Source: Gluconacetobacter liquefaciens (GTDB lineage: Bacteria; Pseudomonadota; Alphaproteobacteria; Acetobacterales; Acetobacteraceae). Taken from it: 64,000 bases of DNA. Positions 1 through 64,000 of this stretch are shown one piece after another. The notes under the pieces are model-generated. The model saw nothing but the letters and a program-made list of their open reading frames with translations. It searched no databases and had not been told where the DNA came from. The DNA is taken from the NCBI RefSeq assembly GCF_003350405.1, contig NZ_QQAW01000004.1:248001-312000 (forward strand), given 5' to 3'. The first letter of the stretch is position 1. Every line of letters starts with the position of its first letter. Position numbers and translations under genes: made by a program.

Positions 1-276
1 CGCCATCACGTCTTCCAGATAGCCCCGCACGCCCTCCAGCGGCGTCATGACCTCATATCGCGCAATGCGCGGGCCGATCCCCGCTTCGATATACCGTTCC
101 AGCGCCAGCCGAAACAACGACCGCTTGTCCCCAAAGGCATTATACAGACTGGCGGCGGTCAGCCCCGTCTCGCCGACCAGATCGCGGATCGACGTCGCAT
201 CGAACCCCTGCCGCCAGAAGCACGCGACCGCCCCATCCAGCACGGCCTCTTCGTCAAATTCTCTCGGACGCGCCAT
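1..276 (-). CDS. TetR-family transcriptional regulator, 3' end beyond window
   Basis: The reverse strand reads from ATG at 276 without a stop to the window edge, giving the first 92 residues. It opens MARPREFDEEAVLDGAV and continues with a TetR-type helix-turn-helix (SIRDLVGETGLTAASLYNAF, about residues 29-48) and then GDKRSLF, the usual DNA-binding signature. The C-terminal ligand domain is off the window. The gene is divergent from the glutathione S-transferase gene at 393, so it probably controls that gene and itself. The ligand cannot be inferred. Confidence 0.85.
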   Translation of the reverse strand, partial: MARPREFDEEAVLDGAVACFWRQGFDATSIRDLVGETGLTAASLYNAFGDKRSLFRLALERYIEAGIGPRIARYEVMTPLEGVRGYLEDVMA

Positions 277-392
277 TCCAACATCCATCCACGGGTCATC
301 GACCCATCTTGCCATACGCAACGCCACACGTCATTCTGTAACGCGCGTACTAAAACACCCCTTCCCATGCGCCCCGATCGACTGGAGGCTTC
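277..392. promoter_or_regulatory. Divergent promoter region between TetR gene and GST gene
   Basis: This 116-bp gap separates two divergent start codons. It contains the 8-bp palindrome ACGCGCGT near 342-349 inside the imperfect palindrome GTAACGCGCGTAC, a possible TetR operator. A GGAGG ribosome-binding site lies just before the ATG at 393. No convincing -35/-10 pair was assigned. Confidence 0.35.
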
Positions 393-1097
393 ATGATCCG
401 CTTTTATTTCCACCCCACCCCCAACCCCGCGAAGGTCGCGCTGTTCCTCGAAGAAAGCGGCCTGCCCTACACGGTCGTCCCCGTCGACACCCGCAAGGGC
501 GAACAGCATGACCCGGCCTTCCGCGCCATCAACCCCAACGGCAAGGTCCCCGCGATCGTCGATCCCGACGGGCCGGACGGCAAGCCGGCGCGCGTTTTCG
601 ATTCCACGGCCATTTTGCTCTATCTTGCCGAAAAGACCGGCCGCTTTATCGGCACCCCGGCCGACCGGCCGGACCTGCTGTCCTGGCTGATGTTCATCGC
701 CACCGGCCTAGGTCCCTATTCCGGCCAGGCGGTGCATTTCCAGTATTTCGCGCCAGGGGATCAGGCTTACGCCATCAATCGCTATCGACGCGAGGCCGAG
801 CGTCATTACCAGGTCCTGAACGACCATCTGAAAGACCGCGCCTATCTCGCCGGCACGCATTATACCATTGCCGACATGTCCGCCTGGGGCTGGATCGACC
901 GCGTGGCACGGGTCATGAACACGACGGATGACCCGCTGGCTCCGTGGCCGCACCTGAAGCGTTTCTTCCAGACCATCGACGCGCGCCCCGCGGTGGCCCG
1001 CGCCCGCGCCGTCGGGCAGGATCATGTCTTCAAGACGGCCACGGACGAACAATCGCTCCGAGCCCTGTTCCCGTCCAACTACCCGCCCACACCCTGA
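393..1097 (+). CDS. Glutathione S-transferase family protein
   Basis: A 234-residue soluble protein with the two-domain GST layout. The N-terminal thioredoxin-like part (about 1-85) has NPNGKVPAIVD, with the cis-proline, and DSTAILLYLAEK, the glutathione-binding segment. The helical C-terminal domain contains YLAGTHYTIADMSAWGW with the N-capping box. The Asn/Ser-rich N-terminus (HPTPNPAKVAL) resembles the YfcG/YghU (Nu-class) group rather than classical Tyr enzymes. The start is supported by GGAGG 5-6 bases upstream. It lies 15 bp before a second GST gene, so the two are probably co-transcribed under the divergent TetR regulator. The substrate is unknown; disulfide or peroxide reduction is likely for this group. 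Confidence 0.88.
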   Translation: MIRFYFHPTPNPAKVALFLEESGLPYTVVPVDTRKGEQHDPAFRAINPNGKVPAIVDPDGPDGKPARVFDSTAILLYLAEKTGRFIGTPADRPDLLSWLMFIATGLGPYSGQAVHFQYFAPGDQAYAINRYRREAERHYQVLNDHLKDRAYLAGTHYTIADMSAWGWIDRVARVMNTTDDPLAPWPHLKRFFQTIDARPAVARARAVGQDHVFKTATDEQSLRALFPSNYPPTP

Positions 1098-1112
1098 TAC
1101 CGGAGCATCACC

Positions 1113-1982
1113 ATGACCGATTACACCCCGCCCAGGATCTGGACCTGGAACGGCGCAAACGGCGGCCAGTTCGCCAACATCAATCGCCCGATCTCCGGCC
1201 CCACGCACGACAAGGCGCTCCCGATCGGCCGGCACCCGCTCCAGCTCTATTCGCTCGGTACCCCCAACGGCGTGAAGGTCACGATCATGCTGGAGGAACT
1301 GCTGGCCGCCGGTCACGCGGGGGCCGAGTACGACGCATGGCTGATCAATATCGGTGCCGGCGACCAGTTCGGCAGCGGCTTCGTCGCCGTCAACCCGAAC
1401 TCCAAGATCCCCGCCATGGTCGACCGCAGCGGACCGCAACCCCTCCGCATCTTCGAATCCGGCTCCATCCTGCTCTACCTGGCCGAAAAATTCGGCGCCT
1501 TCCTGCCGAAGGACATCGCCGGACGCACCGAATGCCTCAACTGGCTGTTCTGGCAGGTCGGCAGCGCCCCCTATCTCGGCGGCGGCTTCGGCCATTTCTA
1601 CGCCTACGCACCGCAGAAGATCGAATATGCGATCGACCGCTTCGCAATGGAGGCCAAGCGCCAACTGGACGTGCTGGACCGCCGACTGGCGGAAAGCCCC
1701 TATATCGCGGGCGATACCTACAGCATCGCCGACATGGCGATCTTCCCCTGGTATGGCGGCCTGGTCAAAGGCTGGCTCTACGGCGCTTCAGCCGAGTTCC
1801 TGAGCGTGCAGGACTACAAACATCTGCAAGCCTGGGCCGACCGCCTGCTGGAACGCCCCGCCGTCCAGCGCGGCCGCATGGTCAACCGCACGAGCGGCGA
1901 ACCGTCAGAACAACTGCGCGAACGCCACGAAGCCAGCGATTTCCAGACCAAGACACAAGACAAGTTCGACCCTGCCAAATAG
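1113..1982 (+). CDS. yghU: YghU-type glutathione-dependent disulfide-bond oxidoreductase
   Basis: A 289-residue GST homologue, longer than usual because of an N-terminal extension (WTWNGANGGQFANINRPISG), which is typical of YghU proteins. The GST core starts near residue 45 with LYSLGTPNGVKVTIMLEELL; NPNSKIPAMVD and ESGSILLYLAEKFG form the glutathione site, and YIAGDTYSIADMAIFPW is the C-domain signature. Family members bind two glutathione molecules and reduce disulfides. The second-position gene of a two-gene operon, it ends just before a strong hairpin at 1997-2026. Family assignment is secure; the cellular role is inferred. Confidence 0.9.
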   Translation: MTDYTPPRIWTWNGANGGQFANINRPISGPTHDKALPIGRHPLQLYSLGTPNGVKVTIMLEELLAAGHAGAEYDAWLINIGAGDQFGSGFVAVNPNSKIPAMVDRSGPQPLRIFESGSILLYLAEKFGAFLPKDIAGRTECLNWLFWQVGSAPYLGGGFGHFYAYAPQKIEYAIDRFAMEAKRQLDVLDRRLAESPYIAGDTYSIADMAIFPWYGGLVKGWLYGASAEFLSVQDYKHLQAWADRLLERPAVQRGRMVNRTSGEPSEQLRERHEASDFQTKTQDKFDPAK

Positions 1983-1996
1983 TCGCCCCTCCAAAA

Positions 1997-2026
1997 CCTG
2001 TCAGGACAGGCGCGCGTCCTGACAGG
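1997..2026 (+). terminator. Hairpin downstream of the GST operon
   Basis: A perfect 11-bp stem (CCTGTCAGGAC / GTCCTGACAGG) with an 8-base loop lies 14 bp after the yghU stop. No T-run follows on the plus strand. It also sits at the 3' end of the leftward ORF ending at 2030, so it may separate the converging transcripts. Confidence 0.6.
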
Positions 2027-2029
2027 CCC

Positions 2030-2191
2030 TCATCCGCCGCCCATCACGACCATCAGAATGGCCGCGAAGGTTCCAGAAAACATTCCCATGGCTGCATTCG
2101 CCATGAGCCCACGATTTTCCGCATCAATAACAAATAAAAGATTCTTTTTAATAAAGTATACCGAAACGTAAATTATCGCAAAAAGAAGCAC
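2030..2191 (-). CDS. Possible 53-residue small membrane protein
   Basis: On the minus strand, a GTG at 2191 opens 53 codons to TGA at 2030. AGGTGAG lies about 9 bases before the start. The product has two hydrophobic stretches (LLFAIIYVSVYFI and MGMFSGTFAAILMVVM) separated by a charged turn with KKN, and it ends GGG. It lies 40 bp downstream of the HD-oxygenase gene and could share its transcript. The upstream half is AT-rich, unlike the neighbours. It is too short to assign to a family and may equally be a remnant of a longer membrane protein. Confidence 0.35.
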   Translation of the reverse strand: MLLFAIIYVSVYFIKKNLLFVIDAENRGLMANAAMGMFSGTFAAILMVVMGGG

Positions 2192-2231
2192 AAACAGGTC
2201 TCACCTGTCTGCAACAATCGATGAATTCTGT

Positions 2232-2795
2232 TCATGACACAGCCACATAGGTGTCCGGATTGGCAAGACCAGTCAGAAGACCACGATAGGATTCCAGCGA
2301 CGGCACCTCCATGTCCTTCATCTTCCCGGCATCGTCATAACGACGGACCTGAATGGCCTCATGGAAATAAGGATTTTTCTCAAAATCCGTCGCCTCGTCC
2401 GGCGTGAACGGCCCCCCCTGCAAGCGCAGGCTCAGTTCCGAAGCAGAACTCAGCCCCTCGCGATAACCGGGCTCCCGAGCGCAAAGATACCGCTTGGCAT
2501 CGACATGCATCACGATGGGCGCGATCACGGAAGGCGGGAAATAAGGCTGAAGCAGCGCCCCTCCCCGATGTTCATGATGCCCGTCTGTTCCCGAGCCTTC
2601 CGCCTGCGTTCCAGCATGATCAATGAACTGGCCGATATCATGAAGCAGCGCTGCCGCGACAATCGTATCGGGCGCTCCCTCCCGTTGCGCAAGACAGGCG
2701 CACTGAAGTGCATGGTCGAGCTGCGAGACGTCCTCACCATAATCCTGTCCACCAAACTCGGCGAAAAGGTCATAGATACGATCGACAATGTTCAT
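2232..2795 (-). CDS. PhnZ/TmpB-like HD-domain phosphonate oxygenase
   Basis: Chosen start MNIVDRIYDLF at 2795 gives 187 residues; an in-frame ATG at 2819 is less likely. The YGEDVSQLDHALQ segment followed by VAAALLHDIGQFI carries the His and His-Asp ligands of an HD-type mixed-valent di-iron oxygenase. The Tyr/Glu of YGE match the substrate-gating residues of PhnZ and TmpB, which oxidatively cleave the C-P bond of hydroxylated aminophosphonates. The partner Fe(II)/2-oxoglutarate hydroxylase (PhnY/TmpA) is not present in this window, so the actual substrate is uncertain. It is divergent from the phospholipase C gene across an operator-like site at 2822. Confidence 0.8.
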   Translation of the reverse strand: MNIVDRIYDLFAEFGGQDYGEDVSQLDHALQCACLAQREGAPDTIVAAALLHDIGQFIDHAGTQAEGSGTDGHHEHRGGALLQPYFPPSVIAPIVMHVDAKRYLCAREPGYREGLSSASELSLRLQGGPFTPDEATDFEKNPYFHEAIQVRRYDDAGKMKDMEVPSLESYRGLLTGLANPDTYVAVS

Positions 2796-2821
2796 GGTCA
2801 CCCGGCACTTGGATTTCACTC

Positions 2822-2833
2822 TGGACTATACCA
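2822..2833. promoter_or_regulatory. Operator-like site TGGACTATACCA (GntR/HutC type)
   Basis: This 12-mer has the form TGG-N6-CCA and matches the two sites at 7126 and 7332 (TGGTATATACCA, TGGTATGGACCA). It lies 27 bp upstream of the HD-oxygenase start and 54 bp upstream of the phospholipase C start. HutC-subfamily GntR repressors typically bind sequences of this GGT-TA-ACC class, and such a regulator is encoded at 5107-5844. Confidence 0.6.
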
Positions 2834-2886
2834 GATATACGGCCTACTTATTGGCTTCTCCGCCGCAGCATGGCAAGGAAAAAGAT

Positions 2887-5037
2887 ATGTCCGATCCGTC
2901 ACGCCGCCGCTTCCTGTCGGCGGCCGGCGCATCCGTCGCCAGCCTCCCCTTCACACGCAACCTGATCGAACGCGCCCTTGCCGTCGCCCCCGCCCATCGG
3001 ACCGGAACGGTGCAGGACGTTCAGCATGTCGTCATCCACATGCAGGAAAACCGCTCGTTCGATCATTATTTCGGCGCGTTCAACGGGGTCCGCGGCTTCT
3101 CCGACCCACACCCCCTGCGCCTGCCGGGCGGCAATGCGGTGTGGCGCCAGCCGTCGTCGGAACATCCGGACGGGTATGTCCTGCCCTATCACGGCGACAG
3201 CCGAAGCACGCGATCCTTTACGGTCGACGGCGCCGATCAGGGTCACCTCGCAAATCTCACGATCTTTGCCGGAGGCCGCTTCGATCAATGGGGTGCCACG
3301 CGGGAAATGCGGCAGAGAATGCTACATTTCACAGGTGGAGACCTTCCATTCTATCACGATCTGGCCAATGCATTCACGATCTGCGACGCCTGGCATGCTT
3401 CGACGCTGACGCAGACCTATCCCAACCGCCTGCATCTCTTCTCCGGCTGCAACGGCGGGGGCACGGTCGGCGGCGATCCGGAGATGGACAATTACGGCGA
3501 GGATGAAACGCCCAGCGCCGACATGGCGCAGGATCAGCCTCTGCGCCCCGGCGCCTACAACTGGCACACTTACGCCGAACGCCTGGAAGAATCCGGCATA
3601 AACTGGAAAGTTTATCAGGAATACGATAATTTCGGCGACAATCTCCTCTCCGTCTTCCCAGCCTTCCGTCCCTGTGCACCAAATTCCAGCCTGTACGCAC
3701 GCGGCCGATCATGGGTCAGCGAGCACAAAACCGCTCCCGATCGCATCCGTTCAGACGGCACCCAGCTTGTCGATGCCTTCCGCGCCGATATCTCAGCAGG
3801 CCGGTTGCCACAGGTTTCATGGATCGTGACGGCGAAAGATCTTTCCGAACATCCCGACGCCATCCCGGCACGCGGCGAATTCGTGACCGCGAAACTGATC
3901 GAAGCCCTGGTCGACCACCCCGAGACCTTCGCCCGTACCGTCTTCATCACGATCTATGACGAAGCGGGCGGCTTCTTCGACCACATGCCGCCCCCCGTGC
4001 CGCCGCTGACGCCGGAACAAGGTCTCAGCACCGTCTCCACCGCTGGCGAGATCAAGCACTACCCACCCGGCTCCCCACACCCTGGCCCTCAACCGATCGG
4101 CCTGGGCATACGTGTGCCCGCCATCATCGTCAGTCCGTGGAGCCGGGGGGGCTATGTCTGTTCACAATTGTTCGACCACACCTCCGTCCTGCGGTTCCTG
4201 GAACAGTGTTTCGGCGTGAAGGAACCCAATATCAGCGACTGGCGTCGCGCCGTCTGCGGCGACCTTCTCTCGGCATTCGATTTCTCGCGTTCCGCCCGGC
4301 ATGCGCCGCTGGCCTTCCCGCATATTCGCGACACCCAGGACCGCATCGCGCGCTCCCTTGCCGGCACCGCCTTCGCAATCCCGGCCGTGCAGAAACAACC
4401 CCGCCAGATGGCCGGACAACGCCCCGTCCGTCCCCTGCCCTACGAATTCAGTGTGCAGACCGCACCCGATGCCGATGGCATGTTGGGCCTGACCATCAGC
4501 AACACCGGAGCCGCAGGCATCTGCCTGAGCGTCCATGACAATACCGACCGCAACCCGCCCCTCTCCTTCACCGTCGGCGCGAGCCATCACTGCAATGCAC
4601 GGCTGTGGGCGGGCATCCAGGGCGACAGCGGGCATGATTTCACCGTGCGCGGTCCGAATGGCTTCGTCAGACACCAACGTGGCGCATCCTCTCGCCCACC
4701 CGTCAGTGTCAGGACGGAGGCCGGAGAAGGCCAGACCCTCCGCCTGTCGGTCACCAGCCACCACACCACGCCGCAAGAGATCCGCCTGACGGACGAAACC
4801 CTGAGCAGCACAGCAGCTACGCACCATGCCACACTACCGCCGGGCGGCACCCGCCACTTCACCATTCCGTTGACACGAACCGATGGCTGGTATGCGCTGG
4901 CAATCGGCAGCAGCGTCGATCTCTCCTTCTGGATGGGGCTATACGGCGCCGCACGCCCCACAAAAACGGATCCTGCCCTAAACGTCCCATCCGATGGAGA
5001 GGCAGAACAACCGCCCTCTTCCCTTCATCATGCTTGA
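2887..5037 (+). CDS. Tat-exported phosphocholine-specific phospholipase C
   Basis: The start at 2887 (MSDPSRRRFLSAAGASVA) was chosen because it gives a twin-arginine signal peptide and has AAGGAA upstream; an in-frame ATG at 2788 would overlap the divergent gene. The 716-residue product has the phosphoesterase core with MQENRSFDHYFGAFNG near residue 55, IYDEAGGFFDHMPPP and the DHTSVLRFLE segment. Two C-terminal beta-domains typical of bacterial phospholipase C (DUF756 type) follow, from about residue 510. The family hydrolyses phosphatidylcholine or sphingomyelin to phosphocholine, or acts as an acid phosphatase, in the periplasm or outside the cell. Its neighbours suggest phosphorus acquisition. 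The GntR gene follows after about 70 bp and is probably co-transcribed. Confidence 0.9.
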   Translation: MSDPSRRRFLSAAGASVASLPFTRNLIERALAVAPAHRTGTVQDVQHVVIHMQENRSFDHYFGAFNGVRGFSDPHPLRLPGGNAVWRQPSSEHPDGYVLPYHGDSRSTRSFTVDGADQGHLANLTIFAGGRFDQWGATREMRQRMLHFTGGDLPFYHDLANAFTICDAWHASTLTQTYPNRLHLFSGCNGGGTVGGDPEMDNYGEDETPSADMAQDQPLRPGAYNWHTYAERLEESGINWKVYQEYDNFGDNLLSVFPAFRPCAPNSSLYARGRSWVSEHKTAPDRIRSDGTQLVDAFRADISAGRLPQVSWIVTAKDLSEHPDAIPARGEFVTAKLIEALVDHPETFARTVFITIYDEAGGFFDHMPPPVPPLTPEQGLSTVSTAGEIKHYPPGSPHPGPQPIGLGIRVPAIIVSPWSRGGYVCSQLFDHTSVLRFLEQCFGVKEPNISDWRRAVCGDLLSAFDFSRSARHAPLAFPHIRDTQDRIARSLAGTAFAIPAVQKQPRQMAGQRPVRPLPYEFSVQTAPDADGMLGLTISNTGAAGICLSVHDNTDRNPPLSFTVGASHHCNARLWAGIQGDSGHDFTVRGPNGFVRHQRGASSRPPVSVRTEAGEGQTLRLSVTSHHTTPQEIRLTDETLSSTAATHHATLPPGGTRHFTIPLTRTDGWYALAIGSSVDLSFWMGLYGAARPTKTDPALNVPSDGEAEQPPSSLHHA

Positions 5038-5106
5038 CGCTGTATCCACCATCCATGATGCTGGCCGGCCATCGCAAACGCCGCTCCATCGTCAGGAGAA
5101 TGCAGC

Positions 5107-5844
5107 CTGTCTCCGTCCGGTTCCGAAAACGACAACGTCGAACCCCACTATCTTCGCCTCCGCAACCAGGTCGCAGATGAAATCGAAGCCGGTATCCTGG
5201 CTTCCGGTGCCCGGTTGCCATCCGAACGCAAGTTCCAGGAACTGACCGGCAGCGCCCGCGGCACCATCCGCGAGGCGCTGTCACAGTTGGAAGCCGAAGG
5301 CCTGATCTACCGCAAGGACCGCAGCGGATGGTACGTCTCGCCCAAACCCGTCACATACGATCCCACCCGCTGGTCGGGTTTCATGACCTATGTGGCGGAA
5401 CAGGGTCGCGTGCCAGCCACCGAAACCCTACAGGTCAAGACGGAAAAACAGCCCCCCGCCGTGCTCGATATTTTCGGCAAGGGCGTCCGTAACCCCCTGT
5501 ATCGGGTGGAACGACGACGCAGCATCGACGAACGGCCGGTTCTGGTAGAAGAAATCACGATCAACCCGGCCCTGGCGCCCGGTCTGGCCCGACACAACCT
5601 CAACGGGTCGCTCAGCAGCGTCCTGCGCGAGGTCTATGGGCTGGCGGTCACACGCAACCACGTCGAAATGCGCGCCTGCGCCCTCGTGCGCCATACGGCG
5701 GAATGTCTTGGCGTCAAGTCCGGCACGCCGGGGCTTCTCGTCATCCGCACCAGCTATGACGCACGCGGGCGTGTCATAGAATACGATCAGGAATATTGGT
5801 GCGCCAACGCCATCCGCATCGAGGTAGATCTCACGGTCGCATAA
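5107..5844 (+). CDS. GntR-family (HutC/UTRA) transcriptional regulator, non-canonical start
   Basis: The product has an N-terminal GntR winged helix (YLRLRNQVADEIEAGIL, LPSERKFQELTGSARGTIRE, GLIYRKDRSGWYVSP) and a C-terminal UTRA effector domain (about residues 95-245). Protein similarity clearly begins well upstream of the first ordinary start, the TTG at 5215, which would delete half of the DNA-binding helices. The frame is open from 5059, but contains no ATG or GTG. A CTG at 5107 lies 8 bases after AGGAGA and is the best candidate, giving about 245 residues. A frameshift near the 5' end is the alternative. It probably follows the phospholipase gene in one operon and binds the TGG-N6-CCA sites. 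Confidence 0.8.
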   Translation: MSPSGSENDNVEPHYLRLRNQVADEIEAGILASGARLPSERKFQELTGSARGTIREALSQLEAEGLIYRKDRSGWYVSPKPVTYDPTRWSGFMTYVAEQGRVPATETLQVKTEKQPPAVLDIFGKGVRNPLYRVERRRSIDERPVLVEEITINPALAPGLARHNLNGSLSSVLREVYGLAVTRNHVEMRACALVRHTAECLGVKSGTPGLLVIRTSYDARGRVIEYDQEYWCANAIRIEVDLTVA

Positions 5845-7114
5845 CCCGCGCCCTGCCCCCCAGACGTCGATGCGCGACAAACAGCGACACCAGGCCAAAC
5901 CCCGTCACGATCGCTGCTGTGACATAGGCAAAATCGACATAGAACGACAGCCAGTTTTCCTTCGCCCCGCAGACATTGCGCAGGACGATAACCGCCACGC
6001 TGCCGCAATATCCGGCGGCATCCGCAACGTAAATCAGAAAGCCCGAATTGCCGGGCTTGCCGATCGCGGCAATCATCCTGTCGAACAACATGGCATTGAA
6101 CGGCGTATAGGCCAGATAGAGCCCCATCCCGGACAGAATCATCCAGACCAGACCCGAGATGACACCGCACCGGAACGCCAAGGTCGCCCCCGCCAGCAGT
6201 ACGGCACCGAGAATGATCAGGGCCTGCATCGTCTGTAATGCCGCCAGATTGTTTCGCACCCTGTTCAGCGCTGCCAGCACCACCAGCACACCGATGGCCA
6301 CCGGTGCCTCACTTTCCGTAAAAAGGGCGGCAACATCCCGATATCCGGCCGCATGCCATAGCTCAGGAGCAAAATTATCCCGAAAATCGCGGATTGCAGT
6401 CAACATCACATATCCGACGACAAGCGGGAAAATCATCGTCCAGTTCGCCCGCAGCATCGCCATGCGCTCCGCCCGAAACATCGGCACACGCGGCATCCGT
6501 TCCGCTTCATCCTGCCGATCCGGCGGCGGTAGGATTTCCAGTGCCCAGACCGAAATCAGCAGAAGCGGGAAGAACACGCCCCCCACGGCCGCCGGCATCC
6601 ACCAGACGCTGACACCAGCCTGCAACATCACCTCCCCCACCGATTTCATGACACCGGAAGAAAAGATGAAACTCGCACACAGGATCGCACCCAGAATATC
6701 GGATTCCCGCCTGCCTTCCAGATAACTGAAGACCAGACCCCATATCATGCCGAGCGGCAATCCGTTCAGCAGAAAGAACACCGCATTCCAGGGCGCCGGC
6801 GCCAGGGCAAAGAGAATCAGCGCCACCCAGGCGATGGATACCAGGCCAATGATCGCATACCCCCGCCCCTGCCGCCCGAACTGGGCAACAACCCTGATGC
6901 CGATCAGCTTGGAAAGCGCATAGCCTGCAATCTGCATGATAATAACGGCCGATTTGTAATCCAGCCCGTCAAGAAATGGCGCAACCCCGGAAAAAATGTC
7001 GGCCGCGACAGGCTTTCGAAAGGCGTACATCGAAAAATAGGCGGTAAATCCAGCAATGCCACCAACCGCCGTGATGGCGGGACGGGACAGGCGCGAGGCA
7101 AGTTTCGGCTTCAT
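5831..7114 (-). CDS. DUF5690/MFS-like membrane transporter
   Basis: A 427-residue polytopic membrane protein with about 12 hydrophobic segments. The N-terminus reads ITAVGGIAGFTAYFSMYAFR, close to the glycerol-phosphate-transporter-like MFS start (YFxMYAFRKP). The conserved DSAVIIMQIAGYALSK-like helix and the GLPLGMIWGLVFSYLEGRR loop are typical of the DUF5690 family. The charged loop near residues 205-220 is the central cytoplasmic loop. Its end overlaps the GntR gene end by 14 bp in convergent orientation. An operator-like 12-mer lies 12 bp upstream of its start, so it belongs to the same putative regulon. The substrate is unknown; an organophosphate or aminophosphonate is a reasonable guess from context. 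Confidence 0.78.
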   Translation of the reverse strand: MKPKLASRLSRPAITAVGGIAGFTAYFSMYAFRKPVAADIFSGVAPFLDGLDYKSAVIIMQIAGYALSKLIGIRVVAQFGRQGRGYAIIGLVSIAWVALILFALAPAPWNAVFFLLNGLPLGMIWGLVFSYLEGRRESDILGAILCASFIFSSGVMKSVGEVMLQAGVSVWWMPAAVGGVFFPLLLISVWALEILPPPDRQDEAERMPRVPMFRAERMAMLRANWTMIFPLVVGYVMLTAIRDFRDNFAPELWHAAGYRDVAALFTESEAPVAIGVLVVLAALNRVRNNLAALQTMQALIILGAVLLAGATLAFRCGVISGLVWMILSGMGLYLAYTPFNAMLFDRMIAAIGKPGNSGFLIYVADAAGYCGSVAVIVLRNVCGAKENWLSFYVDFAYVTAAIVTGFGLVSLFVAHRRLGGRARVMRP

Positions 7115-7125
7115 TCATCACCATT

Positions 7126-7137
7126 TGGTATATACCA
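7126..7137. promoter_or_regulatory. Operator-like palindrome TGGTATATACCA
   Basis: A perfect 12-bp palindrome of the HutC-type GGTNTANACC class, centred 18 bp upstream of the transporter start at 7114. It would overlap the promoter or transcription start of that gene. It is one of three related sites in this cluster. Confidence 0.65.
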
Positions 7138-7331
7138 CAAATCTATAACCTGACACCGCCAATGCCGAATGAAGGTTATGTGACAGACCGATTGACAAAT
7201 AAAGACATATCCGGCTGCCGACACCCTCACCACACATAGAGTACAAAAGAGATTTTAAATGTATTATCAAAGAGAGAATGCGATTTCCCTCCCGCGTCAC
7301 TGATTCTTAACAATACGCATCAAACTCATTT

Positions 7332-7343
7332 TGGTATGGACCA
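7332..7343. promoter_or_regulatory. Operator-like site TGGTATGGACCA
   Basis: A near-palindromic 12-mer embedded in TTGGTATGGACCAATT, 33 bp before the ATG of the TonB-dependent receptor at 7377. It shares TGG-N6-CCA and the GGT..ACC half-sites with the sites at 7126 and 2822. Confidence 0.6.
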
Positions 7344-7376
7344 ATTACGTTTTACATGGCCAACCGGGAGCCCACG

Positions 7377-10139
7377 ATGCCCTCTCCGATCGACCACTCC
7401 GTCATACGGCAGCGCGCCGCTGCCCCGCGCAATCAGAGCCGTCTGGCGCTCCTTCTGCTGACCACGACACTCATCAGTCCGCTCGCACTCGCCGATCGTC
7501 ACGCCTTTGCCGCGGATGCGGTACCCACGAGCGACACCGACAGGCAAACCGCCGAAAATAAAAAGAAAATCTCTCATCCTCGGGCAGAGAAAGACGTGTC
7601 CGTCCCACATACGACGGCGGCCGAGTCGATCATCGTCACAGCCGCGACCCCCGACAAGACGGCCATCCAGCAAAAACGCCTGATGACGGGGATCAGCGAC
7701 AGCCTGTCGGCCGAAGACCTGCGCAGTTCCACGACCAGTTCCATCGCGGACTCCCTGACGAAGATCCCGGGCGTCAGTGCGATCGTGAATCAGACGACCG
7801 GCCAGGGCCAGTACGTGACCATCCGTGGCTTGGCCGGCACTTACAACAACTTCATGATCAACGGCGCAAAAGTCGCCAGCACGAACGCCGAAAGCCGCGA
7901 CGTCTCTCTCAACCTGCTGCAACCATACGGCATGGCAGGCGTCACGGTCTCCAAGACACAGACACCAGACATGATGGGCGACGCCATCGCCGGCTCGATC
8001 GACTTCAGAACGCCGACCGCCTTTGATTTCAAGAAACCGCAGATGCTGCGGGTCTATTCCGCCGCAGGCTATAATGACAGCGCGATGTCACAGAACCAGT
8101 CTTCGTTCGGCGGACAGATCCAGGTAGACGGCGCACGCAGATTCCTCAATGACAGGCTGGGCGTCTACCTGTCCGGCTACTACGTCGTCGACCAGACGCT
8201 GGGTCAGGAAATCGAAAATGACGGCGAATATCGCCCTTATTATAAAGCTCCCGATACCACCAGCCACGTCGATTTCAACAGCCTGCAACTTCCAGGCATC
8301 GACCTCGCCTATCGCCGGACCCGACAGGAACGGGTCGGCGGCTCCTTTGCCGTCGATTATCACGAGGATATCTGGTCGGCTTATCTGCACGGCCAATATG
8401 CGCGGCTTCAGGTCAAAGGCGACCTCGATACGACCGAATATAACAATACCGGCAATTACTATAATGCCTCCGGAATCTGGTCTCCCAGCCAGTTCCTCTT
8501 CGGCCGCGAATTTCAGGTCGCTGACGACAACCAGTATCTGGCCAATCTCCAGGGCGGTGGAAAGCTGGACAAAGGCCGGTTCCATCTGTCCTTCAATGCC
8601 AGCGTCAGCCGCGGCCAGGATTCGACTCCGAACAAATATTCCACCGAATATGACAAGACATTCGACGAAGGCATAAGCTGGAGCCACATCGACCCCCGCT
8701 TTCCAACCGTCACGGCCAGCCCCTTCGCCAACTCCGTACAATACAATCCCGCCCTTCTCCAACTGGATGGCGCGTCGCTGGAGCGCAGTGCAACGACGAA
8801 CACAGTCGTTTCCACCAATCTGGACATCAAATACGACGTCAACGATATCATCAGATACTTCAAAGGCGGTTTTCAGTTCAGAAACTCGACCCGCAGCTAT
8901 TACGATCATCTGCTCTGGCAGGGCGATTTCTCAGGAACGTCGCTGGATGGCCTCAACCTCGCCCAGTCCGGTCTGCTCGGCCGCACCGTCAACGAAATCC
9001 TGCACAACCATTATTATTACGGCCCCATCTACTCGCGGGAGGCCGTCATCAGCGCCATCCGTTCCGCCATGCAGGCCACACCCGGCGCCGGCACCGACGC
9101 AGCCAGCATGTATGGCAACGACACGAACACGACCGAGCGTGTATTCGCCGGTTACATCATGACCGATATCACCCTCGGAAAACTGTCCCTGATCGGCGGC
9201 CTGCGCTACGAGCGGCGCAATACGGAAAGTGCCTTCTTCAACAACGATTCCGGTATACTCAGCCCCGCCTCCTCATACAGAGGTTATGGCGTCTTCCTGC
9301 CCAGCATCACAGCCAACCTGCCCGTCACCCGTAACCTGCTGTTCCGCGGTGCAATCTGGACCGGATATTCGGCACCGGAATACGGTTATCTCTCCGGCTC
9401 GCAGACCGTCACCCGCAATCCCGGCACTGGAAATATCATCGCGATCTCTCAGGGCAACCCCAACCTCAAGGCAGCCAGATCCCTCAATTTCGACCTGTCG
9501 GGCGACTATTACATGGACGCCAACAGCATGATATCCGTCGCGGGATATTACAAAAAACTTCGCAATTTCATCTTCACGAATGGAGACTCCGTCCCCGCCA
9601 CCAACGAAGTCGGCAGCATCGACGTCACCCAGCCTCAAAACGGCAAGAATGCCAGCCTCTATGGCGTCGAATTCACAGCCTCGCGGACGCTGCTCGGGCT
9701 GATCCCCCATTCATCGCCGCTTTACTTCCTCGACGGCTTCGGCGTCTCCGGCAACGTCACCTTCCAGCGTAGCAGCGCCAATAGCGGGCAATCCTGGCGC
9801 ACCGAGAACACGCCGCTCGTCTACGCGCCGAATCTCCTCTACAACATGTCGCTGAATTACCGGAAATACGGCCTCGACGCCCGGCTGTCCCTCTCCTATC
9901 GCGGCAAATATATCGAGCAGTTGCGCGCCAACCAGATCGACAAATGGGTCCAGCACAACAGAAACCTGAGCCTGCATGTCGGCTACAATATCACCCGCAA
10001 CCTCCAGGTCGCCTTCGACGGCAACAATCTGCTCAACGACTGGGCCTATTTCACAACACGAGGCGAAGCCGTCCAGTACCAGAAAGATTATATCGAATTC
10101 GGCCGCACCTTCCTCTGGCATCTCGACTACGCGCTGTAA
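7377..10139 (+). CDS. TonB-dependent outer-membrane receptor
   Basis: The start at 7377 is preferred over the in-frame ATG at 7356 because GGGAG lies 6 bases before it; the product is 920 residues. A hydrophobic signal (LALLLLTTTLISPLALA) precedes a TonB-box region (ESIIVTAA). A plug domain follows with SIADSLTKIPGVSAI, YVTIRGLAGTYNNFMINGA and DAIAGSIDFRT. The rest is a 22-strand beta-barrel pattern ending DYIEFGRTFLWHLDYAL with C-terminal aromatic/hydrophobic alternation. The plug resembles the Caulobacter/Xanthomonas-type carbohydrate or nutrient receptors rather than siderophore receptors. Divergent from the DUF5690 transporter and preceded by the third operator, it probably imports the nutrient handled by this cluster. 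A strong terminator follows. Confidence 0.9.
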   Translation: MPSPIDHSVIRQRAAAPRNQSRLALLLLTTTLISPLALADRHAFAADAVPTSDTDRQTAENKKKISHPRAEKDVSVPHTTAAESIIVTAATPDKTAIQQKRLMTGISDSLSAEDLRSSTTSSIADSLTKIPGVSAIVNQTTGQGQYVTIRGLAGTYNNFMINGAKVASTNAESRDVSLNLLQPYGMAGVTVSKTQTPDMMGDAIAGSIDFRTPTAFDFKKPQMLRVYSAAGYNDSAMSQNQSSFGGQIQVDGARRFLNDRLGVYLSGYYVVDQTLGQEIENDGEYRPYYKAPDTTSHVDFNSLQLPGIDLAYRRTRQERVGGSFAVDYHEDIWSAYLHGQYARLQVKGDLDTTEYNNTGNYYNASGIWSPSQFLFGREFQVADDNQYLANLQGGGKLDKGRFHLSFNASVSRGQDSTPNKYSTEYDKTFDEGISWSHIDPRFPTVTASPFANSVQYNPALLQLDGASLERSATTNTVVSTNLDIKYDVNDIIRYFKGGFQFRNSTRSYYDHLLWQGDFSGTSLDGLNLAQSGLLGRTVNEILHNHYYYGPIYSREAVISAIRSAMQATPGAGTDAASMYGNDTNTTERVFAGYIMTDITLGKLSLIGGLRYERRNTESAFFNNDSGILSPASSYRGYGVFLPSITANLPVTRNLLFRGAIWTGYSAPEYGYLSGSQTVTRNPGTGNIIAISQGNPNLKAARSLNFDLSGDYYMDANSMISVAGYYKKLRNFIFTNGDSVPATNEVGSIDVTQPQNGKNASLYGVEFTASRTLLGLIPHSSPLYFLDGFGVSGNVTFQRSSANSGQSWRTENTPLVYAPNLLYNMSLNYRKYGLDARLSLSYRGKYIEQLRANQIDKWVQHNRNLSLHVGYNITRNLQVAFDGNNLLNDWAYFTTRGEAVQYQKDYIEFGRTFLWHLDYAL

Positions 10140-10161
10140 TCTCCCGACCACCTGATCCCCC

Positions 10162-10189
10162 CTCCCCCTTTCGTTTCCGAAAGGGGGAG
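10162..10189. terminator. Hairpin terminator between convergent receptor and AraC genes
   Basis: A perfect 11-bp stem CTCCCCCTTTC / GAAAGGGGGAG with a 6-base loop lies 22 bp after the receptor stop and 15 bp before the end of the leftward AraC gene. There is no clear T-run, but the position suits a bidirectional terminator. Confidence 0.7.
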
Positions 10190-10204
10190 AGCCAACTCAC
10201 CACG

Positions 10205-11143
10205 TCATTCCACAAGTTCAAGCTCGCGCATGTTCACCGCGTTTTCCGCCCGGATACGCTGCGCATCCCGCGCCGGCGGGCTGCCGAACATGCGCCGATA
10301 TTCCCGGCTGAACTGCGACGGGCTGTCATATCCCACCGCAAAACCCGCCTCGGCGGCATCCACGCCGCCACTCATCAATTGCCGCCGTGCCTCCTGCAGG
10401 CGCAGCCGGGTCCGGTATTGCAGCGGACTCATCATGGTCGCGGCCCGGAAGTGGCGATGGAAAGAAGACGGACTCATGCCCGCCAGTCGCGCCACCTCCG
10501 CAATATCGAATGCTTCCGCATAATGCTCGCGGATCCAAGCGATCGCCCGGTTCAGATGGGACAGATTGCTCCCGGCAGTGGCGATCTGCCGCAGCACACC
10601 CCCCTGCGGCCCTTGCAGCAGGCGATAAAGCAGTTCCCGCACGATCGAGCGCCGCAGAAACGCAATGTCGCCCGGCTCGTCCAGCAACCCCACCAAACGA
10701 GTGACCGGGTCGAGGATATGCCGCGTCAGGTCGCTGACGACCATGCAGCGCGAGCAATGCAATGCCCCTCCGTCCTGACCCTGTGGCATCTCCAGCAGCA
10801 CATCGGCAATCTGCACCGGGTCCAGCGTCAGGCATAACGCCAGATAAGGCTCGTCCACGCTCGCATGGGCGATGTGACTGGTCACCGGCAGATCGACCGC
10901 CGTCACCAGATATTTGCTGGCATCATAATCGAATGTCTGGTCGCATAGCATGACCTGCTTGCTGCCCTGCACGATCACACAGAAGCGGGGTTCATAGACC
11001 AGATCCATCGGCGTCGTCGGCGCCTCGGCCCGAAACAGCAGAAGACCCGGCAGAACCGTGTTCGTGCTCGGCTTTACACAATGCCGTTCGATCGCATCGC
11101 GCAGACGATCAAGCAGATCCTGCATCACCCCTCCTTCCAGCAT
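10205..11143 (-). CDS. AraC-family transcriptional regulator
   Basis: A 312-residue protein (or 306 from the internal ATG, MQDLLDRLRDAI). The N-terminal half has the AraC_N cupin pattern (TTPMDLVYEPRFCVIVQGSK ... YLVTAVDLPVTSHI). The C-terminal half has two helix-turn-helix motifs: FDIAEVARLAGMSPSSFHRHF and DAAEAGFAVGYDSPSQFSRE followed by RRMFGSPP. This subfamily often controls a divergent oxidoreductase or efflux operon. The RND pump operon begins 437 bp away in divergent orientation and is a plausible target. The inducer is unknown. Confidence 0.88.
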   Translation of the reverse strand: MLEGGVMQDLLDRLRDAIERHCVKPSTNTVLPGLLLFRAEAPTTPMDLVYEPRFCVIVQGSKQVMLCDQTFDYDASKYLVTAVDLPVTSHIAHASVDEPYLALCLTLDPVQIADVLLEMPQGQDGGALHCSRCMVVSDLTRHILDPVTRLVGLLDEPGDIAFLRRSIVRELLYRLLQGPQGGVLRQIATAGSNLSHLNRAIAWIREHYAEAFDIAEVARLAGMSPSSFHRHFRAATMMSPLQYRTRLRLQEARRQLMSGGVDAAEAGFAVGYDSPSQFSREYRRMFGSPPARDAQRIRAENAVNMRELELVE

Positions 11144-11579
11144 CGACCTCGGAACCTGACCGAAAATGCGGTAGCCGGTAAGCCGTCAACTTTCCCCACA
11201 ACCCCATAGCGCATATCCGATCCGATCACCGAAGACATTCATCCCCCTTGCGCGGATCGTGCAATCATATGGTCGGATCGTATTATCATGAAATTTTACA
11301 CCACAAAAAATCTCAATTTTCTTTATTATATACAAACAGATAACGCCCATACACACTTCACGCTTTCCGTACCGGCACCCCAGCCAGATAGGATCATGCA
11401 ATAAAGCGCGCGGATCGCTCTACCGCCCTATCGGTCATCGGTTGCATGATCCCCGCATACCGGCGCCGGGAGCCCTTCACATCGGTCTGGTGTCGACATG
11501 ACGCCATCGTCGCGGACGGCCCACCCGGCACCCCTCGGAGCGCAACCGTCGCTCCTCCTTCCATCACATAGAGAGACCC
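11144..11579. promoter_or_regulatory. Divergent AraC/RND-pump intergenic region with an 11-bp inverted repeat
   Basis: No convincing gene is visible in this 436-bp gap. It contains a repeat-arm remnant at 11155-11170 (CCTGACCGAAAATGCG, also seen at 27764), an AT-rich stretch at about 11280-11345 that could hold promoters, and perfect arms GGATCATGCAA (11391-11401) and TTGCATGATCC (11442-11452) separated by 40 bp. The arms could form a leader stem or a paired operator for the pump operon. Confidence 0.5.
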
Positions 11580-14500
11580 ATGGGTATCGTCGCATTCGCG
11601 CTCCGACGGCCATATACGTTCCTCGTCACCGGCGTCCTGATCCTGCTCATGGGGGTCACGGCACTCTTTCGTACGCCAACCGACGTCTTTCCCGCCATCG
11701 ATATCCCGGTGGTGACGGTCGTCTGGTACTATGACGGGCTGGACGCGGCGGAAACGGAAAAACGCCTCAGCACCTATACGGAATTTTCCGAGAGCTTCTT
11801 CGTCAACAACCTGCGCACCATCGAAAGCCAGACCACCCCCGGCCTGGTTCTTCAGAAACTCTATTTCCAGCCGGGCGTGAATGTCGACCTGGCGGTGGCG
11901 CAGACCGTCTCGGCCACGAACTCGATCCGCGCCTTCCTGCCACCCGGCGTACAACCGCCCATCATCATGCAATACAGCGCCTCGTCCGTGCCCGTGCTGC
12001 AACTCTCCCTGTCGTCCGACAGGCTGACGGAGAGCGAACTGTACGATTACGGCGTCTATCGCGTACGCCAGCAACTCGCCCCCATTCCGGGCACCATGCT
12101 GCCGCCTCCCTATGGCGGCAAGATCCGTCAGGTCATGGTGGATATCGACAGCACAAGGCTGGCAGGCCTGGGGCTGACGCCGCTGGACGTATCCAACGCC
12201 ATCAACGTACAGAACCTGACCCTGCCGGCCGGCACGACGAAGTTCGGCCCCACCCAATATGACCTGCGCATGAACGGCATGCCCGATGTGGCCGCCCGAC
12301 TGAACCAGGTGCCGCTGAAACGCGACCCGAAAACCGGCGCCATCGTGCGGATCGCCGACGTGGCGCAGGTTCGCGACGGTACGGCGGTCCAGCAGAATGT
12401 CGTGCGCCGCGAAGGGCAACGCTCGGTGCTGCTGTCGATCATGAAGGCCGGCAACGCCTCGACGCTCGACGTGGTCAACGCCATCCGCGACAAGGTGCTG
12501 CCGGTCACCCGCGCCGCGGCTCCGCCAGGCATGAAGATCGACGAACTGTTCGACCAATCGGTCTTCGTCAAGGCCGCCATCTCCGGCGTGGCGTCCGAAG
12601 CCGTGATCGCCGGCCTGCTGACGGCGGCGATGATCCTGGCCTTCCTGGCAAGCTGGCGCTCGACGCTGATCGTCGCGGCCTCGATCCCGCTGGCCATCCT
12701 GTCCTCGATCGCCATTCTTTCGATGACGGGCCAGACCCTGAACCTGATGACATTGGGCGGCCTGGCCCTGGCTGTCGGCATCCTCGTCGACGACGCCACG
12801 GTCACGATCGAGAACATCCACCGCATCCGTCACGACGGCGCCGAACTTCGGCGCGCCGTCCTGGACGGCGCCGCCGGCATCGCGCTGCCCACCCTGGTCT
12901 CCACGCTGGCGATTTCCTGCGTGTTCGTCTCGGTGGAATTCCTGACCGGCCCGTCACGCTTCCTGTTCACGCCGATGGCTCTGGCCGTGGTCTATGCCAT
13001 GCTGGCCTCCTACGCCATCAGCCGCACGCTGGTGCCGATCCTGGCCGCCCTGCTGCTGGGGGCGGAAGAAGAACAGGCCAGACGGCGGCGGGATGCCGGC
13101 CTGCCACCTGGCCGCATCGCCCGCTTCGGGCAAAGGTTCGACCACCATTTCGAACGTCTGCGCGACCGCTATGTCGCCCTGCTGCACCGGCTGATCGCCA
13201 GTTCCTGGAAGGTACCCGCACTGGCAGGCATCATGCTGCTGGCCGCGGGCCTCGTGGCCACCCAGGTCGGCCAGGATTTCTTTCCCGCCATCGATGCGGG
13301 CGAATTCCGCCTGCATGTCCGTACCCCCGCCGGCACGCGGATCGAAAGCACCGAGAAGATCTTCGATCGCGTCGAAGACACGATCCGCCAGATCGTACCG
13401 GATAGCGAGCGCGACCTGATTCTGGACAATATCGGCATTCCATTCCGCTACAGCATGCCGTTCGACGACGGCACCACGATTGGCCCCAATGACGGGCAGA
13501 TCATGGTGGCGCTGAAGGAGCATCACCGCCCCACCGCCGATTATATCCGCACGCTGCGCACCGAACTGGCCCGGCGCTTCCCCGACTGCGTGTTCTATTT
13601 CCAGCCGGCGGACATCGTCACCCAGATCCTGAATTTCGGCATCCCGGCCCAGGTCGATATCCGCATCGCCGGCTACGACCAGGCCAACAATCGCAAGGTG
13701 ATGCGCGACATCCTGCACGAGGCCGCGCAGATCCCCGGACTGGTGGACGTACACCTGCACCAGCAGATCGCAGCCCCCGAACTGCTGATCGCCATCGACA
13801 GGGTAAGGGCCCAGGATCTGGGGCTGACGCTGAACGACGTCGCACGCAACGTCATGGTCTCGATGGCCTCGTCCAATACCGTCACACCCAATTTCTGGGT
13901 CGATCCCGCCACCGGCATCCAGTACCCGCTGGCCGTGCAGACGCCGCAATATCGCGTCAACGGGATGGGTGACCTGCTGAACACCGTGATATCGCCCGCC
14001 CGCGGCGCAACCGGTACGCCCTCCCTGCTCAGCAACGTCGCCACGATCTCCCGCGGCATGGCGCAGAACGTGATTTCACATAGCAATATCCAGCCGGTTC
14101 TCGATATCGACGCCAGCGTCGAAGGACGCGACCTGGGTGGCATCGCGCGCGCCATCGACCAGATCGTCGCCCGCCATCGCGGCCAGTTGTCACCCGGCAA
14201 CACCATCACGGTGCAGGGCCAGATCGACAGCATGCGCTCGGCCTTCACCCGGCTGGGTATCGGGCTGCTGGTCGCGGCATTGGCCGTCTACCTGCTGATG
14301 GTCGTCAACTTCCAGTCCTTCATGGACCCGTTCGTGGTGGTGCTGGGCCTGCCGGGCGCGATGTGCGGCATCGTGTTCATGCTGTTCGTCACCGGCACGA
14401 CCTTCTCCGTCCCCTCCCTGATGGGCGCGATCATGAGCGTCGGCGTCGCCAGCGCCAATTCGATCCTGCTCGTCACCTTCGCCAAGGAACGCCGCGCCGA

Positions 14501-14765
14501 CGGACATTCGGCAGCCGAGGCCGCCATCGCCGCCGGGCAAGCCCGCCTGCGCCCGATCCTGATGACCTCCCTGGCCATGGTGATCGGCATGCTGCCGATG
14601 TCGCTGGGGCTGGGCGATGGCGGTGAACAGAACGCGCCACTGGGCCGCGCCGTGATCGGCGGCCTGATGGTCGGAACCTGCGCCACGCTGTTCGTGGTGC
14701 CCTGGCTCTACAGCCGCCTGCGCCGGCGCGAGAGCCGCCTTCTCGAGGATTATCGCGATGTCTGA
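11580..14765 (+). CDS. RND-family multidrug efflux permease
   Basis: A 1061-residue inner-membrane proton/drug antiporter of the AcrB/HAE1 class. The first helix is followed by a large periplasmic loop (about 40-330). The central transmembrane bundle holds GGLALAVGILVDDATVTIEN, with the Asp-Asp pair of the proton relay. A second loop and second bundle (MGAIMSVGVASANSILLV, SLAMVIGMLPMSLG) follow, and VGQDFFPAIDAGEFRLH is characteristic. It is the first gene of a permease-adaptor-outer-membrane-factor operon; its last codons overlap the adaptor by 8 bp. The drug range cannot be read from sequence. Confidence 0.93.
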   Translation: MGIVAFALRRPYTFLVTGVLILLMGVTALFRTPTDVFPAIDIPVVTVVWYYDGLDAAETEKRLSTYTEFSESFFVNNLRTIESQTTPGLVLQKLYFQPGVNVDLAVAQTVSATNSIRAFLPPGVQPPIIMQYSASSVPVLQLSLSSDRLTESELYDYGVYRVRQQLAPIPGTMLPPPYGGKIRQVMVDIDSTRLAGLGLTPLDVSNAINVQNLTLPAGTTKFGPTQYDLRMNGMPDVAARLNQVPLKRDPKTGAIVRIADVAQVRDGTAVQQNVVRREGQRSVLLSIMKAGNASTLDVVNAIRDKVLPVTRAAAPPGMKIDELFDQSVFVKAAISGVASEAVIAGLLTAAMILAFLASWRSTLIVAASIPLAILSSIAILSMTGQTLNLMTLGGLALAVGILVDDATVTIENIHRIRHDGAELRRAVLDGAAGIALPTLVSTLAISCVFVSVEFLTGPSRFLFTPMALAVVYAMLASYAISRTLVPILAALLLGAEEEQARRRRDAGLPPGRIARFGQRFDHHFERLRDRYVALLHRLIASSWKVPALAGIMLLAAGLVATQVGQDFFPAIDAGEFRLHVRTPAGTRIESTEKIFDRVEDTIRQIVPDSERDLILDNIGIPFRYSMPFDDGTTIGPNDGQIMVALKEHHRPTADYIRTLRTELARRFPDCVFYFQPADIVTQILNFGIPAQVDIRIAGYDQANNRKVMRDILHEAAQIPGLVDVHLHQQIAAPELLIAIDRVRAQDLGLTLNDVARNVMVSMASSNTVTPNFWVDPATGIQYPLAVQTPQYRVNGMGDLLNTVISPARGATGTPSLLSNVATISRGMAQNVISHSNIQPVLDIDASVEGRDLGGIARAIDQIVARHRGQLSPGNTITVQGQIDSMRSAFTRLGIGLLVAALAVYLLMVVNFQSFMDPFVVVLGLPGAMCGIVFMLFVTGTTFSVPSLMGAIMSVGVASANSILLVTFAKERRADGHSAAEAAIAAGQARLRPILMTSLAMVIGMLPMSLGLGDGGEQNAPLGRAVIGGLMVGTCATLFVVPWLYSRLRRRESRLLEDYRDV

Positions 14766-15933
14766 CATCTCTTCCCCCGCCACCCCGCCATCGCGCACCG
14801 GCCGCACGACAGGCACCGCGATCGGCCTGGGCCTGGCCGCCCTGCTGGCATACGGCGCGGTCACGCATGTCGAGCACGCCCGCGCCGTCCGGGCGCTGGC
14901 CGATACCCGCCGCAACCAGGTCCCCGAAGTGCTCACGATGCGCGTCCACACCGATACGACGCCGGTGGCGCTGGACCTGCCGGGCGAAACCGCCCCGCTG
15001 GAAACGGCGGCGATCGGTGCCAGGGCTTCGGGCTACATCGAAAAACGGTTCGTGGATATCGGCACCCCGGTCAAGGCCGGACAGGTCCTGGCCCTGATCC
15101 GCGCCCCGGAACTGGACCGGCAGGTCGCCCGGGCCCAGGCGGCACTGGCCCAGGCCCAGGCCGACCTCGATCTGGCGCGCGTCACGGCGCGGCGCTCGGC
15201 GGGACTGGTCGGCGGCGGCGCCGTCAGCCAGCAGAATTTCGACGTCGACCGCATCACCCAGCAGGCAAGGCTGGCCGAACAGGAGGCCGCACGCGCCTCG
15301 CTGGCCGACATTGCCCAGCGCCAGGCCTACACGACCATCACCGCGCCCTTCGACGGCGTGGTAACCGCCCGCACGATCGAGGCCGGCGACCTGGTCGATG
15401 CCGACAATGTCCAGGCGGCACCGCTGTTCGTGGTCGCCCGCACCGACCGGCTGCGTGTGCGGGTCCATGTCCCCCAGGACCAGGCCACCGGCATCACGGT
15501 CGGCACACCGGCCGCACTCTCGCTACCCGCGCGTCCCGACCACCGTTTCAATGGTACCGTCACACGAACCGGCCATGCGCTGGAACGCGACAGCCGCATG
15601 CTGCCCGTCGAAATCGAACTGGATAATCCGGGTGGGCAACTGGCATCCGGCGTCTACGCCACCGTGCATTTCGACCTGCCGCGCACGCACGGGGTCACGC
15701 TGGTCCCCGCCGAAGCCCTGAATTACGAAGCCGATGGACTGTCGGTCGAAACCGTCTCGCCCGACAACCGCGTGACGGTGCGACACGTCACGGTCGGGCG
15801 CGATTACGGCGACCGGATCGAGATCCTCGACAATCTCCCCGACGGCAGCCAACTCATCGTCCACCCACCCTCCGGGCTGCATGACGGCAGCACCGTCGCC
15901 CCCCACCGCGATACCGAGACAAAGGGAGCCTGA
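14758..15933 (+). CDS. RND efflux periplasmic adaptor (membrane fusion protein)
   Basis: A 391-residue HlyD/AcrA-type adaptor. One N-terminal hydrophobic segment (IGLGLAALLAYGAVTHV) anchors it. Lipoyl half-motifs flank a coiled-coil hairpin (DRQVARAQAALAQAQADL), and ITAPFDGVVTARTIEAGDLV begins the second lipoyl half. Beta-barrel and membrane-proximal domains follow. It bridges the RND pump at 11580 and the outer-membrane factor at 15936, translationally coupled to the first by an overlap and 2 bp from the second. Confidence 0.92.
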   Translation: MSDISSPATPPSRTGRTTGTAIGLGLAALLAYGAVTHVEHARAVRALADTRRNQVPEVLTMRVHTDTTPVALDLPGETAPLETAAIGARASGYIEKRFVDIGTPVKAGQVLALIRAPELDRQVARAQAALAQAQADLDLARVTARRSAGLVGGGAVSQQNFDVDRITQQARLAEQEAARASLADIAQRQAYTTITAPFDGVVTARTIEAGDLVDADNVQAAPLFVVARTDRLRVRVHVPQDQATGITVGTPAALSLPARPDHRFNGTVTRTGHALERDSRMLPVEIELDNPGGQLASGVYATVHFDLPRTHGVTLVPAEALNYEADGLSVETVSPDNRVTVRHVTVGRDYGDRIEILDNLPDGSQLIVHPPSGLHDGSTVAPHRDTETKGA

Positions 15934-15935
15934 CG

Positions 15936-17402
15936 GTGCGGCCCATCAGACCCTTCGTCCCATTGGCCGCCGGCTTCGCCCTGCTGCTGTCCGGCTGTAC
16001 CATGATCCCGGCCTGGCACCGTCCTGCCCCCGCCGTCGCAACGGCGTGGCCCACGGGCAACGAGGCCACCGACCGTACCGACCTCCCCGACTGGCGGCGC
16101 TTCTACCGCGATCCGGTCATGCGGCATCTGGTCGAACTGGCGCTGGCAAACAACCGCGACCTGCGGATCGCCCAACATCAGGTCGAAGCCGCCAGCGCGC
16201 AGTTCGACATCGAAAATGCTGCGCTGTTCCCCACCCTGAATGGCGGTGCGATGGCGAATGTCCAGAAGGAATATGCCAGGATCTGGAGCCTGTCGCAGAC
16301 CAGCGGCCCGTTCTACATGCGTCAATACGCCGTGGGGTTCGGCGTTTCAGCCTATGAGGTCGATCTGTGGGGCCGCATCCGCAGCGCCTCGCAGGCCGCG
16401 TTCGACCGCTATATGGCCGATGCGCTGAACCGCGAGAACATGCAGTTGAGCCTGATCGCCGCCGTGGCATCGGGCATGCTGACCTGGGTCGCGGACAACC
16501 AGGCCGTCCTGGTCACCCAGCAGGTGCTCGACAGCCGCCAGCATACGTACGACCTGGTTCTGCAGGCGGCCCGAACCGGCACGGTCACGGCGCTGGACGT
16601 GGCCCAGGCCGAATCCGCCCTGCATGATGCCGAAACCAGCCTGCAGATCTATACCCGCCAACGCGCCCAGGCCCTGGACCAGTTGACGCTGCTGGTCGGC
16701 ACCCCGCTGGACGACGCCACGACGCGGACCTTGCAGACACTCACATCCCTCGACGCTGTCACGGCTTTCCCCAACGTTCCGGCCGGCCTGCCATCGGACA
16801 TGATCGCCCGCCGCCCCGACATCCTGTCGGCGGAAGACGTGCTGCGCGCGGCGAACGACGATATCGGCGCCGCCCGCGCCGAGTTCTTCCCCAAGATCCA
16901 GATCACGGCGGCAAACGGCACCGCGAGCAACAACATCACCCGCCTGTTCCAGAGCGGCATGGGCGCCTGGAACGTCGCCCCCCAGATCACCGTACCGCTT
17001 TTCGACGCCGGGCGCCTGACGGCGCAGCTCCGCGTCGCGAAGGCCCGCAAGAAGGAAGAAATCGCCCGCTACGAAAAAACGATCCAGACAGCCTTCCGCG
17101 AAGTCGCCGACGCCCTGGCCGGACGCGAGACCTATCTGAAGCAGCGTCATGCGCAGGATGCCCTGATCGCATCGAACGATCGCCAGTACCGGCTGGCCCT
17201 CGCCCGCTTCCACGCCGGCTACGACCCTTATCTGTCCACCCTGGTCGCCCAGCGGGACCTCTACACCGCCCGCCTCGGCGGTATTACGACGCAGCTTCAG
17301 AGCATGACCAACAGCGTAACCCTCTACAAGGCGCTCGGCGGCGGATGGGACAGCGCAATACCGCCGCGCGCCGTCGCCTCCATCGGTGGCCATATCCTGT
17401 AA
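15936..17402 (+). CDS. RND efflux outer-membrane factor, NodT-type lipoprotein
   Basis: A 488-residue TolC-like outer-membrane channel beginning at GTG (AAAGGGAG upstream). A lipobox LLSGC at about residue 27 marks it as a lipoprotein. Two repeated OEP domains follow, with LALANNRDLRIAQHQVEAA and YEVDLWGRIRSASQAAFDRY in the first and NVPAGLPSDMIARRPDI opening the second. It forms the exit duct for the two upstream gene products. A bidirectional hairpin follows at 17444. Confidence 0.92.
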   Translation: MRPIRPFVPLAAGFALLLSGCTMIPAWHRPAPAVATAWPTGNEATDRTDLPDWRRFYRDPVMRHLVELALANNRDLRIAQHQVEAASAQFDIENAALFPTLNGGAMANVQKEYARIWSLSQTSGPFYMRQYAVGFGVSAYEVDLWGRIRSASQAAFDRYMADALNRENMQLSLIAAVASGMLTWVADNQAVLVTQQVLDSRQHTYDLVLQAARTGTVTALDVAQAESALHDAETSLQIYTRQRAQALDQLTLLVGTPLDDATTRTLQTLTSLDAVTAFPNVPAGLPSDMIARRPDILSAEDVLRAANDDIGAARAEFFPKIQITAANGTASNNITRLFQSGMGAWNVAPQITVPLFDAGRLTAQLRVAKARKKEEIARYEKTIQTAFREVADALAGRETYLKQRHAQDALIASNDRQYRLALARFHAGYDPYLSTLVAQRDLYTARLGGITTQLQSMTNSVTLYKALGGGWDSAIPPRAVASIGGHIL

Positions 17403-17443
17403 CGACCGCCTGCAAGGTCGCATCCCGAAACGATCGGCAAACG

Positions 17444-17466
17444 CGTGGCCGGCCATGCCGGCCACG
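17444..17466. terminator. Hairpin between convergent efflux operon and dehydrogenase gene
   Basis: A perfect 10-bp GC-rich stem (CGTGGCCGGC / GCCGGCCACG) with a 3-base loop lies 41 bp after the outer-membrane-factor stop. The rest of the 17403-17564 gap shows no gene. Confidence 0.6.
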
Positions 17467-17564
17467 ATTCGGCGATGCGCGCCCCTTCAGGCCACCCTCA
17501 CCCACCAGCCAACATTTCCCGGCCGGTTCCCATCCTTTGCCGACCCGGTCCGGCAAGCACCCGA

Positions 17565-18449
17565 TCAGCGCGTCAGTCCCGCATCCCGGCGGGCATTTTC
17601 CATCAGTACCACAAAATCCCGGTCGGCATCGCCCGCCGCCATGGCCGCCAGAAACCGGTCGCGCGCAATCGCGGCATAGGGCAGCGGCACCTGCAGATCA
17701 TGGCCGGCAGCCAGCACCATCTCCGTATCCTTCAGCCCCAGCCGTACCGTGGCACCCGGATCGTCATAGGCCCGCTCGACCATCATCTTCCCGTAATTCC
17801 TGTGTACCGGCGCGTTATAGAAACTGCCGGTCATGATCTCGAACACCGTCTTCGGGTCGATCCCCGCCTTCTCGTTCAGCGCGAAGACCTCCGCCATCTG
17901 CTCAATCGTGGACATGATCAGGAAGTTCAGCGACAGCTTGACCAGATTGGCCTTCGCCGGGTCTTCGCCGGCCAGGAAAACCCGCTGCCCCAGCACCTCC
18001 AGCACCGGCGTCAGCCGCGTCACCACCGTCTCCTCACCTGCGGCGATGACGAACAACGTCCCGGCCTCAGCCGCTGGCGGCCGGCCCAGCACCGTGGCGC
18101 TGGCATAGGCCTGCCCCCGTTCCGTATGGCCATCGCGCAGCCGGTGCGCCTGCGCCAGCGATATGGTCCCGCAACAGGCATGGATCGCCCCCGGCGCCAG
18201 CGCCGAGGCCACGCCATCCGGCCCGAACGCAGCCGCCTGGACGGCCGCATCGTCGATCAGCATCGACAGCACGATCTCCACCCCACGGGCGGCATCCGCC
18301 GGGCTCTCCGCCCGTCGCGCCCCTTTGGCCACCAGATCGTCCGCCTTCGCCGGCGTCCGGTTCCAGACCGTCAGGTCATGCCCCGCTTCCAGCAGGCGCC
18401 GCGCCATGGCATGGCCCATCGCGCCCAGCCCGAGAAATCCGATCTTCAT
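17565..18449 (-). CDS. NAD(P)-dependent beta-hydroxyacid dehydrogenase family protein
   Basis: The start at 18449 (MKIGFLGLGAMG) has GGAGG upstream; in-frame codons further 5' lack family similarity. The 294-residue product has the Rossmann GxGxxG motif (GLGAMG), a DLTVWNRTPAK strand suggesting NADP preference, CCGTISLAQAH in the substrate-binding loop position, and NLVKLSLNFLIMSTIEQMAE with the catalytic-lysine region of 3-hydroxyisobutyrate dehydrogenase/6-phosphogluconate dehydrogenase relatives. It stands 54 bp downstream of the ABC exporter operon and may be its last gene or independent. The exact substrate is unknown. Confidence 0.85.
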   Translation of the reverse strand: MKIGFLGLGAMGHAMARRLLEAGHDLTVWNRTPAKADDLVAKGARRAESPADAARGVEIVLSMLIDDAAVQAAAFGPDGVASALAPGAIHACCGTISLAQAHRLRDGHTERGQAYASATVLGRPPAAEAGTLFVIAAGEETVVTRLTPVLEVLGQRVFLAGEDPAKANLVKLSLNFLIMSTIEQMAEVFALNEKAGIDPKTVFEIMTGSFYNAPVHRNYGKMMVERAYDDPGATVRLGLKDTEMVLAAGHDLQVPLPYAAIARDRFLAAMAAGDADRDFVVLMENARRDAGLTR

Positions 18450-18503
18450 GCCCCGTCCTCCAAGACCCATCATCAGGTCAGACATTGGGGTGAAGGCGCC
18501 GCC

Positions 18504-19928
18504 TTACCAACCCCCACCAAGGGCAGTCGCCAGCCTGATCGTCGCCATGGCGCGCCCATCCTCCGAGCGCACGCCCGCATCCTCGGTCGCAATGGCATTC
18601 AGCCGCGCCTGAAGCGCGTCGAGCAGCACCCCCTGCCCACCATCGAACAGCCCCATCCGGTCCCGCGCCTCGCGCTGCGCCGCCACCAGCGCGGCCGACA
18701 GCCCCTGCCCCTGCGCGTCCAGCCCCGCACGGCTTTCATAAGCCGTCTCCACCTCGGAAAGAGCCTTCAGCAACGCCTGATCGTAGAGCGTCACAGCTTC
18801 GTCCAGACGCGCATCGGCGGCATGGATCTGCGCATGAATGCGTCCGGCGGTAAAAATCGGCAGATAGGTCGTCAGCGCCATCAACCCGCCACTCCCCGAC
18901 AGGCCCGGCAACCCATCGAAGCGCAGCCGCCCGTTGCCACCGAAGAACTCCAGGCCAAACCGCGGCAGCAGGTCGGTCCGCGCACTGCGCAGCCGGTCCA
19001 GCGCGGCCGCCACCAGGTCCCGACGGGCCCGGATGTCGGGCCGGCGATCCATCACCGCAACGGGCACGATCCCGGCCGGCACCGGCGGAATCACGAACGC
19101 CGCCGGCTGCGGGATGGCTGGCGCCTGCTCGGGCGGCCGCCCCGACAGCACCGCAATCCGCCGCCGCCGCGTATCCATGTCCGCCACCAGCATCGGCCGC
19201 GTGGCCACCAGCGTCCGGCGCCGTGCGCGGATGGCGTCGATATCCGCCCGCGTTGCCTGCCCCGCCGCCATCCGTGCGGTGGCATAGGCTTCCATGCGAT
19301 CCAGCACCGTGGCCGAACGATCGATCAGCGCCACACGCCGCACATCGTCCACCGCCCCGACATAACTCTCCACGACATCCGCCGCCACCAGCATGCGGGT
19401 GCCGTGAAGCTGCTCTTCCACCGACTGGGCAACCGCCCGTACGGCACGCAGATCGGCATGACGGCCGCCAAAGATATCCGGCTCCCACGCAGCGGCCAGC
19501 CCGGCCAGATGCCCATCCGTCGCCGGATCGCCCAGATTGGGCGCCAGTGCCGCCGGCACCGCCGGATTGCTCCAGCCCAGCCCCCCGCCCGCAATGTCGC
19601 CGGTCGCGCCAACAGTGGGATAGAGCGCGGACCGCGCCACCGCCACAAAGGCCTCCGCCTGGCGAACATGATCGCGCGCCACGGCCAGATCCGGGTTGGC
19701 CGCCAACGCCCCCTCGACCAGCCGGTCCAGCACCGGATCGTGCCATTGCGTCCACCAGCGTGCGAGATCCACCGCCGGCCCCGCCTCCGCCGGCGCTTCA
19801 GCAAACCGCGCGGGCAGCACCACCTGCGACGGCGGCGCGGCACTGTCCCTGACCGTGCAGCCACCGGCGAAAGCCGTGCCCAGCGCCAGAACAGCCGGCA
19901 AAAGGCAGCGGGATGACATCCGTTTCAC
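18504..19928 (-). CDS. Outer-membrane efflux lipoprotein (NodT/TolC family)
   Basis: The real N-terminus is near 19928 (GTG) or 19919 (ATG); the open frame runs further upstream only through the overlapping permease gene. The 474-residue product starts with a signal ending LGTAFAGGC, a lipobox. It contains two OEP repeats: LVEGALAANPDLAVARDHV and AAAWEPDIFGGRHADLRAVR in the first, MDRRPDIRARRDLV in the second. It is the outer-membrane channel for the ABC exporter encoded just upstream on the same strand (12 bp gap), matching the YhiI-RbbA-YhhJ-type gene order. Confidence 0.87.
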   Translation of the reverse strand: MKRMSSRCLLPAVLALGTAFAGGCTVRDSAAPPSQVVLPARFAEAPAEAGPAVDLARWWTQWHDPVLDRLVEGALAANPDLAVARDHVRQAEAFVAVARSALYPTVGATGDIAGGGLGWSNPAVPAALAPNLGDPATDGHLAGLAAAWEPDIFGGRHADLRAVRAVAQSVEEQLHGTRMLVAADVVESYVGAVDDVRRVALIDRSATVLDRMEAYATARMAAGQATRADIDAIRARRRTLVATRPMLVADMDTRRRRIAVLSGRPPEQAPAIPQPAAFVIPPVPAGIVPVAVMDRRPDIRARRDLVAAALDRLRSARTDLLPRFGLEFFGGNGRLRFDGLPGLSGSGGLMALTTYLPIFTAGRIHAQIHAADARLDEAVTLYDQALLKALSEVETAYESRAGLDAQGQGLSAALVAAQREARDRMGLFDGGQGVLLDALQARLNAIATEDAGVRSEDGRAMATIRLATALGGGW

Positions 19929-19939
19929 ACCAACTCTCC

Positions 19940-21067
19940 TCATCCCTGCCGCGCCAGCATGGACCGAAACCGCACCAGCGCCGTCAGCAGAAACAGCACT
20001 GCTGACACGACGATCACCAGCAGCGGCAGCCACACGGTTTCCAGCCCGGCACCACGATACAGAATGGATTGCGTCAGGCTGACAAACTGCGTCGTCGGCA
20101 GCACGCCGATCACCGCCTGCAACAGGCCCGGCATGTTCGCCACCGGCGTCGCGGCGCCCGACAGCAGATAGGCCACGGCATAGACCGGCACCGCCAGCAG
20201 GCCGAATTGCGGCATCGCCGGCGCAATGGTCGCCAGCATCATCCCCAGCGCCGAAACCGCGATCACATAGGCAAACAGGCACAGGGCAAACAGGCCCACC
20301 GATCCCGCCAGCGGCACGCCCAGCCAGACATGCACCACCAGCAGCAGCGACAGCAGGGCCGCAACGAAGATCACCAGCGCATTCGCGACAATCTTGGCCA
20401 CCGCGATCTCACCCGCCGAGACCGGCAGCACCAGCAGATGCTCGATCGTGCCATGCTCGCGCTCGCGAATCACGGCGGCCCCCACAAGGATGATCGACAG
20501 TACGGTGACGTTGGTCACGATCTGCATCACAGAAGTGAACCAGGCGGATTCCGAATTCGGATTGAAGCGGATGCGCGGCACCAGATGAAAGGGCAGCGCC
20601 GGCCCCGCGACCGGGCGCGGCATCGCCTCGGCGATCCGCCGCAGGAAGATGTCCTGCAGATAGACAACCCCAAGCCCCGCCTGGGTCATGGCGGTGGCAT
20701 CGACCTGGATATCCAGCGACGGCATCCGCCCGGCCAGCAGATCAGCCTCGAAACGCGGCGGCACATCGACGACGAAGATCAGCGTCCCCCGGTCCAGCCG
20801 GTCTTGCGCCGTCCTGCGGTCCACCAGCACGGGCGTCTGGAAATAGGGTTCCTGCACCCCCTCGCGCAACTGGCGCGACAGGGTGGAATGGTCCTCGTCG
20901 ATGAAGGCGATCGTGGCATGCGAGACCTCGGCCTTCACCCCATTGGCGACGATCAGGATCGCGGCGGTAAAGGCAAAGACGATCAGCCCCAGCAGCACGC
21001 CATCCCGGCGCAGGCTCAGCGCCTCCTTGTGGCAGAGCAGCCCGACGGTGATCCACCAGCGCCTCAT
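19940..21067 (-). CDS. ABC-2 type exporter permease
   Basis: A 375-residue integral membrane protein. One N-terminal helix (GVLLGLIVFAFTAAILIVAN) is followed by a large extracytoplasmic domain (about 45-175) and five C-terminal helices including TNVTVLSIILVGAAVIREREHGTIEHLL, shown here for the conserved RExGTIE loop. This matches the ABC-2/YhhJ (YbhR-like) family. It overlaps the ATPase-permease fusion gene by 4 bp and probably forms the heteromeric transporter with the permease half of that protein. Confidence 0.9.
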   Translation of the reverse strand: MRRWWITVGLLCHKEALSLRRDGVLLGLIVFAFTAAILIVANGVKAEVSHATIAFIDEDHSTLSRQLREGVQEPYFQTPVLVDRRTAQDRLDRGTLIFVVDVPPRFEADLLAGRMPSLDIQVDATAMTQAGLGVVYLQDIFLRRIAEAMPRPVAGPALPFHLVPRIRFNPNSESAWFTSVMQIVTNVTVLSIILVGAAVIREREHGTIEHLLVLPVSAGEIAVAKIVANALVIFVAALLSLLLVVHVWLGVPLAGSVGLFALCLFAYVIAVSALGMMLATIAPAMPQFGLLAVPVYAVAYLLSGAATPVANMPGLLQAVIGVLPTTQFVSLTQSILYRGAGLETVWLPLLVIVVSAVLFLLTALVRFRSMLARQG

Positions 21068-23847
21068 GGCTCCTGCTTCCGGATCAGCAGACGGGCGCCC
21101 AGCATGCAGACGATCGCCGAAACCGCCAGCACGACATAGGCCGTGGTAAACGTCCCGGCCCCCACCCCCTTGGTAAAACTACCCAGGCTGATGATCTGGA
21201 ACCACCCGGCGGGAAACGCCATGCCGACCCCATAGCCAAGGCCCGAAAGGGTCGAAACCGGATAAAGCAGCCCCGAGAAATTGACGCCCGGTATCAGGCA
21301 GATCAGCGCCGCCCCGAAGATCGCGGCCACCTGCGAGGTCGTAAAGGCCGAAACCAGCAGCCCCAGCCCCGTCGCCGCGAACAGATAGAGCAACGCCCCG
21401 AACGACAGCGCCAGCAGCGACCCCTTCAACGGCACGCCCAGCAGCGTCACCGACAGCAGCACCAGCACCGCATAGGCCACCAGCGCCACCAGCACGTAGG
21501 GCATCTGCTTGCCCACCAGATACTGCCCCACCGTCGCCGGCGAGGCATAGAGGTTGATGATCGAGCCGATCTCCTTCTCCCGCACCACCCCCAGCGCCGT
21601 CAGCATGGTCGGGATCAGGATCAGCGCCAGCATGATGATCCCGGGCGTCATGGCATAAACGCTGCGGAATTCCTGATTATAGACAAAGCGCGGCAGGATC
21701 TGGACCGGCACGACCGCCGTCCTGACCACCCCCTTCTCGCGCATCAGGGTCAGCATGGCCTGCATCACCACGCCTTCGGCATAGGAGCGGATATTCGCTC
21801 CCAGGAACGGCACCGCACCATCGATCGCAAGCCCGATCGCCGGGTTCCGCCCGGCCGCGACATCGCGGCCGAAGGCGGCGGGAATGTCGATGCCGACATC
21901 GACCTCGCCACGCCGCAACCGGTCCTCCAGCGTCGCGCTGTCGGGCGATGCGGCCCGCTGCACGAAATAGGGCGATCCCCGGAACTGCGCCACCAGTTCC
22001 CGGCTGGCCTGCGTCTGGTCATGATCGCAGACGGTGAAACGTACCGTGTTGATATCGAACGAGATGCTGAACGCCGCGATCAGCAGCAACACCGTCGGCC
22101 CCCCCACGGCGAACAGCAGGCGCAACCGGTCGCGCAGCAATTCCACCGCCTCGCGCCGCCCGAACGCATAGGCCCGCGCCACCCAGCCGCGCAGACCCGT
22201 CGCCGGCACATGCCGGCCCGGCGCGGCAACGGCCGGCCCGGCGACCGCCTCTCCTGCCGGCACGTTCTCCCTGTCCCCCGCCATCGCCTCTTCAAGATAG
22301 GCGACGAAGGCATCTTCCAGCGTCGCGGCGTGCCGGGCCTGCACAAGTTCATCCGGCGTCCCCACCGCCAGCACCCGCCCGCGATGCATGAACGAGATCC
22401 GGTCGCAGCGCGCCGCCTCGTTCATAAAATGGGTCGAAACGAAAATTGTCACCTGCTTCTCGCGCGACAGCGCCACCAGATGCTTCCAGAACATCTCCCG
22501 CGCGGCCGGGTCCACGCCCGATGTCGGCTCGTCCAGAATCAGGATCGACGGATCATTGATGCACGCAGCCGCCAGTTGCAGGCGCTGGCGAATACCCAGC
22601 GGCAATCCCGCCGGCCGCAGATCGGCCACGCCATCCAGTGCGAAATCCGCCAGCGCCGCCCGCACCCGCGTCTCGGCCTCACCCGCCGAAAACCGGAAAA
22701 GCCTTGCCTGCAAAAGCAGGTTCTGCCGAACCGTCAATTCCTCATACAGCGAAAATGCCTGCGACATGTAGCCGATATGCATCCGGCTCTCCAGATCGCC
22801 CGCGCGCACCGGTTTCCCGAAAACCTTGGCACTCCCTGCGCTCACATCCAGCAGGCCGGTCAGCATCTTCATCGTGGTCGATTTGCCGCAACCGTTGGAG
22901 CCGAGAAATCCGAAGATTTCGCCCCGCCCGATATGAAAACTGACATGATCGACGGCCACGAAGCGCCCGAACTGCTTGGTCAGCCCATCGGCCTCGATCG
23001 CGGGTGCCCCGCCCGGATCGAGATAAGGCGGAATCGAGAAGGCCGAGGCCCCCGCCCGCTCGGCCTCGGGCAACAGAGAGATGTAGGCGTCTTCCAGCGT
23101 GGCCCGCCCGGTACGGTGCAGGATGGCTTCCGTCCGGTCGCAGGCCAGCACCTGCCCGTCATTCATCGCCACCAGCCATTCGAACCGCTCGGCTTCTTCC
23201 ATATAGGCCGTGGAGACGATCACGGTCATGCCCGGCCGACGGGCACGCAACTGGTCCACCAGCGTCCAGAACTGCCGGCGCGACAGCGGATCGACGCCGG
23301 TGGTCGGCTCGTCCAGAATCACCAGGTCCGGGTCATGCACCAGCGCGCAGCACAGGCTGACCTTCTGCTTCATGCCACCCGAAAGCTGGGCGGCCGGACG
23401 ATCGGGAAAAGGCGCCAGCCCGGTCGCTTCCAGAAGCTGCCCGATCCGCGCCGCGCGGGTCTGCGCATCCAGCCCGAACAGCCGCGCGAAGAAATCGATA
23501 TTCTCCCGCACCGATAGCGTCGGATACAGATTCTTCCCCAACCCCTGCGGCATGAAGGCAACGCGATTGAGAAAGGCCTCCCGCTCGCGCCGGTCGGCCA
23601 TGTCGCATCCCAGCGTCAGCACCCGGCCGCCCTGGAGCCGCCTTACCCCGGCAATCAGCCCCAGCAGCGTCGATTTGCCCACCCCGTCCGGCCCGATCAC
23701 GCCGATGGTCGTCCCCGCCGGCAGATCCACCGAAACACCCCGCAGCGCCTCGGTCGTCCCATAGCGATGCCGAACATTCTCAACCCGTATCCCCGCCCCC
23801 GGCGAGGCAGGCGGCGGCATGGCGGCCACGGACACGGCGCCGCTCAC
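21064..23847 (-). CDS. Double ABC ATPase-permease fusion (RbbA/YhiH-type exporter)
   Basis: A 927-residue fusion. The first nucleotide-binding domain (about 20-250) has GPDGVGKST, LSGGMKQKVSL and VILDEPTTGVDP. The second (about 285-510) has GSNGCGKSTTMKML, LPLGIRQRLQLAAA in the signature position and LILDEPTSGVDP. The C-terminal third (about 560-927) is an ABC-2 permease with a large loop and the VVREKEIGSIINLYASP motif. The domain order equals E. coli YhiH/RbbA. It lies between a HlyD adaptor (4-bp overlap) and an ABC-2 permease (4-bp overlap), so it is a tripartite exporter. Substrates of such systems are mostly unproven drugs or lipids. Confidence 0.92.
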   Translation of the reverse strand: MSGAVSVAAMPPPASPGAGIRVENVRHRYGTTEALRGVSVDLPAGTTIGVIGPDGVGKSTLLGLIAGVRRLQGGRVLTLGCDMADRREREAFLNRVAFMPQGLGKNLYPTLSVRENIDFFARLFGLDAQTRAARIGQLLEATGLAPFPDRPAAQLSGGMKQKVSLCCALVHDPDLVILDEPTTGVDPLSRRQFWTLVDQLRARRPGMTVIVSTAYMEEAERFEWLVAMNDGQVLACDRTEAILHRTGRATLEDAYISLLPEAERAGASAFSIPPYLDPGGAPAIEADGLTKQFGRFVAVDHVSFHIGRGEIFGFLGSNGCGKSTTMKMLTGLLDVSAGSAKVFGKPVRAGDLESRMHIGYMSQAFSLYEELTVRQNLLLQARLFRFSAGEAETRVRAALADFALDGVADLRPAGLPLGIRQRLQLAAACINDPSILILDEPTSGVDPAAREMFWKHLVALSREKQVTIFVSTHFMNEAARCDRISFMHRGRVLAVGTPDELVQARHAATLEDAFVAYLEEAMAGDRENVPAGEAVAGPAVAAPGRHVPATGLRGWVARAYAFGRREAVELLRDRLRLLFAVGGPTVLLLIAAFSISFDINTVRFTVCDHDQTQASRELVAQFRGSPYFVQRAASPDSATLEDRLRRGEVDVGIDIPAAFGRDVAAGRNPAIGLAIDGAVPFLGANIRSYAEGVVMQAMLTLMREKGVVRTAVVPVQILPRFVYNQEFRSVYAMTPGIIMLALILIPTMLTALGVVREKEIGSIINLYASPATVGQYLVGKQMPYVLVALVAYAVLVLLSVTLLGVPLKGSLLALSFGALLYLFAATGLGLLVSAFTTSQVAAIFGAALICLIPGVNFSGLLYPVSTLSGLGYGVGMAFPAGWFQIISLGSFTKGVGAGTFTTAYVVLAVSAIVCMLGARLLIRKQEP

Positions 23848-24833
23848 GGCGCGGCCCGGCGCGCTCCGCCGGGGCCGGCCGGCCAGGGGGCCGAGGCATC
23901 GGTCCGCACATAGCCCTCACCCGTCATGCCGGCCTTCAGCAGGCCACCCAGATCCTTCTGGGCCGTGCGTTCCACCCGCAGCCGCACGCGATAGACCAGT
24001 TGCTCGCGCTCGGTCGCGGTCTCCACATATTTCGGCGTAAACTGCGCCTCGGGCGAGATATAGGAAATCCGCGCCGCAACCGCGCCGGTCTCCAGATCGT
24101 CGAACACGATCCGCGCCTCATCCCCCACCCGGACCTGCCGGACGACCCGCGCCGGGAAAAAAACCGTCAGATACGGGTCCACAGGGTCCAGCAGCGAATA
24201 CAGCCGCCCACCCGCCGGCAGAACGCTGCCCGCCTCGACAACGCGATATTCGATCCGCCCGCCAACCGGCGCATGGATCACCATGTCATCGACCGCCGTC
24301 CGGGCCTGCGTTACCATCGCCGCCGCCGCATCCACCGCGCGGCCGGCCTCCTGCACCGCCTCCGCCGCACCGTCACGCACGCGCTCGGCAACATCCAGCG
24401 CCGTCTGTCGCTGCGTCACTTCCATGTCCGAAACCAGCATCTGCCGTCGCATCGTCCGGGCATGGGCCAGTTCGTCACCCGCCAGCCGCGCGGCCTGGGT
24501 CCGCGCCGCCAGTTCAGCCCGTGCCCGGCCGGTCGCCGCCTCGGCCTGCCCCTGCCGGGCGATGGCCGCCGCAAGCTGGGCCCGCGCCTCGGAATCATCC
24601 TCACGCGCCAGAATCTGGCCCTGGGTAACGGCATCCCCCTCCTGCGCGTCCAACGCGCCGATCCGCCCCGGATATTTCACCGCCACGTCGATCCGCGTCA
24701 ATTCCAACCGCCCGTTGGAATGATACAGGCCCGGCACCGCCCGTCCCAGTTGCCGGTCCCACAGCCATCCGGCCACGGCAATAACGGCCACCAGACCGGC
24801 CAGACCGCCGGCAACGAGGATCTTGCGTGACAT
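23844..24833 (-). CDS. HlyD-family periplasmic adaptor of the ABC exporter
   Basis: A 329-residue adaptor when started at MSRKILVAGGLAGLVAVIAV (24833); in-frame ATG codons at 24854 and 24890 are alternatives. A single N-terminal helix anchors it. Biotinyl-lipoyl halves (LTRIDVAVKYPGRIGALD, and later VDDMVIHAPVGGRIEYRVV) flank a coiled-coil hairpin rich in Ala, Arg and Gln (about 85-175). It is the first gene of the four-gene exporter operon running to 18504. It most resembles YhiI-type adaptors because of its partner genes. Confidence 0.9.
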   Translation of the reverse strand: MSRKILVAGGLAGLVAVIAVAGWLWDRQLGRAVPGLYHSNGRLELTRIDVAVKYPGRIGALDAQEGDAVTQGQILAREDDSEARAQLAAAIARQGQAEAATGRARAELAARTQAARLAGDELAHARTMRRQMLVSDMEVTQRQTALDVAERVRDGAAEAVQEAGRAVDAAAAMVTQARTAVDDMVIHAPVGGRIEYRVVEAGSVLPAGGRLYSLLDPVDPYLTVFFPARVVRQVRVGDEARIVFDDLETGAVAARISYISPEAQFTPKYVETATEREQLVYRVRLRVERTAQKDLGGLLKAGMTGEGYVRTDASAPWPAGPGGARRAAP

Positions 24834-24923
24834 CTCCACCCGCTTCCCGTTCATCCCGACAGACACCGTATCCCGTTCTTCGGCATGCAAGAAGCCAAAG
24901 TGACACGGGCAGTTATGCCGGTC

Positions 24924-26189
24924 CTACCCCGCCCGCACCGCAGACCCGGTCTCGCGGATGAACAGGGCGACCACACCGGCCAGCACGATCCCCACCACAC
25001 CGACCGAGAAGCCTTCGCGAAACACCGTCTCCGTCAATCCGGCGGTCCCGGCCAGCCTTTGCAGAAGCCACCCGAACAGCGGCGACGCCACCGCACTCAT
25101 CACGAACACCAGGAAATTGATCGCCCCCGTCGCGCTGCCCTTCACGCTGTCGGGATTCACTTCCTTGATGGTGCTGTAGGGGATCATGGCCGCCCCCGAG
25201 GCAAAGCCCAGGATAAAGGCCAGGATATAAGGCGAGAACATGCCCGGCGGCGGATAGATGATCGCCACGGAAGACAGCAGCATCGCCACGATGCCCCCGA
25301 ACAGGACCGGCTTCCGCCGCCCCAGATGATCGGCCAGATACCCCATGACAGGGCAGCCGAAGACCCAGCCGATCGGCACCATCGCGGCCCGACTCACGGC
25401 TTCATGGTAGCTCAGATGCCATCCATGCGTCATGAACGACACGCCCCAGGTCATGCTGCCCACCGTGGTCGGCAGAAACAGCAGGCCCGAACACAGGCCG
25501 CACAGCCACGATTGCCGATTGCCCAGCACGATCCGATAAGGCGCCAGAAGCGACCCTGTCTGCACCGAAGCACTTTTTTCCTGGCGCGGCGTACCAAGAA
25601 AGATCGCAACCGCCACAATCGCCGTCGCCACCCCGGCATAGATCCAGAACGACCGCCACGTCACCACGCCATGGATCAGCCACGCCACGGTCGATTGCCC
25701 CATCGCCCCGCCCAGCATCCCCACGCACTGGGTCACGCCGATCGCGGTGGCCAGATAGCGCGCCGGAAAACCGTGCGACGCCAGATAGACCGCGCCGACA
25801 AAGGCGAACGCCGCCCCGGCCCCCTGCAACAGGCGCCCCAGTTCCGCCATCCACGCCGGCCCGGCACCGAACATGGCGATCCCGACGGCCAGCACGAATG
25901 TACCCGCCGGCAGCGCGATCTTCGCCCCCCACCGGTCCATCGACGCACCCGAGATCAGCGAGCACGCCGAATAGGTATAGTAATAAAGCCCCAGCAGCGA
26001 GGCCAGCCCCGCCGTCGTCAGCCCCATGGTCGCGGTCAGTTCGTCCATCATGACGCTGGGCGCCGACCGGACGGAATATTGCAGGAAATAGAACAGCAGG
26101 CAGAACGCCCAAGCCAGCACATAGCCGGCCTGAAAGCCTCCCTTCGCCTGAACGCCGCCCGCGGGCGGCGCACTGGTAACCATGGTCAT
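24924..26189 (-). CDS. MFS transporter
   Basis: A 421-residue protein with about 12 transmembrane segments. It begins near AWAFCLLFYFLQYSVRSAPS, shows the loop 2-3 pattern SMDRWGAKIAL (a variant of the MFS A-motif) and YLADHLGRRKPVLFGG in the second half. The fold is that of oxalate/sialate-like or D-galactonate-type MFS carriers, but the substrate is not recognisable. A strong GGGAGGAGA ribosome-binding site precedes the ATG at 26189, and a hairpin lies just upstream of it. It is downstream of the MaoC-phosphotransacetylase gene on the same strand, 86 bp apart. Confidence 0.88.
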   Translation of the reverse strand: MTMVTSAPPAGGVQAKGGFQAGYVLAWAFCLLFYFLQYSVRSAPSVMMDELTATMGLTTAGLASLLGLYYYTYSACSLISGASMDRWGAKIALPAGTFVLAVGIAMFGAGPAWMAELGRLLQGAGAAFAFVGAVYLASHGFPARYLATAIGVTQCVGMLGGAMGQSTVAWLIHGVVTWRSFWIYAGVATAIVAVAIFLGTPRQEKSASVQTGSLLAPYRIVLGNRQSWLCGLCSGLLFLPTTVGSMTWGVSFMTHGWHLSYHEAVSRAAMVPIGWVFGCPVMGYLADHLGRRKPVLFGGIVAMLLSSVAIIYPPPGMFSPYILAFILGFASGAAMIPYSTIKEVNPDSVKGSATGAINFLVFVMSAVASPLFGWLLQRLAGTAGLTETVFREGFSVGVVGIVLAGVVALFIRETGSAVRAG

Positions 26190-26205
26190 CGGCGTCTCCT
26201 CCCCT

Positions 26206-26220
26206 CGCCACTGCGTGGCG
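26206..26220. terminator. Short hairpin with a plus-strand T-tract, in the MFS leader
   Basis: CGCCAC-TGC-GTGGCG is followed on the plus strand by GGTTTTTATTGTTTT, the form of a factor-independent terminator for rightward transcription. Both flanking genes run leftward, so in the MFS mRNA this is a leader hairpin a few bases before the ribosome-binding site. It may block antisense transcription or modulate translation. Confidence 0.5.
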
Positions 26221-26275
26221 GGTTTTTATTGTTTTACCGAATCGAAAAAGAACGCTTCCGCCCCCGGCGGTGCCC

Positions 26276-27646
26276 TCATGCCGCGCCGTGGGCCATGATC
26301 AGCGCAATGGCGCAGGAGGTCAGCCGCGCCTGCTCGGAATCCGCGCGGCTGGTCAAAATCACCGGCACCTTCGCGCCCAGCACCACGCCCGCGGCATCCG
26401 CGCCGGCCAGGAAGGACAGTTCCTTGGCCAGCATGTTGCCCGCCTCCAGCGTCGGCACGATCACGATATCCGCCCGCCCGGCCACGGGAGAATCGATATG
26501 CTTGATCTTCGCGGCATTCAGGTTCACCGCGTTGTCGAAGGCCAGCGGCCCATCGACGATGCCGCCCGTGATCTGCTTGCGGTCGGCCATCTTCGACAGC
26601 ACGGCCGCATCCAGCGTGGACTGGATCGCCGGGTTGACGGTCTCCACCGCCGAAAGAACGGCCACGCGCGGTTCCGCCAGACCCAGCACATGCGCGAAAT
26701 CGATCACGTTCTGCACGATGTCATGCTTGGCCCGCACGTCCGGCGCAATGTTCACCACCGCGTCGCTGATCATCAGCAACCGGTCATAGAACGGCACGTC
26801 CATGACAAAGACATGGCTCAGGCGGCGATCGGCGCACAGGCCGGTCGGGCGCGCCACCACTTCGTGCAGCAATACGTCGGTATGCACGGCGCCCTTCATC
26901 AGCAGGCGCGCACGCCCCGAGCGCACCAGCGCCACCGCCTGGACCGACGCCGCATGCGCGTCCTCGGCCTCGACGATCTCCAGCCCGTCGATCGACAGGC
27001 CGGAATCCTTGGCGACGGATTCGATCAGCGCCTTCGGCCCGACCAGGATCGGCTGCCCCAGCCCACGCTGGGCCGCATCGCAGGCCGAACGCAGCGACAG
27101 GTCATCGCAGGGATAGGCCACGGCGATCGGCAGGGCCGGCAACTGGGCCGCCTTCTCGCACAGGGTACGGAAACGGCGATGCGTCACGATATGCTCGAAC
27201 GACGAACAGGCCATGACCACCGATTGCGGCGCCTGCGGCGCCTGGATCTGCATGGTGCCCCGCGCCACCTCGCCCCCGTCCTGCCGCACGCCGACGAAGG
27301 ACAGGTCCAGCAGCGCATCCGCATCATGCTTCGCCACCACCTGGCAGGTCACCACCACCCGGTCACCGACCGACAGGACATCGCCTCCCAGCGTCAGCGC
27401 ATAGCTGCGCACCACGCTGCCCACACCGGGGAAGCGGGTGCTGACCAGCCGCATGACCAGGATGCCGATCCACACGCTCGCCACCGACTGCGATACGGAA
27501 GCCGTCTCGACCCCTGCCCCATCGGGCTGCCATCCGCCCAGCAGGTCCGCATTGTCCCTGGTCAGGATCTCGGTCAGGTCGGCCTTCTCACCAACCGCGA
27601 TATCCTTGAACAACCGATTGGTCACGAGTTCCTGGGTCTTATCCAC
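26276..27646 (-). CDS. MaoC-phosphate acetyl/butyryltransferase fusion protein
   Basis: A 456-residue fusion. Residues about 5-145 form a MaoC-like hot-dog domain (LFKDIAVGEKADLTEILTRD; dehydratase-type). Residues about 165-456 form a phosphotransacetylase domain with YPCDDLSLRSACDAAQRG, MKGAVHTDVLLHEV, DVPFYDRLLMISDAVVN and the nucleotide-side segment DAAGVVLGAKVPVILTSRAD. This is the architecture annotated as bifunctional enoyl-CoA hydratase/phosphate acetyltransferase. It would convert acetyl-CoA to acetyl phosphate, suiting the nearby pyruvate:ferredoxin oxidoreductase. An FNR-type site lies 76 bp upstream. No acetate kinase gene is adjacent. Confidence 0.9.
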   Translation of the reverse strand: MDKTQELVTNRLFKDIAVGEKADLTEILTRDNADLLGGWQPDGAGVETASVSQSVASVWIGILVMRLVSTRFPGVGSVVRSYALTLGGDVLSVGDRVVVTCQVVAKHDADALLDLSFVGVRQDGGEVARGTMQIQAPQAPQSVVMACSSFEHIVTHRRFRTLCEKAAQLPALPIAVAYPCDDLSLRSACDAAQRGLGQPILVGPKALIESVAKDSGLSIDGLEIVEAEDAHAASVQAVALVRSGRARLLMKGAVHTDVLLHEVVARPTGLCADRRLSHVFVMDVPFYDRLLMISDAVVNIAPDVRAKHDIVQNVIDFAHVLGLAEPRVAVLSAVETVNPAIQSTLDAAVLSKMADRKQITGGIVDGPLAFDNAVNLNAAKIKHIDSPVAGRADIVIVPTLEAGNMLAKELSFLAGADAAGVVLGAKVPVILTSRADSEQARLTSCAIALIMAHGAA

Positions 27647-27721
27647 CAGCGATTTTCCTTCGGACAGAAAGGGGATGAACGATCAATTTCCCGTTATGAT
27701 ACCGGCGAACAGGCAACCGCG

Positions 27722-27735
27722 TTGATCCCGATCAA
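27722..27735. promoter_or_regulatory. FNR/FixK-type site TTGATCCCGATCAA upstream of phosphotransacetylase gene
   Basis: The sequence is a perfect match to the TTGAT-N4-ATCAA consensus. On the minus strand, a -10-like TATCAT lies at 27701-27696. The site is centred about 40 bp upstream of the implied transcription start, near the class II activator position. Confidence 0.75.
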
Positions 27736-27759
27736 AGCAGACCCATTACTGCCAATTTT

Positions 27760-27925
27760 AGAGCCTGACCGAAAATGCGCGCTGGCGGCAATCCAACGCG
27801 CGTTTCCTGCGCTTCGGTGCTCATGGCCGTCAAGGCCACTCCGCTCCGATGCTCGGAAACACACGTCGGGCGCGGCCCGAAACGGGCCGCTCTCGCTCGC
27901 CAGCCCACATTTTCGGTCAGGCTCT
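27760..27925. repeat. Structured intergenic repeat, copy A (166 bp, 18-bp terminal inverted repeats)
   Basis: The ends AGAGCCTGACCGAAAATG (27760-27777) and its exact reverse complement (27908-27925) enclose a GC-rich core. The core contains smaller hairpins such as GCGGCCCG-AAA-CGGGCCGC and GGCC-GTCAA-GGCC. It is homologous in its core to copies at 27931 and 29145, and inverted relative to them. TTAGAG occurs at both outer edges (27758 and 27925), a possible target duplication. Short ORFs inside it look like by-products. Confidence 0.8.
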
Positions 27926-27930
27926 TAGAG

Positions 27931-28079
27931 ACGGCCAGAGAAATCGGCCCGCCGAGCGCGCATGCCGCAAAGCAGTGCGCCCGGCGTGTATTTTCAAGCA
28001 TCTGAGCGGAACGGCCCTGATGGCCGCCCACTTTTGCAAAAGTGCCCCTTAGGGTCTGACCGAAAATTCGGTCAGCTTC
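27931..28079. repeat. Structured intergenic repeat, diverged copy B
   Basis: The segment around 27985-28027 (GCGCCCGGCGTG, AGCATCTGAGCGGAACGGCC, ATGGCCG) aligns with copy C at 29197-29245 in the same orientation, so it is a decayed copy inverted against copy A. It ends with two perfect palindromes, CACTTTTGCAAAAGTG (28029-28044) and CTGACCGAA-AA-TTCGGTCAG (28056-28075). The second reuses the arm sequence of copy A and abuts the stop codon of the dihydroorotate-dehydrogenase-like gene, where it may terminate transcription. Confidence 0.65.
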
Positions 28080-29090
28080 CTACAGTCGCGAAGCCGATCG
28101 CGCATCATAGGTGGTCAGGATCGTCCGATACTGCGCCCGCAGGAACTGCGCCGCCTCATCGGGCTGCCCACCTGCCGCAAGCTGCCCCTTGAAGGCCGCC
28201 ACCGACTCATGCCCCCGGCGCTCCATCCAGCCGCGCAGTTCGCCCAGCAGCGTGCCCAGATACGCCGGCCCATGCCGCAGCAGCGCGGAGGTCGTCATCA
28301 CCGCATCCGCCCCCGCCAGCAGATATTTCACCACATCCGCCCCGCTCCACACACCCGTCGATGCCGCGATCGAGGTCGGAATCCGCCGCGACAGCAGCCC
28401 GACCCACATCAGTGGCAGGCGAATGTCGTAAGGATTGCTCAGATGCAAGTCATCGCGCGCCGTCAGCGCCGCCAGATCGACATCCGGCCCGTAGAACCGG
28501 TTGAACAGCACCAGCCCATCCGCGCCGGCCTCGGCGAACTGCGCCGCCATATGGCCGGGCGCACTGAAGAAGGGCGCCATCTTCACGCTGACCGGCACGC
28601 CCACAGCCGCCTTCACCCGGCGCAGGATCTCCAGCGCCGCCGCCTCGACCGAGGGGCCACTTTCCACCGGGTCGGCGGGCACGCGATAGATGTTGAGTTC
28701 GATCGCCGACGCCCCCGCCTGCTCCAGCTTGCGGGCGAAATCGACCCATCCGCTGGCTGAACAGCCGTTCAGGCTGGCGATGATCGGCACTCCGGCCCGC
28801 TCCACCGCGCGCCGCAGAATTTCCAGCCGCCCATCCAGCACGTTGCTGCCCGCATCCGGCGGCCAATAACCCGCCGCTTCCGGCTGGGAATCGGTCACCA
28901 TCTCCGTCATGGCCGCCTCGGCCAGTTCCTGGGCGACGATCTGCTCCTCGAAGATCGACGACAGCACAACCGCCGCCGCCCCCGCATCGGCCAGCCGCAT
29001 GATGCCATCCAACTCGGCACAAAGCGGCGACGCCGAAGCAACGATCGGATGCGCCAGCTCAAGACCAAGATAAGTCGTTCTCAAATCCAT
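28080..29090 (-). CDS. Dihydroorotate dehydrogenase-like (PreA-type) flavoprotein
   Basis: A 336-residue TIM-barrel FMN protein. It starts MDLRTTYLGLELAHPIVASASPL and has VPIIASLNGCSASGWVDFAR, AIELNIYRVPAD, VPVSVKMAPFFSAPGHMAAQ with the FMN-binding lysine, and GVWSGADVVKYLLAGADAVM at the phosphate end. Such proteins accompany pyruvate:ferredoxin oxidoreductase genes and are usually labelled dihydroorotate dehydrogenase-like; they are not the pyrD enzyme of pyrimidine synthesis. It is downstream of nifJ in the same orientation, separated by repeat C. The electron acceptor and substrate are unknown. Confidence 0.86.
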   Translation of the reverse strand: MDLRTTYLGLELAHPIVASASPLCAELDGIMRLADAGAAAVVLSSIFEEQIVAQELAEAAMTEMVTDSQPEAAGYWPPDAGSNVLDGRLEILRRAVERAGVPIIASLNGCSASGWVDFARKLEQAGASAIELNIYRVPADPVESGPSVEAAALEILRRVKAAVGVPVSVKMAPFFSAPGHMAAQFAEAGADGLVLFNRFYGPDVDLAALTARDDLHLSNPYDIRLPLMWVGLLSRRIPTSIAASTGVWSGADVVKYLLAGADAVMTTSALLRHGPAYLGTLLGELRGWMERRGHESVAAFKGQLAAGGQPDEAAQFLRAQYRTILTTYDARSASRL

Positions 29091-29144
29091 GCCCCTACCC
29101 CTCTCCCATTATAAAATCTAAAGAAAATACGCAGATATAATCGA

Positions 29145-29308
29145 AGTTTATGCCCGAAAACGTGGACTGGTGAGCGAGAGCGGCCCTGCGGGCCGCGCCC
29201 GTCGTGCATTTCCGAGCACCGGAGCGGAGCGGCCTCAATGGCCGTGAGCACCGGAGCGCAGGAAACGCGCGTCGGCTCGCCACCAGCGCGCGTTTCCGGG
29301 CATAAACT
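29145..29308. repeat. Structured intergenic repeat, copy C (164 bp), abutting the nifJ stop
   Basis: The arms AGTTTATGCCCGAAAACG (29145-29162) and CGTTTCCGGGCATAAACT (29291-29308) are complementary at 17 of 18 positions. They differ from copy A's arms although the cores are clearly homologous. Core hairpins include GCGGCCC-TGC-GGGCCGC and GGCC-TCAAT-GGCC. The right arm ends on the nifJ stop codon, so the element may act as the nifJ 3' end. Upstream, 29091-29144 is AT-rich and could carry a promoter for the next gene. Confidence 0.8.
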
Positions 29309-32300
29309 CAGGGGATGTCTTCCCAGTGGGGTAGAAACCGGCTGCCGTCGCGGGCGGCCATGTCTTCATAGACGCGATAGCGCTCCTGCGCCGCCGCCTC
29401 GGCCTGTTGCAGCAGATGCCCGGCCGATTCCGGATGCGTGCGCAGCAGGGTCTTGTACCGCAGTTCCCGATAGGCATAATCCTTCAGCGGGATCCGCTGA
29501 GGCGGCGAATCCAGCCGGAACGGATTCAACCCGGCCTTGCGCATCGTGGGGTCGAAGCGGAACAGCGGCCAGTATCCCGATGCCACCGCCCGCGCCGCCT
29601 GCTTCATGCCGGTGCGCATGTCGATGCCATGCGCAATGCACTGCGAATAGGCCAAGATCAGCGAAGGCCCGTCATAGGCTTCCGCCTCACGCATCGCGAT
29701 CAGCGCCTGTTCCGAGTTCGCCCCCAGTGCAATCTGCGCGACATAGACGGTGCCGTAGGAAATCGCCTGCAACGCCAGGTCCTTGCGCGGCACCCGCTTG
29801 CCGGCGGCCGCGAACTTCGCACTCGCCCCCAGCGGCGTCGCCTTCGAGGACTGGCCGCCGGTGTTCGAATAGACCTCGGTATCCAGCACCAGCACGTTCA
29901 CATTGCGGCCCTGCGCCAGCACATGGTCCAGCCCGCCGTAATCGATGTCATAGGCCCAGCCATCCCCACCGACGATCCAGATCGAACGCCGGACCAGGAA
30001 ATCCGCCAGAATCAGAAGGTTTTTCGCATCCGGCCCTTCGATCGCAGCCAACCGCGTCTTCAGCGCCGCCACCCGCTCGCGCTGCTCGGCATAATCGCGC
30101 TCGGTGTGCTGCGTCTTGGCAAGGATGGTCTCCGCCAGATCCTGCCCCACCTTCGGCGCCAGCCGGGTCAGCAGATCGCGCGCCAGCCCGGTCTGCTTGT
30201 CCACCGCCAGGCGGAAACCCAACCCGAATTCGGCATTATCCTCGAACAGCGAGTTCGCCCAGGCCACCCCGCGCCCCTCGGCATTCGCCTTCCAGGCATG
30301 GGCCGGCATGTTGGCGGCATAAATCGCCGAACAGCCCGTGGCATTGGCAATCTGCATCCGGTCACCGAAAAGCTGCGAGATCAGCTTCAGATACGGCGTT
30401 TCACCACACCCCGCGCAGGCACCGCTGAACTCGAACAACGGTTCGAGCAACTGCACGCCCCGAACATTGGCCTGATTCACCGTCGTCCGGTCCGCGGTCG
30501 GCAATGTTTCGAAGAAGCTGATATTCTCCCGCTCCTGCTCCAGGATCGGCAGCTTCTCGCCCATATTGATGGCCCGATGCACACCATCCTCGGCAATGGC
30601 GGGGCAGTTTTCCACGCACACGCCGCAGCCCGTGCAATCCTCGACATAGAATTGCAGCGAGAAACGGGAATCCGGATACCCGCGTGCATTGACCGGCGCG
30701 GAGCGGAAATGCTCCGGCGCCCCCTCCAGCGCGTCCTCGTCATAGATCTTGGCGCGGATCACGCTATGCGGGCAGACAATGCTGCACTGGCCGCACTGGA
30801 TGCACGCATCCTGATCCCAGATCGGCACCTCGACCGCGATATTGCGCTTCTCATATTGCGTGGTGCCACAAGGGAACGTGCCATCCGCCGGGATCTTGCT
30901 GACCGGAATCGCCTCACCCCGGCTGGCCATGATCTCGCCCGTCACCTCGCGCACGAACAGCGGCGCGGTCGCCGGCACGATCGGCGGCATCGCGACCGTC
31001 CCCGTGGCCGCCTGCGGCACCGTCACTTCATGCAGCGCGGCAACCGCTCCATCCACGGCGGCGAAATTCAGCTTCACCACCGCATCGCCCTTGGCGCCAT
31101 AGCTCTTGGTGATGAAATGCTTGATCTGCGCCACCGCCTCGTCCGGCGGCAACACCTTGGACAGATGGAAGAAGCAGGTCTGCAACACCGTGTTCACACG
31201 CGGCCCCAGCCCGATCTTCAACGCCACGTCCGAGGCATCGATCACGAAGAAGCGCAGCTTCTTGGCCACGATCTGGTCCTGCACCCGACGCGGCAGCTTG
31301 TCCCACACCACATCCGGCCCATACGGGCTGTTCAGCAGGAAGGTCGCCCCGTCGATGGCCGGCCCGAGAATATCGCGCTTGAACAGGAATTCGAACTTGT
31401 GACAGGCCACGAAATCCGCATGGCGGATCAGGTAGGGCGCCGCGATCTGCGCCGTGCCGAACCGCAGGTGCGAAATCGTCTCGCCGCCCGATTTGTGCGA
31501 ATCATAGTCGAAATAGGCCTGCGCGAACCGCCCCGGCTGCTCGCTCAGGATCTTCACGCTGTTCTTGTTCGCGCCCACCGTGCCGTCGGCGCCCAGCCCG
31601 TAGAACAGGCAGCGCACGGTATCTTTCGGCTCGATATCCAGGTTCTGGTCGTATTCCAGCGTGGTATGGCTTACATCGTCGTCGATGCCGAGCGTGAAAT
31701 TATTCTTCGGCGCGGGCTTCGCCAGTTCGTCGAAGACCGCCTTGACCATGCCCGGATTGAAATCGCGCGACGACAGGCCGTAGCGGCCACCGATCACGCG
31801 CGGCATCGCGGCAATCTTTCCATTGCCGAATGCCTGTGCCAGCACGCCCAGCACGTCGGCATAAAGCGGCTCCATCGGCGCGCCCGGTTCCTTGGTGCGG
31901 TCCAGCACCGCGATCGACTTCACCCCCGGCGGCAGCGCCGCCAGGAAATGCTCCGCCGAGAACGGGCGATAAAGCAGCACCTGCAAGGCGCCCACCTTCT
32001 CTCCGGGCCGGTTCGCTCCCTGGCGGTTCATCCACAGCGCGGTCTCCCGCACCACTTCCGCACCCGACCCCATGCTGATGATCACACGCTCGGCATCCGC
32101 CGGCCCGTCATAACGGAACAGGCGATAGGCCCGGCCGGTCTGGGCGGTGAACCTGTCCATCACCTCCTGCACGATGCCCGGCACCTTCGCATAGTACGGG
32201 TTCACCGCCTCGCGCGTCTGGAAATAGGTATCGGGATTCTGCCAGGTACCGCGAATGAACGGATTATTCGGCGTCAGCGCGCGGTTGCGATGCGCATGCA

Positions 32301-32898
32301 CCAGATCGTCGTCGATCATGGCCCGGATCACGCTGTCGGGCATGATCTTCAGCATGTTGTATTCGTGCGACGTGCGGAACCCGTCGGTGAAGTGGATAAA
32401 CGGCACCCGCGCCGCCAGCGTCGCCGCCTGCGCGATCAGCGCCAGGTCGTGCCCTTCCTGCACCGAGGCCGCACCCAGGATCGCGAAACCCGTCGGCCGC
32501 GCCGCCATGATATCCTGATGGTCGCCGAAGATCGACGATCCACCGGCCGCCAGCGCACGCGCCGCCACATGAAAGACCGTGGCGGTCAGTTCGCCGGCGA
32601 TCTTGTACATGTTGGGCAGCATCAGCATCAGCCCCTGCGACGCCGTAAAGGTCGTCGTCAGGGCACCGCTTTGCAGCGATCCATGCACGCAGCCCGCGGC
32701 ACCGCCTTCGGCCTGCATTTCCTGCACTTCGGGGATATCGCCCCAGATATTGCGCAGCCCCTGGTCCGACCAGGCATCGGCCAGTTCGGCCATCGGCGAG
32801 GACGGCGTGATGGGATAGATGGCGCAGATCTCATTGACCCGATAGGCCACATGCGCGACGGCGGTGTTGCCATCCATCGTGGCGGTCTGTTCGGTCAT
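29308..32898 (-). CDS. nifJ: Pyruvate:ferredoxin (flavodoxin) oxidoreductase
   Basis: A 1196-residue single-chain enzyme, the usual length. The start MTEQTATMDGNTAVAHVAYR at 32898 is preferred (AGAAGG five bases upstream and family fit); ATG codons at 32922 and 32931 are alternatives. YPITPSSPMAELADAW begins the pyruvate domain. Two 4Fe-4S motifs (CIQCGQCSIVCPHS and CTGCGVCVENCP, about 690-760) form the ferredoxin domain. CAGCGETPYLKL and GDGWAYDIDYGGLDHVL...EVYSNTGGQ form the thiamine-diphosphate domain. It oxidises pyruvate plus CoA to acetyl-CoA, CO2 and reduced ferredoxin or flavodoxin. It is the second gene of an operon with the flavoprotein at 34601, under an FNR-type site. Confidence 0.95.
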   Translation of the reverse strand: MTEQTATMDGNTAVAHVAYRVNEICAIYPITPSSPMAELADAWSDQGLRNIWGDIPEVQEMQAEGGAAGCVHGSLQSGALTTTFTASQGLMLMLPNMYKIAGELTATVFHVAARALAAGGSSIFGDHQDIMAARPTGFAILGAASVQEGHDLALIAQAATLAARVPFIHFTDGFRTSHEYNMLKIMPDSVIRAMIDDDLVHAHRNRALTPNNPFIRGTWQNPDTYFQTREAVNPYYAKVPGIVQEVMDRFTAQTGRAYRLFRYDGPADAERVIISMGSGAEVVRETALWMNRQGANRPGEKVGALQVLLYRPFSAEHFLAALPPGVKSIAVLDRTKEPGAPMEPLYADVLGVLAQAFGNGKIAAMPRVIGGRYGLSSRDFNPGMVKAVFDELAKPAPKNNFTLGIDDDVSHTTLEYDQNLDIEPKDTVRCLFYGLGADGTVGANKNSVKILSEQPGRFAQAYFDYDSHKSGGETISHLRFGTAQIAAPYLIRHADFVACHKFEFLFKRDILGPAIDGATFLLNSPYGPDVVWDKLPRRVQDQIVAKKLRFFVIDASDVALKIGLGPRVNTVLQTCFFHLSKVLPPDEAVAQIKHFITKSYGAKGDAVVKLNFAAVDGAVAALHEVTVPQAATGTVAMPPIVPATAPLFVREVTGEIMASRGEAIPVSKIPADGTFPCGTTQYEKRNIAVEVPIWDQDACIQCGQCSIVCPHSVIRAKIYDEDALEGAPEHFRSAPVNARGYPDSRFSLQFYVEDCTGCGVCVENCPAIAEDGVHRAINMGEKLPILEQERENISFFETLPTADRTTVNQANVRGVQLLEPLFEFSGACAGCGETPYLKLISQLFGDRMQIANATGCSAIYAANMPAHAWKANAEGRGVAWANSLFEDNAEFGLGFRLAVDKQTGLARDLLTRLAPKVGQDLAETILAKTQHTERDYAEQRERVAALKTRLAAIEGPDAKNLLILADFLVRRSIWIVGGDGWAYDIDYGGLDHVLAQGRNVNVLVLDTEVYSNTGGQSSKATPLGASAKFAAAGKRVPRKDLALQAISYGTVYVAQIALGANSEQALIAMREAEAYDGPSLILAYSQCIAHGIDMRTGMKQAARAVASGYWPLFRFDPTMRKAGLNPFRLDSPPQRIPLKDYAYRELRYKTLLRTHPESAGHLLQQAEAAAQERYRVYEDMAARDGSRFLPHWEDIP

Positions 32899-32927
32899 GT
32901 CGACCTTCTCCGTTCCTGTCATGTCGC

Positions 32928-34601
32928 TCATGCCCGCACCTTGAAGGCCGACGGTGCCGGGGAGGTATCCGTTCCCACGGCTTCCGGCTCCATTTCGATC
33001 GCATGGCAGGGGCACTGCTCGAAACAGGCCGCGCACCCGGTGCACAGATCCATCGAAACCGCATAACCCTGCCCCGGCCCCAGCCGGGTAATCGCCTGTT
33101 CAGGACAGGCGGCATAGCAATTGTCGCACTCGAAGCAATTGCCGCACGAAAGGCAGCGCTGCGCCTCATAGCGGGCATGGCGCTCATCCAGCCCGGCATC
33201 GACCTCCGCGAAATCGTGGCGTTCGGCCACCGGCGTCTCGGCCTGCACGCTGCGCGGCGCATCGCGGTAATCCGGCAGATGCAGCATGTCGAAGCTGACC
33301 AGCGGATGCGCCGCCGGATGTTCGTAGGTCCGGCCCGCCAGCCACGCATCGATCGCCCGCGCCGCCAGCTTGCCGTGCCCAGTCGCCGTCGTCATGGTCC
33401 GCGCGCCACCAATGCAGTCGCCACCTGCGAAAATACCGGCCTGCCCGGTCATCAGGTCGGCATCCACCGCAACGGTGCCGTCCTTCTGCACCTTCACTGC
33501 CGTCGCCTCCGCCAGCAGCGACAGGTCGGTGTGCTGGCCCACCGCCAGCACCACCGCATCGGCGGCCAGCCGCTCCGTCTCGCCTGTCGGCGTCACGCTG
33601 CCATCGGGGTTCATGGTCACCTTCTCGACCACCAGCCCGTCGGCACCGAAATGATCGACCACGCTCAGCCAGCGCACCTTGGCCCCTTCGGCGACGGCCT
33701 CGGCCGCCTCGGCCGGCAGGGCTTCCATATGCTGCTGGTCATAGCGGAAGATGATGACCGTATCGGTCGCCCCCAACCGCCGCGCGGTCCGCGCGGCATC
33801 CATCGCCACGTTGCCGCCGCCGACCACCGCCACCACGCGCCCCAGCGCCGGACGCCCGCCCCGGCTGACATCGCCCAGCAGGCTGATCGCGTCGGTCATC
33901 TTCCGGCCATCCATGGCCGGAATGTTCAGGCGGTTGGCCAACTGCGCGCCAACCCCCACGAACACCGCGTCGAAGCCCCCTTCCTGCTTCGCCCGCACCA
34001 CGTCGTCGACCCTCTGGCCACACCGCAATGTCACCCCGGGCACCCCCGTGATTCGGGCGATCTCCCTCCCCATCACCTCTCGGGGCAGACGGTAGGCCGG
34101 GATGCCGTAGCGCATCATCCCGCCCGGCTGCTCCGCCGCGTCGCGGATCTCCACCTGATGCCCCATCCGCGCCAGATGCCAGGCGCAGGACAAGCCCGCC
34201 GGTCCCGCGCCGACGACCAGAACCTTCTTGCCGCTGGCCGGCGCCACCGAAACCTGCCAGCCCTTCTCGGTCGCCAGATCGCCCAGAAACCGTTCGACCG
34301 AATGAATGGCCACCGGCGCATCCAGTTCGCCCCGGTTACAGCCGCCTTCACACGGATGGTAGCAGGCCCGACCATGGATGGCGGGCATGGGGTTGTTGGC
34401 CACCAGCGCGTGCCACGCCTTCTCGTACTCGCCAGCCTGGGCCAGCGCCAGCCAGCCCTGAATGTCCTCGCCGGCCGGGCAGGCATGGTTACAGGGCGGC
34501 AGGAAATGCATGTAGACGGGCTTCTGCCAGCGCCGGCTGCCAACCCCGCGCCGCGTCGTCTCCTGCAGCACCTGCGTCATGTCATCGAGTTTCAATACCA
34601 T
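32928..34601 (-). CDS. GltD-like NAD(P)/FAD oxidoreductase with C-terminal ferredoxin domain
   Basis: A 557-residue Fe-S flavoprotein. The N-terminal cysteine-rich domain (CNHACPAGEDIQ, YHPCEGGCNRG; about 35-100) matches the glutamate-synthase small subunit and PreT. FAD and NAD(P) Rossmann folds follow (VLVVGAGPAGLSCAWHLA, VVAVVGGGNVAMDAARTA). A C-terminal double 4Fe-4S domain (CLSCGNCFECDNCYAACP and CTGCAACFEQCPCHA) is added, which plain GltD lacks. It is the first gene of the nifJ operon, overlapping the earliest nifJ start. It probably shuttles electrons between ferredoxin and NAD(P)H. It is not the glutamate-synthase subunit, since no gltB is nearby. Confidence 0.9.
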   Translation of the reverse strand: MVLKLDDMTQVLQETTRRGVGSRRWQKPVYMHFLPPCNHACPAGEDIQGWLALAQAGEYEKAWHALVANNPMPAIHGRACYHPCEGGCNRGELDAPVAIHSVERFLGDLATEKGWQVSVAPASGKKVLVVGAGPAGLSCAWHLARMGHQVEIRDAAEQPGGMMRYGIPAYRLPREVMGREIARITGVPGVTLRCGQRVDDVVRAKQEGGFDAVFVGVGAQLANRLNIPAMDGRKMTDAISLLGDVSRGGRPALGRVVAVVGGGNVAMDAARTARRLGATDTVIIFRYDQQHMEALPAEAAEAVAEGAKVRWLSVVDHFGADGLVVEKVTMNPDGSVTPTGETERLAADAVVLAVGQHTDLSLLAEATAVKVQKDGTVAVDADLMTGQAGIFAGGDCIGGARTMTTATGHGKLAARAIDAWLAGRTYEHPAAHPLVSFDMLHLPDYRDAPRSVQAETPVAERHDFAEVDAGLDERHARYEAQRCLSCGNCFECDNCYAACPEQAITRLGPGQGYAVSMDLCTGCAACFEQCPCHAIEMEPEAVGTDTSPAPSAFKVRA

Positions 34602-34664
34602 CCCAACCCCCAGCGCACCGGGCCGGCCCGCGCATTATTGGCGCGTGACCCTCCCCTGCCGCAC

Positions 34665-34701
34665 GATCGGTATCACGACCCTTTTCGTTTCGGTACCGAT
34701 C
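34665..34701. promoter_or_regulatory. Inverted repeat in the nifJ-operon leader
   Basis: Arms GATCGGTA (34665-34672) and TACCGATC (34694-34701) are perfect 8-bp complements separated by 21 bp, in the 5' leader between the predicted start near 34766 and the first gene at 34601. It could be a second operator or a leader hairpin; nothing further supports a role. Confidence 0.35.
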
Positions 34702-34772
34702 CAGATAAACCCTCGACCGGCTCCGGGCACAGAATCGGCACCGTCCGCCCTCCCGAGGATTCGTGGGATTTG

Positions 34773-34814
34773 TGATAACATCGAACGACCATCGGCCCGT
34801 TTGACCGAGGTCAA
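34773..34814 (-). promoter_or_regulatory. FNR/FixK-type promoter of the pyruvate oxidoreductase operon
   Basis: TTGACCGAGGTCAA (34801-34814) is a perfect palindrome of the CRP/FNR type. Reading leftward, TTATCA at 34778-34773 fits a -10 element. Taking position -7 at 34773 gives a start at 34766, which centres the palindrome at exactly -41.5, the class II activator position. The site lies 200 bp before the first gene and divergence is absent, since the next gene (murQ) also runs leftward. Confidence 0.7.
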
Positions 34815-34884
34815 TTACGACAAATTTCTCTGATCTGTCATGAAGATGGCCGCCCCCTCCCGATGGAGGCAGAGACGCCCGCCG

Positions 34885-35796
34885 TCAGTGTCCCAGCACT
34901 GCCCGCAGATCACCACCATGCTGCCGGAGCGCCGCTTCGGCATCGGTCAGGCTCATGCCATGCCGGATCAGCACCGCCCGCTTGACGTTGCCGCCCGAGG
35001 CTTCCAGCGCGTCGGCAATCTGCTCGTCCGTGCCGCCGGCCAGCAGCCGCACCATCCGCGCCGCGCGTCTCTGCAATTTGGCATTGACCACACGCATATC
35101 CACCATCTGCCCGCGATAGGCATGGCCCAGCCGGACCATCAGCGCGGTCGAAAGCATGTTCAGCGCCGCCTTCTGCGCAGTACCCGCCTTCAGCCGCGTC
35201 GAGCCGGAAATAACCTCCGGCCCGGTCGGCAGCACAATCCCCAGTTCCGCCTCGCGCAACAGCCGTCCATCGGGATTCGATGCAACGCCCACCGTCAGCG
35301 CGCCGCACACCCGCGCGGCGGCGATCGCGGCGCAGGTATAGGGCGTGGCCCCGCTGGCGGCGATGCCCAGCACCACATCCTGCGGCCCCGGATCATGCGA
35401 CAGGATCTCGGCCCGGGCCGCCTCTTCCTGGTCCTCGGCCCCTTCCACGGATTCAAACAGCGCGGCCGGCCCTCCAGCCAGCATCAGCACCAGCCGGTCG
35501 CCCGGCCAGCCGAAGGTCGGCGTCAGTTCCACGCCATCCTGCAACCCGATGCGCCCCGACGTGCCGGCCCCGACATAGAACAGCCGCCCCCCGGCTCGCA
35601 GACCCGGCAGCGCGGCCTCGACCACCGCCTCCATCTGCGGCACGGCCGCCCGCACGATGGCCACCGCCGTCAACTGCGCCTCGGCCAGCGCATCAAGGAT
35701 CGCGCCGGTCGGCCAGAGATCGATCTCGGCATAGCGCGGGTCGCATTGTTCGGTGCCGATACCGGGCACGGGGGCGGAAAGCGGGCCTGTCGTCAT
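34885..35796 (-). CDS. murQ: N-acetylmuramic acid 6-phosphate etherase
   Basis: Started at 35796 (MTTGPLSAPVPGIGTEQCDP), because codons further upstream overlap the symporter gene; GAGAAG precedes it. The 303-residue SIS-fold protein has FYVGAGTSGRIGLQDGVELT, the sugar-phosphate loop, PTFGWPGDRLV, then LGIAASGATPYTCAAI in the second half, and a C-terminal UBA-like helical part. MurQ cleaves the lactyl ether of MurNAc-6-phosphate to GlcNAc-6-phosphate and lactate in peptidoglycan recycling. The upstream symporter, 8 bp away, may import the amino sugar. A MurNAc kinase or PTS gene is not in this window. Confidence 0.9.
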   Translation of the reverse strand: MTTGPLSAPVPGIGTEQCDPRYAEIDLWPTGAILDALAEAQLTAVAIVRAAVPQMEAVVEAALPGLRAGGRLFYVGAGTSGRIGLQDGVELTPTFGWPGDRLVLMLAGGPAALFESVEGAEDQEEAARAEILSHDPGPQDVVLGIAASGATPYTCAAIAAARVCGALTVGVASNPDGRLLREAELGIVLPTGPEVISGSTRLKAGTAQKAALNMLSTALMVRLGHAYRGQMVDMRVVNAKLQRRAARMVRLLAGGTDEQIADALEASGGNVKRAVLIRHGMSLTDAEAALRQHGGDLRAVLGH

Positions 35797-35803
35797 GGTC
35801 TGA

Positions 35804-37315
35804 TCACTTCTCGGCAACGGAATCCACCCCGCCTGCGACACGGGGCGAGGAAAACATCATGGAAAGGCAGGCCGGCACCAGCATCATCCCGATGCCGGCC
35901 GGAACCAGCCACGGAAAGGCGATCACCCACCCCACCCGCTGGGCCAGCATCATCAGCGCGGCCATGCCGGCCAGCGAGACCACAACCCCGAACGCCGCAT
36001 CACGCCCCCGGGCCGCCGGGCATAACATTCCGAACAGGAACGCCCCCAGCGTCGGCCCATAAGACCACCCGGCAACCGTCAAACCCAGGATGACCGCCGA
36101 TTGCGCCCCCTCACCCAACACCAGGGTCACGCCAACCAGCGCCACAGCCCAGAAGGCGGTCAACGCCCGGGCAGGAAACAGCGGCCCCGCCCGCCACGCA
36201 CAGACCGCTGCCAGACGGTCAAGAACCTGCGCCGGCACCGGTCCGAAATCGGTCAGGACAGAGCCGGCCATCGCATTGAGAGTCGCGGACAGCGACCCCA
36301 TGGTGGCGCTCAACACCCCCGCCACCAGCAGGCCGCTCAACCCGGCCGGCAGGCCGGTAACGATGAAATGCGGGAACAACTCGTCCGGTGAACGAAACCC
36401 CAGCGCCGACAGCGACGCCCCACCCGATCGTACCCACAACTGAACCCCGACCAGCGACAGCAACGTGAACAACACCCCCACCAGCACGGCACTGCCGATC
36501 AGCGCCATCCGCGCCGCCCGCAGGCTGCGGGCGGCCAGCAGCCGCTGAACCATCAACTGGTCGGTACCATGCGAGGCCACGGACAGGATCGTCCCACCCA
36601 GCAACGCGGCAGCAGGGGTGAACGGGTCGGTAAACCACCGTCCGCCGGGCCGGACGTGAAACAGAGCCAGCCGCCCGGCCTGCCAGGCGTCATGCCAGCC
36701 ATCGGCCCCGCTCCACAGAATGCCCACGCACAACGCGGCGCCGAACAGATAAATGACCAGTTGCACGCTGTCGGACCACACGACGGCCCGCAGGCCGCCG
36801 AACAGCGTATAGGCCAGCGTCACCGCCATGATCGCGACCAGCACCGTCCCCCGCCCCACCGGCAGGCCGGCATGGGTCAGCAGCCAGACCAGCGGCAACA
36901 TGCCGGCCAGCAGGCGCACCCCCTCCGCCACCAGCCGCGTCAGCAGGAAGGCCCCCGCAGCAATCCGCTGCACCCCATGCCCGAACCGGCGGCCAAGATA
37001 CTGGTAGGCGCTATTCATCCGCCCCTGAATATAAAGGGGAAGAAACCACACGGCCACGACCAGCCGCCCGATCAGATACCCCGCAGCAAGACCCGCGAAG
37101 ACCAGACCATTGGTGTAGCCCACACCCGGCACACTGATGAAGGTCAGGGTCGACGTCTCGGTCGCCACCAGCGACAGGCAGAGCGCCCACCAGGGCAGAT
37201 CATGATGCGCCGACAGGAAATCCCCCGCCGAGCGCCCCCGCCGCGCCATGGTCAGCGTAACGGCCAGCAGGATCACGAAATACAGGCAGGTCACGGTAAT
37301 GTCGGCAGGTCGCAT
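35804..37315 (-). CDS. Sodium:solute symporter (SSS family), murQ-linked
   Basis: A 503-residue protein with about 13 transmembrane helices. It has the SSS features SAGDFLSAHHDLPWWALCLS, ATETSTLTFISVPGVGYTNG in helix 2, YQYLGRRFG, and GGLRAVVWSDSVQLVIY in helix 5-6, the sodium-solute symporter signature region. The final region VAGWSYGPTLGAFLFGML matches sugar-type members. It is co-oriented with murQ and only 8 bp upstream, so uptake of a peptidoglycan-derived sugar or related compound is a sensible inference, not proven. Confidence 0.85.
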   Translation of the reverse strand: MRPADITVTCLYFVILLAVTLTMARRGRSAGDFLSAHHDLPWWALCLSLVATETSTLTFISVPGVGYTNGLVFAGLAAGYLIGRLVVAVWFLPLYIQGRMNSAYQYLGRRFGHGVQRIAAGAFLLTRLVAEGVRLLAGMLPLVWLLTHAGLPVGRGTVLVAIMAVTLAYTLFGGLRAVVWSDSVQLVIYLFGAALCVGILWSGADGWHDAWQAGRLALFHVRPGGRWFTDPFTPAAALLGGTILSVASHGTDQLMVQRLLAARSLRAARMALIGSAVLVGVLFTLLSLVGVQLWVRSGGASLSALGFRSPDELFPHFIVTGLPAGLSGLLVAGVLSATMGSLSATLNAMAGSVLTDFGPVPAQVLDRLAAVCAWRAGPLFPARALTAFWAVALVGVTLVLGEGAQSAVILGLTVAGWSYGPTLGAFLFGMLCPAARGRDAAFGVVVSLAGMAALMMLAQRVGWVIAFPWLVPAGIGMMLVPACLSMMFSSPRVAGGVDSVAEK

Positions 37316-37402
37316 AAGCCCCTCTGGCCGGCGAAAATCATGAAGCGCGCCCGGACGATCGCAGCATAACGGCGCGGCCGGACGCGAGAAAGTCCCAGCT
37401 TC

Positions 37403-37852
37403 TCAGAAAGGCTTGTACGGCAGGAACTTGCCGGAAATCGTGACATGCACCCGATCCCCCGCCGGATCGGCCTCACGCCCCACCTGCATGCGGAAATCGA
37501 TCGCGCTCATGATCCCGTCACCGAATTCCTCATGGATCAGTTCCTTCAGCGCCGGCCCGTAGACGCTGAGCATCTCATACCAGCGATAAAGCAGCGGATC
37601 GCTGGGCGCCCCACCGTCGAAACTGCCCTTGTACGGCACTGTGCACAACCAGGGCAGCGCGGTCTGGTCCAGTTCGAACAGACTGATAACAGTGCGCGCT
37701 TCCTCCTCGGAGAACACCATCTGCCCCAGGCAGGCGCAGGTGGTCCACTCCTTGCTGCGCCCGACCTGCCGGGCGATGTCGGCCCAGTTCAGTCCTTTGC
37801 GGACCCTGGCAATCACGATCGCCTCGGTCACGTCTTCCCGGCTGGTATACAT
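37403..37852 (-). CDS. cynS: Cyanate hydratase (cyanase)
   Basis: A 149-residue protein of normal length. The N-terminal helical domain (WADIARQVGRSKEWTTCACLG) resembles a DNA-binding fold. The C-terminal catalytic domain holds Arg90 and Glu93 in LYRWYEMLSVYG and Ser116 in GDGIMSAIDF, corresponding to Arg96, Glu99 and Ser122 of the E. coli enzyme. It converts cyanate and bicarbonate to ammonia and CO2 in the cytoplasm as a decamer. It follows an SSS symporter and a DUF3311 gene by 15 bp, so it is the last gene of that operon. No cynR or carbonic anhydrase gene is adjacent. Confidence 0.95.
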   Translation of the reverse strand: MYTSREDVTEAIVIARVRKGLNWADIARQVGRSKEWTTCACLGQMVFSEEEARTVISLFELDQTALPWLCTVPYKGSFDGGAPSDPLLYRWYEMLSVYGPALKELIHEEFGDGIMSAIDFRMQVGREADPAGDRVHVTISGKFLPYKPF

Positions 37853-37867
37853 GCATGCCTCCCCTGG

Positions 37868-39259
37868 TCAGGCGATATCGGAAACCGATCCTACGACGCG
37901 CTTCCGGCGTTCCGTCCACTGGATCGCAGCGGCCACCAGCAGATTGGCCACCAGACCGATCATCCCGGTATTGAGCCCGGCCGGCTGCAAACCTGCAAGC
38001 GCGCCCCCCATGGCCACCACATCGCCGACCACCAGCCCCGCCCCCAGCGCCCGGGCCGATAACGGCCAGCGCCAGACGATCGCGGCAACACCGGGAATAA
38101 ACTGCGACACGCCAAGATAATAGAAGCTGGTCAGCGTCACCATCAGGCCGGACAGATGTCCCGCCGCCAGGATCGAGAACAGCAGGTAACAGGCGATCAC
38201 CGCCTGCGCTCCGCGCCGCTGACCCGCATCCGAAAGACCATGCAGCAGGTTGCGCGATACCAGCGGGCCGATCGCAAGACAGGTGCCGGCCAGAATCACC
38301 AGCCCCGACAACGCGCAGGCACCGGCGGCCAGCCCGACCATCCAGTCCGGCAGCAGCGCGCCCGCCGCCACCATGAACACCGCATTGGGCGAAGGCACCG
38401 GCAACCCGGCCGACCGTGCATACAGTGCCACCAGATAGAGAAACGGAAACATGACCATGTAAAGCGGCATGACGATCTGGTTGCGGCGAACCGTCCGTGC
38501 CGAGCGCGCGGTGAACACGAAGGCAACCGTCTGGGGCGCGACACAGAACGCCACCGCCTGAAGCGGAATGGTGGAAAGCGCATAGACCTGGTCCCGCAGC
38601 GCCACCGGGTGGCCGGTCCATGCCACGGCCGGCAGATGCGCCATGCCTCCGGCCCGCAACGCGGCCAGCCCCACGACCGTCACCGCGATCAGCACCAAAC
38701 TGTCCTTGATCACCGAGACATAAGCCGGCGCGCGTATGCCCGAGAGCATGATCCAGACAAAGGTCAGGCCGGCGGCGGCGGTCGTCGTCCATTGCTCGGG
38801 CAGCGCCCAGTGAAACTGGTCGATGACGCGCAGCAGGCCGACAATCTGCAATTCGCCCATCGGCAGCAGGCACAGGATCGCGGTCAGCACCACCAGCCGT
38901 TCCAGACCCCGGCTGCCGAACCGAGCGCGGAACAGATCGGCCATGGTCAGGGCCTGACAATCCCGACCCGCCCGCCAGATCAGCGGATTAAGGAAATAAC
39001 CGACCGGATAGGCCAGCACGATATAGCTGAGGAACCAGATGATGAACGACGTACCGGCACTGTAAGCCGCCGACGGAAACCCCATGATGCTGCCGATGCT
39101 GTAGGTTTCCCCCACCGCCAGCATGAAGACCAGGATGCCGCCGAATTGCCCGGACGCTACGAAGAAATCCCGGCTGTCCTGATGCCCATGGCCACGTCGC
39201 GAGAACAGCGCCACCATGATGGACAGCAGAATGACCAGAAAGAAGATGATGCTAGCCAT
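37868..39259 (-). CDS. Sodium:solute symporter (SSS family), cynS-linked
   Basis: A 463-residue polytopic protein when started at MASIIFFLVILLSIMVALF (39259), with GGAGGGG just before; ATG at 39262 and GTG at 39271 are alternatives. SSS features are SRDFFVASGQFGGILVFMLA, GETYSIGSIMGFPSAAYSAG and WIMLSGIRAPAYVSVIKDS. It overlaps the DUF3311 gene by a few bases, the usual pairing of small DUF3311 proteins with SSS permeases, and lies directly upstream of cynS. Uptake of cyanate, urea-like or carboxylate substrates is possible; the sequence does not decide. Confidence 0.85.
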   Translation of the reverse strand: MASIIFFLVILLSIMVALFSRRGHGHQDSRDFFVASGQFGGILVFMLAVGETYSIGSIMGFPSAAYSAGTSFIIWFLSYIVLAYPVGYFLNPLIWRAGRDCQALTMADLFRARFGSRGLERLVVLTAILCLLPMGELQIVGLLRVIDQFHWALPEQWTTTAAAGLTFVWIMLSGIRAPAYVSVIKDSLVLIAVTVVGLAALRAGGMAHLPAVAWTGHPVALRDQVYALSTIPLQAVAFCVAPQTVAFVFTARSARTVRRNQIVMPLYMVMFPFLYLVALYARSAGLPVPSPNAVFMVAAGALLPDWMVGLAAGACALSGLVILAGTCLAIGPLVSRNLLHGLSDAGQRRGAQAVIACYLLFSILAAGHLSGLMVTLTSFYYLGVSQFIPGVAAIVWRWPLSARALGAGLVVGDVVAMGGALAGLQPAGLNTGMIGLVANLLVAAAIQWTERRKRVVGSVSDIA

Positions 39260-39455
39260 CATCCCCTCCACGATCGAACGCCAGCCAGACGACGACCATG
39301 CACAGCGAGGTCAGGACGAACCAGCCGAACAGCCAGCACACCACCAGCGGCACGCCGAAGATCAGCAGGCGGCTTGAACTCAGGATGGGCAGTAACAGCA
39401 CGATCCCCGCGAACGGCACCCCCACGCCCACGCCGACACGCCAGACATCTCTCAT
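39252..39455 (-). CDS. DUF3311-type small membrane protein
   Basis: A 67-residue protein starting MRDVWRVGVGVGVPFAGIVL at 39455, with two transmembrane helices (VPFAGIVLLLPILSS and LVVCWLFGWFVLTSLCMVVV) and an acidic C-terminus. The reading frame extends far upstream but only antisense to the next gene, so the internal ATG is the true start. Small proteins of this kind are coupled to SSS symporters as an accessory subunit, which matches the overlap with the symporter gene. Confidence 0.8.
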   Translation of the reverse strand: MRDVWRVGVGVGVPFAGIVLLLPILSSSRLLIFGVPLVVCWLFGWFVLTSLCMVVVWLAFDRGGDDG

Positions 39456-39611
39456 GCTGCCCCCGATCGATCGTAGTTTCAGTGTGGTGTCCTCCCTTGC
39501 GATCTCGTTCCGTTTCCAGTCATGGCACACAGTAGTCTGCCAGTATGCTCTCCATCCGCCCATCCCCATCTCACGCGCCTGAACACCCGATCGCCCAAGG
39601 TCCCTTCCCCA
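39456..39611. promoter_or_regulatory. Divergent promoter region, cynS operon and aminopeptidase gene
   Basis: This 156-bp gap separates the DUF3311 start from the peptidase start. No clear palindrome or box was identified, and no further gene is visible. Confidence 0.3.
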
Positions 39612-40736
39612 ATGAAAAGACGCATGTTTCTCGGCCTCACGGCCACGCTGCCCATGCTGGCAACCCGCAGGACAGGAGCCCGTGCAGACGAGGGCACCCC
39701 GCTGCATCCCGGCCCCGGCTATGTCGGCCCCACCAACCTCATCACCGATGTCACCGGCCTGACGGTCGGCGAGGCGCATGACACCAGATCCCGCACCGGG
39801 GTCACGGTCATCCTGCCCGACCAGCGGGTGGCCTGCGCGGTGGACGTGCGCGGCGGCGGCCCCGGCACGCGCGAGACCGATGCACTCACGGCCGGCAATC
39901 TGGTGCGCAGCGTCGACGCCATCGTGCTGTCCGGCGGCTCGGTCTACGGGCTGGGCTCGGCCGACGGCGTCGCCGCCTGGCTGGGCGCGCGCGGACGCGG
40001 CTTCTCCATGACGAAGCAACCCGGCGTGCCGCCCTCGCCCATCGTCCCCACCGCGATCCTGTTCGATCTCGCCAACGGCGGCGACAAGCACTGGGGCCTC
40101 AATCCGCCCTATCGTGACCTGGCATTGAAGGCCATGGACCACCCGTCCCGCAGCGTCACCCTCGGCACCGCTGGCGCAGGCTATGGGGCGCAGGCCGGCG
40201 CGCTCAAGGGGGGCCTGGGCTCGGCCTCATTCGTCACCGCCGACGGGCTGACCATCGGCGCGCTGGTAGCGGTCAACAGCCTCGGCTCGGTGGTCGTACC
40301 GGGCACACGCCATTTCTGGGCCGGCCCTTTCGAAATAGGCCGCGAATTCGGCGGATTGGGCGCCAGCGCCGCCCATGTCGATCCCGAGGATTGGGGCCGG
40401 GCCAAACTCAACCCGGCTGCCCGCGCCAACACCACCATTGCCTGCATCGCCACCGATGCCGATATCGATGCCGACGACCTCAAGCGCGTAGCCATGATGG
40501 CACAGGACGGCCTGGCCCGCGCGATCCGCCCGGTCCACTCCCCCTTCGATGGCGATGTCATTTTCGCGCTGTCCACAGGCCACCACTCGCTTCCCCCCGG
40601 CCCGCGTCCGCTCCATGTCGCCCGGCTGGGCGCATTGGCAGCCGATGTGCTGGCCCGCGCAGTCGCACGCGGCGTCTACGAGGCTAACCTGCCCCCAGAC
40701 ATGGACGGACCGACCTGGAAAAGCCTGCCGGGATGA
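39612..40736 (+). CDS. P1 (S58) family aminopeptidase/esterase, DmpA-like, exported
   Basis: Started at 39612 (MKRRMFLGLTATLPMLA), giving a Tat-type signal (KRRMFLG) and 374 residues; an ATG at 39522 would add unrelated residues. The core shows ITDVTGLTVGEAHD at the N-terminus of the mature protein, AVDVRGGGPGTRETDAL, VLSGGSVYGLGSADGVAAWL and ANTTIACIATDADID, where the first residue of the small chain is made by autocleavage in this N-terminal-nucleophile family. Relatives release N-terminal amino acids or beta-peptides. Periplasmic location is inferred from the signal. It is convergent with the DUF1348 gene. Confidence 0.88.
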   Translation: MKRRMFLGLTATLPMLATRRTGARADEGTPLHPGPGYVGPTNLITDVTGLTVGEAHDTRSRTGVTVILPDQRVACAVDVRGGGPGTRETDALTAGNLVRSVDAIVLSGGSVYGLGSADGVAAWLGARGRGFSMTKQPGVPPSPIVPTAILFDLANGGDKHWGLNPPYRDLALKAMDHPSRSVTLGTAGAGYGAQAGALKGGLGSASFVTADGLTIGALVAVNSLGSVVVPGTRHFWAGPFEIGREFGGLGASAAHVDPEDWGRAKLNPAARANTTIACIATDADIDADDLKRVAMMAQDGLARAIRPVHSPFDGDVIFALSTGHHSLPPGPRPLHVARLGALAADVLARAVARGVYEANLPPDMDGPTWKSLPG

Positions 40737-40763
40737 GGAACAGGCAGGCGCTCTCACCCACGG

Positions 40764-41228
40764 TCACAATCCAAGCTCACTGAGCGACGGATGATCATCG
40801 GGCCGCCTGCCGGACGGCCAGTGGAATTTTCGGTCTTCCTCCCGGATAGCCAGATCGTTGATCGAGGCGATCCGCCGACGCATCAACCCGTCCGTGCCGA
40901 ATTCCCAGTTCTCGTTGCCGTACGAGCGATACCACTGGCCACCGCCATCATGCCACTCATAGGCAAAGCGAACGGCCATCCGGTCGTCGGCATAGGCCCA
41001 GACTTCCTTGATCAACCGGTAATCCTGTTCCCTCTCCCACTTGCGCTGCAGGAACACCACGATCTCCTCGCGCCCCTGGATGAATTCGGCCCGGTTCCGC
41101 CACCGGCAATCCGGCGCATAAGCCAGCGACACGCGCTGCGGATCCCGACTGTTCCATGCATCTTCGGCCAGTCGGGCCTTCTGCCGCGCCGTTTCGGCCG
41201 TAAAGGGAGGAAACGGTGGAAGAGGCAT
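40764..41228 (-). CDS. DUF1348 (NTF2/SnoaL-like) protein
   Basis: Start at 41228 ([20 protein letters not shown]) is chosen because similarity begins there; upstream codons look non-coding. The 154-residue product has an NTF2-like alpha-plus-beta fold pattern with [54 protein letters not shown] and [20 protein letters not shown], the typical DUF1348 end. Function of this family is unknown. It lies 70 bp downstream of the PhyH gene on the same strand and may share its transcript. Confidence 0.85.
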
Positions 41229-41298
41229 TGCATTTTTCCTGGCAATGAACAGTGATATGTGCCGAATTACGGTACAGAAACCCGCCCAGGAAGCAAGC

Positions 41299-42423
41299 CT
41301 ACCGGCGCACGATCCGCCGGAGCATATGTGCACTCACCTGTCCGAACCAACCCGGCACGCCGGGGGCAATATGCAGCATCTCATGCCCTCCCACGTCGCG
41401 GTCGAAGGCGCCGACATTGCCGCGCTTCCGCCAGACATGCACCCCGAACCCGCTTTCCTCCAGCCAGTCATGGAACGCCCACATCACGGATGCACGGCGC
41501 CGACCGATCGCCCGGATGCGCCACAGATCAATCAAGGGCGCAAAGAAGGGATTGCCCCGTTCATACGCCCAAATCTCCACCCGAATACCCGGCTGCGCGC
41601 TGACACCTCGCGCATGAAAGCCGCCTGTGTCGGCGACGATCAACGTATTGGCGGGCACGGCCACGGCGCGCGGGGCCGCGTAGCCCATCGCAGCGATCGC
41701 ATCTGCGTCGACACGGAAAGATCCGCGTCCGCTCAGACGATCGCCGGAACCTGCCGCCTCCAGGCTCATCCGCTTTTCCCAGGCCTGCCGCGCCGGGTTC
41801 AGCCGATGCGATCCGGGAACGTACACAAAGGGGCCACTCTCATCCGCCGTCTCGGTGAGGGTGAACCATGCCTTGACGGTAGGGTGGAACGTATCGGCAT
41901 GAAACTGAAGCTGCGGATCGGGGTCGCCGGTAACGGCATGAGGCAGAATCGTCTGGACATAATAAAGTGGCTCACAATCCCGGCTGCCAGCCAGCCGGAT
42001 CAGCCGTCCCAGAAGCGGCAGGTCCAGCAACCGTCGCACGCCGGGCATGCGGGTCAGAACACAGGGTTCCAGCGCGATGCGACGCGTCACCGTATCGCCC
42101 TGAATGGTCTCACGCGCTTCCCCGCGATACTGCCGGACATCCTCCAGAATCTGCCTGAACATCTCCGCCGGCAGGAAATCGCGGATAACGACAAATCCGT
42201 CGCGATCGAACTCGGCGAGTAGATGCGGAGGAATCCCGCGCTTCAGCCGCCGCCGCCGCCAGGCAGCAGCCCGATGGGCCAGACTCTGGCGCACCACGTG
42301 CAGGCCCGTCTCATTCAGCCGGCGGCTAGCGATCAAGGGATTGTCGCGAAAGGATTTCGTGCCGGTGAAAAGCTGAAATACCCACACGGGATAGGTCAGA
42401 ACAGTCTTGATGATCTTATGCAT
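41299..42423 (-). CDS. Phytanoyl-CoA dioxygenase (PhyH) family protein
   Basis: Started at 42423 ([19 protein letters not shown]) for 374 residues. The double-stranded beta-helix core begins at [19 protein letters not shown] (about 90). [18 protein letters not shown] carries the H-x-D iron ligands, [20 protein letters not shown] follows, and [18 protein letters not shown] provides the distal His and Arg for 2-oxoglutarate. It should therefore be a non-haem Fe(II)/2-oxoglutarate oxygenase. The substrate is unknown. GCATCAT/ATGATGC inverted repeats lie upstream at 42506. Confidence 0.85.
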
Positions 42424-42505
42424 AATATCCGGTCGGCCATAACGGCGAAGGAACGCTCCCCGTCTCCTGAAGTTGCAGTCTCGCTGCACCACGCAAGATG
42501 CAATA

Positions 42506-42525
42506 GCATCATCAGAATATGATGC
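42506..42525. promoter_or_regulatory. Inverted repeat upstream of the PhyH gene
   Basis: Perfect 7-bp arms GCATCAT and ATGATGC with a 6-bp centre lie 83 bp before the PhyH start, in a stretch with further ATGCA motifs (42488, 42520, 42543). It could be an operator. The whole gap 42424-42632 otherwise shows no gene. Confidence 0.4.
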
Positions 42526-42632
42526 AAAATCGTGCGCTAATGCACTTGAATCATGAAAGAAATTTCCACCAGAAAAACGACGCACCCAGGCGCGATCCCG
42601 CCCCGTTCCTCCTCACCGACCCTGCATGCCGA

Positions 42633-44729
42633 TCAGGCACCCAGACAGGATAAAAGCTCTTCCACCGGCCGGGGCCGCGCGAACAGATAGCCCTGGACCT
42701 CATCGCAGCCCATCCCGGCGAGAAGCCTATGCTGTTCGTCCGTTTCCACCCCTTCAGCCGTGACACACAGTTCCAGAGAATGGGCGAGGCTGAGAATGGT
42801 CTGCGTGATCCTGAGAACCTTGTCCTGCGACATCGCCTGGACAAATCCGCAATCGATCTTGATCTTGCTAAACGGAAAGGACCAGAGATATTTCAGCGAG
42901 GAATAGCCGGTCCCAAAATCGTCCAGTACCAGTCGGCAACCAATCTCGACCAGCCTGCGCAGCGCGGCCTGATTCGATTTTTCATTTTTCAGGAAAGATG
43001 TTTCGGTAATCTCGATTTCCAGCCGATGCGCCGGCAGGCCGGTCTGCTGCAAGATTCTCAACACCATGTCGGGAAAGGCCGCATCGCCGAGTTGGATTGG
43101 CGACACGTTCACCGCCACCCTCACGCCGGCAGGCCAGGCTACCGCCTCGCGGCACGCGGCCTGTAGAACCCACTGCCCCAGCGTGTGGATCAGCCCGTTC
43201 TGCTCGGCCAGCGCAATGAACTGGTCCGGCATGATCAGCCCATGCACCGGATGCCGCCAGCGTACCAGGGCCTCGCAACTCGTCACCTGGCGGCCCGTGC
43301 GATCGTAGATCGGCTGGAAATGCACGGTCAGGGCATCGGTCGCCAGCGCATCGCGCAACTCCCCGGTCAGGATCGCGGCACTTCTCACCTCTTCGCTCAA
43401 CGCGGCCTGGAACTGGGCGAAGCGGTTCCGCCCCCGGGCCTTCGCGCGATACATCGCCATGTCAGCATGCTGCAGCAGGGTCTCCGCACTGTCGGCATCT
43501 TCGGGAAAACGGGCAGACCCGATACTGGCCCCGATCACGATCCGCTTGCCATCCACCTGATAGGGCGCGCTCAGCGACGCCAGGAGCGGCGTCATCCGCC
43601 CGTCGATTTCCAACGGCGAGGAGGTATTGGGCCATAGAATGGCGAATTCATCCCCACCAAGACGGGCAATCAGGTCGCCGGGCCGGCTGTGCTCACGCAG
43701 ACGGCCGGCCACCAGGCGCAGCAGGGCGTCTCCCGCTGCATGACCATGGACATCATTTACGGTCTTGAAATAATCAAGGTCGATATAGAATAGAACGCCC
43801 TGCCTGTTTTCGCCGCACAACGCCTCCAGTTGCACGCTGAACAGCCGGCGATTGCACAGGTCGGTCACCTTATCATAATGAGCCAGCCGCTCGATCTGCC
43901 GCTCGTTATCGCGGTAAACCGTCACGTCATCAAAAACATACAGATCCCATAACGGCGTCCCCGACTGATCAGCGATCAGCAGGCGATTGATGATCAGGTC
44001 CCGCCGGTTTCCCTGCGGGTCGTCCAGGGAACACTCCATGGTCGCCTGCCCGTCACCCGCCGGCACCCCATCCGTCATGCAGGATGCCATACCGATCATC
44101 TTTTCAGACAGGGCGGAGTCCCCGAACCGCTTTGCCGCGCGGTTCATCAGAATGACGTCCCCGTCCACAACCGAGCGGACGATCAGCGGCGACGGCACAT
44201 TCTGGACGATCCGGTCGATGAACAGCTTGTCACGCAGGATCTTCTCATTCGCCTCATGCAACCTGTCCGTCGCCATGCGCAGTTCGGAGAGCGCCGTCTG
44301 TTTGGCGGCATGCGCGTGACGAACCAGATCAATAGCCGACCCTACCCCCAGGCAGAACCCGCGTTCGACCACAATGAAGCCCAGCAGAAGTTCCGAGGCG
44401 TTCGCCCCCAGTGCCTGCGGTAGAAAGTCCGCCACCAGCACGTCAGCCTCGACGATGGTCGGGCGGGGGTCCATCAGCAGCGTGACCGGGCGCCGATGAT
44501 AGACCGAATATCCATACTGACCGGCCATCCGCACATGAAAAGTGTGACGGTCGACAAGCCCCAGCGCGCGTCCGCCGTGATCGACGATCACAATATACAG
44601 CAGGTCGGGATCACGCTCGAAATACTGCATGACATCCCCGCCAACGGCCGTTTCCGGCAGGATGGGCACCACGGCCGCGATATCGCGCATCGTCTGCGCG
44701 GCCACCGCACCATTCTCCTGCATCGTCAT
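42633..44729 (-). CDS. GGDEF-EAL cyclic di-GMP protein with PAS and CBS-like domains
   Basis: A 698-residue soluble signalling protein. The N-terminal 150 residues resemble a CBS pair (VVPILPETAVGGDVMQYFER, YIVIVDHGGRALGLVDRHTF). A PAS-like domain (about 165-275) follows. The GGDEF domain contains RLGGDEFAILWPNT with RPGD five residues before it, an intact inhibitory I-site. The EAL domain contains CEALVRWRHPVHG, NVSPIQL, EITET, DDFGTGYSSLKYLW, KIKIDCGFV and AEGVETDEQ, so all catalytic residues appear present. It could both make and degrade c-di-GMP. In acetic acid bacteria c-di-GMP controls exopolysaccharide synthesis. The gene stands alone. Confidence 0.92.
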   Translation of the reverse strand: MTMQENGAVAAQTMRDIAAVVPILPETAVGGDVMQYFERDPDLLYIVIVDHGGRALGLVDRHTFHVRMAGQYGYSVYHRRPVTLLMDPRPTIVEADVLVADFLPQALGANASELLLGFIVVERGFCLGVGSAIDLVRHAHAAKQTALSELRMATDRLHEANEKILRDKLFIDRIVQNVPSPLIVRSVVDGDVILMNRAAKRFGDSALSEKMIGMASCMTDGVPAGDGQATMECSLDDPQGNRRDLIINRLLIADQSGTPLWDLYVFDDVTVYRDNERQIERLAHYDKVTDLCNRRLFSVQLEALCGENRQGVLFYIDLDYFKTVNDVHGHAAGDALLRLVAGRLREHSRPGDLIARLGGDEFAILWPNTSSPLEIDGRMTPLLASLSAPYQVDGKRIVIGASIGSARFPEDADSAETLLQHADMAMYRAKARGRNRFAQFQAALSEEVRSAAILTGELRDALATDALTVHFQPIYDRTGRQVTSCEALVRWRHPVHGLIMPDQFIALAEQNGLIHTLGQWVLQAACREAVAWPAGVRVAVNVSPIQLGDAAFPDMVLRILQQTGLPAHRLEIEITETSFLKNEKSNQAALRRLVEIGCRLVLDDFGTGYSSLKYLWSFPFSKIKIDCGFVQAMSQDKVLRITQTILSLAHSLELCVTAEGVETDEQHRLLAGMGCDEVQGYLFARPRPVEELLSCLGA

Positions 44730-44987
44730 CGTGGAACCTTCAAATGCATTCGCAGCGAATTACAGAACACCCTATTTAAAGAAAAAAAATATAGAACCCC
44801 GCGCAAACAATTATGCATATCCGACCTGAACAAGAATTTTTTATTTCAGCCAGACTCCCATGATCATCTGGCCGGAACGTCATCCGAACGGGTCAATGCT
44901 GTCCTGATTATATATCGCAACTGACGATTTCATTGTCCACTCTCTCATACCCGATCTCCGCCGGTGCCACCTGCACAACAACGCCGC
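44730..44987. other. Intergenic gap without visible gene
   Basis: 258 bp, AT-rich near 44765-44860, upstream of the leftward GGDEF-EAL gene. It presumably holds that gene's promoter. No palindrome or coding sequence stood out. Confidence 0.3.
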
Positions 44988-46310
44988 TTACGAGCACATC
45001 CCTGTCAGATGCAGCGCCAGATCGCGAGCCTGCTGCCGGATCTCGGGAATCGCCGTTGTTTCGAACAGGGTCCCCGCCCGCATCGGCCCGATCGCATACA
45101 GGACGCGCGAACAGGCGCCAGATGCATCCTCAAGCGCGCCGTGCGCATCAGTCGCCAACGTCGCCTCCATATCCCCCGCAACCGCGTATCCTTCAAGGAA
45201 CAACGTCCGCAGCAAAGGAGATTCGACTCGACGGTAGTCGGTGACCGGCCCCGTGCAGTTAATGACGCACGAGGCAACCAAACTCTCAGTCCCCCGTGAT
45301 GTCACGATCGTCAGCCGCCCGGCACCGCCCGAGATCACCAGGTCCCGCACATGGCCCCGACGGACGACCAGATGCCCCGATCGCCGTTCCCGCGCCACCT
45401 GTTCGGCGATGGATGGCGCCATACGATGCCGCGCGACACTCCAATAATGAAAGAGACGCCGCCTGAACCGCATTTTCTCGCCTGCCGGCAGGCGTGCCCA
45501 TAGCGTGTTGCTGGTCGCACGCAGGCTGTCGATGGCCGCCCGCCAAGGCACCCCATCCCGCACGGCATCGCGGAACGCCTTGAGATAGGCACGGGCGGAA
45601 GGCATCGTCCCTTCCAGCACGACAGGCCGCGCACACGGCTCGCAGGCCGCATGTCCCAGGCTCAACAGACCGTGCCGAGACACCATGGTCACCGGCCCGC
45701 GATGCCCCTGCTCCCGCAGGCGCAGCACCATATCCACCGACGTCAACCCGGTCCCGATCAGAACGACCGGCGCATCACGATCGGACGGCAGCAAAAAATC
45801 ACGCCATGGATCACGATGATAGAGGCCCGCCGACAGTGCTTCGGCACTGATACGCGGCAGGTCGACCGGTGGAAAATGCCCCAGTGCCAGCACAACGCGC
45901 TCGGCCCGCACGCTCTCACCATCAGCCAGGACAACCGACGCTGCATCGGCCTCCACCTTCAATCCCACCGCCGCCTGCTGGCAATGAACAGCCCCGGAGC
46001 CAGCCACCAGGGAACGGAGATAGCGCCCATACACCATGCGCGGCGCAAAGACACCCGCATCCGCCGACGGATCATCTTCCCCCCGCAACCAGTCCAGAAA
46101 ATGATCCGGCGCATCGGGAAAGGCACTCATGTTCCCCGCACGCACGTTCAGCAGGTGACTGGGGCTGTGGGTCGCATAGGCAATGCCCAGGCCCAGTTCG
46201 GCGCTGGGCTCCATCACCACCAGCCTCGGCGGATTCACCTGTTGCGCCAGATGGGTCGCCACCAACGCGCCACTCGCTCCCCCACCGACGATTGCGACCA
46301 TCCCTGCCAT
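44988..46310 (-). CDS. FAD/NAD(P)-binding protein (NAD_binding_9 type)
   Basis: A 440-residue flavoprotein-like product starting MAGMVAIVGGGASGALVATH, a dinucleotide-binding fold with the GGGASG loop, followed by an acidic strand end (LVVMEPSAELGLGIAYAT). HLLNVRAGNMSAFPDAPDHF and YGRYLRSL are typical of the family with this name. LIGTGLTSVDMVLRLREQGH forms a second nucleotide fold, and INCTGPVTDYRRVESPLLR lies near the C-terminus. Relatives include hydroxylase-like and oxidoreductase proteins of unknown substrate. It is separated by 844 bp from lsdA and by 258 bp from the GGDEF-EAL gene, both gaps without genes. Confidence 0.85.
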   Translation of the reverse strand: MAGMVAIVGGGASGALVATHLAQQVNPPRLVVMEPSAELGLGIAYATHSPSHLLNVRAGNMSAFPDAPDHFLDWLRGEDDPSADAGVFAPRMVYGRYLRSLVAGSGAVHCQQAAVGLKVEADAASVVLADGESVRAERVVLALGHFPPVDLPRISAEALSAGLYHRDPWRDFLLPSDRDAPVVLIGTGLTSVDMVLRLREQGHRGPVTMVSRHGLLSLGHAACEPCARPVVLEGTMPSARAYLKAFRDAVRDGVPWRAAIDSLRATSNTLWARLPAGEKMRFRRRLFHYWSVARHRMAPSIAEQVARERRSGHLVVRRGHVRDLVISGGAGRLTIVTSRGTESLVASCVINCTGPVTDYRRVESPLLRTLFLEGYAVAGDMEATLATDAHGALEDASGACSRVLYAIGPMRAGTLFETTAIPEIRQQARDLALHLTGMCS

Positions 46311-46867
46311 GGCCGTCCTTCAGCCCTGGCGACTGCGGCAGGGCCAACCGTGCACGGTCGTCTTCATGATGTCATATCTCCGCTCCATTCCAGCCCTTCT
46401 TCGCAGATCCGACAGCAGGGCGGAAAGGACGGAGAGGGTAACGAATGATAACAGCGCAAGATCGATCCAGACGTGCCTGAAAAAGGCAACAGACCGTCTG
46501 ACGCGGTATCCTTGATCCGTACGATCCAGTCCAGGAGCTCGATATGGTCGCCCCCCGTTCCTATTGCCGACAATCCCGTTCGAAATACACACCCGCGCGT
46601 CGCGATCATGCCCTGGACGGGCATTATGCCCGCCGCTGCCTCAAAACTTGAGAATCAGATACCCTCTGCCTTGACGGATTATACCCCTCGACACATGTGC
46701 CACCAGGCATCGGAAGTTACGGCAGACCCGCCACGTTCAGTTCGCAACACCCGAAGGGAACTATGAGGTTCTTCGCATCGTTTCTCGCATATCCGGTGAA
46801 GGGTGGGATCCTCCGGCCACGGCCGCGGTTCGGAGACGAAAAATAAAAAATATATCCGCCACAGTTC

Positions 46868-46881
46868 AATTGCCGGCAATT
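46868..46881. promoter_or_regulatory. 14-bp palindrome AATTGCCGGCAATT upstream of lsdA
   Basis: A perfect palindrome about 275 bp before the lsdA start, in an AT-rich setting where a GC core stands out. It suits a dimeric DNA-binding protein; the binder is unknown. Confidence 0.45.
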
Positions 46882-46902
46882 TAACAATTTTATTCTTATA
46901 TA

Positions 46903-46949
46903 TTAACGGTAATGGCAATTATTTCATTATATATTAAAAATACCGTTAA
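46903..46949. promoter_or_regulatory. Inverted arms TTAACGGTA / TACCGTTAA upstream of lsdA
   Basis: Perfect 9-bp arms separated by 29 AT-rich bases, 22 bp downstream of the 14-bp palindrome. They may be two half-operators or a loop; no regulator is encoded nearby. Confidence 0.4.
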
Positions 46950-47154
46950 ATATTAATTCTACGCTTTATCGAAGACATCCGTTTTTCGAACATTCGGCAT
47001 TAAATTAATTTTTACTCTTATGACCAAAAAGTGATCTTCTCTACTTTTCCCCAAGAGGGGAATATAAAATTTTATAAATCAACAACTTACTGGAAAACAC
47101 ACTACCATGAAGCGTCTCCTCCATCGAGCGTGCTTCATGCGGAAGGAGGGTGAT

Positions 47155-48894
47155 ATGGTAAACATACGCCAAAAAAAGCCAGTATTCAGAATGGTTGTAG
47201 CCGGATCTCTGATCGCCGCCCTGGCCAGCCAGACAGCGTTCGCGCAATCAACGCCGGATGCTAGGCGCGAGGCCCTCCGTGTCGGCCCTCATCCGGGCAT
47301 GATGCCCCATGCGGGCCGGATGTTCCCTGGGCGTTCGCTGGCCGGCGTGCCGGGCTTCCCACTACCGACACTCCACACCCAACGCGCCTATGCGCCGGAC
47401 GGAACCTTCACGTCGCGCTGGACTCGCGCCGACGCGCTGCAGATCAAGGCACATTCAAGCACATCGGTCCCGGCAGGGCAGAATTCACTCCCTGCACAAC
47501 TGATCATGCCTGATATTCCAGCAGATTTTCCAACGATCAATCCCGATGTCTGGGTATGGGATACTTGGACCCTGATCGACAGACACGCCAATCAATTCAG
47601 CTATAATGGCTGGGAAGTCATCTTCTGCCTGACAGCGGACAAGAATGCCGGCTACGGCTTCGACGATCGCCACACCCATGCCCGCATCGGGTTCTTCTAT
47701 CGCCGGGCCGGAATCCCGGTTTCCAGGCGGCCCGCAAACGGCGGCTGGATCTATGGCGGGCTTTTGATTCCCGAAGGGGCACAGGAACAGGTCTTTGCCG
47801 GCACCACCTATACGCTCACGGCGGAATGGTCGGGCTCGTTGCGCCTGCTGGACCCACACGATAACAGAGTGTCGCTGTTCTATACCGACATGGCTTTCAA
47901 CCGCGATGCGAACGGCCAGGATATCACCCCTGCCCAGGCGGTCATCACCCAGAGCCTCGGCCAGATCCACGCCGATTTCCGGCACGTCTGGTTCACCGGC
48001 TTCACCACCCACACAGCGCTTCTGCGCCCCGATGGTGTGCTTTACCAGAACGGGGAACAGAACCCGTTCTATAATTTCCGCGATCCGTTCACCTTCGAAG
48101 ATCCCGAACATCCCGGTGTCAACTACATGGTGTTCGAGGGCAATACCGCCGGCCAGAGAGGCACGCCGAACTGTACTACCGAGGATCTGGGCTACCGCCC
48201 GAACGATCCGCACGCCGAAACCCTTCAGCAGGTGCTCGATAGCGGCGCCTATTACCAGAAGGCATCGATCGGTCTGGCAGTTGCCGAAAATGCCTCGATG
48301 TCCAAGTGGAAGTTCCTATCGCCGCTGATCTCGGCCAACTGCGTCAACGATCAGACCGAACGCCCACAGGTGTACATAAAGAACGGAAAATACTACATCT
48401 TCACCATCAGCCACCGCACGACATACGCGGCGGGCGTAGATGGGCCGGACGGCGTATACGGCTTCGTCGGCAACGGTATCCGTAGTGATTTCCAGCCCAT
48501 GAACTACGGCAGCGGCCTGGTGCTCGGCAACCCAACGGACCTCAACCAGGCACCGGGCACCGATTATGATCCCAATCCACAGCAGAACCCGCGGGCGTTC
48601 CAGTCCTATTCTCACTATGTGATGCCAGGCGGCCTGGTCGAATCCTTTATCGACACGGTTGAAACCCGTCGCGGCGGCACGCTGTCACCAACGGTGAAGG
48701 TGGCGATCCGCTCCGACGCATCGGTTGTCGATTTGCGCTACGGCAATGGTGGCCTGGGTGGATATGGCGATATCCCTGCCAACCGAGCGGCCATCAATGT
48801 CCGTGCCTTCATCTTGGACCTGATCGGGCAGAATATCCCGATTCGATCGAACACCAATGGCCAGATCAACAGTTTCGTCAACACGAACCAATGA
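47155..48894 (+). CDS. lsdA: Levansucrase precursor (GH68)
   Basis: The start at 47155 has a strong GGAAGGAGGG five bases upstream; ATG codons at 47107 and 47137 lie in frame but lack such a site. The 579-residue precursor has a signal ending SQTAFA before QSTPDARR, so the mature N-terminus is Gln (known as pyroglutamate in LsdA). Catalytic residues in this numbering are Asp136 (WVWDTW), Asp310 (FRDP) and Glu402 (TERPQ), with the Cys340/Cys396 disulfide pair. Each is one higher than published LsdA positions (135, 309, 401, 339-395). It makes levan and fructo-oligosaccharides from sucrose outside the cell after type II secretion by the downstream lsd operon. Confidence 0.97.
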   Translation: MVNIRQKKPVFRMVVAGSLIAALASQTAFAQSTPDARREALRVGPHPGMMPHAGRMFPGRSLAGVPGFPLPTLHTQRAYAPDGTFTSRWTRADALQIKAHSSTSVPAGQNSLPAQLIMPDIPADFPTINPDVWVWDTWTLIDRHANQFSYNGWEVIFCLTADKNAGYGFDDRHTHARIGFFYRRAGIPVSRRPANGGWIYGGLLIPEGAQEQVFAGTTYTLTAEWSGSLRLLDPHDNRVSLFYTDMAFNRDANGQDITPAQAVITQSLGQIHADFRHVWFTGFTTHTALLRPDGVLYQNGEQNPFYNFRDPFTFEDPEHPGVNYMVFEGNTAGQRGTPNCTTEDLGYRPNDPHAETLQQVLDSGAYYQKASIGLAVAENASMSKWKFLSPLISANCVNDQTERPQVYIKNGKYYIFTISHRTTYAAGVDGPDGVYGFVGNGIRSDFQPMNYGSGLVLGNPTDLNQAPGTDYDPNPQQNPRAFQSYSHYVMPGGLVESFIDTVETRRGGTLSPTVKVAIRSDASVVDLRYGNGGLGGYGDIPANRAAINVRAFILDLIGQNIPIRSNTNGQINSFVNTNQ

Positions 48895-48903
48895 TCCCAG
48901 GCC

Positions 48904-48944
48904 AGACCGGCTCTTTCCGGGGCGATCCCAGAAGGGGCCGGTCT
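48904..48944 (+). terminator. Hairpin between lsdA and lsdB (conditional terminator candidate)
   Basis: A 14-bp stem with two G-U pairs (48904-48917 with 48931-48944, AGACCGGCTCTTTC and GAAGGGGCCGGTCT) encloses a 13-base loop. It lies 10 bp after the lsdA stop and 18 bp before the lsdB ATG. There is no T-run, so readthrough into lsdB is possible and the hairpin could set the lsdA:lsdB ratio or stabilise the lsdA mRNA. Confidence 0.65.
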
Positions 48945-48961
48945 TCCGGTTCCTGATAGTC

Positions 48962-50581
48962 ATGCCGCAGAAAATGAAAAGCTCCGATCATATAGCCCGG
49001 TTGGATACGGCTCGTCGATATCACGGTCTGGCAGCAGCATGCCTTGTTCTGACTCTTTTGCCACACGCACTACAAGCACAGGAACCCGCAACGCCCCAAT
49101 GGCGGCCTGCACTGCATTTCTCCCCCGCTGAACACTGGATGAACGATCCGAACGGTCCATTCTTCCTCGACGGTACCTATCATCTTTTCTACCAGTACAA
49201 TCCGGCGGGTATGGTCTGGGGGCCGATGTCCTGGGGGCACGCCACCAGCACCGATCTGCTGCACTGGCACGAGGAAAGCGTGGCTATCCGTTCCACCCCG
49301 AACGAAGACATCTTTTCCGGCACGGTCGTCTATGACAGCCAGAATAGATCGGGGTTGGGCAGCAACGCTACGCCGCCGCTGCTGGCCTTCCATACCTCGG
49401 TTTTCCACGGCGATCCCGCGCACCCCGATGACACACAGGCCCAGTCCCTATCATACAGTCTGGATGGCGGTGCACACTGGCAAGCCTACGAGCACAATCC
49501 GATTCTCACCCTGGAGCCGGAATCCCGGCAGTTCCGCGACCCTTCGGTGGTCTGGTATCCGCAGGGTCAATGCTGGATCATGACGACGGTGGTCGCAGAT
49601 GCCCAACTCGTGAAGTTCTACCGCTCGACCGACCTGCTGCACTGGTCGTTCCTGAGTGATTTCCAGCCCTCCGGCTATCGCAAGCCCGGCATGTTATGGG
49701 AAATGCCGCTGCTGATCCCACTTTCCCTCGACGGCAACCCGCACGATCCACGCTGGGTGATGATCGTCAGCGTCAACCCCTGGAGCATTGCAGGCGGATC
49801 CGGCGTGCAATATTTTGTCGGCCGGTTCGACGGCACCCGCTTCACTCCCGACGCCTTGCCTCCCGACGGCTCCGATCCCTCCGCCTATGCCTGGCTGGAT
49901 CACGGCGCCGACCAGTACGCGACAATCCGTTTCGACAATACCGGAACGGAAGCGCCATTGCTGATCGGATGGATGAACAACTGGGATTACGCTTCCGCGC
50001 TCCCCACGGCCCCCTGGCGTGGGCAAGCGACGCTACCGGTCCAACTGGACCTGAAGACGGTCGACGGACGCCCGACACTGACCCAGACTCCAACCCCGAC
50101 CTATGAAGCTCTGATACGCCGACAAGGCATCGCCGCTTTCGCCGATAGGGACCTCGGTCCCAATCAGACGTGGCGCGCCCCCATGGGCGGCGACGTACTC
50201 GACGTCCGCGTCACGTTGCATCGCGGCGACGCGACGCGCGCCGGCATCGCGGTGCGACAGAGTCCGGACGGCAGGACAGCAACCGTCATCAGCTACGATT
50301 TCACCTCGGGAAATCTGACACTCGATCGCAGCCGGTCAGGCGAAGTAGGATTTTCCCCTCGTTTCAGTCTGGTGCATATCGCCCACCTGTCCGCACCCGG
50401 CGGCGTGCTGTCACTCCATGTGGTGGTCGACCGCAATTCGGTCGAACTCTTCGCCAATCGCGGCACACTCCGCATGACCGACCTAGTATTTCCCCCGGCG
50501 GGCAGCGACCGCATGTCGCTATTTTCCAATGGCGGCCACACGTATTTCACCGGAATCCGCATCTCGGCACCAGCCCGATGA
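48962..50581 (+). CDS. lsdB: Exo-levanase precursor (GH32)
   Basis: Starts considered are 48962 and 48974; neither has a good ribosome-binding site, and the coordinates given use the first (539 residues). A hydrophobic signal (LAAACLVLTLLPHALQA) precedes QEPATPQW. The five-bladed GH32 domain has HWMNDPNGPFF (nucleophile Asp), FRDPSVVWYPQG and WEMPLLIPLS, where the general acid Glu is followed by Met rather than the usual Cys. The C-terminal beta-sandwich ends VELFANRGTLRMTDL. It releases fructose from levan and is paired with lsdA. Published LsdB in G. diazotrophicus lies directly after lsdA, as here. Confidence 0.94.
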   Translation: MPQKMKSSDHIARLDTARRYHGLAAACLVLTLLPHALQAQEPATPQWRPALHFSPAEHWMNDPNGPFFLDGTYHLFYQYNPAGMVWGPMSWGHATSTDLLHWHEESVAIRSTPNEDIFSGTVVYDSQNRSGLGSNATPPLLAFHTSVFHGDPAHPDDTQAQSLSYSLDGGAHWQAYEHNPILTLEPESRQFRDPSVVWYPQGQCWIMTTVVADAQLVKFYRSTDLLHWSFLSDFQPSGYRKPGMLWEMPLLIPLSLDGNPHDPRWVMIVSVNPWSIAGGSGVQYFVGRFDGTRFTPDALPPDGSDPSAYAWLDHGADQYATIRFDNTGTEAPLLIGWMNNWDYASALPTAPWRGQATLPVQLDLKTVDGRPTLTQTPTPTYEALIRRQGIAAFADRDLGPNQTWRAPMGGDVLDVRVTLHRGDATRAGIAVRQSPDGRTATVISYDFTSGNLTLDRSRSGEVGFSPRFSLVHIAHLSAPGGVLSLHVVVDRNSVELFANRGTLRMTDLVFPPAGSDRMSLFSNGGHTYFTGIRISAPAR

Positions 50582-50592
50582 CAACTCGATCT

Positions 50593-51003
50593 TCATGGCT
50601 GTCCCGGCTGGAACAGACGCCGTGCCCACTTCAGCACCATCGCCTGGTACGATTGGTTCAAAAGAACGGTATGAGAATGATAATTGCCAACCGCCCGCAT
50701 CAGGTCGCCGCGCGTTTCGTTCAGATACAGGCGCATGATCGCCCCTGCCGCGCTGATATTATAGCAGGGCTGCTCCAGCAGATTCCGATAGACGACCTGC
50801 GGGGCGACATGGGTGAACCGGGCGATCGGATCGATCCAGCGCGTGTTGACCTGCATCACCCCCAGATCGTCCGTACCGTTTGCGTTGTGATGCACCAACC
50901 CGTTCCGCCCGGCCTCCACCGCCTGGATCGATGGCAGGATGCGCGGAGGCAGATGGTACAGCGACGCCGCAAACACCATGCAGCCGACATATGCAATCGC
51001 CAT
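50593..51003 (-). CDS. Small lytic transglycosylase (SLT) domain protein
   Basis: A 136-residue protein when started at ATG 51003 (MAIAYVGCMVFAASLYHL); an ATG at 51066 would bring the start to 18 bp from lsdG. It has a VirB1/SLT fold pattern: ILPSIQAVEAGRNG with the catalytic Glu, NANGTDDLGVMQVNTRWID and CYNISAAGAIMRLYLNE. Such enzymes cut peptidoglycan to let secretion machines pass. It faces lsdG head to head and converges with lsdB with an 11-bp gap, so a role in assembling the neighbouring type II system is plausible. Confidence 0.85.
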   Translation of the reverse strand: MAIAYVGCMVFAASLYHLPPRILPSIQAVEAGRNGLVHHNANGTDDLGVMQVNTRWIDPIARFTHVAPQVVYRNLLEQPCYNISAAGAIMRLYLNETRGDLMRAVGNYHSHTVLLNQSYQAMVLKWARRLFQPGQP

Positions 51004-51083
51004 GGCGGGGTCAGCCCCTTCCGTTCCGGATGCCGGCCCTGATGCGACGGCCTCGTTCCATATCACAGCAAAGCGGGTTCAAG

Positions 51084-51521
51084 ATGCCGAAATCTGCTCC
51101 CCCATCTCCCTCCCGCCGTGACGAAGGCTTCACCCTTCTCGAACTGCTGGTCGTGATCGCGATCCTCGGCCTGCTGATCGGCCTGGTCGCACCGGCCGCG
51201 CTACGCCAGTTGGGCGGCGCGCGCAATTCGGTAGCCCGCCAGTCGATCCAGCGGCTGAGCGAGGTTCTGGACCTGTACCGGCTGGACACAGGCAGCTATC
51301 CCGGCACCGAAGACGGATTGCACGCCCTGATCGCCCGACCGGCCAGCGCCGAGAACTGGAACGGCCCCTATGTAAAGGACGGCACTGATCCGCTGGATCC
51401 CTGGCATCATCCCTACATCTATCGCAATCCGTCCGATCGACCGGGACATGACTATGATCTGTGCTCGGCAGGCTCCAGCGGCAATACCGCCGATCGGGCC
51501 ACGATGATCTGCAATCCCTGA
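51084..51521 (+). CDS. lsdG: Type II secretion major pseudopilin GspG
   Basis: A 145-residue pseudopilin. The start at 51084 (MPKSAPPSPSRRDEG) is chosen because the prepilin motif follows immediately: RRDEG then FTLLELLVVIAILGLLIGLV, with Glu5 present. The C-terminal region has DTGSYPGTEDGLHALIARPA and WHHPYIYRNPSDRPGHDYDL with the calcium-binding acidic loop of GspG. It is the first gene of the operon and the main subunit of the pseudopilus that pushes levansucrase through LsdD. The promoter must lie in the 80-bp gap shared with the transglycosylase gene. Confidence 0.95.
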   Translation: MPKSAPPSPSRRDEGFTLLELLVVIAILGLLIGLVAPAALRQLGGARNSVARQSIQRLSEVLDLYRLDTGSYPGTEDGLHALIARPASAENWNGPYVKDGTDPLDPWHHPYIYRNPSDRPGHDYDLCSAGSSGNTADRATMICNP

Positions 51522-51531
51522 CGCACCGCCG

Positions 51532-52308
51532 ATGCTGCTCTCCCCCACCCTGCCGCTCGTGCTGGCACCTTTCATCGGGTCGTTCCTGGGCGTACTGGCC
51601 TGGCGCCTACCCCGCGCCGAACCCGTGATGCTGGCACGCTCGGCCTGTCCCCGCTGCGGCACCCGACTGAGAGCATGGGAACTGGTGCCCTTGTTCAGTT
51701 ATCTGGCGCAGAAGGGCCATTGCCGCACATGTCGCGCTCCGATCGACCGTTCCCACCCGACCATGGAAGTCCTCGCCCTGGCAGTTGCCGCCCTGACCGT
51801 GCTGGCAACCCGGCAGAACGATGCGATGATGGAGCCATTCGCGGCGGCGACTGTCTGGCGCGGCTGCCTATTCGGCTGGTGGCTACTGGTCCTGGCTGCG
51901 ATCGACCTCAAGACCTTCTGCCTGCCCGATATCCTGACCTTACCGCTGACGGCAGCGGGACTGATCCTGGCGGTAACGAACGGATGGCCCATGGTCCTGA
52001 CGCACGCCACGGCAGCCCTGCTCGGCTATGGCGTCTTCACCGGCGTCGCACTGGCCTACCGCCGTCTGCGCGGCCATGAGGGGTTGGGGCTGGGCGACGC
52101 GAAACTACTTGCGGCGGGCGGAGCATGGCTGGGGCCGACCGCGCTGCCGATGGTGGTTTTCTCGGCGGCGCTCCTGACGCTGGTCGCCGTCCTCGTCACC
52201 ACACGTGACAGGATCAACCGCAACACACCAATCCCCTTCGGCCCCGGCCTCGCCGCATCATTATGGGGAACCTGGCTGTGGCAAACGGCTTACCAGATGC
52301 ATGGATAG
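51532..52308 (+). CDS. lsdO: Prepilin peptidase/N-methyltransferase GspO
   Basis: A 258-residue polytopic enzyme. It has the N-terminal PFIGSFLGVLAWRLPR segment and a cytoplasmic zinc-type tetracysteine (CPRCGTRLRAW ... CRTC, about 43-68). The catalytic aspartates sit in LAAIDLKTFCLPD and GLGLGDAKLLAAGGAWLG, the GxGD protease pattern. It cleaves and methylates LsdG, H, I, J and K pseudopilins at the inner membrane. It follows lsdG by 10 bp and overlaps lsdE by 8 bp. Confidence 0.94.
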   Translation: MLLSPTLPLVLAPFIGSFLGVLAWRLPRAEPVMLARSACPRCGTRLRAWELVPLFSYLAQKGHCRTCRAPIDRSHPTMEVLALAVAALTVLATRQNDAMMEPFAAATVWRGCLFGWWLLVLAAIDLKTFCLPDILTLPLTAAGLILAVTNGWPMVLTHATAALLGYGVFTGVALAYRRLRGHEGLGLGDAKLLAAGGAWLGPTALPMVVFSAALLTLVAVLVTTRDRINRNTPIPFGPGLAASLWGTWLWQTAYQMHG

Positions 52309-54016
52309 CCCCATCAAAGCCGATGCCCTCTCGATGGCCGCACAGATCAACGACCTGGCCGACCTGCTGGTCGCGCGCGGACGCTGCGACCAACGTGCTG
52401 TCGAACGCGCCCGCCGCGCGGCGGAACAGAGCGGCGGGCGGCTCGACCAGATCCTGCTGCACCTGGGCCTAGTCTCGGAACAGGAAATGGCACAGGCCTA
52501 CGCCGACCTACTGCACATCCCTCTGGCAGCACCCGACCACTACCCCGAGGAACCGGTGCTGGCGGACACACTCGGCATGCGCTTCCTGCGCGACGCCCAC
52601 GCGGTGCCGTTGGCCGTGCATGGCGATATCCTGTTGCTGGCACTGCGAGACCCCCTGGATGGGTTCACGTCGGCTGCGATCGGGGCCGCCACCGGGCTAC
52701 ACGTAGCCTGCCATGTCGGCGTGCCGATCGAACTGGAAGCCGCACTCGACCGGCTCTACCCTCGCGCCGAGGAAAATGCCCCCCCGCCCGAGGATCACGA
52801 CGCCCCGCTGGAGGACGACGCGGAGCGTCTGAAAGACCTCGCCTCCGAAGCACCGGTCATCCGCCTGGTCAACCAGATCATTGGCCGCGCGGTAGAAAAT
52901 CACGCCTCCGACATCCATATCGAACCGTTCGAGGACAGGCTGCGCGTGCGCTGCCGCTATGACGGCGTGCTGCGCGAAGTCGAGAGCCCGCCAGCCCAAC
53001 TTATCCCCGCCATCATCTCGCGTATCAAGATCATGGCCCGCCTGGACATCGCCGAACGACGCCTGCCGCAGGACGGCCGAATCAAGCTGGCCGTCCGCGG
53101 TCACGAGATCGATTTCCGCGTCTCCACCATTCCGTCTCTGTACGGCGAGACGGTGGTATTGCGCGTACTCGACCGCTCCAGCGTCCGCTTCGACTACACG
53201 ACGCTGGGCCTGGCGCCTGATATCGTTACCCGCATGCGTGCCCTGATGGCGCAGCCAAACGGCATCGTGCTGGTCACCGGCCCAACCGGCTCGGGCAAGA
53301 CCACGACGCTCTATACGGGCCTAGCAGACCTCAATGCCGTCACGCGCAAGGTCGTGACGATCGAAGATCCGATCGAATACCAGCTTGACGGTATCAACCA
53401 GGTTCAGGTCCGCCCGCAGATCGGCCTCACCTTCGCCACCCTGCTGCGCGCCATCCTGCGTCAGGACCCCGACGTCATCATGGTGGGCGAAATCCGCGAC
53501 ATCGAAACCGCCCAGATCGCGGTGCAGGCGGCGCTGACAGGGCATCTGGTCCTGTCCACGCTGCACACCAACTCGGCCGCCGCCGCGATCATCCGCCTGC
53601 GCGACATGGGGGTGGAGGATTACTTGCTGACGGCAGTACTGCGCGGCGTGCTGGCGCAGCGACTGGTTCGCCGACTGTGCAATGTATGCAAGACGCCCTA
53701 TACCCCGCCACCCGAACTGGTGGAACGGCTCAACCTGCACCGCCTGGCCGGCGACGCCCCCGTGACCTTGTTCCACGCCGTCGGCTGCGCCCGATGCCGC
53801 CATACCGGCTATAGCGGCCGCCAGGCGATCGCCGAACTGCTGGCACCCGACGAGACGATCGAGCGCCTGATCTTCTCGCGCAGCGATCACATGGCGATCG
53901 AACGGGCGGCCATCGCCGCCGGCATGGTGCCGATCTTCACCACCGGTCTGACGGCCGCCCTGCACGGCGAAACGACGATCGAGGATGTAACCCGCAGCGT
54001 CCGCGCCGGTACCTGA
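52301..54016 (+). CDS. lsdE: Type II secretion ATPase GspE
   Basis: The start at 52301 (MDSPIKADALSMAAQI) overlaps the lsdO stop; the frame extends further upstream only through lsdO. The 571-residue cytoplasmic ATPase has N1/N2 domains, then VIRLVNQIIGRAVENHASDI, Walker A GPTGSGKTT (about residue 327), the Asp and His boxes, Walker B DPDVIMVGEIRD and a tetracysteine zinc module (CNVCKTP and CARCRHTG). It energises pseudopilus assembly through LsdF and LsdL. Confidence 0.95.
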   Translation: MDSPIKADALSMAAQINDLADLLVARGRCDQRAVERARRAAEQSGGRLDQILLHLGLVSEQEMAQAYADLLHIPLAAPDHYPEEPVLADTLGMRFLRDAHAVPLAVHGDILLLALRDPLDGFTSAAIGAATGLHVACHVGVPIELEAALDRLYPRAEENAPPPEDHDAPLEDDAERLKDLASEAPVIRLVNQIIGRAVENHASDIHIEPFEDRLRVRCRYDGVLREVESPPAQLIPAIISRIKIMARLDIAERRLPQDGRIKLAVRGHEIDFRVSTIPSLYGETVVLRVLDRSSVRFDYTTLGLAPDIVTRMRALMAQPNGIVLVTGPTGSGKTTTLYTGLADLNAVTRKVVTIEDPIEYQLDGINQVQVRPQIGLTFATLLRAILRQDPDVIMVGEIRDIETAQIAVQAALTGHLVLSTLHTNSAAAAIIRLRDMGVEDYLLTAVLRGVLAQRLVRRLCNVCKTPYTPPPELVERLNLHRLAGDAPVTLFHAVGCARCRHTGYSGRQAIAELLAPDETIERLIFSRSDHMAIERAAIAAGMVPIFTTGLTAALHGETTIEDVTRSVRAGT

Positions 54017-54031
54017 CGGAGAGGCAATCGC

Positions 54032-55252
54032 ATGGTCGAATTCGCCTACACCGCCATCGATACGCAGGGCACGGTAATCCGCGGCACACTGGAGGCCGAG
54101 AGCGAAGGCGCGGTCCTGACAATCCTGCGCCGCCGGGGGCATATCCCGATGCGGATCGGTGCCCCCACGCATTTCGCCCCGACAAGGCTAATGTGCGGCC
54201 TGACACTTCGCCGTCCCGACCTACGCCGCGCCGAACTGGCGGCCATCACGCGCGAACTCGCGGTCATGCTCGGGGCCGGGCAGGATATCGACCGCGCCCT
54301 GCGCTTCCTGGCCGAAACCAGCGTCCGCCTGCGGGTGCGCCGCGTAATGGAAGGCGTACGCACGATGGTGCGCGACGGTCGCGCATTGCACGCAGCCATG
54401 GGCCACTATCCGGGCAGTTTCCCCCGCCTGTATCTCGGCATGGTCCGCGCGGCCGAAGCCACCGGCGACCTAGCCCCGACCATGGAACGACTGGCGCTGC
54501 TGCTGGAACGCGAACGGGCTCTGACCAGCACTGTACAGTCGGCGATGATCTATCCTGCCATCCTCACCCTGGCGGCCATCGGCTCGATCACCCTGCTGCT
54601 CACCACCGTCCTCCCCCAGTTCACCCCCCTGTTCACCCAGAACGGCGTTGCGCTACCGGCCTCCACACGGATGCTGATCCAGGCCGGAAACTGGCTGAGT
54701 CGTGACGGGCTGGCCATACCGCCGATCCTGCTGGTACTCACCCTGCTCGGCCGCGCACTCATCCACCGCGCACCCCTCCGCTTGAGGGTAGATCGCTGGC
54801 TGCTGGCCCTGCCGATCGCGGGCCCGCTGATCGGCGAAATCCTGGCCGCCCGCTTCGCTCGCCTCCTGGGCACGCTGCTGGAAAACGGCGTGCCGATCCT
54901 CACGGCGCTGGCCATCATCCGCGAGGCCACCACCAACCGCGCCGCCATCGCCGCGATCGACGCAGCAACGCAGAACGCCAAGGCCGGATATGGGCTGGCC
55001 ACCACACTGGAAGCCGCAAAGGTCTTTCCCGCCCGCATGGTCCACCTGCTGCGGCTGGGCGAAGAAACGGCGCAACTCGGGCCCATGGCATTGCGAGCCG
55101 CCAATATTCACGAGGATCAGGGCCGCATAGCCATCCAGCGGCTGGTCGCGCTTCTGGTACCCGCGATCACCATCATCATGGGCCTGCTGGTAGCCGGGAT
55201 CGTGTCCTCGCTGCTGCTGGCCATGCTGAGCTTGAACGACCTTGCACAATAA
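54032..55252 (+). CDS. lsdF: Type II secretion inner-membrane platform GspF
   Basis: A 406-residue protein with two T2SSF repeats (about 60-190 and 270-395) and three transmembrane helices. The N-terminal FAYTAIDTQGTVIRGTLEAE is typical of GspF. The first repeat has ELAVMLGAGQDIDRALRFLA; the second has ARFARLLGTLLENGVPIL and GLLVAGIVSSLLLAML at the end. It has a GGAGAGG ribosome-binding site, lies 15 bp after lsdE and overlaps the lsdH start by 11 bp. Confidence 0.95.
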   Translation: MVEFAYTAIDTQGTVIRGTLEAESEGAVLTILRRRGHIPMRIGAPTHFAPTRLMCGLTLRRPDLRRAELAAITRELAVMLGAGQDIDRALRFLAETSVRLRVRRVMEGVRTMVRDGRALHAAMGHYPGSFPRLYLGMVRAAEATGDLAPTMERLALLLERERALTSTVQSAMIYPAILTLAAIGSITLLLTTVLPQFTPLFTQNGVALPASTRMLIQAGNWLSRDGLAIPPILLVLTLLGRALIHRAPLRLRVDRWLLALPIAGPLIGEILAARFARLLGTLLENGVPILTALAIIREATTNRAAIAAIDAATQNAKAGYGLATTLEAAKVFPARMVHLLRLGEETAQLGPMALRAANIHEDQGRIAIQRLVALLVPAITIIMGLLVAGIVSSLLLAMLSLNDLAQ

Positions 55253-55670
55253 ACGTCCCACCCACCCCAGAGAGACCGGCTTCACGCTGATCGAAATGAT
55301 CGTGGTCGTTCTGATCCTTGGCCTGATCGGCGCAATCATGATCGGGCATGGACCGTTTCATTCGGTCACGCTGGACCTACGCGGCACGGCACAGCAGATC
55401 GCATCCGCCATGCGTGAGGCACGGATGCTGGCCATCTATTCCGGCACGACGCAGATCTTCGTCCTTGATTCGGCCCATCGGAATTACGGGCTGCAACAGG
55501 GCATCCGCCATGCCCTGCCCGCGGAGGTGTCGATCGCCGATCCGTCCCGTTTCGCCTTCTACCCCGACGGCAGCGCAAATGGCTCCACAACCACGCTGCT
55601 CGAAAGCAACCGGTATGTCGTGTTGCGGGTCAACTGGCTGACCGGCGCCATCAGCGTGGAGGGGCCATGA
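55242..55670 (+). CDS. lsdH: Type II secretion minor pseudopilin GspH
   Basis: A 142-residue pseudopilin that starts at TTG (55242); no ATG or GTG precedes the prepilin motif in this frame, and the TTG overlaps the lsdF stop, which suggests coupling. The motif is PRETG followed by FTLIEMIVVVLILGLIGAIM. The rest is a beta-sheet domain (LRGTAQQIASAMREARMLAI and ESNRYVVLRVNWLTGAISVE). It overlaps lsdI by ATGA. It belongs to the pseudopilus tip complex. Confidence 0.92.
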   Translation: MHNKRPTHPRETGFTLIEMIVVVLILGLIGAIMIGHGPFHSVTLDLRGTAQQIASAMREARMLAIYSGTTQIFVLDSAHRNYGLQQGIRHALPAEVSIADPSRFAFYPDGSANGSTTTLLESNRYVVLRVNWLTGAISVEGP

Positions 55671-56083
55671 CCGCCCTCCGCCAGTCCGACCGTCAAGCCG
55701 GCTTTACCCTGATCGAGGTCTTGGTCGCCTTCGCCATCGTGACGCTGGCACTGACAGTCGCCTATCGGGGCATGCTGGACGGTGTCACTGCCACGCAATT
55801 GTCCAACCACACGCAGGATGCTCTCTCTCGCGCCCAATCGCACATGGCAGCAATCGGCCACGGCATGCAACTCGCGCCACTGGAGCAGGGTGGCGACGAC
55901 GGCAGCACCTTTCGCTGGCATGTCCGGATCACGCCCGCACAGACGGCAACCGGCATATCTTCCAGCTTGGTCCTGTATCATGTGCAGGTCACCGAATCCT
56001 GGTCAGATCCCACGGCCGGTTCCGGTCGACGGGCAGTCGTCCTCAAATCCCTGCGACTGGCCGCACGGGCGGCCGGTCCATGA
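55667..56083 (+). CDS. lsdI: Type II secretion minor pseudopilin GspI
   Basis: A 138-residue pseudopilin, with the prepilin motif DRQAG followed by FTLIEVLVAFAIVTLALTVA and a short globular domain ending SLRLAARAAGP. Its ATG overlaps the lsdH stop and its stop overlaps the lsdJ start (ATGA), so translation is coupled. With LsdJ and LsdK it forms the tip of the pseudopilus. Confidence 0.93.
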   Translation: MTALRQSDRQAGFTLIEVLVAFAIVTLALTVAYRGMLDGVTATQLSNHTQDALSRAQSHMAAIGHGMQLAPLEQGGDDGSTFRWHVRITPAQTATGISSSLVLYHVQVTESWSDPTAGSGRRAVVLKSLRLAARAAGP

Positions 56084-56667
56084 CCGTCCTCCGCAGGCAG
56101 GCAGGCTTCACCCTGCTTGAAATCCTGATCGCTCTGGTGGTGTTCTCATTGGTACTGCTGGTCCTGCAACAGGGGTTCAGGACGGCAACAATGCTGTTCG
56201 AACGCCAGCACGGCTTGCTGGCTTCCCAAGCCGAACTTGGCGCCGTCGATCGCCTACTACGCGGGTTGGTCACGCGCGCCGATCCCGGAGCGGGCCGGGA
56301 AGGCCCCCTCTTCGTCGGACAATCACACGGGCTGGTACTGCGCGGCACGCTACCAATCCCCCTGAGCGGACAGCCCGACATAGAGGCCGACATCCGCCTA
56401 TCGGTCGATGACCGGCATCGTCTGCTCCTGATCTGGCTCCCTTATCGCCATGTGATCGCCCCTCCTGCACAGGAACGGCAGCAAACACTGCTGACAAACG
56501 TTGCGGATCTGGAGTGCACCTATTTCTCGAACGGACACTGGAACACGACATGGGAAGCCGACCGCCTTCCGATCTTGGTGCGTATCCGCATCCGCTTCCC
56601 CGACGGCGATCCCCGGCGCTGGCCGGACATCGTCGCATCCCCCCTGCTGGACCCAATGCCGCAATAG
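56080..56667 (+). CDS. lsdJ: Type II secretion minor pseudopilin GspJ
   Basis: A 195-residue pseudopilin. The motif is RRQAG followed by FTLLEILIALVVFSLVLLVL. A larger C-terminal domain contains ASQAELGAVDRLLRGLV, FVGQSHGLVLRGTLPIP and PILVRIRIRFPDGDPRRW, the usual GspJ end. It begins inside the lsdI stop and is followed 25 bp later by lsdL. Confidence 0.93.
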   Translation: MTVLRRQAGFTLLEILIALVVFSLVLLVLQQGFRTATMLFERQHGLLASQAELGAVDRLLRGLVTRADPGAGREGPLFVGQSHGLVLRGTLPIPLSGQPDIEADIRLSVDDRHRLLLIWLPYRHVIAPPAQERQQTLLTNVADLECTYFSNGHWNTTWEADRLPILVRIRIRFPDGDPRRWPDIVASPLLDPMPQ

Positions 56668-56692
56668 CGGCCACCATTCTGAAGCACCCCTC

Positions 56693-57730
56693 ATGATCGG
56701 CAGAATTCTGCTCGCCTGGTGGTGGCGACAGATCCTCAGTCTGATCCCGGAACGAATTCGGCAGGCACGACTATCGTCCCGCCCCCGACTGGTCGCCGCA
56801 TGGAACGGACACATGCTGGTCCTCTCGCTGGAGCGGCAGGGCAATCACACAGCGCTGGGCACCCTCGGCCTGTCCGAAGCCGAAGATACCGAAACACAGG
56901 TCGCCTGCCAGGCCCTCCTGTCAGGCCGGGGCAACCCGCATGAGACGATCCTGTACCTGCCGCCCGGAATGGTCATGCAGCGCGAACTCACCCTACCCGC
57001 CGCAGCCGAACCCGATCTCGACGGTGTCCTGACCTATGAGATGGACCGACTGACCCCCTTTTCCGCCGATGCGATCTTCTACAGCCACACCATCCTCCGG
57101 CGGGATACCGCGTTGAATCAACTGCGCGTCCTGCTGTCGCTCACACTCCGTGCCCCCATCGCCCCGGCCCTGCGCCTGCTCGCGCCGCTCGGCATCCAGC
57201 CGAACCATTTGGAAGACGCAACCCGCTCCATACGCATCCCGCTGAGGACCAACAGATCATCCTGGCAGAACCTGAAAGACTCCCGGATCTTGGCAGCAAC
57301 AGGTGTCGCCCTTCTAACGGCGATGGTGATCGCACTTGTGTTCTGGCGCCAATCCACCGAACAGGCGGCCCTGTCAGCCCGGATCACAGCCCTGCGCCCG
57401 GCGGCAACGGAGGCAACCATACTGCGCCGCCAAGCCGAGGATCGCCAAGCAGGCGAGAGGGTCATCGCCACCACACGCCGGCAATGGGGCGACCCAATGG
57501 CGGTACTGGCGGCAACCACGCAGATGCTGCCCGACAACAGTTTCCTGACCGACCTGAGCCTCCGTCAGGGGCAACTGATCATCAGTGGCCAGTCGCCCGA
57601 GGCGACAGGACTGATCCAGGTCCTTAGCCGTACACCGGTTTTTCGCAACCCCGCCTTCGTCGCACCGGTCATCCGCGTGACCGGCCGGGATGCCAGCGTG
57701 TTCTCCATTCGCGTCGATGTCGGACAATGA
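56693..57730 (+). CDS. lsdL: Type II secretion assembly protein GspL
   Basis: Started at 56693 (MIGRILLAWWWRQILSLIPE), because the longer frame upstream overlaps lsdJ. The 345-residue product has an actin-like cytoplasmic part (LVAAWNGHMLVLSLERQG ... AADEPD-like TYEMDRLTPFSADAIFY), a single transmembrane helix near residue 200-220 (ILAATGVALLTAMVIALVFW) and a periplasmic ferredoxin-like domain (MLPDNSFLTDLSLRQGQLII). It shows the PilN/GspL fold. It connects LsdE to LsdM. Its TGA overlaps the lsdM ATG. Confidence 0.9.
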   Translation: MIGRILLAWWWRQILSLIPERIRQARLSSRPRLVAAWNGHMLVLSLERQGNHTALGTLGLSEAEDTETQVACQALLSGRGNPHETILYLPPGMVMQRELTLPAAAEPDLDGVLTYEMDRLTPFSADAIFYSHTILRRDTALNQLRVLLSLTLRAPIAPALRLLAPLGIQPNHLEDATRSIRIPLRTNRSSWQNLKDSRILAATGVALLTAMVIALVFWRQSTEQAALSARITALRPAATEATILRRQAEDRQAGERVIATTRRQWGDPMAVLAATTQMLPDNSFLTDLSLRQGQLIISGQSPEATGLIQVLSRTPVFRNPAFVAPVIRVTGRDASVFSIRVDVGQ

Positions 57731-58791
57731 ACGGGCCGAGCATGAACCATGAAACGACATCCCTGCCGACGCTGGCACGCACCCTCCCCGAAGGCCGATG
57801 GGGGCAGGCGCTGGCGCTAGGCATGCTGGGCCTTGCGCTAGGGCTGGCATGGCTTCTGGTGCTGGATCCAGTCTGGAACCTCTATGCCGACCGCGTACAG
57901 AGGCTGGACCTGCAACGCGCCACACTCACCCGCATGGAGCGGTTAGCCAGCGCCCTGCCAGCGCTGCGGCAGACGACCGCCACATCTTCCCCAAATCCCT
58001 CGCAACTGATCGACGGCACGACCGACGCCATCGCCAGCGCCAACCTGCAAGACATCCTGCAAACGATCGCTACCACCACGGAAACCGAAATCACGAGCGT
58101 CGAGAACGTGCCTTCGGCAGCGGCCGGGCGCTACCGGCGCATCGGGCTGCATGTCGTCGTCACCGCTCCGTTCCCCACGCTTATCCGGCTGCTCACCCGG
58201 CTGGAACAATCCACGCCGGCAATCGTGATCGACGGGCTCCATCTGCGCAGCGCCGAAGACACAAACAGCGCATCCGCCCCCCCTGGATTGCGACATGATC
58301 CTCCACGCCTTCCGGCGGACGGACGCCCCATGACTGGCACCCCCCATCTCCACCCTACCCTCACCGCCTGCCTGACGACGATGATGCTCAGCCTCGGCAC
58401 AATGCCGACACTCGCGGCTCCGCCTCAGCAGGACCGCAGCCAAATCGACTCATGGCAGCAGACGATCTTGGCGCGCCCTCTGTTCAGTCCTACCCGCCGC
58501 CCGACCAACATGCCCGGCACGGGCGACACCATGCCCCGTCTGACGGGCATTGTCGTCGGCAGCAGCCGGCGGCGCGCCATCTTCATGATTCCGGGGCAGG
58601 ATCGCGGGCGGATCGCCGATGTGGGCGACCTCATCGGCCCTTGGCGGATCGTCGCGATCGAGAACGACACGATCCGGGTCCGTGACATGGCGGGCGAACA
58701 TATCATGCGCCCAGACCGCAACCGCCTGACCGACACCCGGATGGGTGCCCCCCAGGCCACGCCCGCCCCTGCCCGCTCAGAAGAGCAATAA
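57727..58791 (+). CDS. lsdM: GspM (lsdM) reading through into lsdN in one frame
   Basis: As written, the ORF is 354 residues and joins two proteins. Residues 1-195 form GspM: helix LALGMLGLALGLAWLLVLD, then a coiled region and the IGLHVVVTAPFPTLIRLLTR ferredoxin-like strand. At a run of seven C (58277-58283) the frame shifts away from the expected GspM ending. With six C the protein would continue LDCDMILHAFRRTDAP and stop at 58331-58333, overlapping the lsdN ATG as ATGA. In published G. diazotrophicus, lsdM and lsdN are separate genes. Either a sequencing error, a real mutation or programmed slippage explains the fusion. Confidence 0.85.
   Translation: MNGPSMNHETTSLPTLARTLPEGRWGQALALGMLGLALGLAWLLVLDPVWNLYADRVQRLDLQRATLTRMERLASALPALRQTTATSSPNPSQLIDGTTDAIASANLQDILQTIATTTETEITSVENVPSAAAGRYRRIGLHVVVTAPFPTLIRLLTRLEQSTPAIVIDGLHLRSAEDTNSASAPPGLRHDPPRLPADGRPMTGTPHLHPTLTACLTTMMLSLGTMPTLAAPPQQDRSQIDSWQQTILARPLFSPTRRPTNMPGTGDTMPRLTGIVVGSSRRRAIFMIPGQDRGRIADVGDLIGPWRIVAIENDTIRVRDMAGEHIMRPDRNRLTDTRMGAPQATPAPARSEEQ
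58277..58283 (+). other. C7 homopolymer at the lsdM frameshift point
   Basis: GCCCCCCCTGG contains seven C. One C fewer restores the GspM-like C-terminus and the ATGA junction with lsdN. No other such run occurs in lsdM. Confidence 0.75.
58330..58791 (+). CDS. lsdN: LsdN, GspC-HR-domain-like periplasmic protein
   Basis: From the internal ATG at 58330 the 153-residue product starts with a signal-like stretch (LTACLTTMMLSLGTMPTLAA), then QTILARPLFSPTRRP and a small beta-domain, RLTGIVVGSSRRRAIFMIPG followed by VGDLIGPWRIVAIENDTIRV. This pattern resembles the homology-region domain of GspC, which docks to the secretin N-domain. There is no PDZ part. In published lsd maps this gene is called lsdN. 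It follows lsdM and precedes lsdD by 14 bp. In this sequence it is in frame with lsdM, so whether it starts here depends on the C7 run. Confidence 0.75.
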   Translation: MTGTPHLHPTLTACLTTMMLSLGTMPTLAAPPQQDRSQIDSWQQTILARPLFSPTRRPTNMPGTGDTMPRLTGIVVGSSRRRAIFMIPGQDRGRIADVGDLIGPWRIVAIENDTIRVRDMAGEHIMRPDRNRLTDTRMGAPQATPAPARSEEQ

Positions 58792-58805
58792 CGAGGTCCC
58801 ATGCG

Positions 58806-61229
58806 ATGCATATCCTGATCCGCATCCTCGAAGGTATGGCGACGTCCCGCCGCAGGCCCAAAGGCACGATACCTCGCGGTATAACGCCCTTTCGGGCGAT
58901 GCTAGCCCTGTGCCTTTCAGCGGCGGGATGTGACAATAGTCCACAACGGGTCAGGCCGTTGCCCGGCGCCTTCCCCCTGGCCACCCCCGCTCCCGATAGC
59001 GCCCAGGGACGGATCGGCACGACCGACGCGTCCGGCCAGGTGCAGTACAGTTACGGCCGCAATACCATACCATCGTTGCGTCCTTCGGGTGTTGCGGCCG
59101 ACGAAGGTCAGATCTCGCTGAATTTTGTCGACACCGACATCCGCGATGCCACGGCTCAGATCCTAAACGATATCCTGCATGTAAACTACACGATCGATCC
59201 AGCGGTGCACGGAACGGTCACCCTGCATACTTCCGCCCCACTCACAAACACACAGGTACTCCCAGCCTTGCAGATGATCCTGGCCCAGGTCCAAGCCGTT
59301 CTGTTGCACAGCGATGGGCTTTACCGCATCGTCCCCAGCCAAGGCCAACCGGCCGGATCCCAACCCGGCAACCCTCAGTCTGGCGTAGCCGGAATGACCG
59401 ACAACCCTGCACTGGGCGGCAATATCCTGGTCCCGCTGCGCTACGCCGAGGCCGCCAGCCTGACACGCGCCTTGCAACCTTTCGTCCAGTCCGGCGCCCG
59501 CCTCACCCCGATCGACAGTAGTAACGCGGTTATCGTCAGCGGCGATCCGGCAGCACGCAACGCACTGGTCGAGGTCATCCGCGCATTCGATGTGGACTGG
59601 CTCAGCAGTCAGTCCTACGCACTGCTTCCGGTCGAATCGGGAACAGCCAAGGATATGGCATCGGTCCTGCAGACAGCCCTGCACGGCAGCGGCGGCTCCC
59701 TGGCGCAGATCGTGCAGGTCCTGCCGCTCACCCGCGTCAACGCGGTGCTGATCGTGGCACGCAATACGCGCTATATCGACGACGCACGCCGCCTGTTCGC
59801 GCTGATCGAACGCAACCGCCGCACCACGATCCGGTCCTGGCACATCTTCTACGTGCAGAATTCCAACGTGAACGACGTCACCTACACGCTGCAACAGGCC
59901 TTCACGCCGGACAACATCACCGCGCTCCCTCCCGGCAATGCTTCCGGCACAGCCTCGCAACTGGCCCAGACCGGCTTCACCGGCGGCATGAGCAACGCCA
60001 TGGGCAATCTGGGCGGCGGCGCCACAGGCGCGACGACAGGCATGGGCGGCGGTATGGGTGGTCTGGGTGGCAACACGGGCATGGCAGGCGGACTGGGCGC
60101 CAACGCCTCGACCGGCCTTCCCCAGACAGGCGCACAGGGCGCAAGCCAAGCCACAACAAGCACCGGTCAGCAGGCAGCGCCCTTCAACAACCCCCTGCTG
60201 GGTGGACTGGACAGTTCCGCGAACACCGAATCCCGCCCCCAGGGGATGCGGATCATCTCCAACGGCCAGCACAATGCAATCCTCATCTACGCCACCGATC
60301 AGGAAAGCGACAATGTAGAGTTGATGCTGAACCGCATCGACGTCATGCCCCTCCAGGTGCGGATCGACGCCGTGGTGGCAGAGGTCCAGCTCAACGACGC
60401 ACTGCAATACGGCACGCAGTTCTTCTTCAAATCCGGCGGCATCAATGGTGTGCTCAGCACCAACAGTCAGACGATCACCACCGGTACACTGGCCACTGCC
60501 GCCTTCAGCCACACCCTGCCCGGGTTCATCATCGGCGGCGCCAGCGGCGGCGGCGCGCCGTTCGCAATCGACGCGCTGCAGAACGTCACCACGGTGCACG
60601 TTCTGTCCTCGCCCCAGCTGATGGTGCAGGACAACCATCCAGCCCGGTTGCAGGTCGGGCAACTGGTACCGGTCCAGATCGGCTCGCAATCCAGCACCAT
60701 CGGCACATCGATCTACAATCAGTTCACCTACCAGCCGACGGGCGTGATCATGGAAGTGACCCCCCATGTCAGCCATGCCGGCCTCGTCACTCTGGACATC
60801 GCGCAGGAAGTCAGTTCGGTCAGCAACACGTCGCCGGTCACGACCACCAGCACCAGCACCAATCCGACCTTCAACGACCGCTCGGTCAGTTCACGCGTCG
60901 TGGTGCAGGACGGGCAAACCGTCGGGCTGGCCGGACTGATCACCGAGAACTCCAGCCGCGCCAACAGCGGCATTCCCTGGCTGAAGAACATTCCGATCCT
61001 GGGTTTCCTGGCCGGCAACCAGAACAACAGCCGCCAGCGCACCGAACTGCTGATCCTGATCACCCCCCACGTCATCCATGATGAGCGGGATGCGGTCAGC
61101 CTGATGGAAGATCTGCGCGACACGCACCCCAACGCCGCAAACGTGCCCGATGAACTGACACCGATGCACACGACCGGCAGTGCAGACCCCCTGCGGCCGC
61201 TCCGCCGACGGGTCGGGCTGGATCGGTGA
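58806..61229 (+). CDS. lsdD: Type II secretion outer-membrane secretin GspD
   Basis: An 807-residue secretin. A lipobox-like LSAAGC (about 37-42) suggests a lipoprotein. N0/N1 domains (ISLNFVDTDIRDATAQILND) are followed by N2/N3 domains. A Gly/Ala/Ser/Thr/Gln-rich linker (about residues 375-470, DNA 59930-60200) interrupts the N3 region. The secretin domain runs from ALQYGTQFFFKSGG to ELLILITPHVIHDERD, with VPVQIGSQSST and GLAGLITENSSRANSGIPWL. It is the outer-membrane pore for levansucrase. It overlaps gspK by GTGA. Confidence 0.95.
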   Translation: MHILIRILEGMATSRRRPKGTIPRGITPFRAMLALCLSAAGCDNSPQRVRPLPGAFPLATPAPDSAQGRIGTTDASGQVQYSYGRNTIPSLRPSGVAADEGQISLNFVDTDIRDATAQILNDILHVNYTIDPAVHGTVTLHTSAPLTNTQVLPALQMILAQVQAVLLHSDGLYRIVPSQGQPAGSQPGNPQSGVAGMTDNPALGGNILVPLRYAEAASLTRALQPFVQSGARLTPIDSSNAVIVSGDPAARNALVEVIRAFDVDWLSSQSYALLPVESGTAKDMASVLQTALHGSGGSLAQIVQVLPLTRVNAVLIVARNTRYIDDARRLFALIERNRRTTIRSWHIFYVQNSNVNDVTYTLQQAFTPDNITALPPGNASGTASQLAQTGFTGGMSNAMGNLGGGATGATTGMGGGMGGLGGNTGMAGGLGANASTGLPQTGAQGASQATTSTGQQAAPFNNPLLGGLDSSANTESRPQGMRIISNGQHNAILIYATDQESDNVELMLNRIDVMPLQVRIDAVVAEVQLNDALQYGTQFFFKSGGINGVLSTNSQTITTGTLATAAFSHTLPGFIIGGASGGGAPFAIDALQNVTTVHVLSSPQLMVQDNHPARLQVGQLVPVQIGSQSSTIGTSIYNQFTYQPTGVIMEVTPHVSHAGLVTLDIAQEVSSVSNTSPVTTTSTSTNPTFNDRSVSSRVVVQDGQTVGLAGLITENSSRANSGIPWLKNIPILGFLAGNQNNSRQRTELLILITPHVIHDERDAVSLMEDLRDTHPNAANVPDELTPMHTTGSADPLRPLRRRVGLDR

Positions 61230-62068
61230 CCAGCCGCGTCCACGCACGGAGCAGACACACCCGTCAGGGCGGCTTCGCCCTGCTGATCGTGCTGTGGACG
61301 CTGGCAGGGCTGTCGCTGCTCGTCTCCATCGTCATCGCGACAGCCGGCACCGAACTCCGCGGCGTCCGTGCGCTGAGGCTTTCGGCCCAGATGCAGGAAG
61401 CCGCGGATGGAGCCGTCTGGCAGGCGATCTTTCATGCCATGGACCGCTCCGCCGCTCGCTGGGCCCTGGACGGCCGCGCCTATGTCACGCAGATGGAGGG
61501 GCTGACTTTCACCACGCGGCTGCACAGCGAAGCCGGCCTGATCAATCCCAACACCGCTCCCCGCCCCCTGCTGGCCGCCCTGATCGAGGCATGCGGCGGC
61601 ACCGCCACCCAGGCGGCATCAATCGCAGCCAGCATGGTGGAATGGCGCAGCAGTGCGCAGGGAAACGTCGCGGCCATGCGCGCCCGCTATCTGGCTGCGG
61701 GGCTGACCTACCGTCCGCCGCAGGCCGCCTTCCAGACGATCGGCGAAATCGGGCTGGTTCTGGGCATGAATCCGGACCTGCTGCGTGCGCTCACGCCCCA
61801 TCTTTCCGTCACGCAGCCAAACGATCCGGACATCACACAGGCCGACGCCACAGTGCGACAGGCCCTGCGCAGGTCAGGCGAGTTCCCGCCCCCGTCGCCC
61901 TCAGGCGACAAGAACCGCCCCAATAGTTTCCGGGTCGAGATTACCGTCCAGGACGGCCATGGTGGCCGCGCCGCCCGTCAGGCGGTCATCCTGCTCACCC
62001 CGGCGACACAACCCGGCACCCCTCTCACCGATATGGTGCATATCGTGCAGCTACAGCAGGAGAAGTAA
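61226..62068 (+). CDS. Type II secretion minor pseudopilin GspK
   Basis: A 280-residue protein starting at GTG 61226, overlapping the lsdD stop. The prepilin motif RQGG followed by FALLIVLWTLAGLSLLVSIV lacks Glu5, as is normal for GspK, the tip subunit. LIDPNxAP-like GLINPNTAPRPLLAALIEAC and the helix-hairpin-helix region TIGEIGLVLGMNPDLLRAL are GspK signatures. It is the last gene of the operon and was not part of the published lsd gene list as I recall it. A weak stem (CTGAA/TTCAG, 62077-62096) lies before convergent cysE. Confidence 0.9.
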   Translation: MTSRVHARSRHTRQGGFALLIVLWTLAGLSLLVSIVIATAGTELRGVRALRLSAQMQEAADGAVWQAIFHAMDRSAARWALDGRAYVTQMEGLTFTTRLHSEAGLINPNTAPRPLLAALIEACGGTATQAASIAASMVEWRSSAQGNVAAMRARYLAAGLTYRPPQAAFQTIGEIGLVLGMNPDLLRALTPHLSVTQPNDPDITQADATVRQALRRSGEFPPPSPSGDKNRPNSFRVEITVQDGHGGRAARQAVILLTPATQPGTPLTDMVHIVQLQQEK

Positions 62069-62099
62069 GAGAATACTGAACAATCTCTTATTCAGACAG

Positions 62100-63008
62100 T
62101 CAGATTGCATATTCTATCGGTGGCAGACTCTGGTCCATCGTCAGTGAGGGCAAACCCCGATGCGGCGCACCGACAACCCGTGCAGGATTGCCCACCACGG
62201 TCGTAAACGGTGCAACGGGCTTGAGCACGATCGACCCCGCACCAACCTTGGCACCCTCGCCGATTTCGATATTGCCCAGCACTTTGGCCCCGGTTCCAAT
62301 CAACGCGCCCCGTCGCACCTTGGGATGCCGATCGCCGGCTTCCTTCCCGGTTCCACCCAGCGTGACGTTCTGCAACAGGGCCGCGTCATCCTCGATCACT
62401 GCCGTCTCACCCACAACGATGCCGGTTCCGTGGTCGAACATGATCCGCTGCCCCAGCCGCGCCGCAGGATGAATATCCACGGCAAAGACTTCCGACGCCC
62501 GCCCCTGAATGTAATGCGCCAGCGGCCGACGGTTCTCATGCCATAGCCAATGCGAGACCCGATAGGACTGGATCGCATGAAAGCCCTTGAAGAACAGGAA
62601 CGGCACAAGCAGCCCGCTCGCTGCCGGATCGCGCTCGCGGAGCGATGCCAGATCGGCAACTGCCATGTCGACAGACAGCGGATGGCTGATCTGAAAATCC
62701 CTGATCAGCGCAAAGAGCGTCGCCTTGCGCACCAGATCGTTGCTGAGCTTGCGCGAGAGCAGATAGGCCAGCGCAGCCGCGAAATCCGGCTGGTCAAGAA
62801 TACTCGGCCGCGTCAGGTCCCGCAAAACCGGGTCGCGATGCGCCCGGGCCTCACCGCGGATCAATTCCCATAAACCCGCCGGCGAAACGGAGGGAGCGAC
62901 GGCATTCACCGCCGCCGCATCCACCCCGCCCCGCTCGAAATAGGCATGCAGGCTGGTGACATCCGCATCCGTCTCCTGTCCCCGCTCCAGGGACGGAAGA
63001 GATCGCAT
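62100..63008 (-). CDS. cysE: Serine O-acetyltransferase
   Basis: Start at 63008 (MRSLPSLERGQETDAD) is preferred; the ATG at 63062 lies inside the upstream gene. The 302-residue enzyme has an alpha-helical N-terminus (WELIRGEARAHRDPVLRDL) and a left-handed hexapeptide-repeat C-terminus with DIHPAARLGQRIMFDHGTGI, VVGETAVIEDDAALLQNVTL, GGTGKEAGDRHPKVRRGALI and VGAGSIVLKPVAPFTTVVGN, ending PARVVG. It acetylates serine for cysteine synthesis. The C-terminal tail ends in Ile, the residue known to bind cysteine synthase and be sensitive to cysteine feedback. It follows the small gene at 63014 by 5 bp. Confidence 0.94.
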   Translation of the reverse strand: MRSLPSLERGQETDADVTSLHAYFERGGVDAAAVNAVAPSVSPAGLWELIRGEARAHRDPVLRDLTRPSILDQPDFAAALAYLLSRKLSNDLVRKATLFALIRDFQISHPLSVDMAVADLASLRERDPAASGLLVPFLFFKGFHAIQSYRVSHWLWHENRRPLAHYIQGRASEVFAVDIHPAARLGQRIMFDHGTGIVVGETAVIEDDAALLQNVTLGGTGKEAGDRHPKVRRGALIGTGAKVLGNIEIGEGAKVGAGSIVLKPVAPFTTVVGNPARVVGAPHRGLPSLTMDQSLPPIEYAI

Positions 63009-63013
63009 CCGGA

Positions 63014-63223
63014 TCACCGCGCCTGAGCCAACCCGTCCGCATGGGCGCGACGGAACTGCCACACCACCTGCCGTGTCAGTTCGTCCGGCTCGGCCAGAAC
63101 GCGATTATGAAGCGGGCGTACGCTGTCATGCGCGGCATAGAAGCGCCGCGTCTTGCGGTCAGCTTCCACGATCAGCGCCCCCAGAAACGTGCCTTCGATT
63201 TCGACGATCCGTGATTCAAACAT
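63014..63223 (-). CDS. Conserved small protein of unknown function upstream of cysE
   Basis: A 69-residue protein starting MFESRIVEIEGTFLGALIVE with DRKTRRFYAAHDSVRPLHNR and LTRQVVWQFRRAHADGL. It is hydrophilic, with no membrane segment or obvious domain. It is 5 bp upstream of cysE on the same strand, so the two are probably co-transcribed, and GGAA lies before its ATG. Whether it acts in sulfur metabolism cannot be told. Confidence 0.7.
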   Translation of the reverse strand: MFESRIVEIEGTFLGALIVEADRKTRRFYAAHDSVRPLHNRVLAEPDELTRQVVWQFRRAHADGLAQAR

Positions 63224-63748
63224 TTCCTGCTGCCTTGTCGTTCCGCTTGCGCGGGTCCGCCGGCAGCATTCACCGCCGGCGCGTTATCGGGCGGGCGCCG
63301 GTCCCATACGACCGGCCAATTCCCCACTACATCGGTCATTGCGATACATTCGCGCATTCATGAGCGTCATCGGACTCCACACTCCGGATGATCGCGCCAT
63401 ATCCCTATGGCGACAGAGGAAACGATACTGGCTTCCTGCTTCCCGTCAAGGTTAAAACACCACATATTCGTATGATAAATTATACCACAAAATTTTATGA
63501 CATTAATAATGTCACCCCCAAAACAACCCATACATCTAATTGTTTTACATATATTTTTAATATCCTTCACTATCTTGCCCGAACACAAAAGGCAGCCCCT
63601 TCATACCCCCACCCAAGGAACGGCATTACCCCGCACATTGATTGAGGTTCCTATAATACCAAATTTTACGTTGAATATCCCATATAACGATATATGCTCG
63701 TTATCGACACCCATCAGATCGGGGTCAGGCTGGAAGGATAACGGCATC
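63224..63748. promoter_or_regulatory. Divergent cysE-operon/peroxiredoxin region with two palindromes
   Basis: No gene is convincing in this 525-bp gap; its short ORFs lie in AT-rich sequence. It contains a perfect palindrome TGACATTA-A-TAATGTCA (63498-63514) and 7-bp arms ATAACGA/TCGTTAT separated by 7 bp (63684-63704), about 45 bp before the peroxiredoxin ATG. Two CCGCCGGC copies lie in direct repeat near 63258-63280. The promoters of both flanking genes should be here. Confidence 0.5.
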
Positions 63749-64000
63749 ATGGGCATTCATCTCGGCGACGTCGCACCGGATTTCGAGCAGGAAACGACCA
63801 TCGGGCCAATCAGCTTCCACAAATGGCTGGGAAACTCATGGGGTATCCTGTTCAGCCACCCCAAGGATTTCACCCCGGTCTGCACCACCGAACTTGGCGC
63901 CGTCGCAAAGCTCGCTCCTGAATGGGCGAAGCGAAACACCAAGGTCATCGGTCTGTCCGTCGATCCGGTAGGCAGTCACGCCGAATGGGAGGCTGACATC
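63749..64000 (+). CDS. 1-Cys peroxiredoxin (Prx6-like), 3' end beyond window
   Basis: ATG at 63749 (GGAAGGA nine bases upstream) opens 84 codons to the window edge. MGIHLGDVAPDFEQETTIGP, FSHPKDFTPVCTTELG with the peroxidatic Cys, and VIGLSVDPVGSHAEWEADI are characteristic of the Prx6/1-Cys group. It reduces hydrogen peroxide and organic hydroperoxides. Regulation by an oxidative-stress factor at the 63684 inverted repeat is possible. Confidence 0.92.
   Translation, partial: MGIHLGDVAPDFEQETTIGPISFHKWLGNSWGILFSHPKDFTPVCTTELGAVAKLAPEWAKRNTKVIGLSVDPVGSHAEWEADI

Follow-up and report, generated by a model that had tools for sequence, protein, structure and literature searches.

In a 64,000-nucleotide stretch of the genome of Gluconacetobacter liquefaciens (hereafter the window), a GC-rich, foldable repeat occurs in copies whose outer arms differ in sequence and yet remain complementary within each copy. 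This raises the question of what the repeat is, and of how two arms can change while continuing to pair. An earlier note on this DNA described three copies (A, B and C) and proposed either selection on a folded form or the insertion of a core into existing palindromes, such as terminators. The results described here show the repeat to be non-autonomous, with the hallmarks of a MITE of the IS1031 type (IS5 family). The element family is new but belongs to a known kind; it is unusual in its exact, oriented position at stop codons and in the compensated turnover of its arms. No earlier description of this family was found in the literature searched, most subscription journals lying outside the coverage of that search.

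The copies and the adjoining genes, the latter called from open reading frames (ORFs) and a codon-position heuristic rather than from an annotation, are as follows:

26276–27646, minus strand: phosphate acetyl/butyryl transferase-like gene, the next gene downstream of A and B (ORF; Pfam PTA_PTB)
27758–27760, plus strand: TTA target-site duplication to the left of A (from the sequence; single in the empty site)
27761–27924, plus strand: copy A, a full element and recent insertion, with left arm 27761–27786, core 27787–27898 and right arm 27899–27924 (cmsearch 176.9 bits; missing at the orthologous site of G. dulcium, L075)
27925–27927, plus strand: TTA target-site duplication to the right of A (from the sequence)
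27928–28079, minus strand: copy B, a truncated old copy one end of which adjoins the DHO_dh-like gene at its stop codon (20.9 bits and E 0.0055 by cmsearch)
28080–29090, minus strand: dihydroorotate-dehydrogenase-like gene, its TAG stop at 28080–28082 adjoining B (ORF; Pfam DHO_dh)
29146–29307, minus strand: copy C, a full element that immediately follows the pyruvate:ferredoxin oxidoreductase stop codon in sense orientation, with stop-side arm 29282–29307, core 29172–29281 and far arm 29146–29171 (cmsearch 170.6 bits; orthologues in L075–L079)
29308–33045, minus strand: pyruvate:ferredoxin oxidoreductase gene, its TGA stop at 29308–29310 adjoining C (ORF; Pfam POR_N and POR)

Copies A and C are full elements, as originally described; B is truncated, and the limits of all three have been corrected to those given above. 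The GC-rich core with complementary arms is real (complementarity over the outer 28 nt is 93% in A and 86% in C), and the two differing stems reported earlier, GCGGCCCG-AAA-CGGGCCGC and GCGGCCC-TGC-GGGCCGC, are present in the sequence. A and C are oppositely oriented (inverted matches of 114 nt and 36 nt), and A, unlike B and C, adjoins no stop codon. A similar truncated copy B is found in G. dulcium (L075). The DHO_dh-like protein shares 85–98% identity with proteins from five named Gluconacetobacter species, a sixth match (40%) coming from a Bacteroidales bin. Elsewhere in the window, three weak model matches (17427–17529, 42947–43041 and 61554–61650; E 0.0076 to 0.23) may be degraded copies or chance.

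The element is about 162 bp long (A 164 bp, C 162 bp) and has a conserved core of about 111 bp, shaped as a rod plus two side hairpins in a six-helix structure, flanked by 26-bp inverted arms. As in a MITE, it is shorter than about 200 bp, lacks a transposase gene of its own and ends in terminal inverted repeats. The arms were compared in 136 full-core copies out of 151 matches, partial ones being left out: 43 from this genome, 5 from L075–L079 and 88 from 80 regions of relatives, 20 of which were chosen mostly for a match ending at about positions 8–117, so that unusual arms are over-represented. With these copies aligned on the core, 73–98% of bases form Watson–Crick pairs at each position out to position 26, except at positions 7 (32%), 9 (38%) and 15 (60%); pairing is 60% at position 27 and 14–41% at positions 28–45. 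Each arm pairs with its own partner at an average of 21.0 of the 26 positions, versus 14.6 with the partner from another copy. The idea that arms differ between copies while pairing with their own partners is thereby upheld, although calling them unrelated was too strong: they have a common consensus, many match IS5-family ends, and paired variants occur among the orthologues of C. At about 162 bp with 26-bp arms, the element is not a REP or BIME of the GTAG- or CGTC-tagged type (a 20–40 bp palindrome with an end tag). Nor is it a known structured RNA family, since no curated model of Rfam 15 matched (0 matches at the gathering score across the window, and 0 at E ≤ 1 over 27600–29400). A plasmid collection queried with copy A yielded no match.

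A covariance model built from 45 copies picked for diversity, one of them swapped by hand, gave 76 matches at E ≤ 0.001 in this 4.17-Mb, 31-contig genome, a figure in which one or more places are counted twice, once per strand. Across the family, the model matched 15 of 60 genomes, or 14 of 59 genera. A search at the DNA level was positive in 17 of 40 genomes, namely this one, every one of the 13 other genomes listed for the genus, and G014, G020 and G033. The element, correctly described earlier as dispersed, structured and non-autonomous, has spread through a family of acetic-acid bacteria (Acetobacteraceae). Tandem arrays occur in this genome (G000; C7:92015-92509 and C11:45815-46294) and in L155, L160, L172 and L181, and their inner units often have a poorly pairing left arm. 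Short hairpins devoid of most of the core are found at site C7 in L225, L234 and L235, at site C8 in L267, and in L095; whether at the same stop codons or elsewhere, they are apparently internal-deletion derivatives.

Evidence for mobility comes from three clean pairs of empty and filled sites, a test that the earlier note had put forward. G. dulcium L075 lacks copy A and has a single TTA (TAA as read on the other strand) in place of the TTA-element-TTA found here. At C8:51202 and C1:289069, both compared with G010, a TGA is duplicated: the filled sites ATGGCC-TGA-[element]-TGA-GGCTG and GAATTC-TGA-[element]-TGA-CATCG correspond to the empty sites ATGGCCTGAGGCTG, in G010, and GAATTCTGATATCG, respectively. 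Insertion thus creates a 3-bp TNA duplication, and the arms are missing from each empty site. With fixed ends, equal flanking triplets are seen in 26 of the 136 copies (11.5 expected), 21 of them TNA; 36 of 158 copies have a duplication if the ends may shift by 2 nt in its favour, a procedure that inflates the count of young copies.

The IS1031 subgroup is reported in PMC12016507 to prefer TNA targets and to generate 3-bp repeats, the example described being TGA. In agreement with the earlier note, no transposase of the PF13340 type lies nearby: none of the six matches of this genome is on the contig of the window. A search for PF13340 transposases yielded 30 loci from 10 of the 14 Gluconacetobacter genomes (G010–G013 being left out) and five others. 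Four of these loci, L199 and L213 in G001 and L205 and L212 in G004, have equal TNA triplets outside inverted ends starting with GAG, and the proteins scanned from two of them (L199 and L205) are both IS5-family transposases (NF033580). The ends of L213 agree with the element arms at L186 and L188 at 16 of 17 bases, versus at most 12 for shuffled ends, and those of L199 match element arms in 15 of 17 (shuffled best 12–13); the element thus has ends in common with autonomous insertion sequences, via those of sister species. The ends of L205 and L212 scored 13 and 12 against the arms, not above their shuffled maxima of 14 and 12. None of the 30 loci examined contains an insertion sequence with copy A's own arm type, and the core matched none of the four insertion sequence bodies tested at E ≤ 0.01; the true donor may lie outside these four, and not all MITEs need have arisen from an insertion sequence by internal deletion. 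The IS5-family element of G004 (L205, L212 and other places) is represented by 13 equally scoring transposase matches, with TTA and TAA duplications in the two loci examined. The same genome harbours a subfamily of the repeat (L135, L137, L138, L140-L142, L144-L146) in which one arm or both resemble GAGGCTGTTTCAAAAGCC, pointing to a different insertion sequence as donor.

Because of the empty sites, the matches to IS5-family ends and the TNA preference of the IS1031 subgroup, the arms are most plausibly terminal inverted repeats rather than captured terminators. The proposal that the core inserts into existing palindromes, which would supply the arms, could draw on the strong differences between the arms of different copies and on the terminator-like appearance of some, but it seems highly improbable: the arms enter together with the core, being absent from all three empty sites, their paired length is fixed at 26 bp, and they have a common consensus that often resembles the ends of IS5-family elements.

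The element is often found at stop codons, and there mostly in one orientation. In 84 of the 136 copies, the left arm is no more than 15 nt from a sense stop codon, which it adjoins exactly in 50; for antisense stop codons the corresponding number is 14 (3 exact). With a limit of 2 nt and 158 copies, the element adjoins a stop codon in sense in 80 and in antisense in 7. This set comprises 36 copies with a TNA duplication (19 sense, 3 antisense, 14 neither) and 122 without (61 sense, 4 antisense, 1 both, 56 neither). In a set of 20 regions (21 rows) selected solely by their resemblance to A, 11 were sense, 4 antisense and 6 neither at up to 12 nt. In other genera, seven of nine loci were readable: the sense stop codon adjoins exactly in two, lies within 3 nt in three and is 9 nt away in one, and two of the seven have an antisense stop codon, at distances of 2 and 12 nt (without codon filter). 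TGA stop codons are often used as targets, leaving the protein intact.

These biases, for stop codons and for orientation, are seen already among the young copies, with no significant difference in orientation between young and old (Fisher 0.36). This would be expected of a purely selfish MITE, placed by its choice of TNA targets and by purging from within genes, with arms kept complementary by hairpin-templated mutation, and devoid of host function. Tandem, truncated and core-deleted copies and the patchy distribution (15 of 60 family genomes) are also consistent with such an element. A symmetric target is, by itself, no explanation of the orientation bias, and the 19 sense versus 3 antisense insertions are, in these small numbers, not clearly predicted by target choice alone. 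The bias is not clearly an effect of target sequence, because the young copies away from stop codons have TGA (7), TCA (4) and TTA (3) as targets; the numbers are small, and an oriented target sequence as sole cause is not clearly supported. Old copies are, moreover, kept at the same stop codon in up to six of the seven genomes compared. A purely selfish element seems rather unlikely. The flanks were followed across six genomes with 16 pieces, picked mostly for nearness to a stop codon, one of which (C10:15947) has no orthologue in the six.

Across species, many copies have kept their place at a given stop codon even as their two arms changed in concert. In the 45 diverse copies, 90.1% of cells pair, versus 79.8% when shuffled and 33.9–41.1% when slid; 41 of the 65 pairs change on both sides, and the 346 doubly changed cells (106.8 when shuffled) were reached in 0 of 500 shuffles, which upholds the compensatory change described earlier. 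At site C, the element adjoins the same stop codon in this genome and in five species, with arms GTTTATGCCCG, GTTTCTGCCCG, GTTTTGGGCCG or GTTTTGGCCCG, each opposite its own complement. Site C7 is full in this genome, G001 and G004, contains short hairpins in G003, G005 and G007 and is without the element in G010; at site C12, G003 has a mismatched state between two better-paired ones. Orthologues with 90–97% coding identity (48 comparisons, not independent) display 121 both-sided Watson–Crick changes (66 transversions) for 32.7 expected, and 90 one-sided changes. The corresponding figures are 7 for 1.3 expected, with 14 one-sided, at 97% coding identity or more, and 87 for 34.7 expected, with 89 one-sided, below 90%. 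Paired changes cluster, with 50 adjacent versus 37.1 under a null that keeps row and column totals (0 of 400), or 7 versus 4.1 (9 of 400) in one non-redundant set. In 45 comparisons at 90–96% coding identity, mean identity is 84–86% for the arms, 90% for the core and 93% for coding sequence.

Covariation of this strength in a six-helix structure adjoining stop codons exactly, and in sense, could reflect a functional 3'-end RNA structure spread by transposition, with selection on the RNA causing the compensatory changes. Re-initiation block, mRNA stabilisation or cleavage, and transcription termination are the roles proposed for such a putative RNA. Structures located right after stop codons have been reported to govern re-initiation (PMC7518266), and SPRITE repeats are described as enriched near gene 3' ends (PMC3049150). 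The termini of the element are also enriched in runs: AAA at the left end in 35 of the 136 copies, versus 2 in a window further out, and TTT at the right end in 42, versus 17 and 16 in downstream windows. Against a plain terminator role, there is no enrichment between convergent genes: the neighbours downstream of 70 sense copies are tandem in 47 cases, convergent in 18 and not called in 5, close to the background of the window (20 to 6). The presence of the orientation bias in young copies speaks against a functional 3'-end RNA.

Folding and mismatches also bear on this question. Selection on RNA usually leaves a clear surplus of G-U pairs. In 132 of the 136 copies, the better-folding strand is the one antisense to the upstream gene (mean -109.5 vs -94.5 kcal/mol), because a few consensus positions are G-U on that strand; selection on sense-strand RNA is accordingly disfavoured as the main cause. 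On the better-folding (bottom) strand, the rarer mismatches, when pooled, lean towards G-U over A-C (139/108 in the arms, 54/28 in the core; 194 versus 122, and in 34 of 40 columns, in another pooled count), but the difference is significant in none of the four genome subsets: this genome (arms 39/37, core 20/15), G001 (15/11, 5/2), G004 (12/12, 4/4) and other genomes (46/36, 6/7). The pooled surplus may stem from common ancestry of the copies. The pooled lean thus favours selection on the antisense strand, yet there is no significant difference within subsets. Certain wobble pairs in the core show conservation, such as that at columns 62/132 (122 of 135), and these, together with the pooled surplus, may mean that something also acts on the folded bottom strand. 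Selection on a folded form, as the earlier note proposed, is possible, and a functional 3'-end RNA as the source of the compensatory changes can be entertained as a tentative alternative, short of an even chance. Because the G-U preference is weak and significant in no subset, a DNA-level process is at least as likely as RNA selection, and the pattern fits hairpin-templated DNA copying at least as well. Template switching in hairpins has been described as making and maintaining stems with multi-base compensatory changes (PMC8794818).

The explanation that best joins these results, to which we give slightly better than even credence, is that of an IS1031-type MITE moved in trans, with arms re-paired by template switching and a stop-side hairpin that is tolerated or used. 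IS5-family transposases encoded elsewhere in these genomes would move the element; a hairpin formed during DNA replication would allow one arm to be re-copied from the other, and the arms would stay complementary largely through this re-copying. A hairpin beside a stop codon would be tolerated, or used as a 3'-end structure of the gene, such that sense copies at stop codons are kept; a 3'-end role, suggested by position, is putative. The conserved core wobble pairs and pooled G-U surplus, which ready hairpin correction should erase, count against this explanation, as do the lack, among the loci examined, of an insertion sequence with the arm type of A and of a match between the core and the four insertion sequence bodies. 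The more specific claim that a mobile element enters stop codons in one orientation and has its hairpin kept paired by DNA template switching more than by RNA selection is rather unlikely. If true, it would show that strong base-pair covariation can arise naturally in the absence of selection on RNA, and the element would supply gene 3' ends with structures throughout the family. Covariation is widely taken as evidence of functional RNA, and the dozens of copies per genome, with their empty sites and orthologues, make it possible to ask whether RNA selection or DNA copying is its source. Its exact position at stop codons, in the orientation of the gene, also makes the element a natural source of 3'-end structures in Acetobacteraceae that can be put to the test.

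Several known systems resemble this element in part. According to PMC2229807, ERIC, IRU, RU-1 and other enterobacterial MITEs are also 100–200 bp long, with long stem-loop transcripts and orientation-dependent effects on adjacent mRNA, but the TIR listed there for ERIC is 7 bp long, with TA at the termini, whereas the present element has 26-bp arms, TNA duplications and exact adjoining of stop codons. SPRITE, of Streptococcus pneumoniae, is another small repeat found near gene 3' ends and possibly co-opted; PMC3049150 describes it as rich in AT, with terminal repeats of 4 nt and without an established duplication, unlike the GC-rich element studied here, which has 26-bp arms and empty sites. 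GTAG and CGTC REPs are palindromic repeats whose ends can provide flanking ORFs with a stop codon, but they are 20–40 bp long, and CGTC repeats are reported missing in Acetobacteraceae (PMC3733652). Ribosome termination structures are, similarly, stable mRNA structures directly after stop codons; the abstract of PMC7518266 describes them without mobile elements, and the role of the structure studied here is putative. The closest likeness is to the IS1031 subgroup and derived MITEs, with a TNA target, a 3-bp duplication and ends of the GAGNCTG form in common (the ISLrh end reported in PMC12016507 being GAACCTG); sister species carry IS5-family elements with ends similar to those of the element. 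It differs from this subgroup and its MITEs in its 26-bp arms diversified by paired changes, in a core unlike the four insertion sequence bodies and in its strong sense orientation at stop codons.
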